This document shows positions 1-64,000 of a stretch of 64,000 nucleotides of DNA, piece after piece (positions within the stretch are counted from its first letter, which is position 1; every line of letters begins with the position of its first letter). Under the pieces are notes generated by a model, which saw only the letters and a list, made by a program, of their open reading frames with translations, was not told the DNA's origin and made no database searches. The translations under genes and the position numbers were made by a program. Origin of the DNA: Mesotoga sp. Brook.08.105.5.1. GTDB lineage: Bacteria; Thermotogota; Thermotogae; Petrotogales; Kosmotogaceae. The DNA lies in assembly GCF_002752635.1 (NCBI RefSeq), contig NZ_AYTW01000006.1:62001-126000 (forward strand), read 5' to 3'.

Positions 1-231
1 AACGGTTACGGGAAGAAGGCTTATCTGTGCCCTCCCTGTAACCAGCATTGAAATCGCTTCGTCGACGCTTCTCCACAAATTGATTTCGAGACCCGGGATT
101 TCATTAGAGATATCCGAGGAGAGTAATTCAGCAATCGGAATTAGAGTAGGACCAACTGGATTCATGTAATTGATGCCAAAAGACACGAGGGCTAGAGACA
201 GCACAAAAACTGTAATAACGAGTTTCCTCAT
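1..231 (-). CDS. ABC transporter substrate-binding protein, N-terminal part (cut by window edge)
   Basis: The leftward reading frame runs off the window; 77 residues are visible. It starts with a Sec signal peptide (MRKLVITVFVLSLALVSFG) and continues NYMNPVGPTLIPIAELLSS, then a segment on recruiting a small molecule (WRSVDEAISMLVTGRAQISLLP). That pattern (substrate-facing N terminus, 'GRAQISLLP' strand) resembles the NMT1/THI5-like and nitrate/sulfonate-type periplasmic binding proteins. The start ATG has a strong GGAGGTGG site seven bases upstream, and TATAAT-like sequence (ATTATA on the plus strand at 253-258) could be its -10. The substrate cannot be told. Transporter permease and ATPase genes, if linked, lie outside the window. 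Confidence 0.65.
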   Translation of the reverse strand, partial: MRKLVITVFVLSLALVSFGINYMNPVGPTLIPIAELLSSDISNEIPGLEINLWRSVDEAISMLVTGRAQISLLPVTV

Positions 232-385
232 ATAGAACCACCTCCACTAACAATTATACACTCAATTCACCAGCCTGACGACGGCTTAACAGCTTTGAAG
301 GCCAAATCGCGAGCCTGAAGCAGAATCAGCACTCTCAGGGCCGATTTCTTCCCGATGAAGGCTAGAATCGCCCTCTATAAGGAGT

Positions 386-414
386 TTGGTAATTTGGGCT
401 CTGAGTGGTAGAAT
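386..414 (+). promoter_or_regulatory. Candidate promoter of the HU gene
   Basis: TTGGTA at 386-391 and TAGAAT at 409-414 are separated by 17 bases, close to the sigma-70 consensus, and lie about 30 bases before the HU start. The remaining sequence between 232 and 385 contains no gene I can support. Confidence 0.5.
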
Positions 415-447
415 AATAGCGACATCTCATGCGAAGGGGGGAACAGT

Positions 448-720
448 ATGAACAAAAAAGAACTCATCGCTGAAATCGCTGAGAAAACGGGTGTTACTAA
501 GAAAGATGCTGGAAAGACCCTTGACACAGTGATCGAGATCATCGAGAAGACACTGTCTAAAGGTGATGTTGTGAGACTCGTTGGTTTTGGCACATTTATG
601 GTAGCTACAAGGAAGGACAGAAAGGGTGTCAATCCGAGAACCAAGAAGCCCATTACGATACCGGGCGGAAAAGTTCCTAAATTCGTACCTGGAAAGGAAC
701 TGAAGGAAAAGGTAAAATAG
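448..720 (+). CDS. hup: DNA-binding protein HU
   Basis: This 90-residue protein matches the HU/IHF family along its full usual length. It begins MNKKELIAEIAEKTGVTKKD, has the central GFGTF turn and the beta-arm with the RNPRTKKP-like motif (here VNPRTKKPITIPGGKVPKF). HU is a dimeric nucleoid protein that bends and compacts DNA. A GAAGGGGGGA site precedes the ATG. It has its own promoter-like sequence and is followed at once by a strong hairpin terminator, so it is probably a single-gene transcript. Confidence 0.97.
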   Translation: MNKKELIAEIAEKTGVTKKDAGKTLDTVIEIIEKTLSKGDVVRLVGFGTFMVATRKDRKGVNPRTKKPITIPGGKVPKFVPGKELKEKVK

Positions 721-733
721 TGTCGTAGACTCT

Positions 734-765
734 GCGGCGGCCGGAGTTGCCGCCGCTTTTGTTTT
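734..765 (+). terminator. Rho-independent terminator after HU
   Basis: GCGGCGGC (734-741) pairs perfectly with GCCGCCGC (749-756) around a seven-base loop and is followed by TTTTGTTTT. It ends the HU transcript 14 bases after the stop codon and separates it from the envelope genes that follow. Confidence 0.9.
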
Positions 766-777
766 GGAGTGAAAGAC

Positions 778-1665
778 TTGAAAGGAATCTGGGTTCTCTT
801 TGTTATCTTCATTATTATTGTGGCTTTGGGTGCTTTCTTGAACATCTACTTTCTCAGGCAGTTTGGCGACGAAATGGTTTCGAGTCTCAGCACAAAGGAA
901 ATAGAGAACAAACTTCAAACTATGTCTGAAAGAGTTTCCCAGCTCAACATGAATCTCGACTCCCTCTCTTCGTTTGAAGTGAGACAGGATCTTTCGAAGA
1001 TAATCACTGATTTTCAGGGGATAATTACGAGCCTGAACTCTGTCTCGGCTGCAGTTAGCAGTTCTTCAGTTCTGGACTCATTGACAAATCTCTCAAATGA
1101 TATGCAAAACATTCGGAATCAGCTCGCTTCACTGGACAGAAGAGAGACTGTAGACTACTCGACCCAGATAGAGGGAATAAGAGGAAAGATTGTCTCTCTT
1201 GAGTGGCAGGTGGAAGAGCTCAAGACGCTTGTAGAATCCAGTATGGTTGATGTCAAAAACGCCGTTTCGGGAACAGTTGTCTCTAACAGTCCTCGGAGTG
1301 TATTTTACGAGGAAGAGGTTGGAAAAGGCGTTCGAATAAGAATTGAATCTGGCTTCAAAGGAAGTAGCATTATCCATGACAGCGATATCCTTATGATTTT
1401 GAACGAAATATACGCTTTGAGAGCTACGAAGATTTCGTTAAATGGGAAGAGAGTATTACCATATACATACGTACGCTGCGTTGGGGCAACTGTTATAATA
1501 GATGGTGAGCCAACTCAAATTACGCCAATAGTTATTGAGGTGTTGGGCGATTACGATTATCTTGTATCCGGTCTGGGTCTCTTGAAGGAGTTTTTCAAGG
1601 GCAGGGAGATTGACATGACTTTTCTGCCTCTTGAGTTTATTACCATTCCCGCGGGAGGGGGTTGA
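778..1665 (+). CDS. DUF881-family membrane-anchored coiled-coil protein
   Basis: About 295 residues. A single N-terminal membrane segment (WVLFVIFIIIVALGAFLNI) is followed by a predicted coiled coil (residues ~35-165, many heptad-like L/I/V spacings). The C-terminal ~120 residues match the DUF881 pattern: GVRIRIESG, IIHDSDILMILNEIYALRATKISLNGKRV, then YVRCVGATVIIDG and VIEVLGD. DUF881 proteins sit near cell-division and envelope genes in Gram-positive bacteria; molecular role unknown. I place the start at TTG 778 because GGAG at 766-769 is 8 bases upstream; the in-frame GTG at 769 overlaps that site. It is five bases from the next gene and probably in an operon with it. Confidence 0.75.
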   Translation: MKGIWVLFVIFIIIVALGAFLNIYFLRQFGDEMVSSLSTKEIENKLQTMSERVSQLNMNLDSLSSFEVRQDLSKIITDFQGIITSLNSVSAAVSSSSVLDSLTNLSNDMQNIRNQLASLDRRETVDYSTQIEGIRGKIVSLEWQVEELKTLVESSMVDVKNAVSGTVVSNSPRSVFYEEEVGKGVRIRIESGFKGSSIIHDSDILMILNEIYALRATKISLNGKRVLPYTYVRCVGATVIIDGEPTQITPIVIEVLGDYDYLVSGLGLLKEFFKGREIDMTFLPLEFITIPAGGG

Positions 1666-1670
1666 TTCAG

Positions 1671-3488
1671 TTGAAAAAGGTTACCCTTCTTACTCTTCTT
1701 ATACCTGTTTTCGTGCTCTTCACGGGGTGTAACTCTCCGTTCATTACTAGAGATGATTTTCTTGCAAAGATGGATGCTATTGAAGAGAAGATTGACTCTA
1801 TTGCTCTTAGTCAAAGGAAGATAGTTGAGCTTGAAGATGCTGTACAGGAGCTTGCCTTTCGCATAAACTTTGTTCAAGCAATAGAGCCCACCTATACAGG
1901 CTATGATGAGCTTGAAGCGCTGAGAGCAGAACTTCAGATAATAAAGAATATGCTTGCTGAATCGGTTATAGACTCCGCCTCGTCTGCAGCAATCGTTAAG
2001 ACGCTCTATGACAAGATCGACGGAGTATTGACCAGCTCGGTAGAAACCAACATAATGACGCGGGAGATCGACGATCTTAACAGAAAAGTCCAGGCCCTAG
2101 AATCTCTGAACTCTTCAAGATACACAGAGCTCGTCCAGAGAATCTCCGAAGTGGGTAGCTACGACAGCTCAATTGATGAGGCGAAATTCGAAGAGCTCCT
2201 CAGAAGAATAGAAGAGATAAAGAACACTGAAGTTGTTGTTGTTCAACAGGAGCCTGAGCGAGATGACGGGAAATACGAAGAACTCGTGCGAAAGATCGAG
2301 CAGCTTGCAGCAAGAGCGGATACTTCAGCCATCGATAGCGCAAGATATGATTCGATTGCAAGGAGGCTTGCAGAACTTGAAGAGACTGTTGGATCGGCCG
2401 TTATAGATGCAGAGGTTTTCAACGAACTGGTATTGAGGATTGAGGAAATGGACTCCAGGACACGCGAGCTTGCGGTCAATCTAGAGGCTATTGAGCAACA
2501 GGAACAGCCTGAACAGAGGGATTATGTGACAATGACCACCTTTCTTGGAGAGATTTCCGATATTCGCAGCAGACTTGGCGCGGCAGCTTACGAGACCATA
2601 GAACCAATGTCTTACGTGTCATACATAGTCAAATCGGGCGACAGTCTGTGGAACATTGCACAGGCTTACGGTGTCACAGTAGATCAGCTGAAGGAAATGA
2701 ATCCTCAGGTCAAGAACTGGGACCTAATATTCCGAGGGGATGAGATAAAGATACCTCTCTCACTGGATAATCTTATGGCCAAGGCATCAATCGCTACTCA
2801 TTTCGGCTTGAGTCTTGGGGTTGACTTTCTCGTTGATTCAATTGAATCGAACTTCGGAAGCTATGATTACGGCTATGCCAACCCGGGAATGGATCTGACC
2901 GTCCCGCCGAATTCCAGGATAACCGCCTTTCTTCCCGGTAAAGTTATTCTCTCGGAGCGAGTAAACGATCTTTACGGTGAGATGGTTGTTGTCGATCATG
3001 GGAACAACCTTAAGACTGTCTATGCACGCCTGGGAAGCCGAACGGTTATCAAGGGTGATTTTGTAAGGGTTGGAGACACCATTGGATTGGCATCAGATGC
3101 AAAGGGAAATCTCCACTTTGAATTCTGGAAGGCAGATGTCCCTGTGAATCCAGCCGATATAATCTTCGATAATGTGGGGACTTTTGAGGTTACAATGTAC
3201 ACTGAGTGGGATGATGCAAAGAATCCTACATCGCCTTCTTTCAAAATGACTGCAAGTGGGGATTTCGTGAAGGGATATCGAACGGTTGCCGCCGATCCCA
3301 GCGTAATTCCTCTTGGCTCGATTGTCTATATTCCGTTTTTCTCGTCCTCTCCGAACAAGGGATTCTTTGTTGTTGAGGACACCGGTAGTTCTATAAGGGG
3401 TAACAAGATCGATGTTTACACCCATGATTTCAATATCGCGTCGAGTTTCAAAGAAGATCTTCTGGTATATGTGGTGAAGCGCCCTTGA
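1671..3488 (+). CDS. Lipoprotein with coiled coil, LysM, degenerate LytM and 3D domains
   Basis: About 605 residues. A lipoprotein signal (MKKVTLLTLLIPVFVLFTGC) is followed by a long coiled-coil region (~30-300), a LysM peptidoglycan-binding domain (YIVKSGDSLWNIAQAYGVTV, ~318-363), a LytM/M23-like beta domain (~395-500), and a C-terminal 3D domain (~505-605) with Asp542 (ADPSVIPLG), Asp570 (VEDTG) and Asp581 (NKIDVY), the three aspartates that name the family. 3D domains share the MltA lytic-transglycosylase barrel fold. In the LytM part two conserved His are replaced: the HxGxD motif reads N404-P-G-M-D408 and HxH reads N480-L-H482, so zinc peptidase activity is doubtful. Start TTG 1671 is chosen because the G-rich site at 1653-1661 is well spaced; TTG 1662 overlaps it. 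Confidence 0.85.
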   Translation: MKKVTLLTLLIPVFVLFTGCNSPFITRDDFLAKMDAIEEKIDSIALSQRKIVELEDAVQELAFRINFVQAIEPTYTGYDELEALRAELQIIKNMLAESVIDSASSAAIVKTLYDKIDGVLTSSVETNIMTREIDDLNRKVQALESLNSSRYTELVQRISEVGSYDSSIDEAKFEELLRRIEEIKNTEVVVVQQEPERDDGKYEELVRKIEQLAARADTSAIDSARYDSIARRLAELEETVGSAVIDAEVFNELVLRIEEMDSRTRELAVNLEAIEQQEQPEQRDYVTMTTFLGEISDIRSRLGAAAYETIEPMSYVSYIVKSGDSLWNIAQAYGVTVDQLKEMNPQVKNWDLIFRGDEIKIPLSLDNLMAKASIATHFGLSLGVDFLVDSIESNFGSYDYGYANPGMDLTVPPNSRITAFLPGKVILSERVNDLYGEMVVVDHGNNLKTVYARLGSRTVIKGDFVRVGDTIGLASDAKGNLHFEFWKADVPVNPADIIFDNVGTFEVTMYTEWDDAKNPTSPSFKMTASGDFVKGYRTVAADPSVIPLGSIVYIPFFSSSPNKGFFVVEDTGSSIRGNKIDVYTHDFNIASSFKEDLLVYVVKRP

Positions 3489-4582
3489 AAAGATCAATAA
3501 TGCTTTTTCTTCTTTTCATATTGATTCTTAAAGGTAATGTGTTCGGAACGATCACTTTCGGGCAAAGATATCCACTTGGAGTTATGCCCTCGAGAATTGT
3601 TGAGGTCGAAAACAGCAGCGGAACGTACTACGTTACTCTTGTGAAAGGCGACTCTGAACTAGTTGTTTTCGACGCCAGTTTCAGGCCCATTACGATTTTC
3701 GATACTATGAGAAATGACGGAATTAATGATCTCATCTATAGAGATGGAAAGCTGTACTGCTTTGGATTCTACAGCGGTAGGCTGGTTGTCGTGGATGCTT
3801 CTTTACATCCGAGTAGATGGAAGAAGATCGATGAGATTCCAACATCAAGCAGACTGATTACGGGATCGTTCATAGATGGAAAAATCGGAATACTCACAAA
3901 TGATTATGAGTTCCTGGTACTGGATATTGCTAAGAGAGAGATAATCAAGAGGCACAAACTTCCGGTGATTGGACTCTCTGTGACAGAGGATTCAGAGCAT
4001 TTCTTCATCTCGCTTTTTCACAATTACAATATGTTAACCCGGTCTCATGAAACCGAAAAGGGGCTGCTGGTATTCGATGAATGGGGAAATCTGGTAAAGG
4101 AAGTGAATATCGGCAAGAGACCTTCATACATACATCTCGAAGGCGACAGGCTCTTTCTTATCTCCTACGTTGAGGAGAGTCTAAAGATCCTTTCCAAAAC
4201 TGATTTCAGCGAAATACACACAGTCTACCTTGGCCGGTATCCGAATTTCCCGATAGTCCATAATGGAAAGATATGGGTTGCTCTGACCGGCGAAGACCAG
4301 ATAATGACTGTGGAACTTTCAAGTTACCGGACGGAGTATTATGATCTATTAGGTTGTGGCCCGATAAAAGTCTTTCACAGCGGGGAAAGAATTTACGTTC
4401 TTGAGACCATTACCGGAACACTTGAGATTTTGGATAGCAAAGGAAATACGATAGAATATGTAGAGTTAGATGGCTATCCGGTAGATATTGTTTTCAACGG
4501 GAAGGAAATCGCTGTTTTGCTTCAGGAAGACTGGCAGACAGGAAAGAACACAGGAGCTCTGCTGGTTCTCAAAGCACAATAA
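3485..4582 (+). CDS. Secreted beta-propeller-like protein
   Basis: 365 residues with a Sec signal peptide (MKRSIMLFLLFILILKGNVFG). The rest is built of repeating strands of the kind seen in YncE/NHL-type propellers, for example RPSYIHLEGDRLFLISYVEE, YPNFPIVHNGKIWVALTGED and CGPIKVFHSGERIYVLET. No catalytic motif is visible; such proteins usually act as extracytoplasmic scaffolds. The TTG start overlaps the preceding stop codon by four bases (TTGA), so it is translationally coupled to the LysM/3D lipoprotein and probably works in the envelope with it. Family assignment is from pattern only. Confidence 0.6.
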   Translation: MKRSIMLFLLFILILKGNVFGTITFGQRYPLGVMPSRIVEVENSSGTYYVTLVKGDSELVVFDASFRPITIFDTMRNDGINDLIYRDGKLYCFGFYSGRLVVVDASLHPSRWKKIDEIPTSSRLITGSFIDGKIGILTNDYEFLVLDIAKREIIKRHKLPVIGLSVTEDSEHFFISLFHNYNMLTRSHETEKGLLVFDEWGNLVKEVNIGKRPSYIHLEGDRLFLISYVEESLKILSKTDFSEIHTVYLGRYPNFPIVHNGKIWVALTGEDQIMTVELSSYRTEYYDLLGCGPIKVFHSGERIYVLETITGTLEILDSKGNTIEYVELDGYPVDIVFNGKEIAVLLQEDWQTGKNTGALLVLKAQ

Positions 4583-4596
4583 GTCGGAGGTTTGAA

Positions 4597-6258
4597 ATGG
4601 GTCTTAAAAACATTCTGAGAATCACTCTTTGTTTGTTAATCGTTCTGATGGTTTCTTCTTCATGTCTGGTTCCCAGAGCTAGATTACTGAAGCAGATAGA
4701 TCCTCAGGTTGTCACTGAGGGAGAAACTCTTGAATTATTGCTGGCCAGTTACATTTTGTCAGGGAACGCCGAAGATCTGAATTTCCAGGTTTTGGAAGGA
4801 GTTGGCGAGATCAAGGGAAGTTATTACCTTTACGCTCCCGGTTATGATGAAGCTGGAGAGTACTGGGTAAAACTACAAGCAAGTAACGGTAGTGATTCAG
4901 ATTTCAGAAGGTTCAAGGTGACGGTTATAGATAACAATAGAGCTCCTTCTATAGAAATCAGCGATCTTCGGATTTCAGTCGGCGAGGAAATGGCCATAGA
5001 CTTGAGTGAATTATCGACAGACCCCGACGGTGACTCTCTTACTTATGAGCTAGTAGGCCAGTTTGGGCAGATAATAGGAACAGAACTGTTTTTTGATGCA
5101 AGAGAAATGCAAGTTGGAGTGTACCAGGTAGAAGTTCGGGTGTCGGACGGCAAAGGGGGACAGGGGAGCTGCACTTTTCTGGTCACAGTGTTTGACTCGA
5201 ATCAGCCTCCCGAAATAGTCATTCCTGATTTCATAATCAAAGAGAACGAGACCCTTTCTCTGGACCTTCTTGATTATGCATTTGATCCCGATGGGGATGA
5301 GATTACCTTCGTCTTAATCACCGGTGTGGGAATTATTGAAGGCATTCAATACGTCTTCGCTGCCGATTACGAGAGTTCAGGAACTTATGATGTTGAGATC
5401 GCTGTAAGCGATTCAGAAGGAGCGTCTTCTTCAGGAAGCTTCGAGATAACCGTAATTGATGTCAATAGACCACCTAGCACACCATTCGATCCTGTCCCCA
5501 AAATGGCCGAAACAAGTGTCCCGACAAACACTTCACTTAGCTGGTCATGCGAAGACCTTGATGGGGATTCTTTGTTGTACGATGTCTATCTCGGTAAGAC
5601 TGCGAACACTGTCCTTGTTGCTTCAGGAGTTTCCGGAGAGACTTATACACCGGTTCACCTTGAGGAGGGAGCCCACTACTACTGGAAGATAGTTGCTTCA
5701 GACGGCGAAGACGATACAGAGGGCCCTATATGGGAATTCACCACCGTAATCCCGCCTGTGATTCTGGGAATTGTCTCCGACAAGGAATTGATAGTTTCGC
5801 CCAAGGTTTCTATTGATGGTCAAGACCTGAACATTCCATTGGATTATGTTGCTGAAAGGGATCAGACTCTAGTAGTTGAAATAGATGAACTTCAAGAGTT
5901 TGATTATAGAAAGCCTATCGGAGATGATATTAGGGTCAGCTTTATCGAGTGGGACGACGGGGAGACTTCACCACATAGAGAAATCCTCATGGATCATTCT
6001 TTGAAATTAACTGCAAGATTTTCAGTGACCTATTACTTGAATATTGCGACATCTGCCCGATATGAACAAGAAATACCTGGTGAAGGGTGGCATGATGAAG
6101 GGGCCACAGTTGTTGTTACCGCTCCGAAAATCGAGGGGTACACTTTCAGAGACTGGGATCTTAACGAGACTTATGGGATAGTGTGTGGGGAAGTAATCGT
6201 TGTCAAAATGGATTGTCCGGTGAATCTAGTAGCAAACTATACGCACGATTGCCCATAG
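4597..6258 (+). CDS. Lipoprotein with cadherin-like, FnIII-like and InlB-like repeats
   Basis: 553 residues. A lipoprotein signal ends SSSC near residue 23. Three tandem Ig/cadherin-like modules follow, each carrying the DPDGD-type calcium-binding signature (STDPDGDSLTYELVG, FDPDGDEITFVLITG) and a 'N(R/Q)(A/P)P' linker (NNRAPSIEI, SNQPPEIVI, VNRPPSTPF). Next comes an FnIII-like module (LSWSCEDLDGDSLLYDVYLG ... YWKIVASDGEDDTEGPIWEFTT) and a C-terminal segment like Listeria InlB B-repeats (GWHDEGATVVVTAPKIEGYTF, FRDW). This looks like an adhesive or structural surface protein. It starts 14 bases after the propeller gene behind CGGAGG and closes the envelope operon. Confidence 0.7.
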   Translation: MGLKNILRITLCLLIVLMVSSSCLVPRARLLKQIDPQVVTEGETLELLLASYILSGNAEDLNFQVLEGVGEIKGSYYLYAPGYDEAGEYWVKLQASNGSDSDFRRFKVTVIDNNRAPSIEISDLRISVGEEMAIDLSELSTDPDGDSLTYELVGQFGQIIGTELFFDAREMQVGVYQVEVRVSDGKGGQGSCTFLVTVFDSNQPPEIVIPDFIIKENETLSLDLLDYAFDPDGDEITFVLITGVGIIEGIQYVFAADYESSGTYDVEIAVSDSEGASSSGSFEITVIDVNRPPSTPFDPVPKMAETSVPTNTSLSWSCEDLDGDSLLYDVYLGKTANTVLVASGVSGETYTPVHLEEGAHYYWKIVASDGEDDTEGPIWEFTTVIPPVILGIVSDKELIVSPKVSIDGQDLNIPLDYVAERDQTLVVEIDELQEFDYRKPIGDDIRVSFIEWDDGETSPHREILMDHSLKLTARFSVTYYLNIATSARYEQEIPGEGWHDEGATVVVTAPKIEGYTFRDWDLNETYGIVCGEVIVVKMDCPVNLVANYTHDCP

Positions 6259-6269
6259 GATCGATACTT

Positions 6270-7157
6270 CTAGGTCAGACTTAGGTATCTTTCATAAGTG
6301 TCCGGAGCAACGGTTGCGATTCTTCGAAAGCCCTTGTCGGCGAGTTTGAGAGCGCCGGCAACGTTGGCTCCGGACGATATTCCGACCATCAACCCCTCTT
6401 TTCTGTGAAGCCATTTCATCATAGAGAGAGCTTCTTCGTCCTCAACTGTTATTACTTCGTCCAGCACTGATAGGTCGAGGACCTTCGGTCTGAAACCGGG
6501 GCCGATCCCTTGAATTTTGTGAGAGCCAGATCTACCCTGCGAAATGAAGGGCGAACCTGCAGGTTCAATGCCGGCAATATGAATACGTTGAGCTTCCTTC
6601 TTGAGAAAGCGTCCAATCCCGGTCACTGTTCCTCCCGTTCCCATGCCGCAAATGAAAGCGTCAAGCTCTCGGTTGACCTGCCGAAAAATCTCAGGACCGG
6701 TAGTAGAGAAGTGAAAAAAGGGATTAGCTTCATTACTGAACTGATCAAGCATAAACGAATCAGGGTTTCTCGCGATAAAGGCTCTAGCTTCATCATATGA
6801 ACCGGATATTCCTTTATCAGCGAGAGTTCTTATCACTTTTGCACCAAAGGCTTCCATAAGCTTAACTCTTTCAATACTTGCCGATTCGGGCATAAAGATA
6901 ACCGACCCGTAACCTCTAGAAGCGGAAAGCATTGCGATGGCTATTCCCGTGTTGCCACTAGTTGGCTCCACTATGGTCATCCCGTTTTTGAGAGCGCCAC
7001 TTCTCTCGGCTTCAAGAATCATTCCAAGCACCGTTCTATCCTTTATGCTTCCTCCGGGATTATTTTTCTCAATTTTAAGCATTATCGATGAAGCATCTCC
7101 GAGAGATCGAAGCCTAATGATCGGGGTGTTACCTATTAAAGAATCAACAGTTTTCAT
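6270..7157 (-). CDS. cysK: Cysteine synthase (O-acetylserine sulfhydrylase)
   Basis: 295 residues of PLP-dependent fold type II. The PLP lysine lies in NNPGGSIKDR, the substrate-binding loop is PTSGNTGIA, the phosphate-binding glycine loop is GTGGTVTGIGRF and the C-terminal ISSGAN motif is present. It converts O-acetylserine and sulfide to cysteine in the cytoplasm. The ATG overlaps the cysE stop codon (ATGA), so the two are translationally coupled and form the two-step serine-to-cysteine pathway. Slightly shorter than many CysK proteins, with all core motifs kept. CysM remains possible. Confidence 0.93.
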   Translation of the reverse strand: MKTVDSLIGNTPIIRLRSLGDASSIMLKIEKNNPGGSIKDRTVLGMILEAERSGALKNGMTIVEPTSGNTGIAIAMLSASRGYGSVIFMPESASIERVKLMEAFGAKVIRTLADKGISGSYDEARAFIARNPDSFMLDQFSNEANPFFHFSTTGPEIFRQVNRELDAFICGMGTGGTVTGIGRFLKKEAQRIHIAGIEPAGSPFISQGRSGSHKIQGIGPGFRPKVLDLSVLDEVITVEDEEALSMMKWLHRKEGLMVGISSGANVAGALKLADKGFRRIATVAPDTYERYLSLT

Positions 7158-7717
7158 TGTCGTGATCCCAGTCTTTCAGATATCCTATGGACTCTCCCCG
7201 GTATCCCGGTAACAAGAGAGTCTTGAGGGACGTGTTCAAGCACCACGCTGTTCGCTCCGACTTTAGAATTGTCTCCCACATATATCGGGCCAAGAATCTT
7301 CGCCCCCGCCCCAAGTACAACATTTCGGCCAATATCCGGGTGACGCTTTCCCTTCATCACGTTCTTTGAGCCTAAAGTAACTCCTTGATATATCAGCGTT
7401 CCAGTTCCCACTGAAGCTGTCGAGCCTATAACAACGCCCACACCATGATCAATTACAACGCCGCCTTCTATTCGAGCTGAAGGGTGAATGTCCATTGAAT
7501 AAAGTATCCTTGAAACGTAATGTAAGCCTCTGGCGAGGAAACCAAGCTTGTTTTTCCTGAAAAGGGTAGAAATCCTGTATAGCAAGAGGCCGTGAAAACC
7601 CGCAGAGAAGAGAATTATGTGCCATTTACCTGAAGCTGTCGGGTCCTTCTCAAGATAGGCGTCTATGTCCATAGAGATATCTATCATTGTTTGCTTTATG
7701 CGGTTCTTCCCTTTCAC
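7154..7717 (-). CDS. cysE: Serine O-acetyltransferase
   Basis: About 187 residues. The left-handed beta-helix of hexapeptide repeats is clear (DIHPSARIEGGVVIDHGVGV, VIGSTASVGTGTLIYQGVTLG, RNVVLGAGAKILGPI, GDNSKVGANSVVLEHVP), preceded by a short helical N domain. It acetylates serine with acetyl-CoA, feeding CysK. I choose the GTG at 7715-7717 because TGAGGGTGA lies six bases upstream of it; the longer reading with an ATG at 7771 would start inside an AT-rich, promoter-like stretch (TATACT on the minus strand at 7750-7755). Downstream it overlaps cysK by four bases. Confidence 0.92.
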   Translation of the reverse strand: MKGKNRIKQTMIDISMDIDAYLEKDPTASGKWHIILFSAGFHGLLLYRISTLFRKNKLGFLARGLHYVSRILYSMDIHPSARIEGGVVIDHGVGVVIGSTASVGTGTLIYQGVTLGSKNVMKGKRHPDIGRNVVLGAGAKILGPIYVGDNSKVGANSVVLEHVPQDSLVTGIPGRVHRISERLGSRQ

Positions 7718-7776
7718 TGTATCACCCTCAATCGAAATTATGTATTTTAAGTATACCGTATTTATCGGCATTAGAG

Positions 7777-8940
7777 TTAACGCTTTGTGAAGGCAGTTCG
7801 TTTGTGAAACGCTGCAAATATCAACGAGAAGAAGATGGCAATCGCCATACCGGTTATTCCTGTAGCGTTGTACACTCTTACAATCCCAAATGTACGAATG
7901 AGCACCCCGCCAAGTACGGAGCCAAGAAGATAGCTCAGTCCGGTAGTCGACATCCAGTAGATTGTGAGCGCCCTGGTGACTTTGCTGGCTTCAAATCTAG
8001 TGTGAATGTAATTCATGACAGAGTAATAGACTACGATGTAGTTTATGCCGTGAAGCATTTGAAGAAGAAGAAAGATGGGAAAAGAAGTCGCCATAGATGT
8101 CAAAAACCATCGAAGACCAGTTGCAAAGATTCCTATCACAAGAAGGCGCGTGTTACCCAGTCTCTCAACCAAATTTTCTGCGAAGAAAAGGAAGGGAACT
8201 TCCGAAAAAGCCATCAACGAAAATGCGAACCCTGCTGAGGAAACACTGAAGCCCCTTTCACTAGTCAAAACAGGCAGAAAAGTTGATCCGAAGGCTCCAA
8301 TAGTAATGGATGCGACACCGGCAAGTACAAGCAGGTAAAACTGAAGTGGCAAAGAAGAACGATCGGTCTCTTCATCTGTCCTTTTTAGCTTCCGGCCAGT
8401 CGGATAGGCTCTACTAACCAAGGCTACTGTAGAAAATGACACTGTGGCCATTATGAAGAAAAAGACAAATCCGTACTTCAATACTATTCCCGAGATAAGG
8501 GCGGTAAAGGAATAGCCAACCGTTCCGAACAATCTCACGCGATCAAAGCGTTTGCCTTTGTTTCTCAAAGAAGGAACGACCACAGACTCAGCGATAGGTA
8601 TTATGCTCACAACAAAGAATGAGAAGAAACACATTGCGATCAATGAAGTTTCAAAGGTTGGTGAGAAGAAAACTGCCCAGACAGAGACTGCCGAGACAAT
8701 AGAGACCATTCCCATGACAGTTGGTCCGCCTGTCCTGCTTGATTGCCTGAACCAAAAAGGATTTGCAATAATTGAGAGGGTAGGAGTGACGGCCATCAGA
8801 ATCCCGATCTCTATTGCAGAAAAGCCTTTGCTGTAAAAAAGCTGACTAAAGAGAGCGGTGATGCTGAGATTTGAATATATGAATATTTCTGTAAAGATCT
8901 CACGGATGCTGGAAGAGGCTCTAAAAAGAGAAACACGCAC
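7777..8940 (-). CDS. MFS transporter
   Basis: 387 residues with about twelve hydrophobic segments, the usual major facilitator layout; the LacY/nucleoside-symporter-like subgroup fits best (early motif FTEIFIYSNLSITALFSQLFYS, second half GFAFSLMAFSEVPFLFFAENLVERLG). It is a cytoplasmic-membrane transporter; the substrate cannot be read from the sequence. Its GTG start has AGGAGG upstream. It lies 59 bases before cysE on the same strand, so co-transcription is possible, though a possible cysE promoter sits in the gap. Divergent from the barrel-protein pair with only 46 bases between starts. Confidence 0.85.
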   Translation of the reverse strand: MRVSLFRASSSIREIFTEIFIYSNLSITALFSQLFYSKGFSAIEIGILMAVTPTLSIIANPFWFRQSSRTGGPTVMGMVSIVSAVSVWAVFFSPTFETSLIAMCFFSFFVVSIIPIAESVVVPSLRNKGKRFDRVRLFGTVGYSFTALISGIVLKYGFVFFFIMATVSFSTVALVSRAYPTGRKLKRTDEETDRSSLPLQFYLLVLAGVASITIGAFGSTFLPVLTSERGFSVSSAGFAFSLMAFSEVPFLFFAENLVERLGNTRLLVIGIFATGLRWFLTSMATSFPIFLLLQMLHGINYIVVYYSVMNYIHTRFEASKVTRALTIYWMSTTGLSYLLGSVLGGVLIRTFGIVRVYNATGITGMAIAIFFSLIFAAFHKRTAFTKR

Positions 8941-8986
8941 TGAATATCAAACCTCCTGGTGTAGAATTCTAGTGGGGGTGAATCTC

Positions 8987-10366
8987 TTGTCGAAAAAACG
9001 TGCGCTGCTTTTGATGCTTATCATACCACTATTGGCTCTTGGGAGCACTGGACTTCATGTGATTCTGTCACCATCACTGTCGTTTAACAGCTTTCCTGCA
9101 GTCAGCAACAGCTACAAGCCAAGCCTGGAAGACCTTAATCGCTATTTGAGTGTTCCTGCAATCTTCTCGGGCGGCATGCAGATTTCCCTGGGGAAGTCAA
9201 GGCTGTATTTGAATATGGATCTGAGACAGGAGTTTTCCGATTACTTGATGGGCAACTGGTTCTCGAATCTCCCGCTGTCGACGACAAATTTCCTTCCTTC
9301 GGTAGACATGAATTTTCCCAGGCTCGGTTACTTCGAGAGAAGAGATGAGAATTCGCTGATCTCTTTGGGCAGGCGAAAACTGAGTCTTGGTGGTTCTACT
9401 TACAGTTTTGTTCTCTCAAATACTCCGCCGTATTTTGATCACCTGTGGATTGAGTTGAATGGAAAAGCCAAATCAGGAGAGTATCTTTATAATTTCTTTG
9501 TTATATCTTCCGACAGAACAGTTAGCGGGGGACCCAAGACACTTCTTGGTCACCGGTTCGGATATATGAACGACAATCTCAAGGTCACTTTTGGCGAAGA
9601 AAATCTCGTTTACGGTGTCTATCCTGATCTGCAGGATATTGGGCCTTTTCTAATCTATCATCATACCTATCAGGATCATTCAAACGTAACTGCAACCATA
9701 GCGGCAGAGGTTAAGATTGACCGCGCTATTGCCTACGGTGAGTTTACACTTGATGATTTCAGACTTTCGACGGAGAGTCCTAATTCAAATCCCACGGCCT
9801 TTGGTTGGCTTGCAGGTTTTTCATGGAAAATATCTGATGGCTTGCCCTATTCCGGACTGAGATTCACTGAAGCGGAGAACGAAGTCAGAGATCAAACACT
9901 TCTGAATAGCGGCGGACTTAGAGTGCGGATGGAACACTACCACGCAACCACCTATCTCTACAATAGGGGTATAAGCATCGGCAAGTTCACTTATCAATAC
10001 CGGTTCAATGTCTTGCATCTTGATTCTTGGCCAGTTATCACTGGTTTTTTTGGATTTCCTTTTGGACCTGACTCAACGTTGAGCCTTGTCGGCATCGAGT
10101 ACGAGAGTCAGAATATATCTCTTAGCGTCAAGGCGGAGCTTCTCAGAACTGGCTCAGCCAATATCGATTCTCCTTATGAGCCACCTTTTGACCAGAACTG
10201 GTACGGTCCAAAGAACCCGATCAACAGATCTCTGATTCTGTCTTTGACTTGTTTCTTCGCATACTGCCCAGATACAGCGCTTTTTGCTGGCGGTAAAGTA
10301 ATTTTCGCCGATCACATTGATTTCTGGATTAACGTGGGTTTCATCAAAGGTTTTTCACTATTTTAG
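8987..10366 (+). CDS. Secreted beta-barrel-like protein, Wzi-like (first of tandem pair)
   Basis: About 459 residues after an N-terminal signal peptide (LLMLIIPLLALGSTG). The body is rich in alternating strands and shares a collinear pattern with its downstream neighbour: LGHRFGYM, PDLQDIGPFLIYHHTYQDHSN, AYGEFTLDDFRLS. That pattern (GHRF ... NPF/GPF-hhHhxY ... YGEhhhDDh) resembles the Wzi capsule-assembly outer-membrane barrel family. I infer an outer-membrane (toga) protein; a role in surface polysaccharide is only a guess. Start TTG 8987 is chosen for the GGGGGTGA site 7 bases upstream; an ATG 129 bases earlier would lie in the coding part of the divergent MFS gene. Confidence 0.6.
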   Translation: MSKKRALLLMLIIPLLALGSTGLHVILSPSLSFNSFPAVSNSYKPSLEDLNRYLSVPAIFSGGMQISLGKSRLYLNMDLRQEFSDYLMGNWFSNLPLSTTNFLPSVDMNFPRLGYFERRDENSLISLGRRKLSLGGSTYSFVLSNTPPYFDHLWIELNGKAKSGEYLYNFFVISSDRTVSGGPKTLLGHRFGYMNDNLKVTFGEENLVYGVYPDLQDIGPFLIYHHTYQDHSNVTATIAAEVKIDRAIAYGEFTLDDFRLSTESPNSNPTAFGWLAGFSWKISDGLPYSGLRFTEAENEVRDQTLLNSGGLRVRMEHYHATTYLYNRGISIGKFTYQYRFNVLHLDSWPVITGFFGFPFGPDSTLSLVGIEYESQNISLSVKAELLRTGSANIDSPYEPPFDQNWYGPKNPINRSLILSLTCFFAYCPDTALFAGGKVIFADHIDFWINVGFIKGFSLF

Positions 10367-10378
10367 GGAGGTAATTCC

Positions 10379-12010
10379 ATGAAGAAGATTGTTTTGCTGT
10401 TTTTCATGGTGTTGTCGATGGCAATTCTTGCAAGCCAGGGTACGTTGATATTCAAGGGTACAGATCAATATGACTTATTTTTGGGCAGAAACTTGATTGA
10501 AGGAAAGACGCTCTTTACACCTAATACAGGGATTCCTGAGGGTTTTGCTTCAGTCCAGCTTAAGCAGCCCGTTGTGAAGACTTCTCCAGGAACAGAAATC
10601 CACTTGAGAGTTACTCCACAGTTCCTCATCCACAATTTCGAGCCTTTCAAGGAGAAGGGCTGGCTAAAATCCGTGGTTCCACTTTACTTGAGATACCGTT
10701 ATGATACTCTTAAGCCCTGGCTTGTACTGGGTTTTGAAAGCGAAGTATCCGACCATATCACAGGGTATATAAATCTCGATATTCCAAAAGACTATCGGAG
10801 TTACATCAGTCACGGCGATAATTTTGATTCGAAGCCCTACATGAATTTTCCAGTGGAGCTTTTTGAAGGAAAAATCGAGGCGCTCGATATGAGCTGGCCT
10901 ACTTTCGGCTATGTAACCTACGCAAATGAAAGCTTCTACGCTTCTCTAGGTAGATATAAACTTGCCTGGGGTCCGATGAGAAATGGGCTTGCAATAAGCG
11001 ATGCGTCATCTTATTACGATAATATCTCTTCTTCATATACTACTCCCCTCTGGAAAAACGGCCGGTTCACGTATTCTTTTCTGGTCATTACCCCGACTTC
11101 TCTCCTGAACGATGAAGAATGGATAAAGCAGGGAAAGGTGTGGGATCTCAATCAAAGAAGACCATACACTGAAGGAGCGAAGACGATCATCGGGCATCGG
11201 TTCGATGTTCAGTTTGCAAGCTGGGGAAGGGTCGGGGTAGGCGAGATCAATGTTGTCGGTGGGAAGCACCCCGATCTGAACGATGCCAACCCATTCATCA
11301 TCTTCCACAATACTTACGGTGAAGATTTCTCCAACGTCATGGCTTCGCTCGATTTTTCTCTAGCGCCGTTTAAGGGAATCGAGGTCTACGGGGAAATCGC
11401 CATCGATGACGTTTCGTTCGGTTCGACAGAGGCCGGAGCGCGTGGCAAACCAACGGCCCTGGCTTATGGTGGGGGTCTTAGATACGCGACGGATATAAAG
11501 GGAACGTTGCTTCTTGCCTCTGTGGAGCTCTATCATACAGACACGTGGATGTACAATCGCTGGCAGCCGCTTCTCACATTTACAAACAGAATCTACACAA
11601 AATCCGAACTTCCCGGAAGCAGGGATTTCACGGACTATCCGCTCGGCTTCAAATATGGCCCTGATCTGAAAGGTTTTTCTCTTATGGCAAGTGCGATAAT
11701 GACTAACGGGCTTTCGATCTCCTTCGTTTATGATCATTTCAAACAGGGAGAGGTTACTCTTAAGACACCATACTTGAACATGGAAGAACCTGAAGACGAC
11801 CCCGGTCAGTTTACTAATCCGGAAGATTGGAGTGGCCCCGTCGGTGAGACCGTAAATGCAAATATCATGAAACTTAACATAATGATTCCTTACAGGGACT
11901 TCACTTTCGGAAGCGATTTCTCGATTTATTTCGGAGGTTATTTCAAGAAGAACGGTGGTTATGACAAACCGATTTTCGAAATAAGGCCTTATGTATCTTA
12001 TATCTTCTAG
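10379..12010 (+). CDS. Secreted beta-barrel-like protein, Wzi-like (second of tandem pair)
   Basis: 543 residues with a clear signal peptide (MKKIVLLFFMVLSMAILAS). It is a longer paralogue of the preceding protein: IGHRFDVQF, HPDLNDANPFIIFHNTYGED, EVYGEIAIDDVSFGS, and ASLGRYKLAWGPMRNGLAIS, the last close to the GRDKhxWGPG strand of Wzi-type barrels. The C terminus ends in an aromatic residue (IRPYVSYIF), as outer-membrane barrels usually do, which supports insertion by BamA. GGGAGGTAATTCC precedes the ATG and the gap to the first gene is 12 bases, so the two form an operon. Confidence 0.65.
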   Translation: MKKIVLLFFMVLSMAILASQGTLIFKGTDQYDLFLGRNLIEGKTLFTPNTGIPEGFASVQLKQPVVKTSPGTEIHLRVTPQFLIHNFEPFKEKGWLKSVVPLYLRYRYDTLKPWLVLGFESEVSDHITGYINLDIPKDYRSYISHGDNFDSKPYMNFPVELFEGKIEALDMSWPTFGYVTYANESFYASLGRYKLAWGPMRNGLAISDASSYYDNISSSYTTPLWKNGRFTYSFLVITPTSLLNDEEWIKQGKVWDLNQRRPYTEGAKTIIGHRFDVQFASWGRVGVGEINVVGGKHPDLNDANPFIIFHNTYGEDFSNVMASLDFSLAPFKGIEVYGEIAIDDVSFGSTEAGARGKPTALAYGGGLRYATDIKGTLLLASVELYHTDTWMYNRWQPLLTFTNRIYTKSELPGSRDFTDYPLGFKYGPDLKGFSLMASAIMTNGLSISFVYDHFKQGEVTLKTPYLNMEEPEDDPGQFTNPEDWSGPVGETVNANIMKLNIMIPYRDFTFGSDFSIYFGGYFKKNGGYDKPIFEIRPYVSYIF

Positions 12011-12782
12011 GTTGTGGTGGGACCGGGCGAGCAAGCCCATGAAGCTCAGATGTCTGCTGTCGCTGCAAAGCCGCCCGAGCCTTCAATGGTCAGCGTTTTC
12101 TGAATTCAACGAAGAGGCTAGATGCCGAATTAAGTATATCTAGAGGGGTAAGATTCCGAGCGCGCGTAGAGTTCAGAGGTTTGAAAATCAAGATCGGCAG
12201 GCTTCAATTCGAGAAAAACCATATTCGGGACTACCAAGAGCAGGAAGAGGAAGCAGATCCTTTACGGTATCGTTACTGACAGTACAAAAGGGGTGAAAAA
12301 CGGTATAGATCAAAGGAACCGGTCAGTCCCTGTTTTCATGAGAGCACACACCCCATAGCGAGAGGGCCCCCATCAAGTGGGAATTTAGATCAAAAGTGTA
12401 GAGATTGCGAAGCAGTTTTTTGTTTGACGATAATAACGATCCTTGAAATAAGGAACGAAATGTTTGAGAGCCATATAGAGATCATCTAGGTAATGATGAG
12501 CCATAAGAGCCGCTGTTCGCAGTGAGATAAAGTTCTCCGTCGACGAGTGAGCCTTTCTCTCTTCTATCCCTGTAACTTGCATCTTGTTACGTGCAACCGG
12601 TTTCTTCCTGGAGGAGGACTGCTCACGGTCAAGGGATCTTGGGCTTCAAAGCGCTCAGCTTCTTCAATTAAGCGTCCGGCGGCTATTCTAGAAGCGAAGC
12701 CCTTGACAACGATCTCTCACGGTGCCCAGTGCGCAGCCGAAAAAGGCCTTTACAGCTTTCTTTTTGAATTGCATGAGCTGTC
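12011..12782. other. Gene-poor stretch of about 770 bases
   Basis: I see no gene I can support here. Reading frames of 65-116 codons exist on both strands but lack ribosome binding sites and recognisable motifs. Short pairing elements occur (GGGC...GCCC near 12026-12039, CCCA-TCAAG-TGGG near 12368-12380), but none is a convincing terminator for the upstream operon. Texture is like the stretch at 20388-20773 and suggests decayed coding sequence. Confidence 0.5.
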
Positions 12783-12932
12783 TCAGATAAATCCAAAGAC
12801 AAGAAATCCGATCACGAAGCCAACTATCAGTCCCAGGATCAATCCTCTTGTGAATTTGTCTGGTTTTCTTCCTGGAGTTGGGGATTCTCCTCTTTGACTT
12901 TCTTTGTACCAGTCTCTATCGTAGATTCCCAA
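12783..12932 (-). CDS. Small single-pass membrane protein overlapping the AI-2E gene
   Basis: A 49-codon frame begins at TTG 12932, nine bases after AGGAG. It starts MGIYDRDWYKESQ and ends in a glycine-patterned membrane helix (GLILGLIVGFVIGFLVFGFI) right before the stop. The N-terminal 'G(I/L)YDRDYY' pattern is common at the start of small bacterial membrane proteins. The first 94 bases are shared, in another frame, with the last codons of the AI-2E-family gene, so the helix is the only part outside the overlap. The good site, hydrophobic helix and fitting stop argue for a real gene; function unknown. Confidence 0.6.
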   Translation of the reverse strand: MGIYDRDWYKESQRGESPTPGRKPDKFTRGLILGLIVGFVIGFLVFGFI

Positions 12933-13933
12933 TCATGATCACTCCTCTCTTTTATGATAAACTCCTTCCAGAATCGCTTTATGAAGAGTATCAGAGGCAC
13001 GGCGAACAATACGCCGAAAATTCCGATAAGCTCTCCAAAAGCCACCAGCGATACCAGAATAACAAACCAGTTTATCTTAACACGATGAGAGAGAATTCTT
13101 GGTGAAAGCAGCCACATATCTATCTGATTTGCTATCAAGAGCACAATCGCTCCACCAATAACACCCCAGATGCCGTTTTGAACATAGCCGAGAAGCAGCA
13201 TCGGGATAGTTGTTACAACAACTCCCAAGAAGGGTATGAAATTCGTCATTCCTGCAAGAAGTCCCAGGAAGAGAGCGTTCGGGATTCCCACAATCGCTGC
13301 ACCTGCACCTATCATAATTCCTTCGATTACCGATATTAGAACCTGGCCAGCGACATAGGTCTGAAAATCAGTGTACAGAGAATTGAGAAAACCGGTTACC
13401 CTGGATTGATCGCAGCTGGGGAAGATAATAGGAACCTTCCTTCTCAAGATTCCGGTTCTTCTTGCAATCACGAAGGCCGCTACTATCATGAGAATAATCC
13501 CGGTAATCCATGATGTAATGTTTGAGGCAACATATCTTCCCAGTTCAATAGCACCACCAGTTAACAATTGTGAAGCTCTCTGGGCAAGGTCCGTAACGGA
13601 ATCTGCAATAAACGGAGGAAGTCTTTCGAGCCACTCTTCAAAACTTCCGTCCATGAAGAGGGCATCCATCTCAGTGGCAATACTACGGATTCCGTTGATC
13701 GTAATCGGAATGGCGCTGTACACAAGAAAGAATAAGAAGAATAGCAATACCATTCCAGTAATGATTCCAAGAGCAGTCTTCGATGTTTTCTTTGTAACGA
13801 ATGCGGATGGTGCACTAATTATTAGAGAGAAAAGAAAAGCAAGTCCGATGACCCGCGAGGTCATTGGAAAGAGAAATAGTGTGGAGAATATCGCAATGAA
13901 GTATCCAAGAATCCATAGCCTAGTCTTTTCCAT
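12839..13933 (-). CDS. AI-2E family transporter (permease-like)
   Basis: 364 residues with about eight hydrophobic segments and the family's conserved C-terminal block (GIMIGAGAAIVGIPNALFLGLLAGMTNFIPFLG, then GQVLISVIEG earlier; GVIGGAIVLLIANQIDMWLLSP; FGELIGIFGVLFAVPL). Members include TqsA-type exporters and Na+/H+ antiporters; the substrate here is unknown. The last ~30 residues are hydrophilic and are encoded by DNA that also carries the start of a small membrane protein in another frame. Start ATG 13933 is followed by EKTRLWILGYFIAIFS. Confidence 0.88.
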   Translation of the reverse strand: MEKTRLWILGYFIAIFSTLFLFPMTSRVIGLAFLFSLIISAPSAFVTKKTSKTALGIITGMVLLFFLFFLVYSAIPITINGIRSIATEMDALFMDGSFEEWLERLPPFIADSVTDLAQRASQLLTGGAIELGRYVASNITSWITGIILMIVAAFVIARRTGILRRKVPIIFPSCDQSRVTGFLNSLYTDFQTYVAGQVLISVIEGIMIGAGAAIVGIPNALFLGLLAGMTNFIPFLGVVVTTIPMLLLGYVQNGIWGVIGGAIVLLIANQIDMWLLSPRILSHRVKINWFVILVSLVAFGELIGIFGVLFAVPLILFIKRFWKEFIIKERSDHDWESTIETGTKKVKEENPQLQEENQTNSQED

Positions 13934-14015
13934 ATTGGCGCGCCTCCAGAGCTGAGAAGATTTGATCTGCTTTGTGTTGTATACTGAATATGTGCTTTCA
14001 ATAAAGAGGTGTCCT

Positions 14016-14660
14016 ATGAGAAGAGTATATATTATGGTGATCGTGTTTTTTTTAATTTCTGTGATGTCATTTGGATCAACTCACTCTTCAAGAATACTGT
14101 CTCCCGGATCGGTGAAGGCTATGCTGGGTTTCAAAGATGTGGGATTGAGGATCGGCATACTTCCCTTTCTAGAGGCCGGTTGGTTCATCGATGAGGGTTC
14201 ATACTTCACTCTTGGCTACGATGGCAACTTTCATGTCGCGTCCCGCGTCTCATTTTCTTCACTGGAGGAAGCGAGGGTGGTTGCAGAGTTAGGATATGAC
14301 TTCAATGTTGTGTATCTGGAAGTTAGCGGCCTGTATGAATATTCTGCGCCTGACGCATCCTTCCTTGGTGGGCAACTGAAAACAGAAGTATTCTTTGACA
14401 ACTATTTGAGTACTGTCAGTGCCACTCTGGGAAGATTTCAGAAGGTAGCCGGTGAGACTGAAAAGAAAAGCTACACCTCTGTGGGGTTCTCAGCGAGGAG
14501 AAGACTGGATATTGACAAGAAGTTCTACTTTGTGAATATTGAAAGTATTGAACTGGCCGGCACACTGAAGTGGGAAATCAAGGATGATCTCGCCTCTTTC
14601 AACCCTTTTCCTGCTTACAGTTTCGTGGGGATGCAGCTGAACCTAGGATTTCTTAACTGA
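14016..14660 (+). CDS. Secreted protein of unknown function, probable beta-barrel
   Basis: 214 residues with a signal peptide (VYIMVIVFFLISVMSFGS). The mature part consists of alternating amphipathic strands (RIGILPFLEAGWFI, YFTLGYDGNFHVASRVSFSS, ARVVAELGYDFNVVYLEVSG) and ends in FVGMQLNLGFLN, compatible with a small outer-membrane barrel. I do not recognise the family. AAAGAGGTG lies seven bases before the ATG and TATACT at 13980-13985 could serve as -10. It stands alone between two leftward genes. Confidence 0.6.
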   Translation: MRRVYIMVIVFFLISVMSFGSTHSSRILSPGSVKAMLGFKDVGLRIGILPFLEAGWFIDEGSYFTLGYDGNFHVASRVSFSSLEEARVVAELGYDFNVVYLEVSGLYEYSAPDASFLGGQLKTEVFFDNYLSTVSATLGRFQKVAGETEKKSYTSVGFSARRRLDIDKKFYFVNIESIELAGTLKWEIKDDLASFNPFPAYSFVGMQLNLGFLN

Positions 14661-14744
14661 TAAACAAAGTCTTTTCCTGCTCCTTGTCAGGAATGGCGAT
14701 ATTTGTATCTGCTTTAGTGATGAATAATCCTCATACCGACAAGT

Positions 14745-15296
14745 TCATGAAAGGAGTTTTGCTATCTCATCTACTTCTTTTTCGTCGGACATCTCTCCAT
14801 CGACGGACATCTCCATAACCTTGCCCGCCATGTAAGTTAAGAGGCGATGGGATACCTTGGAAGCTCTTCTCATGGACATAGAAGCTCCTAGAGCCCTCTC
14901 GACTCTATCGTAGAAGTCGGCTCTTGCGTTGATTAGAATCTCTCTTACCCTTTTGTTCTTCATTCCATGAAGCCAAAGATAAACAAGAGAAACCATTATG
15001 TCAGATCTTTCGGAATAAAGCTTTAGCACCTCGGCATAGAGATCCCTGGCAATCTCAACGGGTTGTTTGGCTTGATCGATGAGTGGTTCGAGTCTTGGAA
15101 GTACGTAGTTGTTCAGAATGTGCCTGGATAGATCTATGAGCATTCCCTCTTTGGAGCGATGGTGATAGTGAATTGCAGCAAGATTGACTTCTGCGATGCT
15201 TGAAACCTTTCGTGTGCTCAGTCCCTCAATTGTTTCCTCAGCGATCACCTGTATAGCGGCTTCCATAATTCTCTCTCTCGTTTCTTGTCCACGCAC
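14745..15296 (-). CDS. TetR/AcrR-family transcriptional regulator
   Basis: About 183 residues. The N-terminal helix-turn-helix is typical: ETRERIMEAAIQVIAEETIEGLSTRKVSSIAEVNLAAIHYHHRSKEGMLIDL. The C-terminal ~120 residues form the variable ligand-binding/dimerisation domain. The GTG at 15296 is preceded by AAGGGGTGA and is preferred to an ATG 18 bases upstream. Its own promoter region holds a perfect inverted repeat, suggesting autorepression. No obvious target besides itself; the neighbours are the secreted protein (14016) and arcC. Confidence 0.9.
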   Translation of the reverse strand: MRGQETRERIMEAAIQVIAEETIEGLSTRKVSSIAEVNLAAIHYHHRSKEGMLIDLSRHILNNYVLPRLEPLIDQAKQPVEIARDLYAEVLKLYSERSDIMVSLVYLWLHGMKNKRVREILINARADFYDRVERALGASMSMRRASKVSHRLLTYMAGKVMEMSVDGEMSDEKEVDEIAKLLS

Positions 15297-15324
15297 TGTC
15301 GTCACCCCTTTCAATCATTCGTAT

Positions 15325-15357
15325 AACACATTATATCACATTGTGTTTGAAAGTGAA
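15325..15357 (-). promoter_or_regulatory. Promoter and candidate operator of the TetR-family gene
   Basis: On the minus strand TTCACT (15352-15357) and TATAAT (15330-15335) are 16 bases apart. The inverted repeat AACACA-N11-TGTGTT (15325-15347) covers the -10, the position expected of a self-repressing TetR operator. Confidence 0.6.
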
Positions 15358-15361
15358 CGGC

Positions 15362-15389
15362 GAAGCCGGGAAATACCCGGCTTCTTTTT
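15362..15389 (+). terminator. Strong hairpin beside arcC end, T-tract on the plus strand
   Basis: GAAGCCGGG (15362-15370) pairs with CCCGGCTTC (15376-15384) around AAATA and is followed on the plus strand by TTTTT. It sits between the arcC stop codon and the TetR promoter, both leftward, and on the minus strand it lacks a T-tract. It would stop rightward (antisense) transcription, or only cap the arcC mRNA. Confidence 0.55.
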
Positions 15390-16326
15390 ATGGAATAATC
15401 CTTGTGCCCGACTTTCCCCTAAGTGCCTGGTCGACCTTCTCCAGAGAGGTTATTATTGCTTCCTTTCCCGTTCTTGAAGCAAATTCAATTGCTGATTCTA
15501 TTTTCGGCAGCATGCTTCCCTTTGCGAAGTGACCGGCATCGATCAACATTTTACCTTCTTCGACAGTAACTACCCTCAGTTCTCTTTGGTCTTTCTTTCC
15601 AAAGTTGATGTATGCGTGGTCGACACCGGTAAGAATTACTAAGGCATCGGCATCAATCAGTTTCGCAAGCAGTGCGGACGCTCTATCTTTATCGATGACC
15701 GCCTCTACACCTTTTATCATTCCCCTCTCATCTCGAGCAACCGGAATTCCTCCACCGCCTGCCGCTACAACAATTGTCCCATCGTTGATCATCTCTCGTA
15801 TCGGTTCAATCTCCAGCACATCAAGTGGTATCGGAGAGGGGACTACACGACGAAAACCCCTACCCGCATCTTCTTTCACAGTCCAGCCTTTGGTTCTTTC
15901 AAGTTCCTTAGCGGTCTTCTCATCATAGAACGGTCCGACCGGCTTTGAAGGGTGCAGGAATCCCTCGTCTTCCCTATCTACTACGATTTGAGTCAGAACG
16001 CACGCAATGTCTCTTCTTTTGCCTCGCTTCAGAAGCTCATTGTTCAGGGTCTGAGTAATCAAGTAGCCGATAGATCCCTGAGTCATTGCATCGTTTACAT
16101 CGATCGGAAAAGGAGGGAATACGTCTTTTGACATATCCTGTTGAACCAACAAGTTGCCAACCTGCGGGCCGTTTCCGTGTGTGATTATCAGTTCATAACC
16201 TTCCTCTACAAGATCTGCGAGATAAGAGGTAGTTGAGAGGAGGTTCTTCTCCATAATTTCTGCAGTTGGTTTTTCGTTTGGTTTATTTAGAGCATTGCCA
16301 CCTATTGCAACAACGATTCTCTTCAT
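15388..16326 (-). CDS. arcC: Carbamate kinase
   Basis: 312 residues of the amino-acid kinase family, full length. Conserved stretches: VVAIGGNALNKPNE near the start, ITHGNGPQVGNLL, DVNDAMTQGSIGYLITQTLNNEL, VVAAGGGGIPV, AVIDKDRASALLA and FAKGSMLPKIESAIEF. It makes ATP from carbamoyl phosphate in arginine or citrulline breakdown. It lies 8 bases after argF on the same strand, so the pair forms the citrulline-to-ATP half of the arginine deiminase route; no arginine deiminase gene is in the window. Confidence 0.96.
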   Translation of the reverse strand: MKRIVVAIGGNALNKPNEKPTAEIMEKNLLSTTSYLADLVEEGYELIITHGNGPQVGNLLVQQDMSKDVFPPFPIDVNDAMTQGSIGYLITQTLNNELLKRGKRRDIACVLTQIVVDREDEGFLHPSKPVGPFYDEKTAKELERTKGWTVKEDAGRGFRRVVPSPIPLDVLEIEPIREMINDGTIVVAAGGGGIPVARDERGMIKGVEAVIDKDRASALLAKLIDADALVILTGVDHAYINFGKKDQRELRVVTVEEGKMLIDAGHFAKGSMLPKIESAIEFASRTGKEAIITSLEKVDQALRGKSGTRIIP

Positions 16327-16334
16327 TTTTCCCC

Positions 16335-17276
16335 CTATAGCAGTGTGGCTATCATAACTGCCTTAATTGTGTGCTTTCTGTTCTCGGCTTCTTCAAAGAC
16401 TCTTGAAATGGGACTCTCAAAGACATCTTCAGTCACTTCGTTTCCTTTGACTGCGGGGAGGCAGTGAAGGAAGATCGTCTCCGCCTTTCCAGTCTTTCTC
16501 ATCATCTCGGCATTTACCTGATAGGGCTTCAAAAGGGCTATTCTTTCCTGCAGCTTTGCTTCTTCTCCCATAGATGCCCAAACATCGGTGTAAACCGCAT
16601 CGGCATCCATCAGTGCCTTCTCCACGTCTTCAGTAACCTCAATTTTAGCTCCAGACTCTTTCGCAAGCTCCCTGCACTTATCAACTATCGCCGGGTCTGT
16701 GTGAAGGCTCTTTGGGCCGCATGCAACGAAATGCAAACCCATCTTCGCAGAACCTATCATAAGAGAGTTGGCCATGTTGTTTCTGGAATCGCCAACGAAG
16801 ACGAGTTTTCGCCCCTTCAAAGTCCCGAGTGTCTCTTCAATCGTCATGAAATCGGCGAGAATCTGAGTTGGATGGTACAGATCTGTTAGGCCGTTGTACA
16901 CGGGAACGCCTGACCACTGAGATAGCACTTCAACGGTTTCCTGTTTGAAGCCTCTGAAAGCTATCGCATCAAACATTCTTCCCAGGACTCGTGCGGTATC
17001 CTTAAGGTCTTCTTTCACTCCCAGATGAATGTCGTCTTTCGAAAGAAAGACAGCATGCCCACCTTCTTCTCCGAAGGAAGTCTCGAATGCAGTTCTTGTT
17101 CGTGTGGAGCGCTTTTCAAAGACAATTGCCAGAGTCTTCCCTGCAAATCTGACGGTTGGTGTTCCGGCTCTCTTCTCGACCTTAACCTGTCTGGCTACAT
17201 CCAGAAGATAACGAATCTCGTCGCTTGTGAAATCAAGTAGCGTCAAAAAGCTTCTCCCTTTTAAGTTTACGCCCAT
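16335..17276 (-). CDS. argF: Ornithine carbamoyltransferase
   Basis: 313 residues. The carbamoyl-phosphate loop (FEKRSTRTRTAFE), the LYHPTQ-like motif (LTDLYHPTQILADFMTIEE), VGDSRNNMANSLMIG, VWASMG and the ornithine-binding HCLPAVKG are all present. Coupled to carbamate kinase, it probably runs in the breakdown direction (arcB role). The ATG at 17276 has AAGGAGGG five bases upstream; an upstream in-frame ATG at 17336 lies within the -35 and is rejected. A near-consensus promoter lies 31 bases upstream. Confidence 0.96.
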   Translation of the reverse strand: MGVNLKGRSFLTLLDFTSDEIRYLLDVARQVKVEKRAGTPTVRFAGKTLAIVFEKRSTRTRTAFETSFGEEGGHAVFLSKDDIHLGVKEDLKDTARVLGRMFDAIAFRGFKQETVEVLSQWSGVPVYNGLTDLYHPTQILADFMTIEETLGTLKGRKLVFVGDSRNNMANSLMIGSAKMGLHFVACGPKSLHTDPAIVDKCRELAKESGAKIEVTEDVEKALMDADAVYTDVWASMGEEAKLQERIALLKPYQVNAEMMRKTGKAETIFLHCLPAVKGNEVTEDVFESPISRVFEEAENRKHTIKAVMIATLL

Positions 17277-17307
17277 CTTAACCCTCCTTGTTTTGGTTAT
17301 CTCTAAT

Positions 17308-17336
17308 ATAATACATATATAAGTTCCGGCTTTCAA
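17308..17336 (-). promoter_or_regulatory. Promoter of argF-arcC
   Basis: On the minus strand TTGAAA (17331-17336) and TATTAT (17308-17313) are separated by exactly 17 bases and precede the argF start by 31 bases. No ARG-box-like palindrome was found. Confidence 0.7.
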
Positions 17337-17439
17337 TTGCGTTTATTGGCTCGAGGAAACGTGGATTAAACCATATCACAACAATGCGGTGTTATGCTTT
17401 TGTATGCTAAGGTATATTGCCCTAATTCGGAGGTGCCCG

Positions 17440-19071
17440 GTGTTCAAGGAGAAGTTGGAAAGTTCAGTAAAAAATGCAATTAGGGAGTTCGCCATTGAAG
17501 ACGAGACGATTGACTTCAAGATCGAGATGCCTCCTGAGGGATTTGGGGATTTATCGACAAATGTTGCTTTCATGCTGTCAAAGACTCTCAAGAAAAGCCC
17601 GAGAGAAATTGCCACATTGATTTCGGAGAGTCTCAGCAAGGAGCTAGATTACAGCAGAGTTGAGGTAGCTGGTTCGGGGTTCATAAATGTTGATTTCTCT
17701 TCGAAATATGTTTCATCGGTCTTGGAGAACATTCTTCAAACTCCGGATTTCTGGAAAAAGACAGGCGAAACAAGCATTCAACTCGAATTCGCAAGTGCAA
17801 ATCCAACCGGTCCCTTCACTGTTGGCCATGGTCGTCAGGCAGTATTCGGTGATGTTCTATGCAGGGTCTTCTCTTCAAGGGGTTTCAGGGTTCAGAAAGA
17901 GATGTACATAAATGATGCCGGTCGACAGATAGGGCTTCTTGGGAGATCTCTTTGGGTAAGGTATAATCAACTCCTCGGTCTGGAAGAGGAGCTTCCTGAA
18001 GATGGCTACCAGGGAGGGTACCTAATTGACATTGCGCGAGATCTTGCTGGAGAAGTAGGTGAGCACTTCAAAGGTGTCTGGAATGACGACTCTGAGAGTT
18101 ACTTCAAGAAGTACGCTCTTGGGAAGATGCTTGAAGATATTCTTGGAACCTTGAGGACATTGAGAGTGGAATTTGACAACGTGTTTTTTGAGAGTTCGCT
18201 AATTGAAGATGGAACTGTGAAATCAGTCATTGAGATTCTAGATCGAAAGGGACTTACATATGAATCAGAAGGTGCAAAGTGGCTAAGAGTCTCAAGTTTT
18301 GTTGAAGATGACGATAAGGTTCTAGTCAGATCTAACGGGACAAACACGTACTTCATGACCGATATTGCATACCACTACAATAAGCATCAAAGGAATTTCG
18401 AGAAAGTTTTCGACATTTGGGGAGCGGATCACATGGGTCACATACCTAGAATGAAGGCCGCAATGAAAGCTCTCGGAATTGAAGACGATTTCCTCAATGT
18501 GATAATTCACCAGTATGTGAACCTGAAGAGAGAGGGCGAAGTTGTCAAGATGTCAACTAGAAGAGGTGAATTCACGACACTCGATGAACTTGTAGAAGCG
18601 GTCGGTGTCGATTCGACGAGGTATTTCTTTGCGATGTTTGATCCCGATACTCACATGCTGTTCGATATTGACCTGGCAAGACAGAAGTCCAATGACAACC
18701 CGGTATTCTATGTCCAGTACGCAAATGCAAGAATAAGCAACGTCTTCAGGACTGCACAGGAGAAGAGCGTAGCTGTTTCAGGCGATTCTCTAGAATTGCT
18801 TGACAGTCAGGATGACAGAAGAATTATAAAATTGCTGACCATCTTCCCTGAAATACTTGATTCAGTAGTTGCCGATTACAGGACGAATCGCCTGACTTCC
18901 TATCTAGAGGATATATCAAGAGCTTTTCACGCATACTACAACAAAAACATAATTGTCGATCCCGCGAATCCGGCTTTGTCGGGGGCTCGATTAGCTTTGT
19001 GCAAGGCGCTTCAGAATATTCTCAAAAGCGGGCTGGAGCTTCTTGGCGTTGAGGCTCCCGACAGTATGTGA
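17440..19071 (+). CDS. argS: Arginyl-tRNA synthetase
   Basis: 543 residues, a class I synthetase. The HIGH box reads TVGH (ANPTGPFTVGHGRQ), a variant also found in some bacterial ArgRS; KMSKS reads KMSTR (VVKMSTRRGEFTT). The N-terminal Add1 domain (GFGDLSTNVAFMLSKTLKKS) and the C-terminal DALR helix bundle are present. The GTG at 17440 is chosen because GGAGGTG lies five bases upstream; the ATG 51 bases earlier has no such site. The rlmD-like gene starts in the stop codon. Confidence 0.96.
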   Translation: MFKEKLESSVKNAIREFAIEDETIDFKIEMPPEGFGDLSTNVAFMLSKTLKKSPREIATLISESLSKELDYSRVEVAGSGFINVDFSSKYVSSVLENILQTPDFWKKTGETSIQLEFASANPTGPFTVGHGRQAVFGDVLCRVFSSRGFRVQKEMYINDAGRQIGLLGRSLWVRYNQLLGLEEELPEDGYQGGYLIDIARDLAGEVGEHFKGVWNDDSESYFKKYALGKMLEDILGTLRTLRVEFDNVFFESSLIEDGTVKSVIEILDRKGLTYESEGAKWLRVSSFVEDDDKVLVRSNGTNTYFMTDIAYHYNKHQRNFEKVFDIWGADHMGHIPRMKAAMKALGIEDDFLNVIIHQYVNLKREGEVVKMSTRRGEFTTLDELVEAVGVDSTRYFFAMFDPDTHMLFDIDLARQKSNDNPVFYVQYANARISNVFRTAQEKSVAVSGDSLELLDSQDDRRIIKLLTIFPEILDSVVADYRTNRLTSYLEDISRAFHAYYNKNIIVDPANPALSGARLALCKALQNILKSGLELLGVEAPDSM

Positions 19072-20387
19072 TGGAAGAACTGAGGATCGAAAAGCTTATC
19101 GCAGGTGGGTTCTCACTTGCCAGGACAAAAGACGGGAAGGTTGCCCTGCTTGATGCCGGTTATCCCGGAGAAGCTGTGCTTGCTAGCAGAAAGAAGGGGA
19201 AGAGCGATTTTCGCCTGATGAAAGTTGAGAAGATCATAACACCTTCAAATTCAAGAAGAGAGAGACTCTGTAGAAGCTTTCCGACATGTGGGGGTTGTGA
19301 TTGGCAGACTCTGGAATACCCGGAGCAGCTCTTATGGAAGAAGAAGGTCATTGCGGAGCAGTTCGGCAGAGTTGGCAAGATCGATCTAGACGAGTTCGAT
19401 ATAGTCGCTTCACCGAAGGAGATCAATTACAGACTGAAAATGGAGTATGTTTGTTTTCAGGGAAAAAACGGACTCTCTCTTGGGCTTTACAGAAGAAAAA
19501 GCAAGTCACCGGTTAGCTGTCAAGGATGTGTATTGGGTCTTGAAGGTTTTGAAAAGGTGAGGGCCTTTATGGAAGGCATTTTGAGAAGAAGCTCAGTCAG
19601 ACCCTATAACCAGGCGAACGGCAAAGGCGAACTCAAGCACCTAATTCTCAGGGGTAATGGAAGCGGGATAATGGCAATACTGGTTACGAAGGGTGAGCAT
19701 CTCCCTGATGAGAGCAGGTTGGTTCATGAGGTGAAGAATAGACTTGGAGAGGTAACTACTCTTGTACATCTCATGAACGCAAATGACAGGGTTGTTATGC
19801 GTGGGGTTTCGAGAACGCTTTTTGGAGAAGGTCTCCTCGAACAGGAGCTTTTTGGAAAGAGATTCGAGGTTCCTCCTGCTGCATTCTTTCAGAATAATCT
19901 CCAAATAACAGAGTCGATTATTAGGCACATATCTTGCGAACTTGGGTCATCTCAAGGCGATTCACTTCTTGATCTATACAGCGGGATAGGAACCTTCTCC
20001 ATCACTATTGGCAGCCAGATGAAGAACGTCACATCCGTAGAATCAAATCCAATTTCAGTAAAGGCTCTCAAAGCTAATTCGAACATCAATGGAATGTTCG
20101 GCGCTGACCTGATTATGAGCGATACCATTGAATACTTGAAGTCGACCGAGACCCACTTCTCGACGATAATCCTTGATCCTCCTAGGTCCGGAGTCGGCGA
20201 TGATATTGTACTGCTCCAAAAGGTTAATCCTTCTATGATATTCTATGTTTCCTGTGATCCGGCTACTCTTGCGAGAGATGTTTCCAGGTTAGTAAAAGCA
20301 GGATTCAAAATCTCTTCGATAAAGGCCTTTGACATGTTTCCTCAAACGTGGCATGTGGAGACTGTTGTCCGTCTCGAGAAAGGCTAG
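19071..20387 (+). CDS. rlmD: Class I 23S rRNA/tRNA m5U methyltransferase (RlmD/RumA-TrmA family)
   Basis: About 438 residues. It has an N-terminal TRAM-like domain, the 4Fe-4S cysteines (CRSFPTCGGCDWQ and later SCQGC), the SAM-binding motif LLDLYSGIGTFSITIG, and the catalytic cysteine region VSCDPATLARD. It methylates uracil in ribosomal or transfer RNA, with folding assistance from the iron-sulfur cluster. The ATG overlaps the argS stop codon by one base; GTG 19068 is possible. Whether the target is U1939, U747 or tRNA U54 cannot be told from sequence alone. Confidence 0.92.
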   Translation: MEELRIEKLIAGGFSLARTKDGKVALLDAGYPGEAVLASRKKGKSDFRLMKVEKIITPSNSRRERLCRSFPTCGGCDWQTLEYPEQLLWKKKVIAEQFGRVGKIDLDEFDIVASPKEINYRLKMEYVCFQGKNGLSLGLYRRKSKSPVSCQGCVLGLEGFEKVRAFMEGILRRSSVRPYNQANGKGELKHLILRGNGSGIMAILVTKGEHLPDESRLVHEVKNRLGEVTTLVHLMNANDRVVMRGVSRTLFGEGLLEQELFGKRFEVPPAAFFQNNLQITESIIRHISCELGSSQGDSLLDLYSGIGTFSITIGSQMKNVTSVESNPISVKALKANSNINGMFGADLIMSDTIEYLKSTETHFSTIILDPPRSGVGDDIVLLQKVNPSMIFYVSCDPATLARDVSRLVKAGFKISSIKAFDMFPQTWHVETVVRLEKG

Positions 20388-20773
20388 CGGCTTGAGAAAA
20401 CCGTTTTCTTGCAGTTGATAGCCGAAAGAGTAGACTTTTGGGGAAAGAAAGACGAGTATATTTGCGGCGATTCTCACTGCCCCGAAAATGCGGTAAACGC
20501 AACAAAGCCAACGATAGAAAATATGTGGGCGGTTGCGGATTTAAAACCCACCGGGATAGGTTGGGAGCGATAGATATTATTTCCGCAACTGTGGGAGATG
20601 GTTTAGCGCAAGCGATAGTCTGCCAGCCCTAGGAGCTAATGTGCTCTGCCTAGGGACGGGCTGATGGCACAGCCCTGAACTTGGGGTCATACTCCGATAC
20701 CAGAAATGGACTTCGGTTTAATCACCCAAGAATCCCTTGCCTTTACGCATGAGAAGTGTCAAAGGAGGAGAAA
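20388..20773. other. Gene-free stretch with RNA-like pairing
   Basis: No coding sequence is supported. Two adjacent stem-loops stand out: CCCTAG (20627-20632) with CTAGGG (20650-20655), and GGGCTG (20658-20663) with CAGCCC (20670-20675). A second copy of CAGCCC at 20624-20629 could also pair with the same GGGCTG. The end of the stretch has a very strong AAAGGAGG ribosome binding site for the broken pspA. CCGCAACTGT at 20583-20592 recalls a cobalamin-riboswitch core, but the other conserved blocks are not found. Confidence 0.4.
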
Positions 20774-21210
20774 ATGGGTATTCTCGGCAGGTTCAGCGAC
20801 ATTATTAAGTCAAATGTTAATGCTCTTCTCGACAAAATGGAGGACCCTTCGAAGATGATCGATCAGTATCTTCGAGACTGAGAAGTCCGAGGAGCTCAGT
20901 CTAAAGGCATTTTGGCAACCGAACAGCGAATACCGGGTTTTGGTAACGGCACTTTGCAGGATATCTTATGGACTGCGGAGCTTATCCAAAGGTAAAGGCT
21001 ATTAAACTCCATAAAGAACGTGCTCAAGAACGTGGCCGACAACGGTGGTAGGGAAACTGAAAGAGACCTGTTTGGAAAAGCTGGTGAATACACGACGAAA
21101 ATCGGAAGAACTACCTATGGTGAGCCCTCTGCCCTAGATGAGGCAGAAGGATTGAGAGAAAGGATTATTTGGGGCAAGATCTTCTTCTGCCCTAAATGTC
21201 AAAGGATATA
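20774..21210 (+). pseudogene. Broken pspA-like gene (PspA/IM30 family)
   Basis: Behind an ideal AAAGGAGGAGAAA site the frame starts MGILGRFSDIIKSNVNALLD and KMEDPSKMIDQYLRD, the typical PspA/IM30/VIPP1 N terminus, then hits TGA after 35 codons. Fragments of the rest of the family appear downstream in changing frames: EKSEELSLKA (mid coiled-coil) near 20882-20911, and RDLFGKAGEYTTKIG ... ALDEAEGL near 21065-21150, similar to the C-terminal part. I read this as a gene inactivated by deletion and frameshifts. A functional copy could still exist elsewhere in the genome. PspA proteins guard the cytoplasmic membrane under stress. Confidence 0.7.
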
Positions 21211-21324
21211 ACCTTCATTCTCGTTGGCTAGAGAGATAACTCCGTTCAGTACACGGTTTGCATAGAATTCTCCAATCATGAGCTATACTTATAACGAAAG
21301 TAGTAAAAGCGAGGAGGGTTTCAG

Positions 21325-22230
21325 TTGAGAGATTTTTCTGAGATGATTTCTTTGGCTAAAGCAAGGGGGCCACGAAAGGTAGTTCTTGTTGGTTCTGACG
21401 ACCGCGAGGCCATCAGGGCTCTTAAACTTGCATCCGATGAAGGAATAGCGAAGCCTTTTCTGGTTGGAGAAAAAGAAAAGACTAGAGCTATTCTCAGTGA
21501 AGAGGGACTCTATGGTGAAGTAATCAATGCGTCAACTCCCGAAGAAGCCTGCGAGAAGGGTATTAGACTTGTGAGGTCAGGAGACGCCGACATTGTTATG
21601 AAAGGCCTTGTCAAGACATCGACACTGCTCAAGGCTGTTCTTAACAAGGATTGGGGTCTGAGATCGGGGAAAGTTCTGAGCCATGTTGCGGCTCTAGATG
21701 TTCCGGTACTTGATAGGGTGGTTTTTGTTACTGATGGCGGTATGGTGATCCGACCAGATTTGCCGACAAAAGTATCGATAATTGAGAACGCGGTCGCCTT
21801 TCTGAAGTCCATCGGGTACGAAAGACCAAGAGTGGCATTGGTTGCTGCTGTAGAAGTTGTAAATGAAGATATGCCGGAAACGCTTGATGCTGCGGTTATC
21901 TCGAAGATGTCTCAAAGAGGACAGCTCACCGGGTGCGATGTGGATGGACCTCTAGGAATGGATAACGCACTATCGATTATAGCAGCAGAGATTAAGAGGA
22001 TATCTGGTCCAGTTGCAGGAAAGGCAGATCTGCTTGTTGTTCCGGATATCGTAAGCGGAAACATCTTGGGAAAATCGGCAGTATACCTTGCAGGCGGAAC
22101 AATTGCGGGGCTGATTCTCGGAGCTGCGGCGCCCATCGTCATTGTTTCCAGAGCCGACTCCGCTCCTTCAAAACTTGCTTCGATAGCTTTGGCCAGTTAT
22201 TCCATACTTTCTAGTAACAAAGATGACTGA
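21325..22230 (+). CDS. ptb: Phosphate butyryl/acetyltransferase family protein
   Basis: 301 residues. The pattern matches phosphotransacetylase/phosphotransbutyrylase (VVLVGSDDREAIRALKLASDEGIAKPFLVGE, ADIVMKGLVKTSTLLKAVL, KSAVYLAGGTIAGLILGAAAPIVIVSRADS). It exchanges an acyl group between CoA and phosphate. Length and N-terminal sequence fit Ptb better than Pta. The TTG start follows GAGGAGGG. No acyl kinase gene adjoins it, so the partner kinase must be elsewhere. Substrate specificity is unproven. Confidence 0.85.
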   Translation: MRDFSEMISLAKARGPRKVVLVGSDDREAIRALKLASDEGIAKPFLVGEKEKTRAILSEEGLYGEVINASTPEEACEKGIRLVRSGDADIVMKGLVKTSTLLKAVLNKDWGLRSGKVLSHVAALDVPVLDRVVFVTDGGMVIRPDLPTKVSIIENAVAFLKSIGYERPRVALVAAVEVVNEDMPETLDAAVISKMSQRGQLTGCDVDGPLGMDNALSIIAAEIKRISGPVAGKADLLVVPDIVSGNILGKSAVYLAGGTIAGLILGAAAPIVIVSRADSAPSKLASIALASYSILSSNKDD

Positions 22231-22436
22231 GTCTACTTCTGGCAAGTCGGAAAGCATGAATGACTTAGGTCGCTGATCGGTCGAGAAAGAAGGTTCTCGC
22301 CAGTTTAGCCGTGCTGAAGAGATGAAGCTTCACTTTGAAAGAGAGCGCCTCGAAGAACCGCTTTCCGCTGCACTTAAAGGACACAGCAAAAGATTCAGGT
22401 ATGCTCTTCCGATCTCTTCACACCGATCTCAAAACG

Positions 22437-23288
22437 CTATTGAGACTTTTGAGGAGCTTTATCGTCCGCAGATAGCGACTCAAGAAATCTGCAAACAATG
22501 TCGTCTGGAATCTCTATGCCCAACTCCAGATTCTTTTTGTGCTCTCCATGGTAGTCGCTGCCTCCCGATGCAAGCAACCCCAGATCTTCGGAAATCTGAA
22601 GAAGCTCGTTTCTCGTCTCTAGATCGTACACCTTGTAGAAAACCTCGATCCCTCTCAATCCGTAGGACATCATTCTCTTAATCATCTCCACTGTATCCTC
22701 TCGATTAAGCATCATGGAAATAGGATGAGCAAGGACCGGAATCCCCTTTGCAGAAAGGATAAGTTCAATCGCTGACTTTATTGACAGCCTCTCCTTCTCA
22801 ATATATGCAATTCCGTATTTGCCAATGAATCTTTCAAAGGCATCTTCATTTGATTCTGCGTAACCCTTCTTGACAATCAGGCTTGCAATGTGAGGCCTTC
22901 CAAGACTCTCGCCCGGAAACGAGCTTTCCAGCTCTTCATCAGTTATATCGATTCCAAGTGAACGCAACTTATAGAGAATCCTTGTATTTCTTAGGTTCCT
23001 CTTTAGTCGTATCTGTTCAAGATGTTTTTCGATTGAGTCTTCTGTAGAAACCATTCCGTAACCCAATATATCCAGAGTCTCGTGAAAATCACAACCAATC
23101 TCCACTCCTTTTACGTAAGCAATACCCATCTTCGAAGAAAGCTCTGCAGCATCTTTCTGACCGGAAAGCGTATCGTGATCTGTGATAGAAAGAACAGATA
23201 TAGCTTTTTCATGAGCCTTCTCAACTACTATCGTAACCGGGTCAGTTCCGTCCGAATGATCGGAATGACAGTGAAAATCAACTACCAT
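22437..23288 (-). CDS. PHP-domain metal-dependent phosphoesterase
   Basis: 283 residues. All PHP metal motifs are present: FHCHSDHSDGTD, ITDHDTLSG, KGVEI, VLAHPIS and GSDYHG. The layout is that of the YciV/TrpH (RNase AM-like) group, which removes phosphate from nucleotide or RNA 5' ends. It is divergent from the Ser/Thr kinase gene, with 45 bases between the starts. The stretch to its left (22231-22436) contains nothing I can assign. Confidence 0.88.
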   Translation of the reverse strand: MVVDFHCHSDHSDGTDPVTIVVEKAHEKAISVLSITDHDTLSGQKDAAELSSKMGIAYVKGVEIGCDFHETLDILGYGMVSTEDSIEKHLEQIRLKRNLRNTRILYKLRSLGIDITDEELESSFPGESLGRPHIASLIVKKGYAESNEDAFERFIGKYGIAYIEKERLSIKSAIELILSAKGIPVLAHPISMMLNREDTVEMIKRMMSYGLRGIEVFYKVYDLETRNELLQISEDLGLLASGGSDYHGEHKKNLELGIEIPDDIVCRFLESLSADDKAPQKSQ

Positions 23289-23333
23289 TTGTCTACCGCC
23301 TTTTCTTGCAATGATGATATTATTCTACTAGAG

Positions 23334-24194
23334 GTGATCATAATAGAATACTACCTCGGCGAAGGGACGATTTTGAAGAAGCGCTACAGAGTGATCGAGC
23401 CATTGGGGAGGGGCGGGTTCGGGCTGACCTATTTGTGCTCGGATTTTCACATGGGAACTAAAGTGGCCGTGAAGGAGTTCTTTCCAAGAGGTGTTGAAAG
23501 AGAAAACAACAATGTAAAGCCAGTAGACAGTGATCTGAAGGATGTATATTATGAGAAACTTTCTTCTTTCTCAGAGGAGTTCACTATTCTGTCCAAAATC
23601 GAAGATGATAGGGTTGTGAAGGTTCTTGATCTTTTCACAGAAAACAACACCGCCTACTACGTTATGGAGTTCGTAAGCGGAAAGACCTTGAGAGATGCAG
23701 TAAGAGCAGATGGGGCAATGGAGGATTCGAGGGCTTATGAAGTAATCGATGAGATTCTGAAGGGAGTCGCATCTATTCACAATAGAGGCTATATTCACAG
23801 TGATCTAAAACCAACAAACGTGATGATGACGGACTACGGTAAAATCAAGGTGATGGATTTTGGTGCGGCCTGTCTGAAGGATGTCTACCTTATCAACTCT
23901 CTCTCGAAAGTGGTCTCCCTGAGTTATGCCTGTCCTGAGAGGTTCTTTTCGTCCTCGCGTCCCAGTTCTTCATGGGATGTCTATTCTGTAGGAGGGATTC
24001 TATACTTCCTTCTTTGTGGAAGAGATCCAGTTCCTTCGACAGATAGAATGAAAGGAATTCCGCTTTTATTTGATGAGTTCACAAGAAAAGCGAGGCGCAT
24101 TCTAGACAAATCAATGTCTCTGGTTGCAGAGAAGAGATACTCAGACGCAAACGATTTCAGAAGAGCCTTGAAATCAAGGTTTCTTGGGTTTTAG
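23334..24194 (+). CDS. Serine/threonine protein kinase
   Basis: About 286 residues, a lone kinase catalytic domain with no membrane segment or PASTA repeats. From GTG 23334: glycine loop GRGGFG (25-30), ATP lysine K47 (KVAVKEFF), catalytic loop H155-S-D157-L-K-P-T-N, and D175-F-G. The activation segment ends SYACPERFF. It should phosphorylate Ser/Thr in cytoplasmic targets. Family members often begin near 'EYYL..GTIL..RYR', matching IEYYLGEGTILKKRYR. The best-placed ribosome site (GAGG 23331-23334) lies 8 bases before ATA 23343, whereas the GTG overlaps it; the true start is uncertain. Confidence 0.9.
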   Translation: MIIIEYYLGEGTILKKRYRVIEPLGRGGFGLTYLCSDFHMGTKVAVKEFFPRGVERENNNVKPVDSDLKDVYYEKLSSFSEEFTILSKIEDDRVVKVLDLFTENNTAYYVMEFVSGKTLRDAVRADGAMEDSRAYEVIDEILKGVASIHNRGYIHSDLKPTNVMMTDYGKIKVMDFGAACLKDVYLINSLSKVVSLSYACPERFFSSSRPSSSWDVYSVGGILYFLLCGRDPVPSTDRMKGIPLLFDEFTRKARRILDKSMSLVAEKRYSDANDFRRALKSRFLGF

Positions 24195-24195
24195 C

Positions 24196-25035
24196 TTATT
24201 TTCTCGTGATGAGGTCGTAGATTTCCACCATCTCGCTCTTTAGATCTGTGAAGACGGATATTTCTTCTAGAAGCTTATGAAACATCCCTTCAACTCTTGA
24301 CTGAGCACTTTCAATCGATTCAAATGAAAGAATGGTCAGTTTGTCTTGGATTCCGTCTTTTCCCGGAGTCTTTCCGAGTTCTCGCTCTGTGGAGGTTACG
24401 TCTTTTATGTCGTCCAAAAACTGAAATAGCTTACCGAATTTTAAGCCTAATCGATGCATCTCATTGAGCCTCTGTTCGCTCTCTACCACAAATGGAGCCG
24501 CGAAGCAGAAGCCGAAAAGGGCGCCGGTCTTTGCGGCATGAATTCTCTCCATATGTTCTCTGGATCTTTCTTGGGGAAACACATCTTCAAATTCGCCTTC
24601 AACAACTTTCAGCGAAGTCTCATGCCATAGTTTGATCAAAGTCTGTTTGAAATCACAGTCGAGGTTCAGAGAAGAGAGGAGTCTTTGAGGTAACAACATA
24701 AGATAGTCCCCGGCAAGTATGGCTTTGCACTCGCCGAACTTCACATGACTAGAAGGCTGACCACGCCTAATACTGTCGTTGTCTATTTCAGGTAAGTCGT
24801 CGTGGATGAGGCTTCCGCTGTGGAAGAGTTCGACAGCCATGCCGACTGTCATGGAGTTTTCATCTCCAAAAGCCGTAACCTTTGAGAGCTCCCAGATAAG
24901 ATATGCTCTAAGTCTCTTTCCCCCTGATAGAGGAGTGTAAGAAACGACCTCTTTCAAGGGTCCGGCGACCGGCAACCCATCTAGAAACTGTTCGAGTCTT
25001 CGATTGAAGAATGGTATGAACTCAGCTAGTCTCAT
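24196..25035 (-). CDS. Polyprenyl diphosphate synthase (FPP/GGPP type)
   Basis: 279 residues, short-chain trans-isoprenyl diphosphate synthase fold. Motifs: GGKRLRAYLIWE, first aspartate-rich motif HDDLPEIDNDSIRRG, KCKAILAGDYL-like GDYL, and second aspartate-rich motif FQFLDDIKD. It condenses isopentenyl units to make the precursor of undecaprenyl or quinone side chains. The start overlaps the bifunctional nuclease gene by 14 bases. The stop codon lies one base from that of the convergent kinase gene. Confidence 0.92.
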   Translation of the reverse strand: MRLAEFIPFFNRRLEQFLDGLPVAGPLKEVVSYTPLSGGKRLRAYLIWELSKVTAFGDENSMTVGMAVELFHSGSLIHDDLPEIDNDSIRRGQPSSHVKFGECKAILAGDYLMLLPQRLLSSLNLDCDFKQTLIKLWHETSLKVVEGEFEDVFPQERSREHMERIHAAKTGALFGFCFAAPFVVESEQRLNEMHRLGLKFGKLFQFLDDIKDVTSTERELGKTPGKDGIQDKLTILSFESIESAQSRVEGMFHKLLEEISVFTDLKSEMVEIYDLITRK

Positions 25036-25552
25036 TATCCTGGTCTCTTCTGAAGTGTTTTTTCAGTTCTTCGATGTCAAGGTTTTCAACGAATTTCTTG
25101 AAGCTATCATTGTCTTCTTCTTGACCCTGGTGAAGAGCATCGGCCTGAAGACTGCTCAAATCAATAGAGCTTTCCATGAAAACGGCATCTTCCACGAATA
25201 TCGGAAAGCCTTTCTTCACTGCAAGCACCAAACAGTCTGAAGGACGCGCATCAATAACATGCAGCTGACCGTTTCTGTCCTGTAAGTGCAAGGAAGCGTA
25301 GTATATGTTGTCTTTCACCTGGCCGATAACCGCCTTTTCGAAAGTCCCGCCAAGCTGTAAGACTGTATTCAAGAACAGATCGTACGTCAACGGTCTGGGA
25401 AAGTCCTTTCCACTCACTGCAAGGGCAAGAGCCTCAGCTTCAAACGGACCTATCCATATTCCAAAGCCTTTGTTTGTCTTTTCGACTTCTAGTATGACTA
25501 CCGGAGAATTGCTCTGATCAAGAGCCAGACCTCTGAGTCTTACCTGTAACAT
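25022..25552 (-). CDS. Bifunctional nuclease family protein (DUF151)
   Basis: 176 residues matching the TM0160-like DUF151/BFN family: VVILEVEKTNKGFGIWIGPFEAEAL and YDLFLNTVLQLGGTFEKAVI, then YYASLHLQDRNGQLHVIDARPSDCLVLAVKKGFPIFVEDAVF. Homologues are reported to have RNase and DNase activity; the physiological role is unclear. The ATG at 25552 has GAGG eight bases upstream and is preferred over the in-frame GTG at 25561, which overlaps the site. It overlaps the prenyl synthase gene and follows plsC by 10 bases. Confidence 0.85.
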   Translation of the reverse strand: MLQVRLRGLALDQSNSPVVILEVEKTNKGFGIWIGPFEAEALALAVSGKDFPRPLTYDLFLNTVLQLGGTFEKAVIGQVKDNIYYASLHLQDRNGQLHVIDARPSDCLVLAVKKGFPIFVEDAVFMESSIDLSSLQADALHQGQEEDNDSFKKFVENLDIEELKKHFRRDQDNETS

Positions 25553-25562
25553 AAAACCCACC

Positions 25563-26315
25563 TCAATTTCTAAGTGATTCCAGTGACCCCTTAATTATAT
25601 TATAGACTGCTTCACTGAACTCTTCCTCGGATTCGAAATCTTCGGGCAAGACCGGTTTACATATCGAAAGAGATATCCTTGACGGAGTTATTAGGAAGCT
25701 ATTCTTCTTAAGGAGATTTCGTGTTCCGTCCAGGGCAACAGGCAGAACCCTTATTCCAAGCTTAAAGGGTATTGAAAGACTTCCCTCTTTGAATTCCCCA
25801 ATCTCACCGCCGGTGCTCCGCGTTCCTTCTGGAAAGAGCAGAATCGTTCCGTCTTCTTTCAGTATCCGGAATATTTTTCTCATTGCTCCTGCGGTCTGCG
25901 ATTTGTTTCCCCTTTCGATGTACACTCCGTCGAGAGCGCTAACAAACCAATTGATTCCCGGAATCTTCGATAATTCCTTCTTCGCAATAAAAGAGATTTC
26001 TGCGTACACATAGCCGGGAATCAGAGGAATGTCGAATGCGCTCTGATGATTTGCGACTATCACCATAGAGCCTGTCTGCGGCACGTTTTCTTTGCCTACT
26101 ACCTTAACTTTTGAACCTGAAAGAATAAAGGCCGCACGGCCAAACCTCGACACTTCGCGGGATATGAATGTCTTCCGCTCTTTCTTCCCCTTGAGCTTAC
26201 CTATGAGATTTCCGATTAGAATAATGATTCCCCCGTAAACGTAGATGTAAAGAACCCCGATTACGGCTATCCAGATCGTAACGAGCAGACTAAGAATCTT
26301 CTTGAGGAACCCCAA
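25563..26315 (-). CDS. plsC: 1-acyl-sn-glycerol-3-phosphate acyltransferase
   Basis: 250 residues. One or two N-terminal membrane segments (LSLLVTIWIAVIGVLYIYVY) precede the acyltransferase domain with NHQSAFD (HX4D catalytic motif) and FPEGTRS. It adds the second acyl chain of phosphatidic acid at the cytoplasmic membrane. The TTG start lies inside the last 26 bases of thiI, with GGAGG nine bases upstream. It is downstream of thiI and upstream of DUF151 in a leftward operon. Confidence 0.93.
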   Translation of the reverse strand: MGFLKKILSLLVTIWIAVIGVLYIYVYGGIIILIGNLIGKLKGKKERKTFISREVSRFGRAAFILSGSKVKVVGKENVPQTGSMVIVANHQSAFDIPLIPGYVYAEISFIAKKELSKIPGINWFVSALDGVYIERGNKSQTAGAMRKIFRILKEDGTILLFPEGTRSTGGEIGEFKEGSLSIPFKLGIRVLPVALDGTRNLLKKNSFLITPSRISLSICKPVLPEDFESEEEFSEAVYNIIKGSLESLRN

Positions 26316-27504
26316 TGACTCCTACCTCCAATACCTCTCCATTCTTCAACCTGTACATTCTCGACTTGTCAAGTGCTATTGCACCTAAGTCTTCGAAGTC
26401 AAGACCGGCCTCAACCCTGTTGATATCAAATAATCTCGCTTTGGTAGCTGGATTTGAAGGAACAAACACAGTACAACAATCTTCATACGGCAGTATCGAT
26501 GTATCGAATGTGCCAATTCTCTTCGCCAGTTCTATCGTCTCGATTTTATCGTAAGTAACGAGCGGTCTGAGTACGATCAGACCTGTCTGTTCTTCTATGA
26601 CCCTAAGGTTTTCCAGAGTCTGGCTGGCAACCTGCCCAAGGTTCTCTCCTGTTACGATAGCAACTATCCCATTATTCTCGGCAATCTTGCTGGCGATTCT
26701 CATCATGAGCCTTCTCTGGCATAGAAGGCTGTATCTCTCTTCAACGTGCTTATGGATAGCAATTTGAGCTTCGGTGAAGTGAACGGAATACATTCTGAAC
26801 TCCCTGCCCCCGTTGTACAGAGAAAGCGTTCTTGCAAGAGAGAGAACTTTGTCAAAAGATTTCTCTCCCGTGTAAGGTGGACTGGAGAAGTGAATGGCAT
26901 CTAGATCCAACCCCCTTTTCTGAGCGAGCCACCCTGCCACAGGACTGTCTATACCTCCAGAAAGCATAAGCATTGCTCTGCCACTTACTCCAACCGGGAG
27001 ACCTCCGCTCGCGGTTGTCTTTCCGCAAGAAACGAGAACTCCCTCATCTCTTATCTCGATCTCGATTTTGAAATCGGGGTTGTGAAGATCAACAGATGTC
27101 TCAGGGATTTTCTCAAGAATCCGCTCACCTACTAAAGGGTTCAGTTCAATGCTCTTAAGCGGGAATCTCTTGTCCAGCCTCCTTGTTTCAACCTTGAAGG
27201 TTCTTCTTCCTCTCATAATCTCTTCATGAGCGAGGTCAACGGAAGTTCGATAGATGTCCTCCAGATCATATGAAGTCCATGTGCCGACACTGAAGTTCTG
27301 AATTCCGAATGTTCTTGACGCAACTTCTGTAGCAGCTTTGAGTCTCTCGGAGGGTACCGAAACAATGATTCGCCCTCTGATTCTTTCTACTGTGGAGCTT
27401 CCAAGCTGTCTCTTAATGTTGTTCACCAGGGTTTTCTCAAACAACTTCCTGTTTCCTTGCTTAAGGGCGATTTCTCCATATCTAACCACTAGAAATTTAT
27501 CCAT
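26290..27504 (-). CDS. thiI: tRNA 4-thiouridine synthetase ThiI
   Basis: About 404 residues. It has an N-terminal ferredoxin-like/THUMP region (KFLVVRYGEIALKQGNRKLFEK) and the PP-loop (LMLSGGIDSPVAGWL), but no C-terminal rhodanese domain, as in many non-enterobacterial ThiI proteins. It adenylates U8 of tRNA before sulfur transfer. The ATG at 27504 has GGAGG seven bases upstream. The intergenic gap to the rightward TPR gene (27505-27585) is AT-rich and probably holds divergent promoters. Confidence 0.93.
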   Translation of the reverse strand: MDKFLVVRYGEIALKQGNRKLFEKTLVNNIKRQLGSSTVERIRGRIIVSVPSERLKAATEVASRTFGIQNFSVGTWTSYDLEDIYRTSVDLAHEEIMRGRRTFKVETRRLDKRFPLKSIELNPLVGERILEKIPETSVDLHNPDFKIEIEIRDEGVLVSCGKTTASGGLPVGVSGRAMLMLSGGIDSPVAGWLAQKRGLDLDAIHFSSPPYTGEKSFDKVLSLARTLSLYNGGREFRMYSVHFTEAQIAIHKHVEERYSLLCQRRLMMRIASKIAENNGIVAIVTGENLGQVASQTLENLRVIEEQTGLIVLRPLVTYDKIETIELAKRIGTFDTSILPYEDCCTVFVPSNPATKARLFDINRVEAGLDFEDLGAIALDKSRMYRLKNGEVLEVGVIGVPQEDS

Positions 27505-27585
27505 CAAACTTCCTCCGGCATCTTTTGATCATGTAGTTATATAATATTCCTATCATACAATCTTCTTTGGGAGGTGTACCTTTAC

Positions 27586-28302
27586 ATGAAGAAACTGCTT
27601 ACAGTTGTATTTTTGATCGTGTGTTCAGTCATGATCCTCGCTTCTGATTATGAGACTCTGTATTCTGAATTCGTTGGAATAAGAGCTTTAGAGAATGTAG
27701 AGATGATGTCAGCGTTCATAGGAAAGCTTGAGTTGGAGGACATGGGAAACATAGAGATTCTTACTTTGCTAGCTGATTCGCACAGAGAATACGCGAACTG
27801 GATCGAAGACAAGAAATCGAGAGAGACTCATTATAAGAAGGCAAGAGAGCTTGCCGAGAAGGCTATAGAGATGGATGCCTCTTACGGAATGGCATATTAC
27901 GTGAAAGGGGCGGCAATCGGTCAGCTGGCACAAATGGCAGGCATAATCCAGTCGATGTTCCTGATATCTGACTTCGACAAGAGTATTGACAAAGCTATGG
28001 AACTGATGCCCGACAGCCCGTTTCCGTTTATTGCTAAAGGCATGAGAGATAGGGATACTCCCTGGCCATACCGAAATTACGGAAAGTCGGAAGAACGATT
28101 CCTGAAGGCCATTGAAAATGATCCTGAATACATCAACAGCTACTACGAGCTGGCCGTTCTGTATGAAGTATGGAAAAAGAAAGATCTGGCGGCGCAGTAC
28201 TACAAAAGGGTTGTTGAGTTGGATCTGCAACCGGCTTTTGTTGCTCAAGGACAGGAGTCGAAGGAAAAGGCCCAGAAGTGGCTTGAAGATAACGGTTACT
28301 GA
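27586..28302 (+). CDS. Secreted TPR-repeat protein
   Basis: 238 residues with a signal peptide (KKLLTVVFLIVCSVMILAS). Tetratricopeptide-like helices follow (HYKKARELAEKAIEMDASYGMAYYVKG, EERFLKAIENDPEYINSYYELAVLYEV, AAQYYKRVVELDLQ). It is probably an extracytoplasmic adaptor; partners are unknown. The ATG at 27586 is 11 bases after GGAGG; the GTG 12 bases earlier overlaps the site. It shares one base with the next gene. Confidence 0.75.
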   Translation: MKKLLTVVFLIVCSVMILASDYETLYSEFVGIRALENVEMMSAFIGKLELEDMGNIEILTLLADSHREYANWIEDKKSRETHYKKARELAEKAIEMDASYGMAYYVKGAAIGQLAQMAGIIQSMFLISDFDKSIDKAMELMPDSPFPFIAKGMRDRDTPWPYRNYGKSEERFLKAIENDPEYINSYYELAVLYEVWKKKDLAAQYYKRVVELDLQPAFVAQGQESKEKAQKWLEDNGY

Positions 28303-28796
28303 TGCTTTATAGGATACTTTTCTCGCTTGTTCCGCTTTTCCTGATGCCATTTCTCAATTACCAATTCTTAGACTCGGTGATAGCCGTGTTAGTAATCCTT
28401 CCGGGAATGATTCTCGGAAACAAGACGGATCGAGTGGCTAGAATACAGAATCTCACGATGATTCTTTTCTATGTGGTTCTCATATTCGGCTACTTTCATG
28501 ATACAACCGGCACAATCTACAGAACCGAGGTCATGATTCTGGTTGCGGCTCAAGGTGTGTCTGGCTTTTACGGCTTACTTCACCAGAAAAGACTGCTGGC
28601 AGTGGTCTTCTCGCTGGGATACTGGATTCTGGTAGGAGTTGCTATGGGAAGAATAGCTTATTTTCGGCTGGGGAATAGTGGAATCGTTCTTACGGTGGTA
28701 CTAATGCTGCTAGTTGCTGCGCAGGATGTCAGAAGGATTTTCAAACCTTTGGCTAAGAACCCTTTTATGCAGGGTGGTGAAGACAGTAATGAGTAG
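28302..28796 (+). CDS. Small multi-pass membrane protein, unknown
   Basis: 164 residues with about five hydrophobic segments (LFSLVPLFLMPFLNYQFLDSV, MILFYVVLIFGYFH, LLAVVFSLGYWILVGVAMG, IVLTVVLMLLVAAQ). No family recognised. TGATG links its start to the stop codon of the TPR gene, and its last codons overlap the nitrilase start by eight bases, so the three are co-translated. Confidence 0.6.
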   Translation: MLYRILFSLVPLFLMPFLNYQFLDSVIAVLVILPGMILGNKTDRVARIQNLTMILFYVVLIFGYFHDTTGTIYRTEVMILVAAQGVSGFYGLLHQKRLLAVVFSLGYWILVGVAMGRIAYFRLGNSGIVLTVVLMLLVAAQDVRRIFKPLAKNPFMQGGEDSNE

Positions 28797-29592
28797 TGCA
28801 GGTAAAGTAAGAATCGGAATCGTGCAGTTTAGAGCGTATAACGATGAACCTGGAGAAAACCTTGAGAGAGCGACTAACTACATAGAGAATCTAGTAGAAG
28901 AAGAAGTGGATCTAGTGCTCCTTCCCGAGATGTTCAATAGTGGATACGGAACGGACGAGACCACAGTGAACAACGCGATTGAGATGCAAGAAGAAACCGT
29001 GGAAGTTCTGTCTGCACTTGCGGATTATAACGATATCGCCATAGTAGGTGGGATGGTCAACAGAAAGGATGGGGTCGTTTTCAATTCCACTGTGATAATG
29101 TTTCCGTACCTCGAACCAATCTACTACAACAAGACTCATCTCTTTCGAGACGAGAAAAAGGTCTTCACTCCTGGAAGCGAATTCAGGTCATTCGAGTATT
29201 CTGGAGTCAGTTTCGGAGTGCTGATGTGCTACGAAGTAGGATTCCCCGAAATCTCAAGAAAACTCTGTTTGAATGGAGCAGAGATTCTATTGATTCCCTT
29301 CGCTTTTGGGAGAGAGAGAAGAACGATTTTCGATGTTGCAACGAGAGCTCGTGCGATAGAAAACGCATGTTTTGTCGTTGCTGCAAGCCAATGTGGAGTC
29401 GGTAGATCGATTAACTTCGTCGGAGAGAGCAGAATTGTGTCTCCCTCAGGCGAAATTCTTGTAGATTGCGGTGGTGCAGAAGGCTTCGCTTCTACCGATA
29501 TTGATACCAAGCTTGTGAAGAAGTACCGGTACAGTGAAACCCGCGATTCACACGGGTATTTTTCTAACTTCAGGAATGACCTTTATCGTTGA
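28789..29592 (+). CDS. Carbon-nitrogen hydrolase (nitrilase superfamily)
   Basis: 267 residues with the full Glu-Lys-Cys catalytic triad: E in LLPEMFNSGYG, K in YYNKTHLF, and C in LMCYEVGFPE. The family cleaves amide or nitrile bonds in compounds such as omega-amidated dicarboxylates or N-carbamoyl compounds; the substrate here is unknown. The ATG at 28789 lies inside the end of the membrane-protein gene, with GGTGGTGAAG upstream. It is followed by the tRNA-Lys promoter. Confidence 0.85.
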   Translation: MSSAGKVRIGIVQFRAYNDEPGENLERATNYIENLVEEEVDLVLLPEMFNSGYGTDETTVNNAIEMQEETVEVLSALADYNDIAIVGGMVNRKDGVVFNSTVIMFPYLEPIYYNKTHLFRDEKKVFTPGSEFRSFEYSGVSFGVLMCYEVGFPEISRKLCLNGAEILLIPFAFGRERRTIFDVATRARAIENACFVVAASQCGVGRSINFVGESRIVSPSGEILVDCGGAEGFASTDIDTKLVKKYRYSETRDSHGYFSNFRNDLYR

Positions 29593-29599
29593 AACCCGG

Positions 29600-29628
29600 T
29601 TGACAGGTTCATTCGCATGGGATACAAT
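29600..29628 (+). promoter_or_regulatory. Promoter of tRNA-Lys (and probably infC-rpmI-rplT)
   Basis: TTGACA (29600-29605), a 17-base spacer and TACAAT (29623-29628) form a near-perfect sigma-70 promoter 14 bases before tRNA-Lys. No second good promoter lies between the tRNA and infC, so it may drive both. Confidence 0.85.
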
Positions 29629-29641
29629 AAATACCGTCAGT

Positions 29642-29717
29642 GGGCCGTTAGCTCAGCAGGCAGAGCGATTGATTCTTAATCAATAGGTTGCAGGTTCGAT
29701 CCCTGCACGGCTCACCA
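29642..29717 (+). tRNA. tRNA-Lys (anticodon CTT)
   Basis: A 76-base cloverleaf including encoded CCA. Acceptor GGGCCGT pairs with ACGGCTC (one G-T), D stem GCTC/GAGC, anticodon stem ATTGA/TCAAT around loop TTCTTAA (anticodon CTT), T stem GCAGG/CCTGC with TTCGATC loop. Confidence 0.97.
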
Positions 29718-29750
29718 GAAAGTAGTATTAAGTGGAGATCTTCTCCCACC

Positions 29751-29824
29751 CCCGCCCAAAGGTTGAGGGGTCAATAGCTTGAAAACTGGTTATTGACATG
29801 GCGGGTTGTTCCGCCAATTTTTTT
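29751..29824 (+). promoter_or_regulatory. infC leader with terminator and competing antiterminator pairing
   Basis: TGGCGG (29799-29804) pairs with CCGCCA (29811-29816) and is followed by A and seven Ts, an intrinsic terminator only 17 bases before the infC start. The upstream CCCGCC (29751-29756) is exactly complementary to GGCGGG (29800-29805) and would break the terminator. Between them GTCAATA (29770-29776) pairs with TATTGAC (29791-29797). This is the layout of a transcription attenuator. In Bacillus subtilis the same operon is attenuated by ribosomal protein L20 binding its leader; I infer a similar control here. Confidence 0.7.
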
Positions 29825-29841
29825 ATGAGAGGTGATGTAGT

Positions 29842-30408
29842 ATCGTAAGAGGTGATTCAACACCGAAAAACAACGAAATAATGACGAAGACTGTTAGACT
29901 CGTTGACATTGACGGAGAACAGCTTGGAGTAGTACAGACAACGGAGGCATTGAGAATCGCAAGAGAAAAAGGACTCGATCTGGTTCTTGTTGCTCCATCA
30001 GCAAATCCTCCTGTAGCAAGAATTATGGACTACGGTAAGTATAAATACGAAAAGGACAAGCGCAAGAAGGAAGCAAAGAAGAAGACGAAACAGTCTCAAC
30101 TCAAAGAAATGAAATTCAGGATCAGGATCGATGAGCACGATTTCCAGACGAAGACGAACAGGATCAAAGAGTTTCTTGAAAAGGGAAGCAAAGTTAGGGT
30201 GGTCATAATGTTCAGAGGAAGGGAGATCGTCTTTTCAGATAAAGGGAGAGAGATTCTCGAAAGAGTTGCAGACCAGCTTCAACTAATTTCCGATATCGAC
30301 CGTCCTCCAAAGTTGGAGGGAAGAGATATGTGGATGATTCTTAAGCCAAAGGCAGCTCCTCAAGGAGGTAAAGATAATGGGCAACAAAGTAAAGATGAAG
30401 ACTCATAA
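29842..30408 (+). CDS. infC: Translation initiation factor IF-3 (probable ATC start)
   Basis: 188 codons from ATC 29842, giving IVRGDSTPKNNEIMTKTVRLVD; the core VRLVDIDGEQLGVVQTTEALRIA, ARIMDYGKYKYEKDKR and MKFRIRIDEHDFQTK is clear IF-3. It binds the 30S subunit and checks start-codon fidelity. The ribosome site GAGAGGTGA (29827-29835) is six bases before ATC, while the first in-frame ATG (29881) has none. Upstream codons run into TGA. Rare start codons are typical of infC in other bacteria and make it self-regulated by IF-3, so ATC is plausible. It overlaps rpmI by 32 bases. Confidence 0.93.
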   Translation: MVRGDSTPKNNEIMTKTVRLVDIDGEQLGVVQTTEALRIAREKGLDLVLVAPSANPPVARIMDYGKYKYEKDKRKKEAKKKTKQSQLKEMKFRIRIDEHDFQTKTNRIKEFLEKGSKVRVVIMFRGREIVFSDKGREILERVADQLQLISDIDRPPKLEGRDMWMILKPKAAPQGGKDNGQQSKDEDS

Positions 30409-30580
30409 GGCAAGTGCGAAAAGATATAAGGTAACCGGTAGTGGAAAGATAATGAGAAACCAGTCTGGAACTGGTCATAATACCGGTAAGAAGAGCGAAA
30501 GCAGCCGCCGAGAGGCCCGAAAATGGAAATTGGTCGAAGGCGGATACGAGAAGAAAGTAAAGAAAAGCCTGGGCATTTGA
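30377..30580 (+). CDS. rpmI: 50S ribosomal protein L35
   Basis: 67 residues, all basic and typical: KVKMKTHKASAKRYKVTGSG, RNQSGTGHNTGKKS, and KWKLVEGGYEKKVKKSLGI. GGAGGTAAAG is six bases before the ATG. The start lies inside the end of infC, so translation is coupled. L35 binds 23S rRNA. Confidence 0.97.
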   Translation: MGNKVKMKTHKASAKRYKVTGSGKIMRNQSGTGHNTGKKSESSRREARKWKLVEGGYEKKVKKSLGI

Positions 30581-30603
30581 CCCTTCTGAGAGGTGAGATT
30601 TAG

Positions 30604-30963
30604 ATGCGAGTAAAAGGTGGAGTGAACTCCAAAAAGAAAAAGCTGAAATACTTGAAGGCCGCGAAAGGCTATAGAGGTGCGTTGAGCAGAAGATACAGAC
30701 TTGCAAAGCAGTATTACATAAGATCTGGAGTCTACGCATATGCTGGAAGGAAGATCAGAAAGAGAGATTTCCGAAAGCTATGGATAACCAGGATAAATGC
30801 TGGTGCTAGAATTGCCGGTACGAAGTACAACGATCTCATTCACGGTTTGAAATTGGCCGGTGTGAACATCAACAGAAAGATGCTTGCTGACCTTGCAGTT
30901 AATGACTTCAATACGTTTAGGGAGTATTGCGAGATTGCCAAATCGGCACTGAACGGAAATTAA
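30604..30963 (+). CDS. rplT: 50S ribosomal protein L20
   Basis: 119 residues matching L20 throughout (MRVKGGVNSKKKKLKYLKAA, KGYRGALSRRYRLAKQY, YAGRKIRKRDFRKLWITRINA, TKYNDLIHGLKLAGVNINRKM). It is needed for early 50S assembly, and in other bacteria represses this operon by binding the leader. The stop codon overlaps the first bases of a terminator. Confidence 0.98.
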   Translation: MRVKGGVNSKKKKLKYLKAAKGYRGALSRRYRLAKQYYIRSGVYAYAGRKIRKRDFRKLWITRINAGARIAGTKYNDLIHGLKLAGVNINRKMLADLAVNDFNTFREYCEIAKSALNGN

Positions 30964-30987
30964 AAGGGGCTTAGGCCCTTTTTTTTT
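30963..30987 (+). terminator. Terminator after rplT
   Basis: AAAGGG (30963-30968) pairs with CCCTTT (30976-30981) around GCTTAGG and continues into a run of nine Ts. The OsmC ribosome site begins right after it. Confidence 0.85.
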
Positions 30988-31003
30988 GAGAGGGGATGAG
31001 ACA

Positions 31004-31426
31004 ATGGAATACTCTGCTAAGAGAATAGGGAAGATGGCCTTCTACGCGAAGACTCCTTCTGGCCATGACATACATATGGATGCAAAGGAAAGTTCTGGAG
31101 GCGATGGATCGGCACCGACTCCAATGGAGACGGTAATAGCTGCCTTGATGGGTTGCACTTCAATGGATGTTGTTTCGATTCTTTCCAAGATGAAGGTTAC
31201 AGATTACGAGTACTGGATTTCTGCAAACTATGAGTATGCGAAGGAACATCCGAAGGTTTTCACGAGTATCGAACTCGTGTATCACTTTTCGGGCAAAGAT
31301 CTGCCGAAGGATAAGATTGAAAAGGCAGTTGTCCTTTCTCAGGAAAGATATTGCTCCGTCTCGGCAATGCTAAATAAGACAGCGAAAATGTCAATGAAGA
31401 TTGACTATGAAGGTGAAGAGAAGTGA
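31004..31426 (+). CDS. OsmC-family peroxide-reducing protein
   Basis: About 140 residues of the OsmC/Ohr fold. The two reactive cysteines sit in the usual places: ALMGCTSMDVVSIL and SQERYCSVSAMLNKT. It should reduce organic peroxides; the smaller OsmC subgroup fits better than Ohr. The ATG at 31004 follows AGGGG by eight bases. It overlaps the Mrp gene by four bases (GTGA). Confidence 0.85.
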   Translation: MEYSAKRIGKMAFYAKTPSGHDIHMDAKESSGGDGSAPTPMETVIAALMGCTSMDVVSILSKMKVTDYEYWISANYEYAKEHPKVFTSIELVYHFSGKDLPKDKIEKAVVLSQERYCSVSAMLNKTAKMSMKIDYEGEEK

Positions 31427-32229
31427 ATCCACAAGAGATGGCTGAGAGGATGGAAAGCATAAGAGAAAACGTTAAGTCAATAAAGAACAAAATACTAGTG
31501 ATGTCAGGTAAAGGCGGAGTTGGCAAGTCGACGGTCGCGGTTAATCTGGCGCTGGCTCTTGCGGATGAAGGCTTCAAGACGGGTCTGATGGATATTGATC
31601 TTCATGGACCAAACGTTGCCAGGATGGTAGGTCTGAAAAAGCAGCCCGAAGTCGTAGAAGGACAGATTTTTCCTCCCGAAGTTCTACCAAATCTTAAGGT
31701 AATAAGCATTTCAAGTTTCGTTGAAGAAGATGCTCCGGTTATTTGGCGTGGTCCAATGAAGACAACGGCGATCTATCAGTTTCTTGGTGATGTTGCGTGG
31801 GGAGAGCTCGACTTCCTCGTAATTGACTCTCCTCCAGGTACCGGTGACGAGCCTTTGACAGTTCTTCAGAATCTTCCTGATATAATGGCGCTTGTAGTTA
31901 CTACACCTCAAGCCGTTGCAGTTCAGGATGTGAAGAGAGCGATCAATCTGGTAGAGACAATGCACAGGAACCCACTGGGAATTGTGGAAAACATGTCATA
32001 TATGAGATGCCCGCACTGTGGAGAAATCACGAAGTTATTTGGAGAAGGTGGAGGTAAGAATCTCGAGACCCTCTTCAGCATCCCCCTTTTAGGGTCGCTC
32101 CCCTTCGATCCTACGCTAGTAGGTTTTTCGGACAACGGCAAAAGCATCGTTACTCACATGAGAGGGTCTGAACTTGAAGTCGCATACCGCTCAACGGTGA
32201 AAGAGATCGTTAAGAGGGTGAATATCTAG
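31423..32229 (+). CDS. apbC: Mrp/NBP35-type iron-sulfur carrier P-loop ATPase
   Basis: 268 residues. Deviant Walker A MSGKGGVGKSTVAVNLA, switch IDSPPGTGDEP and the CxxC motif (MRCPHCGE) that carries a 4Fe-4S cluster between two subunits. It likely delivers clusters to apoproteins. The GTG overlaps the preceding stop codon. Function fits with the suf operon at 58819, which builds the clusters. Confidence 0.92.
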   Translation: MNPQEMAERMESIRENVKSIKNKILVMSGKGGVGKSTVAVNLALALADEGFKTGLMDIDLHGPNVARMVGLKKQPEVVEGQIFPPEVLPNLKVISISSFVEEDAPVIWRGPMKTTAIYQFLGDVAWGELDFLVIDSPPGTGDEPLTVLQNLPDIMALVVTTPQAVAVQDVKRAINLVETMHRNPLGIVENMSYMRCPHCGEITKLFGEGGGKNLETLFSIPLLGSLPFDPTLVGFSDNGKSIVTHMRGSELEVAYRSTVKEIVKRVNI

Positions 32230-33275
32230 TGGGAAAGTTCAAGAGTATAACGCTTGAATGGAAAGAAGATCGACTGATACTAATAGACCAAAGAAAACTA
32301 CCTTCAGTTGAAAAGTATGTTGAATGCCAAACCCACGAAGACGTGTATCATGCGATAAGGGATATGGTTATCCGAGGAGCCCCTGCGATAGGAGCAAGCG
32401 CGGCATTTGGTTATCTCCTTGGTGCTAAAGAGGTTCTGGCAAGCTCTAAGGAAGTGTTCTTCGACCATATGGATTTGGTGAAGAGAAGGCTCTCAGAAAG
32501 CAGACCTACGGCCGTAAATCTTTTCTGGGCTCTCAACAGAATGGAAAAGACACTCAACACCCTTCGTGAATTAGATAGAAAAAGGTTAGTAGAGAGTCTT
32601 GAGAGCGAAGCGCTTGCTATAGCAGAGGAAGATATTGAGATCAATATGACGATTGGGAAAAACGGTGCAACTGTTGTGAGAGACGGTGACGGAATACTTA
32701 CTCACTGCAACGCAGGAGCACTCGCGACTGTGGATTATGGAACGGCACTAGGTGTGATGAGGGCGGCCGTGGAGCAAGGCAAAAAGATATCGGTTTATGC
32801 CGATGAGACTCGACCGTATCTCCAAGGGGCTAGGCTGACGGCTTGGGAGCTTATGAAATCAGGAATCGATGTTACTCTTATCTGCGACAATATGGCAGGA
32901 TGGGTTATGAAGAAGGGGTTAGTCGATCTAGTGTTGGTCGGGGCAGATAGGATCGCCGCTAACGGTGATACGGCAAACAAGATCGGAACCTATTCGGTTG
33001 CCATTCTTGCTCAAAAACACGGGATTCCTTTCTACATTGTTGCACCGCTGAGCACAGTGGATCTTCTGACCAAAAGTGGTGATGGGATTCCGATAGAGGA
33101 GAGAAGCCATCTTGAGATAACGCAAATTGGGGATTATCAGATAGCCCCCGAGGGTGTCAAGTGTTTCAACCCTGCATTTGATATTACTCCATCAAGCCTT
33201 ATAACCGGGATAATTACTGAAAAGGGAATTGCTCGTGCACCATACGATGTTTCGTTGAAGAAGATGTTTGAATAG
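32229..33275 (+). CDS. mtnA: S-methyl-5-thioribose-1-phosphate isomerase
   Basis: 348 residues with the MtnA/eIF2B-like fold. Conserved: RGAPAIGASAAFG, the catalytic cysteine in LTHCNAGALATVDYGTALGV, and the catalytic aspartate in VLVGADRIAANGDTANKIGTYSVA. It isomerises MTR-1-P in methionine salvage. GTG overlaps the Mrp stop codon by one base. No other mtn gene is in the window; some homologues act on ribose-1-phosphate, so role remains open. Confidence 0.93.
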   Translation: MGKFKSITLEWKEDRLILIDQRKLPSVEKYVECQTHEDVYHAIRDMVIRGAPAIGASAAFGYLLGAKEVLASSKEVFFDHMDLVKRRLSESRPTAVNLFWALNRMEKTLNTLRELDRKRLVESLESEALAIAEEDIEINMTIGKNGATVVRDGDGILTHCNAGALATVDYGTALGVMRAAVEQGKKISVYADETRPYLQGARLTAWELMKSGIDVTLICDNMAGWVMKKGLVDLVLVGADRIAANGDTANKIGTYSVAILAQKHGIPFYIVAPLSTVDLLTKSGDGIPIEERSHLEITQIGDYQIAPEGVKCFNPAFDITPSSLITGIITEKGIARAPYDVSLKKMFE

Positions 33276-33296
33276 AATCGTTAGGAGGTTTTTTGC

Positions 33297-36545
<3,249 letters not shown>

Positions 36546-36788
36546 ATAGCACGCGCCGCTTCGATGCCATAATCTTCTTTAGAATAATGTTTAGCCTCTT
36601 CGCCATTTGGTGAATGATAGTATTGCTTAAGAAATTATTCGCAAGTACATAGGTGAATTAAGTATATTGATATTAGAGTGGTAATTAAAAATTAATATAA
36701 GTAGATGATAATCGCAGTTGTTGTTCAGATAAGTTCAACATTCTTGCGCCGGCCCGTTGTATACTTTTCAGGCTGCGGAGGTGTTTAG

Positions 36789-38105
36789 ATGTTTGAGAAT
36801 CTCCAGGACAAACTCGGCAGAGCATTTAAGCTGCTGAGTGGAAAAGGAAGGATCTCGGAAAAGAATATAGAAGACGCCGTTAAGCAAGTTAAGCTATCGC
36901 TCCTAGAAGCCGATGTTAACTACAAGGTTGTCAAAGAGTTTATAGGAGGGGTAACAGAAAAGGCTCTTGGCGAAGAGGTGCTGAAGTCTTTCACACCGGA
37001 TCAACAGTTCATAAAGATCGTTAGGGATGAGCTGATCAAGATGCTTGGTGAGAAGTCGGTTCCGTTGAGGCTTTCTAGTCAGCCTGCCATAATCATGATG
37101 GTAGGTCTTCAGGGCAGCGGAAAGACGACGACTACTGCCAAGCTCGGTGCTCTACTGAGAAAGGAAGGCAAGAAACCTCTCCTTGTTGCAGCAGATGTTT
37201 ACAGACCGGCTGCTATTGATCAGCTTATTCAGCTCGGAAAGCAGATAGATTTGCCCGTTTTCACCGGCGAAAGAAAGAATCCGGTGAGAATTGCTAAGGA
37301 AGCGGTTCAGCAGGCAGTAAAGAATATTAACGATGTGGTAATTCTAGATACGGCCGGACGGCTTCATATAGATGAAACAATGATGAGTGAACTCAGAGAG
37401 ATCGTTGCCACGGTCAAGCCCGACGAGATCCTAATGGTTGTTGACGCGATGACTGGTCAGGATGCAGTGAATTCTGCAAAGGCATTTAATGAAGCGCTTG
37501 AGCTGTCGGGGTTCGTTGTGACGAAGCTAGATGGAGATGCCAGAGGCGGAGTGATTCTATCGATACGGCATGTGACGGGCAGACCGGTCAAGTTCATAGG
37601 GATTTCCGAGAAGCCCGATGGGATTGAGACTTTCTATCCAGACAGAGTGACCGGTCGAATACTTGGCATGGGAGACGTACTATCACTAATAGATAAACTG
37701 CAGTCGAACATAGACGAGGAAAAGGCAAAAGAGATGGAAGAGAAGTTTCTCAAGAACAAGTTCGATCTTGAGGACTTTCTAAACCAGCTTAAGGAAGTGA
37801 AGAAGCTGGGTTCCATAGCAGACATCATGGAAATGATTCCCGGAGCACCCAAAGATGTGGATCTTGCGGGAAGCGAGAAAAGCATGAAGCGAACGGAAGC
37901 GATTATAAGCTCAATGACCTCGAAAGAGAGGAGAAACCCCAAGCTTCTGAACTACTCAAGAAAACAAAGGGTTGCAAGAGGCAGCGGTACGACTATCCAG
38001 GATGTGAACAAGCTCTTGAAGTCATATGATCAGATGAGAAGCATGATGAAGCAGTTCGGAAAGAAGGGAAAGCTGTTCAAAAGTATGAAAGGATTTCCAT
38101 TTTAG
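36789..38105 (+). CDS. ffh: Signal recognition particle GTPase Ffh
   Basis: 438 residues with N, G and M domains. MFENLQDKLGRAFKLLSGKGR, the P-loop GLQGSGKTTTTAKLG, DTAGRLHIDE, TKLDGDARGG and a Met-rich M domain ending YDQMRSMMKQFGKKGKLFKS are clear. It brings nascent membrane proteins to FtsY. GGAGG is seven bases before ATG. TATACT at 36761-36766 may be its -10; no good -35 was found. It opens the operon up to lepB. Confidence 0.98.
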   Translation: MFENLQDKLGRAFKLLSGKGRISEKNIEDAVKQVKLSLLEADVNYKVVKEFIGGVTEKALGEEVLKSFTPDQQFIKIVRDELIKMLGEKSVPLRLSSQPAIIMMVGLQGSGKTTTTAKLGALLRKEGKKPLLVAADVYRPAAIDQLIQLGKQIDLPVFTGERKNPVRIAKEAVQQAVKNINDVVILDTAGRLHIDETMMSELREIVATVKPDEILMVVDAMTGQDAVNSAKAFNEALELSGFVVTKLDGDARGGVILSIRHVTGRPVKFIGISEKPDGIETFYPDRVTGRILGMGDVLSLIDKLQSNIDEEKAKEMEEKFLKNKFDLEDFLNQLKEVKKLGSIADIMEMIPGAPKDVDLAGSEKSMKRTEAIISSMTSKERRNPKLLNYSRKQRVARGSGTTIQDVNKLLKSYDQMRSMMKQFGKKGKLFKSMKGFPF

Positions 38106-38136
38106 ATAGTAAAGAATCAGGAGGTGTACGCAAAGA

Positions 38137-38427
38137 ATGGTAAGAATAAGGCTAACAAGAATGGGTAGAAGAAACAGGCCGTTTTACAGGCTTGTCGTGG
38201 TAGATTCTCAGAAACGTAGAGACGGAGCATATATTGACTCTCTAGGTTTCTATGATCCCATCAGGGATCCGGGAATTATGAGTGTTGATGTCGACAAGGC
38301 CGTAGAATGGATTATGAAGGGTGCGCAACCAACGGAAACCGCGAGATCTATTCTCGCAAAGTTTGGAGTTATGAAGAAGGTTCATGAACTCAAATTCGTA
38401 AAAGAGTCAGGAGAGAAAACGGAGTAA
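38137..38427 (+). CDS. rpsP: 30S ribosomal protein S16
   Basis: 96 residues: [65 protein letters not shown] precedes the ATG. Its stop codon overlaps the khpA start by one base. Confidence 0.98.
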
Positions 38428-38660
38428 TGAAGGAAGTGCTTGAACATATTCTGAAGGGAATAGTTAGAAACCCTGATCAGATTGCAGTAGATCAGACAAC
38501 TGACGAAAACGGAAACACGGTCTTTGAAATAAGTGCTGCAGAAGAAGATGTCGGCCAGATAATCGGGAAAGATGGCAGAACCATAAAGTCAGTGAATGTT
38601 CTTCTCAATGCTCTCGCAGGCTCGTCGAAGGAGAGTTTCATCCTAAAGGTGGTTCGATGA
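38427..38660 (+). CDS. khpA: KH-domain RNA-binding protein KhpA
   Basis: 77 residues, one KH domain with the GxxG loop in VGQIIGKDGRTIKSVNVLLNALAG. KhpA acts with KhpB in RNA binding and envelope control in Firmicutes. In the usual place between rpsP and rimM, and overlaps rimM by four bases. Confidence 0.92.
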   Translation: MKEVLEHILKGIVRNPDQIAVDQTTDENGNTVFEISAAEEDVGQIIGKDGRTIKSVNVLLNALAGSSKESFILKVVR

Positions 38661-39213
38661 GCGATTTGAGAGGTGGCCTTTCTGAGGACATGATCCCTGT
38701 GGGAAGGATAGTCAAGCCACACGGTCTTCGGGGCGAGATGAAGGCCAAGATTTCTCTAGAAGACGAAGAAGTGTTCAGAGGTATCGAGGATGTCTTACTG
38801 TACAACGAGAAAACGGGATCTCTCCTTAGAGTATCTCTAGACGGAGTCAGGAAAGCACCAAAGGGATGGATTGTTCACTTTGACGGTGTTGACTCGATGG
38901 TTCAGGCAGAGAGGTTTGTGGGCTTCCACATATATATTGAAAGGCAGGCCTTGCCTGAACTTGGAGAGGGAGAGTATTACTACTTCCAGATTCTTGGTTG
39001 CAGTGTCTACGATGAAAAAGGTCGACTTATTGGTATGGTGAACGACATCATCGACACCGGCGCAAACGATGTTATGGTTGTTGTTCGAGATCAGAAGGAC
39101 TTAACCGTGAAGGAAGAGCTGATACCTCTAATAAAGGATTACATTGTCGAGTTGAATCTAGATGGGAAGGCTATAGTAGCGAAGACTATGGAATTTGAAG
39201 AGGTTAAGTCTGG

Positions 39214-39217
<4 letters not shown>
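38657..39217 (+). CDS. rimM: 16S rRNA maturation factor RimM
   Basis: 186 residues. IPVGRIVKPHGLRGEMKAKI and the C-terminal PRC-barrel domain (EYYYFQILGCSVYDEKGRLIGMV) are typical. It helps assemble the 30S head. The ATG is four bases inside khpA; an internal ATG at 38690 (after CTGAGGAC) is an alternative start. Confidence 0.94.
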
Positions 39218-40531
<1,314 letters not shown>

Positions 40532-40532
40532 G

Positions 40533-40880
40533 ATGGATCAGTACATAAGATCTCTGGAAAACGAACATTTGAGAGAAGATCTTCCACAGATTGGCCCGGG
40601 CGATACTGTACGGGTAAGCGTAAGAATAAGAGAAGGGAACAAGGAAAGGATACAGGCCTTTGAAGGTATTGTTATGGGCATCAGGGGCAGTGGAACGGGC
40701 AAGTCGTTTACTGTTAGAAGAGTGGGGGCTGCAGGAGTTGGCGTAGAAAGGATTTTCCCATTTACAAGTCCTTCTCTTGAAAAGATTGAGGTTCTGAGAA
40801 GAGGAAAAGTTAGGAGAGCGAAGATCTACTACATTAGAGACGTGCAGGGTAAGGTAAAGATAAAAGAGAAAAGGGACTGA
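40533..40880 (+). CDS. rplS: 50S ribosomal protein L19
   Basis: 115 residues: [80 protein letters not shown] is five bases before the ATG. Confidence 0.98.
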
Positions 40881-40886
40881 GGCCTA

Positions 40887-41729
40887 GTGTCTGCTAAGAA
40901 GTCGGAAAAGGCCTCTGACAAAAAGGGATCGCGCTTTCTCCACGAAGTGAAGGAGTGGGGAAAGGCGATTCTTTACGCGGTTGTCTTTGGAACGATAATT
41001 CGTCTGTTTGTTTTTGAGACTATGCTAGTTCCGACGGGTTCTATGATACCTACCATAAATCCTCCCGCCAGGTTATTTGTGGAGAAGATCACATACGAAT
41101 ACAGACAGCCTGATTACGGAGATATCGTCGTATTCTGGACACCTTACGTAGACATCGAGTCTCAGAAGTATCTCAGGGCCTTCGACAAGTTTATGGATTT
41201 CTTCGCACCCGCAGAATATAGGGGCCACGTGAAATACGTGAAGCGGTTGGTTGGAAAGCCCGGTGATGTTCTTGAACTCAAGAGGGCTCCAGACTATACT
41301 GCTGCTAATCCAGTTTACCAGTTGTACGTTAATGGAGACATTCCTCCTTCGCTGGAGGAAAGGCGATATGTCAGGGAAGGGGTCTTTTATGATCCGATGT
41401 TCTTCTTTGGGTTGGCTCACCCGGATGACCCTTCGGTGAGGTTTTCGCCATATTACAGATTGTATCAGGCATACAAGGGGCTTATTGAGTACGCGGAGTT
41501 CTACGATACGGTGTTGCAACCGCTCGGTCTGGAAAAGTATATTCAGCAAGATCCTGCAACGGGAGAGGTAAAGGTTATTGTTCCGGAAGGGTTTAGATTC
41601 ATGATGGGGGATAACTCTACCAACAGCTTTGACAGCAGGTATTTCGGTTTTGTGCCAGAGGAAGCTATAATTGGGAGTCCTATGCTCACAATATGGCCAT
41701 TATCTGATTTTGGGCCATTAAGAAAATAA
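40887..41729 (+). CDS. lepB: Signal peptidase I
   Basis: 280 residues. One N-terminal membrane segment (WGKAILYAVVFGTIIRLFVF), the catalytic serine in PTGSMIPTI, the catalytic lysine in VKYVKRLVGKPGD, and box E MMGDNSTNSFDSRYFG are present. An insertion of about 70 residues (YPMFFFGLAHPDD-type sequence, ~160-230) lies between the Lys box and box E. It removes Sec signal peptides. GTG start, coupled to rplS. The stop codon lies in the arm of the tRNA-Ser terminator. Confidence 0.95.
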   Translation: MSAKKSEKASDKKGSRFLHEVKEWGKAILYAVVFGTIIRLFVFETMLVPTGSMIPTINPPARLFVEKITYEYRQPDYGDIVVFWTPYVDIESQKYLRAFDKFMDFFAPAEYRGHVKYVKRLVGKPGDVLELKRAPDYTAANPVYQLYVNGDIPPSLEERRYVREGVFYDPMFFFGLAHPDDPSVRFSPYYRLYQAYKGLIEYAEFYDTVLQPLGLEKYIQQDPATGEVKVIVPEGFRFMMGDNSTNSFDSRYFGFVPEEAIIGSPMLTIWPLSDFGPLRK

Positions 41730-41746
41730 CCGGGGAATCCCCGGTT
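41722..41746 (-). terminator. Terminator of tRNA-Ser (leftward)
   Basis: AACCGGGG (41728-41735) pairs perfectly with CCCCGGTT (41739-41746). On the minus strand it follows tRNA-Ser by one base and runs into ATTTTCTT. The lepB stop codon TAA (41727-41729) is inside the stem, so one hairpin serves both sides. Confidence 0.8.
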
Positions 41747-41747
41747 C

Positions 41748-41836
41748 TGGCGGAGGCGGTGGGACTCGAACCCACAAGGGGCGTCAACCCCACCGATTTT
41801 CAAGACCGGCTCCTTAGCCAATTAGGATACGCCTCC
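41748..41836 (-). tRNA. tRNA-Ser (anticodon TGA)
   Basis: An 89-base class II tRNA with encoded CCA. Acceptor GGAGGCG/CGCCTCC, anticodon stem CCGGT/ATCGG around CTTGAAA, long variable arm GGGGTTGACGCCCC, T stem GTGGG/CCCAC. G73 discriminator fits serine. Confidence 0.97.
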
Positions 41837-41845
41837 ACTTAGCTG

Positions 41846-41874
41846 ATTATACCTCTTCGAAAGAGCAGATTCAA
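41846..41874 (-). promoter_or_regulatory. Promoter of tRNA-Ser
   Basis: On the minus strand TTGAAT (41869-41874), a 17-base spacer and TATAAT (41846-41851) form a strong promoter just upstream of tRNA-Ser. The spacer holds CTCTT-CG-AAGAG. Confidence 0.8.
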
Positions 41875-41886
41875 GGGGTGTTGATC

Positions 41887-42651
41887 TTGAGAGACGTACA
41901 GAATGAGAGGGACAAGAGAAACATCAGAATCAACATGGTCGGGATAAAGTCAATTGAATATCCCATCGTGGTTTTGGATAGGGAATTTGGAACACAGCAT
42001 ACGGTAGGCAATTTCGATCTCTTTGTGGATCTTCCGACGGATTTTCGAGGCACACATATGTCGAGATTCGTTGAGGTTCTTGAAAGACATCACAAGAAAA
42101 TCACGCCGAAAAACATGGAATCGATTCTGAACGACATTAGAGATTCACTTAGGGCAGATGTTGCGCACATCAAGGTGCAATTTCCATACTTCATAAGAAA
42201 GAAGGCTCCTATAAGCGGCAGTGAGAGTTTCAGCTCGTTTGGCTGTTCGTTTTCCACAACGAAGGATGGAGAGTTCGATTTTGTGCTCGGAGTTAAGGTT
42301 CCGGTGATGACTGTCTGTCCCTGTTCTAAAGAAATCAGCGATAGAGGAGCTCACAATCAGAGAGCCGAGGTGTTCGTTTCCGTTCGAATGAACTCCCTCG
42401 TATGGATAGAAGAGATAATCGAGTATGTCGAGAAATCTGCGAGCGCTCCGATCTTCTCTCTTCTCAAGAGAGAAGACGAGAAATACATTACCGAGCACTC
42501 TTTCGATAACCCCCGATTTGTTGAAGACCTTTCTCGGGAGGTAGTTCTGTTTCTGCAAGAAGATGACCGCATCGATTGGTATAGAATCGAAGTAATAAGC
42601 CAGGAATCAATTCATAATCACGAGGCTTACGCTTGCATAGAAAAGGAATAG
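41887..42651 (+). CDS. folE2: GTP cyclohydrolase FolE2 (type IB)
   Basis: About 254 residues. VGIKSIEYPIVVLDREFGTQ, FRGTHMSRFVEVL, the catalytic cysteine in MTVCPCSKEIS, and GAHNQRAEVFVSVRM are family signatures. It makes dihydroneopterin triphosphate from GTP for folate or queuosine. The TTG at 41887 is 8 bases after AGGGG; earlier in-frame GTG/TTG codons overlap the site. Divergent from tRNA-Ser. Confidence 0.94.
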   Translation: MRDVQNERDKRNIRINMVGIKSIEYPIVVLDREFGTQHTVGNFDLFVDLPTDFRGTHMSRFVEVLERHHKKITPKNMESILNDIRDSLRADVAHIKVQFPYFIRKKAPISGSESFSSFGCSFSTTKDGEFDFVLGVKVPVMTVCPCSKEISDRGAHNQRAEVFVSVRMNSLVWIEEIIEYVEKSASAPIFSLLKREDEKYITEHSFDNPRFVEDLSREVVLFLQEDDRIDWYRIEVISQESIHNHEAYACIEKE

Positions 42652-42654
42652 CAC

Positions 42655-43332
42655 ATGTGTTTCCTGAATGAGCAGATCGACCCGCCTAGTCGCATCAAAC
42701 TAACAAGGCTTCTGGAGCTAATAACATCTTCTCAACACAACCTTACGTCTGTTAGAGACTTCGAGAGCGCTATGATTGTACACGTGGAGGATTCTCTAAA
42801 ACCATTCTGCGATTCAACATTTAGGGGTCGCTTCGTGGATATTGGAAGTGGCGGCGGGATTCCCGGTCTTGTCTTGGCAATTGCCTTTCCAGAAGCGGAA
42901 TGGGTATTGGTAGACTCTATTGCGAAGAAGACAAAGGAGATCGAGAGATTTGCCCATGAGCTGGAACTGAAGAACGTCGTTGTGAAAACAGCAAGAGCGG
43001 AGGAATTGGCGCTGGAAGAAAGAGAGAAGTTCGATGCAGCGTTCATGAGAGCTGTCGCCAGATGCGATACTTCTTTGGAACTGGCAACTCCTCTTGTGAA
43101 AACCGGAGGCATCGTATATCTTTACAAAGGACCGGGATGGTGTGAGGAGAGGGTATTCTCACGCGTTGCTGAAGAGAAACTAGGTCTTGGCCTGTTGCAG
43201 GAGAAGGAGTACTGTCTATCAGACGGATCTATCCGGTTCATGATAGTCTATGCAAAGAAGAGAGAGACCCCAGATGGGTTTCCGAGAAGGTGCGGAATGG
43301 CTTCAAAGTCTCCTTTGGGAGGTTCAAAGTGA
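42655..43332 (+). CDS. rsmG: 16S rRNA (guanine527-N7)-methyltransferase RsmG
   Basis: 225 residues. HVEDSLKPF, the SAM loop FVDIGSGGGIPGLVLAIAFP, VLVDSIAKKTKEI and FMRAVARCDTSLELATPLVK are typical. AAGGAA precedes the ATG. The stop overlaps the rsmI start. Confidence 0.94.
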   Translation: MCFLNEQIDPPSRIKLTRLLELITSSQHNLTSVRDFESAMIVHVEDSLKPFCDSTFRGRFVDIGSGGGIPGLVLAIAFPEAEWVLVDSIAKKTKEIERFAHELELKNVVVKTARAEELALEEREKFDAAFMRAVARCDTSLELATPLVKTGGIVYLYKGPGWCEERVFSRVAEEKLGLGLLQEKEYCLSDGSIRFMIVYAKKRETPDGFPRRCGMASKSPLGGSK

Positions 43333-44033
43333 CTGCTGAAAAAGGGAAGCTTTGGATTGTGGGAACACCTATAGGAAATCTAGAGGATATGACCATAAGA
43401 GGAAAGAAAATTCTGGAAGAGGCAGACCTGATTCTCGCCGAAGACACTAGAAGGATGAGGTCTTTGCTTTCTTCTATGGGAATAGATAAGAAGGTTGTTC
43501 TGTCTCTGAACATGCATAATCAGGACGAAAGAGTTCCGTTAATAATTGATCGTCTGAGCAAGGGAGAGCAAATAGCGCTTTCAAGTGATGCCGGTATGCC
43601 TGTGATCTCGGACCCGGGAGCTCATGTCGTCAAAACTTGTCGTGAGAGAGGCTTCGAAGTGGATGTTGCGCCCGGCCCATGTGCTGTTTCATGTGGACTC
43701 GCGATAAGCGGCTTTCCGGGGACTCACTTCACTTTTCTTGGGTTTCTGCCAAGAGGCAAGAATCGCAGAAGGGTTTTCAGGAAGATTGCTCAGGGTCTTT
43801 ATGGAGACGGCGTCATCGTCTTCTTCGAGTCTCCATTTCGGCTCCTAGATACCTTAGGAGAGCTTCTTGAGATAGTTGGCGATAGGGAGGTCTTCGTTGG
43901 GAGAGAGATGACTAAACTCTTTCAAGAGAGTTATTTCGGCAGTCTTTCTGACGTAGTTGAGAGATTCAAGGCGATCCAGCCAAAAGGGGAGATAACCGTA
44001 GTTCTCTCTGGAAGGGAGAATAATGATGCTTGA
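43329..44033 (+). CDS. rsmI: 16S rRNA (cytidine1402-2'-O)-methyltransferase RsmI
   Basis: 234 residues, tetrapyrrole-methylase fold. LWIVGTPIGNLEDMTIRG, LILAEDTRRMRSLLSS, SSDAGMPVISDPGAHVV, and FLGFLPRGKNRRR are diagnostic. GTG at 43329 is six bases after GGGAGG and overlaps rsmG by four bases. Confidence 0.96.
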   Translation: MTAEKGKLWIVGTPIGNLEDMTIRGKKILEEADLILAEDTRRMRSLLSSMGIDKKVVLSLNMHNQDERVPLIIDRLSKGEQIALSSDAGMPVISDPGAHVVKTCRERGFEVDVAPGPCAVSCGLAISGFPGTHFTFLGFLPRGKNRRRVFRKIAQGLYGDGVIVFFESPFRLLDTLGELLEIVGDREVFVGREMTKLFQESYFGSLSDVVERFKAIQPKGEITVVLSGRENNDA

Positions 44034-44661
44034 GATGATGAGGAACTTCTTCAGCCTCACCCCTGCCATAGCGGTGGCCATAATCTCTCACGAGTATTTT
44101 CGTTTCATAACCGCGAAGAGATTCGACGCGGTGAAACCCGAATGGGGAGGACCCGGATTCATAAAAAGGATAGACCCTGTAGGTCTGCTCATGTACTACT
44201 TCTTCAAATTCGGCTGGTCTCGACCTTTCCCTGTGAACTACTGGAAGCTGAGAAAAGCCGGATATTTCAAGGGTATACTCACAGCGATTTCTGGTTCTAT
44301 TGCCAATTTTTCGATCGGTCTTATTGCCGGTCTAGTTTTCTACCTTTCGGGTCTCCACCAGTACTCCACGTTTATGCCGGAAGCCGCCAATTCATTTCCA
44401 TTGAGCTACATCGCCGATGTAGTGTACTGGATGATGGTAATTGATCTCAATACAGCCTTGTTCAACCTAATTCCAATTCCGCCTCTTGACGGAGCAAACA
44501 TTGTTACAATGATTGTTCCGGAGAACCAGGTCAATTGGCTGGTGAAATATGAACTCTACGGAATACTTACACTTCTAGTGCTTTCACTTATGGGCATAAT
44601 ACAGCTAGTAATGTGGCCGATAACGCAGTTCATTCAGCTACTAGCGAGGCTGATTGCTTAA
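44023..44661 (+). CDS. M50 site-2-protease-like membrane protein with altered HExxH
   Basis: 212 residues, four or five membrane segments. It matches the compact bacterial S2P-M50 group: ISHEYFRFITAKRFD, GWSRPFPVNYWKLR, GILTAISGSIANFSIGL and ALFNLIPIPPLDGANI. The zinc motif HExxH reads H23-E24-Y-F-R27, so one histidine is lost, while the third ligand Asp156 is kept. Activity as a protease is uncertain. Overlaps rsmI by 11 bases; GGGAG precedes the start. Its stop codon shares bases with the convergent nrnA stop. Confidence 0.8.
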   Translation: MMLEMMRNFFSLTPAIAVAIISHEYFRFITAKRFDAVKPEWGGPGFIKRIDPVGLLMYYFFKFGWSRPFPVNYWKLRKAGYFKGILTAISGSIANFSIGLIAGLVFYLSGLHQYSTFMPEAANSFPLSYIADVVYWMMVIDLNTALFNLIPIPPLDGANIVTMIVPENQVNWLVKYELYGILTLLVLSLMGIIQLVMWPITQFIQLLARLIA

Positions 44662-45644
44662 GTCCTTTCATTTTGCAGTCGAGAGTCAATCATTTGAACT
44701 GCTTCGGAAAGCGCGCTCTTAAGGTCACCTTCGTATTTGAGGGTGAAGCCGGAAGCTTTCTGGTGACCTCCACCGCCAAATGCAACGGCAATCTCACTGA
44801 CATCGAAGTATTTCTTCGATCTAAGTGAAACGTGTGCCTCGCCTGAACGGGCTTCTGAAGCAAAAAGAGCTACTTCTACGCTCTCTATTGATCTCAATTC
44901 TCCAACGAAACCCGTGAAATCATCGTCTGTAAGTGAATACTTTTCAAAATCAGCCAATGTCAGATATGAGTAAGCAAATCTGTTGTTTGAAAGCAGCGTG
45001 ATGTTATCAATAGCATCTCTTTCAAGAAATAGCTCCTCAATCTTTCGGGTCTCGAGAATCGCTGTTGCCACGAAATCGGGATCGGCTCCCAAACTAACAA
45101 GCTCAGCAGCAGCTTGAAACACCGAGCTGTCAACGTTTGAGTATCTGAAGAATCCCGTGTCTGTTGCAATCCCTAAGTAATTCATCAACGCAAGATCCCT
45201 GTCATATTCAATATCCATAAGCCTCAGAAGATCGAGAATCATTTGAGCTGTCGACGAGTATGAAGGGTCTACCCAGCATTCGTTTGCGAAGTATGTGTTT
45301 GTTGCATGGTGATCGATCACTATCGAAGGAACTCCCATTCCGAGGAAGTTTTCAAACCTTCCGATTCTGTCCGGTGATGATGCGTCAACCACGATAATCA
45401 AGTCTGGCTTAGGAATCTCCTCGTCAAAACCTTTGATCCTTTCTATCCAGGGAAAGACTTTGAAGTTCGGTGGAATTTTCCAATCAATTGCGGGTGTGGC
45501 TTTCTTCCCGAATCTTTCAATACCCACCGAAAGCGAGACCACGGAAGAAATGCAGTCTCCGTCGGGCATTATGTGGCCAGCTACAAGGATGGTTTCAGCT
45601 TTTTGAATACATGAGACAACACTGCTTGCTTTTCTGATCATCAT
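44658..45644 (-). CDS. nrnA: DHH-family oligoribonuclease/pAp phosphatase NrnA
   Basis: 328 residues with DHH and DHHA1 domains: VAGHIMPDGDCISSVVSLS, VVDASSPDRIGR, IVIDHHATNTYFA, YLGIATDTGFFRY and AFGGGGHQKASGFTL. It degrades short RNA and pAp. Overlaps punA by four bases. It is leftward and ends tail to tail with the M50-like gene. Confidence 0.93.
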   Translation of the reverse strand: MMIRKASSVVSCIQKAETILVAGHIMPDGDCISSVVSLSVGIERFGKKATPAIDWKIPPNFKVFPWIERIKGFDEEIPKPDLIIVVDASSPDRIGRFENFLGMGVPSIVIDHHATNTYFANECWVDPSYSSTAQMILDLLRLMDIEYDRDLALMNYLGIATDTGFFRYSNVDSSVFQAAAELVSLGADPDFVATAILETRKIEELFLERDAIDNITLLSNNRFAYSYLTLADFEKYSLTDDDFTGFVGELRSIESVEVALFASEARSGEAHVSLRSKKYFDVSEIAVAFGGGGHQKASGFTLKYEGDLKSALSEAVQMIDSRLQNERT

Positions 45645-46462
45645 TTGCTCTCCAACAATGATTCGATGGCGTATCGAACTATAGAACTGAACTTTGGTCT
45701 GATTCTTCTGGCCGTGCTAACAACATCGGCATGGGAGAGTTTCTCCTTCAGGATTCCCGATGCCAGATTCGTAACGCAGGATAGAACAAGAAGCTTGATA
45801 CCGCAGTGCCTGGCAGCGATTACTTCTGGAACTGTCGACATTCCAACGAGATCTGCTCCGAAAAACTCAAAGGCCCTTATCTCTGCCGGAGTCTCATAAT
45901 TTGGACCAAGAGCCCAACAATAAGTTCCCTCCTTCAATTCTATCCCCGTGTTTTGAAGACGGTTTTTCAAGTCCGTCAGCCAGCGACTGTCTACGATTTC
46001 CGACATATCTGGAAATCTCACGCCATATTGCTCGTAATTGACTCCCCTGAGAGGATTTCGAAAGCCGAAATTCACTACATCAGTCACTGCAACGATATCT
46101 CCTGGAGAGAAGCTTCTATTTATGCCCCCCGCAGCATTCGTAATCAGCAGATGTTCTATTCCGAGCTCCTTGAACAAATACACCGGAGAAGTGACATCTC
46201 TGATGTTATGACCCTCGTAGTAGTGAAATCGTCCCTCCATTGCTACAACGGGAAGACCATGAAAGTATCCGAAGACCAATCTTCCAGAATGACCTTCAAC
46301 GGTTGTTTGAGGAAATCCCGGAATTTCAGAATACTCTATTGCTATTGGTTCGGAGAAGTGTTCCGTCAGATAGCCAAGGCCGGATCCGAGAATTAGTGCC
46401 GCCTTTGGAGTCGTTTTGATTCGTTCAGTTACCTCTTCTTTCATCACTTCGAATATATTCAT
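45641..46462 (-). CDS. punA: Purine nucleoside phosphorylase (trimeric type)
   Basis: 273 residues of the inosine-guanosine phosphorylase family: LILGSGLGYLTEHF, VEGHSGRLVFGYFHG, EGRFHYYEGH, ITNAAGGINRSFSPGDIV, GPNYETPAEIRAF, GMSTVPEVIAARH and SCVTNLASG. It splits purine nucleosides with phosphate. CGGAGG is upstream; an AT palindrome (ATTATTATATAATAAT, 46492-46507) may hold its promoter. Confidence 0.96.
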   Translation of the reverse strand: MNIFEVMKEEVTERIKTTPKAALILGSGLGYLTEHFSEPIAIEYSEIPGFPQTTVEGHSGRLVFGYFHGLPVVAMEGRFHYYEGHNIRDVTSPVYLFKELGIEHLLITNAAGGINRSFSPGDIVAVTDVVNFGFRNPLRGVNYEQYGVRFPDMSEIVDSRWLTDLKNRLQNTGIELKEGTYCWALGPNYETPAEIRAFEFFGADLVGMSTVPEVIAARHCGIKLLVLSCVTNLASGILKEKLSHADVVSTARRIRPKFSSIVRYAIESLLESK

Positions 46463-46533
46463 AGAAAACCTCCGAAAGTAAAGCCATTCAAATTATTATA
46501 TAATAATGAATGCTTTTGGGAATCGAGACCCGT

Positions 46534-46562
46534 TTGACTTTGAAGCTCTCGGTTAATATAAT
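46534..46562 (+). promoter_or_regulatory. Promoter of acpP
   Basis: TTGACT (46534-46539), a 17-base spacer and TATAAT (46557-46562), 36 bases before the start; the second-best match to consensus in the window. Confidence 0.85.
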
Positions 46563-46598
46563 TGTTCCGATTTTCAGAATTCGAAGGGAGGAAATCCT

Positions 46599-46850
46599 TT
46601 GACGGCCGATGAAGTTTTCGACAGAGTGAAGAACATAATTTCCGAGAAACTTGGAGTCGAAGAAGATGAAATCGCTATGGATTCCAGTTTGACAGAGGAT
46701 CTCGGTGCCGATTCTCTTGATCTGGTCGACCTGGTGATGGCATTTGAAGATGAATTCGATTTTAAGGTCGAAGATGAGCAGATTGAGAGCATCTCTACGG
46801 TAGGAGATATTGTGGAAAGTATCAGCAAAGGTCTGGGAGTTGAAGACTGA
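46599..46850 (+). CDS. acpP: Acyl carrier protein
   Basis: 83 residues, strongly acidic. The phosphopantetheine serine lies in LTEDLGADSLDLVDLVMAFED. It carries growing acyl chains in fatty acid synthesis and may serve plsC. TTG start with GGAGG seven bases upstream. It lies alone, with none of the fab genes adjacent. Confidence 0.97.
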   Translation: MTADEVFDRVKNIISEKLGVEEDEIAMDSSLTEDLGADSLDLVDLVMAFEDEFDFKVEDEQIESISTVGDIVESISKGLGVED

Positions 46851-46857
46851 GTCTTTC

Positions 46858-46878
46858 AAGGGGGCTTAAGGCCCCCTT
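46858..46878 (+). terminator. Hairpin after acpP (weak T-tract)
   Basis: AAGGGGGC (46858-46865) pairs with GCCCCCTT (46871-46878) around TTAAG. No T-run follows on either strand, so termination may be partial and let the downstream gene be read. Confidence 0.5.
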
Positions 46879-46879
46879 A

Positions 46880-47785
46880 ATGTTGAGTGGAGTGGTATCG
46901 ATAGATAGAGAATTCAGAGTATCAAAAGAAAACTTCTATGAGAGATTGGACAGGTTCTTGAGAAGGGAGCTCTCAGACCTGAAGTTGTCATCTATCTACA
47001 AGTTGCTGAGAAAGGGAAATGTGAAAGTCAATGAGAAGAAAGTCAAGGATGGCTCCTTCAGGCTTGAGATAGGAGATTTAGTTCGAGTAGGTTTTTCTGG
47101 AGATCCTTCAAGACTGAAGCGTCTTAGAGAATCGCGTGAACTGATTCCTCACGAGATTCCCCTTAAGATACTATTCGAAGACGATTCAATAATCGCGGTC
47201 GACAAACCGGCGGGGATATCCGTTCATCCCGGAAAAGGCATCCAGATTGTAACGTTGGTCGAAGGACTCATGGCATATGGAGAGGCAAGAGGTTTCTTGC
47301 CGCGGCCCGTCCACCGGCTCGATAAGCATACCTCAGGAGTAATAGTCTTCGCCAAATCTCCAGAGTCGGCTAGAGAGTTGTCATCACTGTTTAGGCTGCG
47401 AGGAATGGAAAAGGGTTACCAGACGCTTGTGAAAGGAGTGCCGGAAGCTAAAGGAAGACTTGTTTCCGAGAGAGAGAAACACACTGAGTCATTGACGTTC
47501 AGAATTGAAAAGAGTTTTGCCTCGGTTTCACTATTGTGGATAGATCTTCACACAGGGAAGAAGCACCAGATACGTCGTCAGCTGAGCGAAGCCGGGTATC
47601 CAGTTGTTGGGGACGATGTCTATGGAGACAGATTGTTCAACAGGGAGTTCAAGAAAGAGACCGGGCTCAGAAGATACTTCTTGCACTGTTCGAGACTCTC
47701 CTTTATTTGGGAAGGTGGAAAGACGATCGAGATTCTTTCGGGACTTCCCGACGACCTTGAGAAGGTGTTGGTCAAACTCAAATGA
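46880..47785 (+). CDS. RluA/RluD-family pseudouridine synthase with S4 domain
   Basis: 301 residues. An S4 RNA-binding domain (FYERLDRFLRRELSDLKLSS, IYKLLRKGNVKVNEKKVKDG) is followed by the catalytic HRLDKHTSGV with the aspartate nucleophile, and KKHQIRRQLSEAGYPVVGDD. Start is uncertain: ATG 46880 has no ribosome site, while GGAG (46889-46892) is eight bases before ATA 46901, which would give IDREFRVSKEN and aligns with the usual start of the family. Overlaps the next gene by four bases. Confidence 0.9.
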   Translation: MLSGVVSIDREFRVSKENFYERLDRFLRRELSDLKLSSIYKLLRKGNVKVNEKKVKDGSFRLEIGDLVRVGFSGDPSRLKRLRESRELIPHEIPLKILFEDDSIIAVDKPAGISVHPGKGIQIVTLVEGLMAYGEARGFLPRPVHRLDKHTSGVIVFAKSPESARELSSLFRLRGMEKGYQTLVKGVPEAKGRLVSEREKHTESLTFRIEKSFASVSLLWIDLHTGKKHQIRRQLSEAGYPVVGDDVYGDRLFNREFKKETGLRRYFLHCSRLSFIWEGGKTIEILSGLPDDLEKVLVKLK

Positions 47786-48546
47786 AGTCAGCTCTTCTGC
47801 TTTTGACGGTCATTCTCATTTCGATCTACACATTCAGTCAAGTGGAGATCAGGAGAGAGATTGAAGAAGCAAACGCTGAACTCTCACAGATATACGGCTT
47901 TTCGGTCAAGTATAGTCTTACGATTCTCAAAGGCGAAGGCCATGAGCAGCCAGCAGCAATTGATGATAATGGAATCTACCAGATCTTTCTTTACACGACT
48001 TCCTATAGATCCGGAGTCGCAAGACATGAACTCGCACATGTCTATTTCTTTGAGTACCTTAGGAGCATCGGCTTCACTCCTAATGAGATTCCTGTATGGT
48101 ACCATGAATTAATGGCGGAAGGCTTTCAGAGTCTTCATTCGAGGACGAGAATTCCGATACTCAGAGTTGCCTTCTATGATTTCACAGAGTTTGACAGAAG
48201 GTACCCTAATAAGGATGACCAATCTGTTTTCTATGGAGCTGTTTCGAGCTTCGCTGGATACATTCTGGAGAGGCATTCATATATTGATCTGACGATCGTC
48301 GCAGAAGAGTTCTTAGAAGAAGGGGATATGAGTGCAGCCTTTTCGAAGGTTTTTGGATCGAGTCTAGAGTCTATGATTCTAAAGTGGAGACTTATCTTCT
48401 TGCTTCCGTATTCTCCATTTCTCATCGGTGTAGTATTATTTCTTTATCTTCTGATTGGGAGGAGAGACAAGTATTGGCGGAAGTTCCCGTTAGACCTAGA
48501 AAGTCTCAGAGAAGACGAAGAAACGAAAAACAGAAGAGCGCACTAA
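47782..48546 (+). CDS. Secreted membrane-bound zinc peptidase, MA-type
   Basis: 254 residues with signal segment (KSALLLLTVILISIYTFS). The gluzincin motif H82-E-L-A-H86 (ARHELAHVYFFEYL) and a downstream glutamate in WYHELMAEGFQ are present. A membrane segment (YSPFLIGVVLFLYLLIG) lies near the C terminus. Such enzymes (peptidase MA/Aspzincin-like) are extracytoplasmic proteases with unknown targets. It overlaps the next gene by 73 bases, which suggests they work together. Confidence 0.75.
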   Translation: MKSALLLLTVILISIYTFSQVEIRREIEEANAELSQIYGFSVKYSLTILKGEGHEQPAAIDDNGIYQIFLYTTSYRSGVARHELAHVYFFEYLRSIGFTPNEIPVWYHELMAEGFQSLHSRTRIPILRVAFYDFTEFDRRYPNKDDQSVFYGAVSSFAGYILERHSYIDLTIVAEEFLEEGDMSAAFSKVFGSSLESMILKWRLIFLLPYSPFLIGVVLFLYLLIGRRDKYWRKFPLDLESLREDEETKNRRAH

Positions 48547-49985
48547 GACTCGGCAACGGTATAGTCGTTGTTGCCTTCATTTCCGGATTGCTTCTGTCTT
48601 TGTTCTACATTCCCTGGAGAGTTTCCCTGGATTTCAACTACAACGATGCTGTGGTAATTACAGAGAAGGCGGTAGACGCAGTCCCTTCAAAGCAGCTGAT
48701 TTACGTGGAAGATCTGGAGAACGTCTCGAATTTGGAGTCTTCGGTTATTCTGGTGGATCTGAGAGACGACTGGCATAGGCTGGAGGAGATATTGGCTCTG
48801 CAGATCCCGATGATCCTTACTGGAGTCTCCCCTTACACAGTCTCGGAGCTTGCATCGATTCTTGACAATCACTTCGCATACACGGGATACATGGAGTTTG
48901 ACGAAAGAGGCCATTATGTCCTAGATGTGCTGAGGGCAAGGGAGAACAAATCTCTGGTGTTTCGAGTGCACAATCTGAAGAAGAAAGAGTATCCAAACTA
49001 TGATGTTGACAAGGCAGTGACCAGGTACCTTAGAGCTGTCAGGGAAAGGAGCATTGATGCACTTCTCTTTTTGACTCCCGACAATGATTTTGACTATGAT
49101 GAGCTGGTATCCCAAGTTTATGGAATACTCGACGGAATGGGATTAGTTTCGACCGAAGTAGTTTCTCCAAGGACTGGTTCATCCAGGTTCGCCTTGCTGG
49201 CATCCCTGTTTGTGTTTGTTCTCCTGTTATCTGTCAGTCCTTTGCTTGCAGCTGTTGTTACAGCGTTATTCGTGTTGTTTCCAACTGTTGGTCTTCCCGC
49301 GGCCGCTGTCTTCGGTGAGTTTGCCATATATCGGAGGGTTTCTTCCTTGAAAACCGGGGTGATCAAGGGTCTCCTTCTTTTCTTTTCCTTCTCGATCTTC
49401 CTCGGAATAGCAATCAACGCCTCGATGGTAGGTGCCTCCTATCAGAATGGACTGGAGCTCTTCAGAGGCGTGAAGATCTCATTGGTAGCCCTCCCCTTCT
49501 GGCTTTTTGTCACTGGTTTTGGTAGAAGCGTTTCGAAAAAGGTTTCTAGGGGAGATATACTTGTCGTTCTTCTTGCGGGGCTGGTAGCCGTCTATTACAT
49601 CCTTAGAAGCGGGAACTTCTCTTTTGTGCTTGATGTGGAAAGAACAATGCGAGACTATCTTGACAACGTCCTCATAGTCCGTCCGCGTTTCAAGGAATTG
49701 CTCGCATATCCGCTTCTGGCAGTGATGATTCACTTCTCTTTTGATCTCAAAGGGAAACTCGGACCGATAATTGCTGCAGGTGGATCACTTGTAACTGTAT
49801 CTATAGTTAATACCTTCTGCCACGCTACTGTTCCTCTGTGGACAGGCCTGCTGAGAAGTGCGTATGGTTTAATCTTCGGTACAGTGCTTTCACTTCTAAT
49901 AATCGCGATCATCAAAAAGTATAATAGATCAAGGGACATCGCTAACAACTTGTTGAACGAGTCTGATGAAGACAAGTCTAATTAG
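48474..49985 (+). CDS. DUF5693-like polytopic membrane protein
   Basis: 503 residues. A basic N terminus and one membrane segment precede an extracytoplasmic domain (~40-225, VITEKAVDAVPSKQLIYVED), then about eight membrane segments (ASLFVFVLLLSVSPLLAAVV, LLLFFSFSIFLGIAINASMV, DILVVLLAGLVAVYYIL). The overall pattern resembles DUF5693, whose function is unknown. The TTG at 48474 with AGGAG nine bases upstream is chosen; the longer frame begins in the middle of the peptidase gene without a site. Confidence 0.7.
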   Translation: MAEVPVRPRKSQRRRRNEKQKSALRLGNGIVVVAFISGLLLSLFYIPWRVSLDFNYNDAVVITEKAVDAVPSKQLIYVEDLENVSNLESSVILVDLRDDWHRLEEILALQIPMILTGVSPYTVSELASILDNHFAYTGYMEFDERGHYVLDVLRARENKSLVFRVHNLKKKEYPNYDVDKAVTRYLRAVRERSIDALLFLTPDNDFDYDELVSQVYGILDGMGLVSTEVVSPRTGSSRFALLASLFVFVLLLSVSPLLAAVVTALFVLFPTVGLPAAAVFGEFAIYRRVSSLKTGVIKGLLLFFSFSIFLGIAINASMVGASYQNGLELFRGVKISLVALPFWLFVTGFGRSVSKKVSRGDILVVLLAGLVAVYYILRSGNFSFVLDVERTMRDYLDNVLIVRPRFKELLAYPLLAVMIHFSFDLKGKLGPIIAAGGSLVTVSIVNTFCHATVPLWTGLLRSAYGLIFGTVLSLLIIAIIKKYNRSRDIANNLLNESDEDKSN

Positions 49986-50010
49986 CATCTGATGATGGGA
50001 GGGATAATCT

Positions 50011-51834
50011 ATGAAGAAAACAATACTGGTTATTCTCAGTTTTTTCTTGGCAGTATCACTATTTGGGATTGTAACTTATGACATGCAGAAGGTAATTATT
50101 GTACCGGAGAAGCCGCAGGGGGGGCTGGAGGTTTCCATTTGGCTTGACAGAGATAACGGTTCTCTTTACTATTCAGGCGAAGAGGTTAAGACTTACTTCA
50201 AAGTCAATAAAGATGCATATATAGCGATATACGATATCACACCAAATGGAGAAATCCAGCTGATATTCCCTAATGGTTATGATCGCAGCAATTTCGTCAA
50301 GGCTGGAGTGACCTACACTCTTCCAACGGAGAACGCTACGACGAGATACCGTCTTCAGTTGACGAGTGAGACAGGTGGAGGAAAGGAGATCTTTCAGATT
50401 GTTGCATCGACGTCTTACCTTGGATTTCTTGACGATTTGATGGTGAGAGCTGAGGCAGGAGATATCTTCCCCAAGGCCAGTTCAGGGGCGGAGGACTTCG
50501 TAGTTTCAAAAGTAATACCTGTTATTGATAAGCAGGAGTATGCCGTTTCCACTGCCTGGTTCTATCTGGATGTGATGCCCAGCACAGGACGAGCGAGGAT
50601 AACCACAACTCCGTCAAATGCAACCGTATATGTTGACGGAAAGATGGTCGGCAGGAGTCCCATTAACATAGACCTAGATGTGGGGAACCACATGGTCACA
50701 GCATACATGAACGGTTACAGGACCGAAACCAGACAGTTCACTATCGAAAGTGGGAGAACGCTGGATGTAAGACTTGATTTGCAGAAGTTAGCAAAAGAGT
50801 ATCAATTCTCTCTTGTCACAAACCCAAGCGATGCAACTGTGCATATTGATGGCAGGCTTGTAGGAAGAACACCCCTGAATGTCACCTTGGAAGAAGGCAC
50901 GAAGAGTATCAGCGTTTCTAAGGCTGGATATCAGACATACACAGAGACTTTTGTCCTGAATCGTAATATTTCCAAGTCTATCACTCTGACTTCTATGGTT
51001 CAGAATTATCAACTGTCGGTAATAACGAGTCCTTCAGGGGCAGATATTTATGTGAATAACGCTTACATTGGTAGATCCCCGTTGAATGTGACTCTGGAAG
51101 GCGGAACAAAGAACTTGAGAATTGAGAGATCGGGATACGAGACATACACTGAAAACTTCATTCTTGATCGCTCGATTTCGAAATCCATTACCTTGACTCC
51201 TCAAGTGAAAGAGTACAGATTGAGCGTAACGAGTTCACCTTCGAACGCCCTTGTCTACATAAACGGAACATATCAAGGCAGAACTCCGCTTACTCTTACC
51301 TTGAGGGAGGGATCTTACGCCGTCAGAGTAACCGCAGATGGCTATGAAGATTTCTCTACTAACGTAACACTTGCTGGTGATAGACAAGTAAGTGCCACTC
51401 TTTATGCAAAGAAGGCCAGACTGACAATAGAAACAGAGCCGACAAATGCATCAGTTTTTGTAGATAACGTTTATGTGGGCAGATCTCCGCTATCCGTTGA
51501 TCTTGATGCGGGGAGGCATACGATCAGAGTAGAGAAGTCTGGCTATATAACTGACAGCAAAGATGTCAATCTCGCTGCCGGAACCAGTTCATCGACGAAA
51601 ATCACTCTGATTGAAGAAAGGCCGGTTGCCAGGATTACAATTTCCTCTGATCCGAGCAATGCGAGAATCTTCATTAACGGAAAAGATTATGGTAGATCAA
51701 ACAGGGTAGTTGAACTTGATCCAGGATATTATGAAGTAGTGCTTGTTCTGGACGGATATCGCGTGTCGGTTACATATAGATACTTTGGCAAGGGAGATCA
51801 CAATCTCTCCTTCAACCTTTCAAGAATCGACTAA
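50011..51834 (+). CDS. DUF4384 and PEGA-repeat surface protein
   Basis: 607 residues. Signal peptide (KTILVILSFFLAVSLFG), an N-terminal DUF4384-like domain (YYSGEEVKTYFKVNKDAYIAI, YDITPNGEIQLIFPNGY), and six PEGA repeats, each of the form PSxAxVYVDGxxVGRTPLxVxLxxGxHxVxVxxxGY. Repeats two and three (about 50800-51190) are the closest pair at DNA level. PEGA domains are extracellular beta-sandwiches found on surface proteins. GGAGGGATAATCT precedes the ATG. It ends the three-gene group at a strong terminator. Confidence 0.85.
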   Translation: MKKTILVILSFFLAVSLFGIVTYDMQKVIIVPEKPQGGLEVSIWLDRDNGSLYYSGEEVKTYFKVNKDAYIAIYDITPNGEIQLIFPNGYDRSNFVKAGVTYTLPTENATTRYRLQLTSETGGGKEIFQIVASTSYLGFLDDLMVRAEAGDIFPKASSGAEDFVVSKVIPVIDKQEYAVSTAWFYLDVMPSTGRARITTTPSNATVYVDGKMVGRSPINIDLDVGNHMVTAYMNGYRTETRQFTIESGRTLDVRLDLQKLAKEYQFSLVTNPSDATVHIDGRLVGRTPLNVTLEEGTKSISVSKAGYQTYTETFVLNRNISKSITLTSMVQNYQLSVITSPSGADIYVNNAYIGRSPLNVTLEGGTKNLRIERSGYETYTENFILDRSISKSITLTPQVKEYRLSVTSSPSNALVYINGTYQGRTPLTLTLREGSYAVRVTADGYEDFSTNVTLAGDRQVSATLYAKKARLTIETEPTNASVFVDNVYVGRSPLSVDLDAGRHTIRVEKSGYITDSKDVNLAAGTSSSTKITLIEERPVARITISSDPSNARIFINGKDYGRSNRVVELDPGYYEVVLVLDGYRVSVTYRYFGKGDHNLSFNLSRID

Positions 51835-51853
51835 TGTCTTTTCCTGTTACCCG

Positions 51854-51887
51854 AATAACCGGGACTCAAGTCCCGGTTATTCTTTTT
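51854..51887 (+). terminator. Terminator after the PEGA-repeat gene
   Basis: AATAACCGGGAC (51854-51865) pairs with GTCCCGGTTATT (51870-51881) around TCAA, then CTTTTTC. The stop codon of the convergent gene lies in its loop. Confidence 0.9.
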
Positions 51888-52603
51888 CTGTCTGTCTCAG
51901 ATAGGTATATCCACTTTCCGGGGCTCAATCGATCGGGAAGGTAATATGCGCCGATCCTGTTTCGGTGAAGGTTTCTCACCTTGTTTCCCACTGCCAGAAC
52001 GAGTCTCTTGACTTCGTGATACCTGCCCTCCGTCAGTACAATTCTCAGATGAAAAGAATCTAGTTCTTCAACTGATACCGGCATAGAAAACTCTTCATCG
52101 CCTATTGAGACTCCTTGCGAGAGAAGTGAGATCTCATCTGAAGTAATCTCATTGACGGTCTCTACGAAATACTCCTTCTCGACCAGCTTGTTCGGCGAAA
52201 TCACGTTGTGAATGAACTCGCCGTCGTTTGAGAGTATTACGAGTCCAGTTGTGTCTTTATCAAGCCTTCCGGCAATGGACAGTTCGGCAGAAAAGACTTC
52301 ATCTACCAGGTCGAAGACATTCTCTCCCTCGTCTCTCTCTCTTGAGCAGACAAAACCTCCAGGTTTGTTCAGAGCTATGTAGACCATTCCAAAGGTTTTT
52401 ATGTGCTTTCCGTCCAGAAGTACTTCATCGTTCGCGCTAACACTTGCAGACGGGGTATCGACGACTCTTCCATTAACGACTACTCTTTGACTTCTTATCA
52501 TCTTTCTGCTCTGGCTTCTGCTGAAGCCAGAGAACTTAGAAACATAGCCATCCAATCTCATAAATAGATTGTACAATACACCTTCTTGAGGTACCAGTAT
52601 CAC
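51866..52603 (-). CDS. RsuA/RluB-family pseudouridine synthase
   Basis: 245 residues. An S4 domain (MRLDGYVSKFSGFSRSQSRK) precedes the catalytic part: YIALNKPGGFVCSR, LSIAGRLDKDTTGLVILSND with the catalytic aspartate, and LTEGRYHEVKRLVLAVGN. Target rRNA unknown. Start is GTG 52603 with GGAGG close upstream; ATG 52561 (MRLDGYV) is an alternative and lies seven bases behind a TACAAT, allowing a leaderless start. The last four residues are coded by the terminator arm. Confidence 0.9.
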   Translation of the reverse strand: MILVPQEGVLYNLFMRLDGYVSKFSGFSRSQSRKMIRSQRVVVNGRVVDTPSASVSANDEVLLDGKHIKTFGMVYIALNKPGGFVCSRERDEGENVFDLVDEVFSAELSIAGRLDKDTTGLVILSNDGEFIHNVISPNKLVEKEYFVETVNEITSDEISLLSQGVSIGDEEFSMPVSVEELDSFHLRIVLTEGRYHEVKRLVLAVGNKVRNLHRNRIGAYYLPDRLSPGKWIYLSETDRKRITGT

Positions 52604-52627
52604 GCACCTCCAAGCTATTGTGCATGA

Positions 52628-52636
52628 TGTTATAAT
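52628..52636 (+). promoter_or_regulatory. Extended -10 promoter element of recJ
   Basis: TGTTATAAT (52628-52636) matches the extended -10 form TGnTATAAT, about 30 bases before the recJ start. No clear -35 was found. Confidence 0.5.
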
Positions 52637-52667
52637 CTTTTAAAAGAAAAAGAGAGGGTGGATCTAT

Positions 52668-55600
52668 ATGAGAAAGGAGTGGCTTCTCCTAAAGCCCGAT
52701 GATGAGGCCGTAAACAGATTGGTCGAATTCATGGGAATCGATGTGTTTTTGGCAAGATTACTGGTAACGCGAGGAATTGATGACGAAGTTGAAGCAATGA
52801 GGTTCCTGAATCCAGATAAGACGATTCTTCATGATCCCTTCATTCTTGAAGGTATGCAGCTTGCAGTTCGTACAATAATAGAGACTAGAGAGAGAAACGA
52901 GAGCATCGTTGTCTTCGGTGATTATGATGTCGATGGTGTAACCAGTACAGCGCTCCTGTATCTTGCAATGAAAAGAATGGGGTTCAATGTTAGTTATTAC
53001 ATTCCTTTAAGGCTTGAGGAAGGGTACGGTTTGAGCAAGGGCGCAATAAAGGATCTTAGAGAACAGGGCCATAAACTATTGATTACCGTTGACTGTGGAG
53101 TCACTTCGTTTGAGGAAATCAAGTATGCAAAGGAAATAGGATTCAATGTAGTCGTAACCGATCATCACGAGGTGAAGGATATTCTTCCGCCAGCCGACGC
53201 CATAGTCAATCCCAAAAGACCTGACGACAACTATCCCTTTAAGGGACTTGCTGGAGTTGGCGTAGCTTTCAAATTGCTTGTTGCGCTTAATGAGACTCTA
53301 CACTGTCCTATCGATCCGGAGGAATATCTGGATATCGTGGCGCTTGGTACTATAGCGGATATTGTACCCTTGAGAGATGAAAACCGCTACATAGTCAGGC
53401 AAGGTACCGCAAAGATCCAGAGCAGCCCGCTTCTTGGACTGAAGGCACTTTTGTCGTATCTTAGAATCCCGTCTGAAAACCTGACTGCGCAGGATATTGC
53501 CTTCAAGATTGCGCCCAAACTTAACGCGGCAGGGAGAATGGATTCAGCTATTGTTGCCCTCGAACTATTAATAAGTGAAGACATGGATTCAGCAATGAAC
53601 ACTGCTAGCCGGCTTCTGAAGCACAATCAGAATAGACAGACAATAGAGGCGAAGATCTTCGACCAGACTGAAAGAGATATCGACAGCACGTCCAGTTTCA
53701 AAGATGACTATGCGCTTGTTGTTGACGGCGATAACTGGCACCTTGGAGTTCTGGGGATTGTTGCCTCCAGACTTGTATCAATTCACAACAAGCCGGTTTT
53801 CTTGATATCTACCAACGGTTCCGACGGTAAGGGTTCCGCAAGAAGTCCTGCCGGTGTAAGCATAATCAGTCTCCTTAACGAAGTCTCTCACCTTTTGAGG
53901 GAGTTTGGCGGGCATGAGATGGCTGCAGGATTCAGCATAGACAAGGAGAACATCACTGAATTCCGAACGGCAATAAACGATGCTTACATAAGACTTTATG
54001 GGAAAAAGCAACCGGTATTCAAGATAGACATCGACGATGTCCTCTCTATAGATTCTATTACATCCGCTATTCTTGATAAACTGGAGCTCTTGAGACCCTT
54101 TGGTCACTCGAATCCCGAACCGAGATTCCTTATAAAGGGACTTAACATAGAGAAAGCGAAGATGTTTGGCAGCGGCAGCGATCACGTGAAGTTGATTCTA
54201 CGTTCTGGAGATAGAAAGACGCTTGCTATAGGTTACAACATGGGTTCAATGTTTGATGACTTCAAATATGTGAAGCCAAATCTCCTAAAGGTGGATGCGG
54301 TTGCTTCAATTAAGAGCGAGAACCTTTATGGACTGCAGAGTGTCAAACTCTCTCTTTCGGATGCAAAGCTTTACATTGATCCAGTCTTTGAAGAGGAAGT
54401 AAGGGACAAGAATTTCGTTTTTGAGTTTATAAGAGATTGGAAGAATCAGCAGCCCGGTTCGCAGGTAAAAACTGATGTATCCGCTCTGATAAGCGAGCTT
54501 GAGAAGAAGCTCTCTCATAAGTGTCCGGAGTTCATGGAAGTAAGTATCAAGAATCCATGGGGAGTGTTTGGCAACATCAGACTGAAGAACCCTTTTCTCG
54601 CTCTCAAAATACTTAAAAACTATCAGCAAGGCAAGAAGACTTTCGTTGTGTCTGCAATAAACGGCACGCTTGCACATACCTATTATTCACTGCAGCACTA
54701 TCTGGATTCGATAAAACCAGTCTTTGCCAACTCTCTGTACAGAGGAAGGTTGGATGAACCCGTTGTTTTCACCACTCTGCCCTTCTTCGTTGAAAGGTTT
54801 GACGAGATTGCTGAAATAGCCGGAGAGGTTATTTTCGACGAACCTACTTATATTCTCTCGGGCATTTTCAAGGACCATCCGGATCTTGAAGGTTTTTTCT
54901 CAAACATCGATAAGGTCCTAGGAATATCTGGATTTGCAGGAAGTGTCTACTATGATGATTTGAAGGATTTTCTATCGGATAGAAGGATATCTCACGTATA
55001 TAAGCCAAGTCCAATCAAAAGGGTGGGCATAATCGACAACCGAGGCTCCAGAAAGAAGGTCGAGCAGGTTATGTCGATCGTCGGTCATGGTGAGAATGTC
55101 GCTGTGATTGTTGATTCCCCACATAAGACGGTCACTCTTGCCAAATCTATGGGATCAAGATTATCCCATGCTCTTCAGAATGGGGAACTGATTTTCTACA
55201 ATTATCTGCTGAAGGACTTTCAGAGGTCGGTAATATACTCACTTGTTGAGAGACAGAAGATCAGGGTCCTGATTACTACTCCATCTAGCGACGGACTCGG
55301 TGTCACTTTAGGTAACTCTAATATTGTATTCTACAGTGCGCCAAGGAACTTCCTGGAGATTATTGATTCTGTTTCGACCAGACCCGGTGAAGATTCGGAG
55401 TTGTTCTTGAATCTATCTTTCAACAAGGCCGACTTGATTTCTAATACCGGTGAAATGGACAGGCTTTTTCCGACAGTTGAAGAGCTTGAAGCCGTTTATC
55501 AGGACCTTAAGGATGTTCTGCCAGCGTCTGAGAGGGATATCAGAAAGGCCCTTAGCTTTGAAGACGGAATCTCGAAGGTCTTTCTTTCTATGTTGGAGGA

Positions 55601-55811
55601 GATGAAGCTTGTAAGTGCTGACGAAGGAATCTGGTACAGCAGTTCGAGCTCGGAACTCGACTCAGTTGAGGTGAAAAAGACATTGCGTTACAGAGAGGGA
55701 GTCGCTGAAAAGAGAATGACCAGATGGTTCGCCACCAAGCTTTCGACGATGACGACAAGAGGACTGCTTCGGAGTCTTACAAACGCAGAAGAGGTGCTTA
55801 AGGTTGGTTGA
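52668..55811 (+). CDS. recJ: Single-stranded-DNA exonuclease RecJ with helicase-like C-terminal extension
   Basis: 1047 residues, nearly double the usual RecJ. The N half is complete: D85-Y-D-V-D89 (GDYDVDGVTSTALL), TVDCGVTS, D165-H-H167 (VTDHHEVKDILPPADAIVNP), KIAPKLNAAGRM, and DHHA1 FGGHEMAAGFSI. From about residue 600 on, motifs look like a degenerate superfamily 2 helicase (IFDEPTYI; RVLITTPSSDGLGV; NIVFYSAPRNFLEIIDSVSTRP), but no Walker A lysine loop is visible. RecJ degrades 5' ends in repair. AGAGGGTGG precedes the ATG. Confidence 0.95.
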   Translation: MRKEWLLLKPDDEAVNRLVEFMGIDVFLARLLVTRGIDDEVEAMRFLNPDKTILHDPFILEGMQLAVRTIIETRERNESIVVFGDYDVDGVTSTALLYLAMKRMGFNVSYYIPLRLEEGYGLSKGAIKDLREQGHKLLITVDCGVTSFEEIKYAKEIGFNVVVTDHHEVKDILPPADAIVNPKRPDDNYPFKGLAGVGVAFKLLVALNETLHCPIDPEEYLDIVALGTIADIVPLRDENRYIVRQGTAKIQSSPLLGLKALLSYLRIPSENLTAQDIAFKIAPKLNAAGRMDSAIVALELLISEDMDSAMNTASRLLKHNQNRQTIEAKIFDQTERDIDSTSSFKDDYALVVDGDNWHLGVLGIVASRLVSIHNKPVFLISTNGSDGKGSARSPAGVSIISLLNEVSHLLREFGGHEMAAGFSIDKENITEFRTAINDAYIRLYGKKQPVFKIDIDDVLSIDSITSAILDKLELLRPFGHSNPEPRFLIKGLNIEKAKMFGSGSDHVKLILRSGDRKTLAIGYNMGSMFDDFKYVKPNLLKVDAVASIKSENLYGLQSVKLSLSDAKLYIDPVFEEEVRDKNFVFEFIRDWKNQQPGSQVKTDVSALISELEKKLSHKCPEFMEVSIKNPWGVFGNIRLKNPFLALKILKNYQQGKKTFVVSAINGTLAHTYYSLQHYLDSIKPVFANSLYRGRLDEPVVFTTLPFFVERFDEIAEIAGEVIFDEPTYILSGIFKDHPDLEGFFSNIDKVLGISGFAGSVYYDDLKDFLSDRRISHVYKPSPIKRVGIIDNRGSRKKVEQVMSIVGHGENVAVIVDSPHKTVTLAKSMGSRLSHALQNGELIFYNYLLKDFQRSVIYSLVERQKIRVLITTPSSDGLGVTLGNSNIVFYSAPRNFLEIIDSVSTRPGEDSELFLNLSFNKADLISNTGEMDRLFPTVEELEAVYQDLKDVLPASERDIRKALSFEDGISKVFLSMLEEMKLVSADEGIWYSSSSSELDSVEVKKTLRYREGVAEKRMTRWFATKLSTMTTRGLLRSLTNAEEVLKVG

Positions 55812-56076
55812 CACCATGGTGCTGGATTCTCTGATAACAGTCTCGCGGCAAGAAATTATGAAGGCGCTGTCGCTGATTAGGGACGGAGGTTTGAATGCGA
55901 AGATCTTCCCTACTCCACCAGATTTATTCTTGGGTTGCTCGCTTTCAATTGCGATCTCATCTGGAGATCTTTGCGCAAGCGTCAGCCTCCTAAAAGAGGC
56001 AGACATTGAGATTCTCCTCACTAACCATTGTGACGAAAACCCGGTAAGGTCCTTCTATGGTAAAACTTGGCATTGA
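55804..56076 (+). CDS. DUF3343-family small protein
   Basis: 90 residues. ITVSRQEIMKALSLIRDGGLNAKIFPTPPDLFLGCSLSIAI follows the DUF3343 pattern, in which a short protein ends its sulfur/selenium-like motif 'P(T/V)PRxxSxGCGLAL' with a cysteine; here Cys is kept in LGCSLSI. Function unknown; a role in redox or selenium/sulfur carriage is only suggested by the family. TTG start 9 bases after GAGG, overlapping recJ by eight bases and ruvX by 20. Confidence 0.65.
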   Translation: MVDTMVLDSLITVSRQEIMKALSLIRDGGLNAKIFPTPPDLFLGCSLSIAISSGDLCASVSLLKEADIEILLTNHCDENPVRSFYGKTWH

Positions 56077-56767
56077 CTTTGGCACATCAAGAATCGGCCT
56101 TGCTTTACAGATAGAGGATGTAGAAATCCCTCTAAGAACCATTGATCACTCAGGTTATCGCAAAACACTCTCAAGAATACTAGAGGAGAAGAAAGTCGAG
56201 ATAGTTGTTATTGGATTACCAATCTCAATGTCTGGCAGATTCAGCGAATCTACTATGAGAGCAGTCTCATTTGCTGAAAAGGTGAAGAACATCTATTCTG
56301 GCCCAGTCTTTCTGGTGGATGAATCTCTAACTACAAAGACGGCGATGAGAATGTCTCAAGAAGTTGGACAGGATTTCTCGAAAGTAAAGGATGTTTTCAG
56401 TGCAATGCAGATTCTTAGAAATGAGTCTTCTATTACGGCCAGAAGGTGGGAGGTACGTGAGAGAAGAGTCGTCTGCCGTGATCTTCGTGAAATCCCTTCA
56501 AATAGCAGGGTATTGCTGTACAAACCAGAATCTGCTCGAATAGAAGGTATTGACTCTCTGGAGACAGACCCAGGAGTTTTTGTCGAAGATCCTCAGATCT
56601 TTCTGGCATTCAAGAGAAAAGGAATGAACCCGGTAAACCTCATTGATGACATAGACTTTTCAACTTACGATATAATAGTAATCGCTTGTGGAGAAGAGCT
56701 TGATGGGAAGTTAGATCTGAACTCAGAAGGTCCGCAGGTTATTGAGTGCTCGTGGCTCAACGGATAG
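56057..56767 (+). CDS. ruvX: RuvX/YqgF Holliday-junction resolvase-like protein with C-terminal extension
   Basis: 236 residues; the usual YqgF is about 140. The RNase H core is intact: D7 (LGIDFGTSRIGLAL), E in VDESLTTKTAMR, and the last Asp in KDVFSAMQILRNE. The remaining ~100 residues (WEVRERRVVCRDLREIPSNS onward) have no family known to me, but keep ordered strands (YDIIVIACGEEL). The last 22 bases overlap tRNA-Arg. Confidence 0.85.
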   Translation: MVKLGIDFGTSRIGLALQIEDVEIPLRTIDHSGYRKTLSRILEEKKVEIVVIGLPISMSGRFSESTMRAVSFAEKVKNIYSGPVFLVDESLTTKTAMRMSQEVGQDFSKVKDVFSAMQILRNESSITARRWEVRERRVVCRDLREIPSNSRVLLYKPESARIEGIDSLETDPGVFVEDPQIFLAFKRKGMNPVNLIDDIDFSTYDIIVIACGEELDGKLDLNSEGPQVIECSWLNG

Positions 56768-56821
56768 AGCGCTGGACTCCGGATCCAGAGACTGTGGGTT
56801 CAAATCCCACCGAGCACACCA
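56746..56821 (+). tRNA. tRNA-Arg (anticodon CCG)
   Basis: 76 bases with encoded CCA. Acceptor GTGCTCG/CGAGCAC, D stem GCTC/GAGC, anticodon stem CTGGA/TCCAG around CTCCGGA, T stem GTGGG/CCCAC. Its 5' end lies within the ruvX reading frame, whose TAG stop is in the D arm. Confidence 0.97.
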
Positions 56822-56845
56822 TGTTTGCAACGCGGGAGGTTTTGT

Positions 56846-57856
56846 ATGAAAAAGGGTGATCTTGGCATCGATTTGGGAACCGCTTCTCTCTTGGTCTTTC
56901 AGAAGGGCAAGGATATAGTGATTGATGAGCCTTCGGTCATCGCTGTTGAAACGAAGACGGGAAAGATAATCTCAATTGGTTCTGAAGCTAAGGAAATGAT
57001 CGGTAAGACACCAAAGGACATAAAGGCTGTAAGGCCAATTCGAGATGGGGTTATTGCAGACTATCAGATTTTAGAACAGGCTCTCAAGGAACTTGTGAAG
57101 CGAACTCGCACGAAATTCTCCCTTTCCAGACCGGCGGTTGTTGTCGGTGTTCCGGCCAAGGTTACAAGTGTTGAGAGAAGAGCAGTTATCGAAGCCACAA
57201 CGGCTGCAGGAGCAAGCAGAGTTTACCTGGTTCTTGAACCTGTGGTCGCTGCAATCGGAGCAGGCCTTCACATATTTGATTCAGTGGGTAATATGGTTGT
57301 GGATATTGGAGGAGGGACTTCCGACATTGCCGTAATCAGCCTTGGCGGGATAGTAGTCTCGCGCTCTCTGAGAACTGCCGGAGATGCAATGGACGACGCG
57401 ATAATCAAGTTTGTCAAGCGCAAGTACAAGTTTCTTATTGGCAGTTCGACTGCAGAGGACGTCAAAATTAAGATCGGGAAGGCCTTTCCCACTCTGGAAA
57501 GCTACGAGCTTGAGGTAAGAGGAAGAGATGCTCTGAACGGTCTTCCGGGTAATATTAGGATCACTTCTGACGATATTCATGAGGCGATATCTCAGATCTT
57601 GCAGGATATTGTTCTTAATCTTAGACAGATTCTGGAAGAGACACCTCCGGAAATCGCTGCCGACATAATGGATACAGGCGTTGTGCTCACAGGAGGTGGT
57701 TCTTTGATCCGAGGATTACCGGATTTGATAATTCAGGAGACCGGTATCAAAACCATAGTCTCCGAGGACCCAAGAACTTGCGTTGTCAAGGGAATAGGAG
57801 AGCTCCTTGAAAGCGATAAGCATCTTCAGAGAGTAGCGATAAATCACAACAAATAG
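56846..57856 (+). CDS. mreB: Rod-shape-determining actin-like protein MreB
   Basis: 336 residues. GIDLGTASLLVFQKGKDIVI, EPSVIAVE, VVGVPAKVTSVERRAVIEAT, VLEPVVAAIGAGL, VDIGGGTSDIAVISLGGIV and VLTGGGSLIRGLPDLI are the actin-fold motifs. It directs lateral wall growth. ATG 56846 has GGGAGG eight bases upstream. mreC/D do not follow. Confidence 0.97.
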   Translation: MKKGDLGIDLGTASLLVFQKGKDIVIDEPSVIAVETKTGKIISIGSEAKEMIGKTPKDIKAVRPIRDGVIADYQILEQALKELVKRTRTKFSLSRPAVVVGVPAKVTSVERRAVIEATTAAGASRVYLVLEPVVAAIGAGLHIFDSVGNMVVDIGGGTSDIAVISLGGIVVSRSLRTAGDAMDDAIIKFVKRKYKFLIGSSTAEDVKIKIGKAFPTLESYELEVRGRDALNGLPGNIRITSDDIHEAISQILQDIVLNLRQILEETPPEIAADIMDTGVVLTGGGSLIRGLPDLIIQETGIKTIVSEDPRTCVVKGIGELLESDKHLQRVAINHNK

Positions 57857-58675
57857 CTAGGTTCTTACTCTATTTCTCTTTTCGAGTATTACTATAAGGT
57901 ATGAGAATGCTAGTCCCGAGAGAATTCCCACCGCTATTTGTATCAGATTGAAGTTGATCCCCGGTCTGGAGAGTAGATCGGGTATTGAGCCTAGCATAAG
58001 GCCAAGAAGGAAGGAGAAAGTCGCACAGCGGTATCTCTTCATCAAGAACTTCAGAAGTCTGCTTACGAAGACCACGCCAAGAATAACACCGACTCCGATG
58101 AAGGCAATGATTACTAAGTCTAGGTTCTTGAGAGCAGATATTGCCCTAGTGTATTCACCGAGCAGTAGAAGTATGAAGGCACCGCTAAGTCCGGGAAGGA
58201 CCATAGCCGCCGCTCCAAAAAAACCTGCTACCACATCAAAAACGAGATTAAGAGCACCGCGATCAGAAACACTACCTTCTACCGACCTTGAACCAAGCAG
58301 AGATATTATGACAACGAGTACTACCCCGGCTGCGAAAGAGATAATCGAAGTCGCGCCGATTTTTTCAATGCGCCTGAATACAACTGGAATTCCTCCAGCA
58401 ACGAGTCCGGAGAACATCCCATACATTAGCGAAGGGACGACTGAAAGAGAGAGATCTATTAGAGCTGCGAAAGCGAAGATCCCTATCCCTATGCCCGCGA
58501 TAAGCTGAATCAGGAATACGAACTCCTTCTTCTTGATCCTCAAAGCTGTCAGCGATGAGACTGAATCCACAAATCGCTCATATATGCCTCCTAGAAGAGC
58601 GATTGTACCACCACTTACACCTGGAATGAGATTGGCTAGACCCATTAGTACACCTACAAAGATCACATAGAGCAT
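57857..58675 (-). CDS. DUF368-family membrane protein (PopT-like)
   Basis: 272 residues with about eight membrane segments. GLANLIPGVSGGTIALLGGIYE and MVLPGLSGAFILLLLGEYTRA are the two family repeats. DUF368 members (PopT) are reported to recycle undecaprenyl phosphate across the membrane, a fit with mreB next door. The stop codon abuts that of mreB. Confidence 0.88.
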   Translation of the reverse strand: MLYVIFVGVLMGLANLIPGVSGGTIALLGGIYERFVDSVSSLTALRIKKKEFVFLIQLIAGIGIGIFAFAALIDLSLSVVPSLMYGMFSGLVAGGIPVVFRRIEKIGATSIISFAAGVVLVVIISLLGSRSVEGSVSDRGALNLVFDVVAGFFGAAAMVLPGLSGAFILLLLGEYTRAISALKNLDLVIIAFIGVGVILGVVFVSRLLKFLMKRYRCATFSFLLGLMLGSIPDLLSRPGINFNLIQIAVGILSGLAFSYLIVILEKRNRVRT

Positions 58676-58775
58676 TAGACACCCCCAGATCGCGATATCT
58701 CTAATTATATATCCTGTGACTTGTTTTCCTCACTTTGTGTACTCTTCTTTAATCTCGTCTATAATAGTCGGTATA

Positions 58776-58784
58776 TGTTATAAT
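58776..58784 (+). promoter_or_regulatory. Extended -10 promoter of the suf operon
   Basis: TGTTATAAT (58776-58784) is an extended -10, 34 bases before sufC. A second TATAAT is at 58760-58765. Both lack a good -35. Confidence 0.55.
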
Positions 58785-58818
58785 TCAGATAATAAATAAC
58801 GGATTTGGAGGGATTGAC

Positions 58819-59571
58819 TTGACTCTTCTGGAAGTGAGGAATCTTCACGCTGTTCTTGCTGAGAATAATGAAGAGATATTGAAGGGAGTGAACCTAACCG
58901 TTAGGAGCGGAGAGATTCATGCCATTATGGGGCCTAACGGAAGCGGGAAATCCACCTTTGCAAATGTGCTGATGGGCAACCCAAAATACACAGTGACCGA
59001 AGGCACCATGAGGTTCATGAACAAGAACATATCAAGATTGTCTGTTGACGAGAGGGCTAGGCTAGGCATCTTTCTCTCTTTCCAACAGCCGCAGGAAATA
59101 TCCGGAGTCAAGCTCAGAAGTTTTCTCATGGCTGCCTCTCAGAGCTTTGGGAACAAAACGCCTTTGCTTAAAATGAGTCAGGAAGTTGACAGATTGGCTT
59201 ATAATATAGGTTTGGAGATGGAACTCATAGATAGGTATCTTAACGTAGGTTTCTCTGGTGGAGAGAAGAAAAAGGCCGAAATAGTTCAAATGTGTTTTTT
59301 GAAGCCTAAGTTGGCTATCCTTGACGAAATCGATTCCGGGTTGGATATAGATGCACTCAAGAGCATCGCTCGATCCATCAATGAATTCAGATACTCGGAG
59401 AACGCGATTATTCTGATCACACATTACAAAAGGTTGCTTGAACATGTGGAGCCGGATTATGTGCATATCTATGTAAATGGAACGATGGCAATAACTGGAG
59501 GTAAGGAGCTTTCAGTAGAAGTTGAAGAGAATGGCTACGAGGGGATCTTTGGGTCAGCAAAGGGGGCCTGA
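58819..59571 (+). CDS. sufC: Fe-S assembly ATPase SufC
   Basis: 250 residues. Walker A MGPNGSGKSTFANVL, Q-loop FQQPQEI, signature FSGGEKKKAEI and Walker B KLAILDEIDSGLD. Powers the SufBCD scaffold. TTG start, GGAGG seven bases upstream. First of five suf genes. Confidence 0.97.
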   Translation: MTLLEVRNLHAVLAENNEEILKGVNLTVRSGEIHAIMGPNGSGKSTFANVLMGNPKYTVTEGTMRFMNKNISRLSVDERARLGIFLSFQQPQEISGVKLRSFLMAASQSFGNKTPLLKMSQEVDRLAYNIGLEMELIDRYLNVGFSGGEKKKAEIVQMCFLKPKLAILDEIDSGLDIDALKSIARSINEFRYSENAIILITHYKRLLEHVEPDYVHIYVNGTMAITGGKELSVEVEENGYEGIFGSAKGA

Positions 59572-59573
59572 GG

Positions 59574-60968
59574 ATGCGAAAAGAAGGATTAATCGACAGT
59601 ACAAGGTTCGATTTTAGTTCAGATTCCAGGTACAGGTTTGTTAGCGAAAGAGGATTCAGGGAAGACCTAATAATCGATGTCTCGAAAAGGAAAAGCGAGC
59701 CTGAGTGGATGCTTCATAAACGCCTTGAATCTCTGAGAATCTTCAACTCTTCGAGAGATCCTGAGTTTGGAGTTGATACAGAAAGTCTAGACCTAAGCAG
59801 GATAATCTCTTATCTAAGTCCCGATGCAGACAAGAAGAGATCATGGGATGATGTGCCTGAGGAGATCAGAGAGACATTCGACAGATTAGGTATTCCAGAG
59901 GCAGAGCGGGAATCGTTTGCAGGGGTAGGAGCTCAATATGATTCTGAGATAGTGTATCAGAATATCAGAAGAGAGCTTGAGGGTCTCGGCATTGTCTTTT
60001 TGGATATGGAGACGGCTGTTAAAGAGCATTCGGAATTGGTCAGGAGATATTTTATGAAGGCGGTTCCACCTGGCGATCACAAATACGCTGCGCTCCACGG
60101 GGCCGTCTGGAGTGGAGGTTCTTTCGTATATGTTCCCAAAGGGGTGAAGGTACCGCTCCCGCTTCAGGCATACTTCAGAATGAATGTGGGGGGCAGCGGA
60201 CAGTTTGAACACACGCTTATCATTGCTGATGAGGGATCTGATCTTCAGTTCATTGAGGGCTGTTCTGCACCGAGATTCAACGATCTGAACCTCCATGTAG
60301 GAATGGTAGAGATATTCGTTCTGAACAAAGCCAGGGTCAAGTACTCGACTATTCAGAACTGGTCGAAGAACACATTCAACCTCAACACCAAGAGAGCGAT
60401 CGTTGAGGAAGATGGAACAATCGAATGGATATCGGGCTCTCTTGGAAGTCTGAAAACAATGTTGTATCCTACATCCGTTTTGAAGGGAAGAGGTGCAAGA
60501 GCCGAGCATCTTGGGATAACTTACGCCGGTCCCGGTCAGCATATGGACATTGGATCCAAAGTGATCCATCTTGCTCCTGAAACCAGTTCACTTGTAGATG
60601 CTAGAAGCATAAGTGCGGGTGGAGGCTGGGCCTTCTATAGAGGTCTACTAGAAATATCTTCAAGAGCGAAAAACAGCAGGTCTTCAGTTCGATGTACGGC
60701 GCTGATGATAGACAACGATTCGAGATCCGACACAGTTCCGATCATTGAGGTAATGAATGACTCAGCAGAAATCGGCCACGAGGCGAGAATAGGAAGATTA
60801 GGGGAGGATGAAATATATTATCTCATGAGCCGTGGTCTGAGCGAATCGGAGGCTAAGGCAATGATTGTTAGGGGATTTATGGAACCCGTATCGCGCCAGT
60901 TCCCTGTGGAGTATGCGGTGGAACTCAATAGATTGATAGATATGGAGATTGAAAGCAGTATTGGTTGA
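59574..60968 (+). CDS. sufB: Fe-S scaffold SufB
   Basis: 464 residues: GVGAQYDSEIVYQN, AVWSGGSFVYVPKGVKVPLP, FIEGCSAPRF, RAIVEEDGTIEWISGSLGS and GEDEIYYLMSRGLSESEA. Assembles Fe-S clusters with SufC and SufD. Two bases after sufC. Confidence 0.97.
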   Translation: MRKEGLIDSTRFDFSSDSRYRFVSERGFREDLIIDVSKRKSEPEWMLHKRLESLRIFNSSRDPEFGVDTESLDLSRIISYLSPDADKKRSWDDVPEEIRETFDRLGIPEAERESFAGVGAQYDSEIVYQNIRRELEGLGIVFLDMETAVKEHSELVRRYFMKAVPPGDHKYAALHGAVWSGGSFVYVPKGVKVPLPLQAYFRMNVGGSGQFEHTLIIADEGSDLQFIEGCSAPRFNDLNLHVGMVEIFVLNKARVKYSTIQNWSKNTFNLNTKRAIVEEDGTIEWISGSLGSLKTMLYPTSVLKGRGARAEHLGITYAGPGQHMDIGSKVIHLAPETSSLVDARSISAGGGWAFYRGLLEISSRAKNSRSSVRCTALMIDNDSRSDTVPIIEVMNDSAEIGHEARIGRLGEDEIYYLMSRGLSESEAKAMIVRGFMEPVSRQFPVEYAVELNRLIDMEIESSIG

Positions 60969-60978
60969 GGTGACTACG

Positions 60979-62175
60979 ATGGAAGTAACAACTGATTTCG
61001 TTCACAATAATTACAAAATGGTTAGACCACCCAGAAGAGAAGAGGTTTCAGTTGGGGATTTTGCCGATAGAGACTTGCTTCTCACCGCAGATTTGGCTTC
61101 GCCTGCGATGTCTGCTTTCATTAGCAACAGGTATTCCGAATACAAGAAACTGTCATTTCCTTTATGGAAGCGGTTTAAGTTAACTGGAATGACCTTGCCT
61201 GACATCTCTGTCAGGCATCGCACGAAGTATACAGATCCAAATGCAAAACCCATGATCTCTCTTAGCAGCGACGAAGTAGAACTTCTTGACAGGCTGGATT
61301 TTGAAGGTTCTGACAGAAAACTTCTCTTGCTTGGAGACATTTGCTTCTCTGAAGGTACAATGATCTCCGTCCCGCCTCGAAAGAGAGTAAGCAAACCATA
61401 TGTGATTCCGTTTAGTAGGGACTCAAGAATTATGAACAACCTATTTGTTTCTGGGAAGGGCTCGTCCATAAAGTTAGTCATAGATAGCACGTCTTCAGGT
61501 AACTGGCTTCTCCAGAACAACAGGTTTCTTATCAAGGAGGATTCCACTGTGGAGGTCCTTTACATAAATAGAATGACTGAAAGAGGTTATGGGTTTTCGA
61601 ACAACCTGTACTTTCTGGAGAAGAACGCTAAGCTAAGAGTAGTTGAGGCGAGTACGGGAAATGCCTCAATGGCGGTTTTCCATATGGTTCTCCTCGAAGG
61701 TGAAGGTGCGCAAGCATCTGTAGAACCTCTATTCGTTGCTCGCGGAGATACTGTTCTCGATATGCATTATGTGGTGAAAGCAATTTCGCGTAACTCGGAA
61801 GGCATGATTTCCGGATCAGGTGTTCTCCTTGACAACGGGAGAAGCGTCTTCAGAGGAACATTGGACATGAGGAAAGGCGCAAAGGGATCAAAAGCAAGTG
61901 AACACAGCAGCGTCTTGATGCTCTCTCAAAAAGCTAGAGCAGATACGATACCATCGCTGCTTGTAGGAGAAAGTGAAGTAGAAGCTTCTCATGCAGCGAC
62001 CGTAGGATCTGTAGATGAACAAAGAGTCTTCTATCTAATGTCAAGAGGGTTTTCCAGAGAACGGGCGATCCGATTCATTGTTCAGGGAACTTTTGAGCCC
62101 GTACTCAAAGAGATCGACAAGATCTTTCCTACCTTCACGGGGGTGGTAAGAAATGAATTCGCAAAAGAAGTCTGA
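60979..62175 (+). CDS. sufD: Fe-S assembly protein SufD
   Basis: About 398 residues, a SufB paralogue (SEHSSVLMLSQKARADTIPS, EASHAATVGSVDEQRVFYLM, RGFSRERAIRFIVQG). ATG 60979 is five bases after GAGGTGA. Overlaps sufS by 23 bases. Confidence 0.93.
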   Translation: MEVTTDFVHNNYKMVRPPRREEVSVGDFADRDLLLTADLASPAMSAFISNRYSEYKKLSFPLWKRFKLTGMTLPDISVRHRTKYTDPNAKPMISLSSDEVELLDRLDFEGSDRKLLLLGDICFSEGTMISVPPRKRVSKPYVIPFSRDSRIMNNLFVSGKGSSIKLVIDSTSSGNWLLQNNRFLIKEDSTVEVLYINRMTERGYGFSNNLYFLEKNAKLRVVEASTGNASMAVFHMVLLEGEGAQASVEPLFVARGDTVLDMHYVVKAISRNSEGMISGSGVLLDNGRSVFRGTLDMRKGAKGSKASEHSSVLMLSQKARADTIPSLLVGESEVEASHAATVGSVDEQRVFYLMSRGFSRERAIRFIVQGTFEPVLKEIDKIFPTFTGVVRNEFAKEV

Positions 62176-63376
62176 ACCCATGGTGAAAGACCTTAGAAGA
62201 GATTTTCCGATTTTCCGTAATCATCCGTCTCTAGTGTATCTGGACAATGCAGCCACAACCCATAAACCCTCGTCCATAATAGATCTTGTAAAAAGTTTCT
62301 ACGAAGCCGAGAACGCTAACGTTCACAGGGCGGTATATCCTCTTGCGGAAAGGGCTACCAGTCTTTATGAGTACAGCAGACAAGAAATAGCACATTTTGT
62401 CGGGGCTGACCAAGATGAAGTAGTCTTCACAAAAGGTGCCACCGAGAGCCTCAGTCTTCTGGCTGCTTCGCTTGCCTCCTCAGGTGAGTACGGGACCTTC
62501 GTAGTTCCAATAATCGAACATCACAGCAATTTCCTCCCATGGCAGTATTACGCCCGGAGAAACGGGTTAGACTTTGTGGCTCTGCCCGCCGTTGGCGCAG
62601 AGTTATCGGTTGAAGATTTACATAGGTCGCTTCGGGATATCGAAGGACCTTTCGTTTTTTCCATCGGTGGCTTGATGAATTCTACAGGTTACAGGACTCC
62701 CTTTGAGGAGATTACGGAGATTGTCCATTCTCTCGGTGGGATTATTGTCATCGACGGAGCTCAACTAATTCCTCACGAGAGTTTCGATTTCAGAGAATCG
62801 AAAACGGACTTTCTTGTCTTTTCCGGACACAAGATGCTTGCCGAAACCGGTATCGGTTGCCTTGTTGGTCGATCGAGCCTAATAGAGGAGCTTTCGCCTT
62901 TAGTTCTTGGAGGAGGAATGGTCAACCGTGTTGATGTTGAAGATTCCTCTTTCTCGGAGGGGGTCTCTAAACTCGAAGGGGGGACTCAGAACATAGCGGG
63001 CGCGGTCTCCCTTGCCGGAGCAACAAAGTATCTCAAAGGGATTGGCATGAAGTGGATAAATGATCACGTCTCCTATCTTACGAATATCGCAAGAGAGAGA
63101 TTGGCGGAAATACCTGACTTAACTATTCATAGCCCATCATCGAGCCATGCCATACTGCTGTTTTCTCACAGGAGAATACACTCTCATGATCTCGCCGAGT
63201 TCCTTGGTAGAACCCAGAACGTTGCCGTAAGAAGCGGCCATCACTGTGCACAGTTGCAGATGGGTGCTCTTGGAGTATCTTCGGCATGCAGGGCGTCTCT
63301 ATATCTGTATAATACCCTTGAAGATATCGAAAGGCTTTTTGAGGGAATAACTAAAGCGGAGAGGTGGTTCTCGTGA
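62153..63376 (+). CDS. sufS: Cysteine desulfurase SufS
   Basis: 407 residues. LDNAATTHKPSSIIDLVKSF, EHHSNFLPWQ, the PLP lysine in VFSGHKMLAETGIGCL, and the reactive cysteine in RSGHHCAQLQMG. Supplies sulfur from cysteine made by cysE/cysK. Confidence 0.97.
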   Translation: MNSQKKSEPMVKDLRRDFPIFRNHPSLVYLDNAATTHKPSSIIDLVKSFYEAENANVHRAVYPLAERATSLYEYSRQEIAHFVGADQDEVVFTKGATESLSLLAASLASSGEYGTFVVPIIEHHSNFLPWQYYARRNGLDFVALPAVGAELSVEDLHRSLRDIEGPFVFSIGGLMNSTGYRTPFEEITEIVHSLGGIIVIDGAQLIPHESFDFRESKTDFLVFSGHKMLAETGIGCLVGRSSLIEELSPLVLGGGMVNRVDVEDSSFSEGVSKLEGGTQNIAGAVSLAGATKYLKGIGMKWINDHVSYLTNIARERLAEIPDLTIHSPSSSHAILLFSHRRIHSHDLAEFLGRTQNVAVRSGHHCAQLQMGALGVSSACRASLYLYNTLEDIERLFEGITKAERWFS

Positions 63377-63813
63377 ACTTCGAGCAGCTTTATGCCGACT
63401 TCGTAATGCATCACTATAAGAACAGCATGTACAGAGGAGTTCTGCCGGACTCTACATGCAGTGTAGAAGGATCGAATACGTCTTGCGGTGACTCGATCAT
63501 CATTCATCTCGAAGAAGGCGAATCCACGATTCAGGCAGTGAGATTTGAGGGCGAGGGCTGTGCGATCAGCCAGGCATCGGCTTCAGTCATGGCTGAGATT
63601 CTCGAAGGCAAGACTTATGACGAGGCCCGGGAGATAGTTGAGAGTTTTGAAAAGATGTTGCGAGGGGAGAGCTTTAACGAATCGCTGATTGGTGATGCGT
63701 TATTCTTTCAGGGACTGAAGGATCACCCGATGAGAGTCAAATGTGTGAATCTGCCCTGGAAGACGGTAGCCAAAGCTCTGGCTTTGATCGAGCAAAAAAA
63801 GACCGGTGCATAA
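63373..63813 (+). CDS. sufU: SufU-type sulfur acceptor/scaffold
   Basis: About 146 residues. Three cysteines in STCSVEGSNTSCGDS, FEGEGCAISQASASVM and RVKCVNLPW match SufU/IscU. GTG 63373 is eight bases after GAGAGG and overlaps sufS by four bases. Its last codons lie in the next terminator. Confidence 0.95.
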   Translation: MNFEQLYADFVMHHYKNSMYRGVLPDSTCSVEGSNTSCGDSIIIHLEEGESTIQAVRFEGEGCAISQASASVMAEILEGKTYDEAREIVESFEKMLRGESFNESLIGDALFFQGLKDHPMRVKCVNLPWKTVAKALALIEQKKTGA

Positions 63814-63819
63814 CACCGG
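63793..63819 (-). terminator. Leftward terminator in the end of sufU
   Basis: CCGGTG (63803-63808) pairs with CACCGG (63814-63819) around CATAA, which holds the sufU stop; on the minus strand a run TCTTTTTTT follows. It ends the leftward gene at 63862. Confidence 0.75.
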
Positions 63820-63861
63820 CTATACTCTGCGCTGAAGTAACCCTACAGTTTGATTATACAC

Positions 63862-64000
63862 TTATTGGTCTGTAGAATCAACTTTTTTGTCTCTCTCCGC
63901 CAGATACTTGTCCAGTTTCTCTTGCTCGTTGCTGAAAAAGTAATTCTTCGGGTTTTCTGCCATTTTCGTAACTTCGCCAAAGAGAGAATCTAATACGCCC
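63862..64000 (-). CDS. C-terminal end of a hypothetical protein (cut by window edge)
   Basis: Forty-five residues are visible, highly charged and ending at TAA: LFGEVTKMAENPKNYFFSNE, then QEKLDKYLAERDKKVDSTDQ. No family recognised. Confidence 0.6.
   Translation of the reverse strand, partial: GVLDSLFGEVTKMAENPKNYFFSNEQEKLDKYLAERDKKVDSTDQ

Follow-up and report, generated by a model that had tools for sequence, protein, structure and literature searches.

A small frame at the end of a transporter gene

Does a 49-codon open reading frame that runs out of phase across the end of an AI-2E transporter gene encode a protein and, if so, which of the two genes has come to lie over the other? The question is raised by a 64,000-nt stretch of the genome of Mesotoga sp. 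Brook.08.105.5.1 (contig NZ_AYTW01000006.1, positions 62,001 to 126,000), the whole of which we call the window, and where a first-pass annotation made from the letters alone had proposed an overlooked small membrane protein. The features discussed here are the following.

12783..12932, minus strand: small membrane protein gene, 49 codons, MGIYDRDWYKESQRGESPTPGRKPDKFTRGLILGLIVGFVIGFLVFGFI (open reading frame, orthologues in the family, purifying selection)
12942..12946, minus strand: Shine-Dalgarno AGGAG, nine bases ahead of the TTG (similar sites in relatives)
12839..13933, minus strand: AI-2E family transporter gene of 364 codons, just upstream and in the same orientation (PF01594)
12839..12932, minus strand: overlap of the two genes, 94 nt, where the transporter tail has phase +1 relative to the small gene (sequence)
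12906..12932, minus strand: near-invariant N-terminal motif M-[GS]-I-Y-D-R-D-[WY]-Y, codons 1-9 (alignment, N-termini from other phyla)
12792..12857, minus strand: predicted membrane helix, codons 26-47 (hydropathy, AlphaFold)

The frame is present in the window, although its end lies at 12932, one base away from the coordinate originally given (12783-12933). It starts with TTG and stops with TGA, and an in-frame stop codon directly precedes the TTG, so that no upstream start is possible and the TTG is the first that could be used. The 49 codons, the AGGAG nine bases 5' of the start and the 94 bases common to the small and AI-2E frames (12839-12932) can all be read in the sequence as first described. 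The identity of the neighbour holds as well, since it matches PF01594 with an E-value of 4e-39; the domain ends at residue 324 of 364, and the overlapping tail of the transporter falls outside it.

Conservation in the family

Whether the frame and its start are kept in close relatives was the check proposed from the outset, and the small gene passes it. Within the genus, the TTG and its Shine-Dalgarno are retained in 7/7 sequences, where the start reads TTG-GGA-ATC-TAC, while the start codon is ATG in the other genera of the family. A search with the single sequence returned close matches within the genus (75-98% identity) and weaker ones across the family; a profile built from 12 small-protein sequences, with the G102 candidate left out, detects the protein in 13 of the 17 family genomes (E 2e-24 to 3e-16) and in all five genera sampled. 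The profile did not find it in the remaining four (G026, G027, G030 and G022). However, in G026 and G027 the contig breaks off within the outer-membrane-type gene next door, and the completeness of G030 is 78% and that of G022 83%; little weight can therefore be put on these four absences.

Beyond the family, the profile gave candidates in two genomes, G102 (E 3e-7) and G101 (E 6e-5), both lying between nitroreductase-like and methionyl-tRNA synthetase-like frames, which were named by sight from their translations; these candidates are probable distant relatives. A first weak match in G101 (C104) lay in unrelated sequence, and the profile gave the better candidate on C54. Apart from G101 and G102, matches in other Thermotogota families reflected similarity between hydrophobic stretches, mostly inside larger frames, and were dismissed. 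In another family of the class, small MDRDYYKEHW membrane proteins (L052:1486-1635, minus strand, and L039:4478-4633, plus strand) are flanked by nitroreductase-like and methionyl-tRNA synthetase-like genes. The small protein itself has no match above the curated cut-off in Pfam or NCBIfam, and searches of PDB sequences and plasmids with it returned no relative.

Which of the two frames is kept

The pattern of substitution among the same-genus sequences shows that the small gene is under selection on its encoded protein. In codons 33-49, which lie outside the overlap, the variable columns number 6/17, 1/17 and 16/17 at the three codon positions (third against other positions, Fisher p 5e-7, with columns treated as independent), and pN/pS outside the overlap is 0.086-0.13, the two values coming from slightly different codon ranges. 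Where the genes overlap, the small-gene frame has a pN/pS of 0.36 and the transporter frame one of 1.26: it is the small protein that is kept, and not the tail of the transporter. The membrane helix, mostly outside the transporter gene, is the most constrained part of the protein.

These data bear directly on the suspicion that the frame is open by chance, preserved through constraint on the coding sequence of the transporter. Small out-of-frame ORFs are indeed common in the window. Nevertheless, a frame of this origin would not be expected to have its most constrained part largely beyond the transporter gene, nor to be kept where the transporter is absent or in another phase, and the codon-position pattern contradicts it; we rejected this reading, which we regard as very improbable.

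The arrangement of the two genes tells a similar story. In each of the genera g1, g2, g3 and g4, the small gene lies 3' of the transporter and in the same orientation. In the window's genus the transporter has phase +1 relative to the small gene and reaches its stop at +91 or +94; in g4 the phase is +2 and the stop comes at +14 (G021) or +77 (G020). In G018 the transporter ends ahead of the small gene with no overlap, and in G019 a gap of about 357 nt lies between them. Through all these differences in phase and overlap, the N-terminus of the small protein remains [MGS]-IYDRD[WY]Y. Since the transporter side varies while this N-terminus stays, the small gene is the constrained partner, with the transporter tail running into it, and the tails in the two genera are unrelated extensions over one conserved gene. 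The first-pass description of a small protein overlapping the AI-2E gene thus had the polarity reversed, as it is the transporter tail that intrudes. Such a tail would have extended over the small gene most simply through the loss of an earlier stop codon. In G019 (L034) we also noted stacked palindromic units with a 21-nt spacing at 4082-4152, 1384-1489, 3254-3304 and 6198-6261; one of these arrays sits in the gap between transporter and small gene.

The association with the transporter is not obligatory. In G033 the small gene occupies its usual place, but the transporter is missing from the site, and only a remote AI-2E paralogue (~28%) is present elsewhere. Although the G033 assembly is fragmented, with 280 contigs, the sequence at the small gene is unbroken. 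G032 also keeps the small gene and has no close copy of the transporter elsewhere in its assembly, although a run of N (an assembly gap) lies upstream, so the absence of the transporter there is not proven.

The same comparisons speak against ribosomal frameshifting, by which the two frames would be joined into a longer transporter with an extra C-terminal helix. The overlap of 91-94 nt in the window's genus speaks for such an event, yet the phases differ between genera, G018 and G019 have no overlap, the small gene stands alone in G033, and it has its own Shine-Dalgarno and start. We consequently rejected the fusion as extremely improbable.

The predicted product

That a membrane helix stands just before the stop, as first described, is borne out by two approaches. 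Residues ~26-47 of 49 reach a hydropathy of 2.92 over 19 residues, and AlphaFold places a helix at 26-47 with a mean pLDDT of 94 in residues 31-40; it also draws a helix at 3-15 with low confidence, the N-terminal part having a mean pLDDT of 61-69. The best 19-residue hydropathy is 1.6-3.1 in 13/13 aligned members. The 64-kb window contains 42 ORFs of 30-100 aa that have a Shine-Dalgarno-like match, and of these only the small ORF has a strong membrane helix. Every member combines a variable charged linker, mostly basic, with a C-terminal hydrophobic helix and no charge after it, and hence, following the positive-inside rule, we infer an N-in, C-out topology.

Taken as a whole, the small ORF is very probably a real gene for a single-pass membrane protein, to which we give a probability of about 0.93. 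Its product would consist of a short cytosolic N-terminus starting MGIYDRDWY[KR]E, a charged and probably flexible linker, and one C-terminal helix in the inner membrane, and it would be translated from its own Shine-Dalgarno, which lies within the last part of the transporter frame. A point against this is the weakness of TTG as a start codon.

The message that carries the gene may extend from the transporter. Directly 3' of the small-gene stop, a strong hairpin is found in five same-genus species (z -3.7 to -8.1), running into T-rich sequence in three of the five; it is absent in the window species and its closest relative. These hairpins are consistent with a transcript end after the small gene and would fit a transporter-small gene message, and the small gene is probably cotranscribed with the transporter. 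Behind the small gene, the window species has ~770 nt without a conserved ORF (12010-12783).

An N-terminus that recurs in other phyla

The N-terminus GIYDRDW had been described as like that of known small membrane proteins. This is true in part, since MGIYDRDWY does open single-pass proteins of other phyla, but no named family was matched. When ~85,000 species genomes were scanned for IYDRDWY, 21 stretches came up, 11 of them with further similarity; seven of these 11 lie outside the phylum, and all seven start exactly at ATG-GGN. By chance, and assuming uniform bases, the heptapeptide would be expected ~34 times and an ATG-GGN ahead of it ~0.02 times in 18, a figure that is indicative only, as confirmation favours matches that take in the first residues and the ten stretches left unconfirmed were not in view.

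MGIYDRDWY[RK] opens single-pass proteins in records from Treponema, Clostridiales, Dechloromonas, Methylomonas and Aquabacterium, some of which carry further domains (SH3 in one, a retropepsin-like protease in others). The small protein fits the pattern of this set: M-G-I-Y-D-R-D-[WY]-Y stands at its very beginning, and a charged linker and a helix come after it. It shares with proteins such as the retropepsin-like one of Dechloromonas and the SH3 one of Treponema the first nine residues, the charged linker and the hydrophobic stretch; it differs from them in that most have an extra domain, while the small protein ends at its helix. The similarity is a short one, confined to about the first 13-27 residues.

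In its strict spelling at least, the motif is sparse in the genomes we scanned: matches came from 2/369 and 2/391 genomes of two classes, seeds included and with one of the four false, and none came from 60 family relatives of the Methylomonas MAG. The false match was in G592, where YDRD reads YDSD, and we took a match in Chroococcus (L077) as chance, as the motif there lacks a start codon and lies in a frame of 17 residues. Literature searches for the motif found nothing. A genome from the class to which Aquabacterium belongs also encodes a single-pass protein starting MGLYDRDWYRESQKKK, with an N-terminal YDRD (L118:981-1529, minus strand).

Discussion

Two readings of what the protein does have to be weighed. 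It could be a subunit dedicated to the adjacent AI-2E transporter, with an accessory or regulatory part such as AcrZ plays for AcrB. In four genera the small gene comes right behind the transporter, in the same orientation and often with an overlap, and single-pass proteins that modulate transporters, such as AcrZ (49 aa) and KdpF, are established (PMC7267776), which makes the transporter a reasonable first candidate partner. The likeness to AcrZ/AcrB and KdpF/Kdp lies in the very small size, the single helix and the adjoining or co-regulated transporter gene; we claim no relation in sequence, and the N-terminus of AcrZ is periplasmic whereas that of the small protein is predicted to be inside. 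The small protein is not a member of the AI-2E / UPF0118 family (PF01594), to which its neighbour, possibly on the same message, belongs; functions within that family vary and include AI-2 export and Na+(Li+)/H+ antiport (PMC7221264). Against a dedicated subunit stand the retention of the gene in G033, where only a remote paralogue exists, and the probable relatives in G101 and G102, which adjoin nitroreductase-like and methionyl-tRNA synthetase-like genes instead. Retention without the transporter suggests that the protein has another partner or an additional role, and we consider the subunit reading possible but rather doubtful.

Alternatively, the protein could be an independent member of the set of YDRD single-pass proteins, with a motif that docks a common cytosolic partner and a transporter that is a mere neighbour. 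The MGIYDRDWY[RK] N-termini found across phyla, placed after ATG-GGN far above chance by our rough estimate, speak for this; the rarity of the strict motif, and the fact that a nine-residue match could be convergent, speak against it. We consider this a serious possibility that falls short of even odds. It is tempting to speculate further that otherwise unrelated bacterial single-pass proteins share, in the YDRD N-terminus, a cytosolic signal for docking or sorting, and that the small protein is the minimal form, signal plus anchor, but we think this rather unlikely.

As its most likely action, the helix may dock on a membrane partner while the YDRD end binds something cytosolic, akin to the small proteins that tune transporters, a scheme we put forward very tentatively. 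The AI-2E transporter would be the first candidate for this partner, and others are possible, because in one relative the small gene is found at a site where the transporter is missing.

It is plausible that automatic annotation would miss the gene, as had been supposed. Prodigal limits same-strand overlaps to 60 bp (PMC2848648), which prevents it from calling both genes at full length in the window's genus, where they share 91-94 nt; the 14-nt overlap of G021 is within this limit. Our analysis thus adds a conserved small membrane protein in a family where the overlap limit of the gene finder would hide such a gene. It also shows transporter tails that have grown over a small gene in two genera and in two phases. 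Finally, if the YDRD motif is a common signal, the small protein would offer a compact handle on a partner shared by several phyla.
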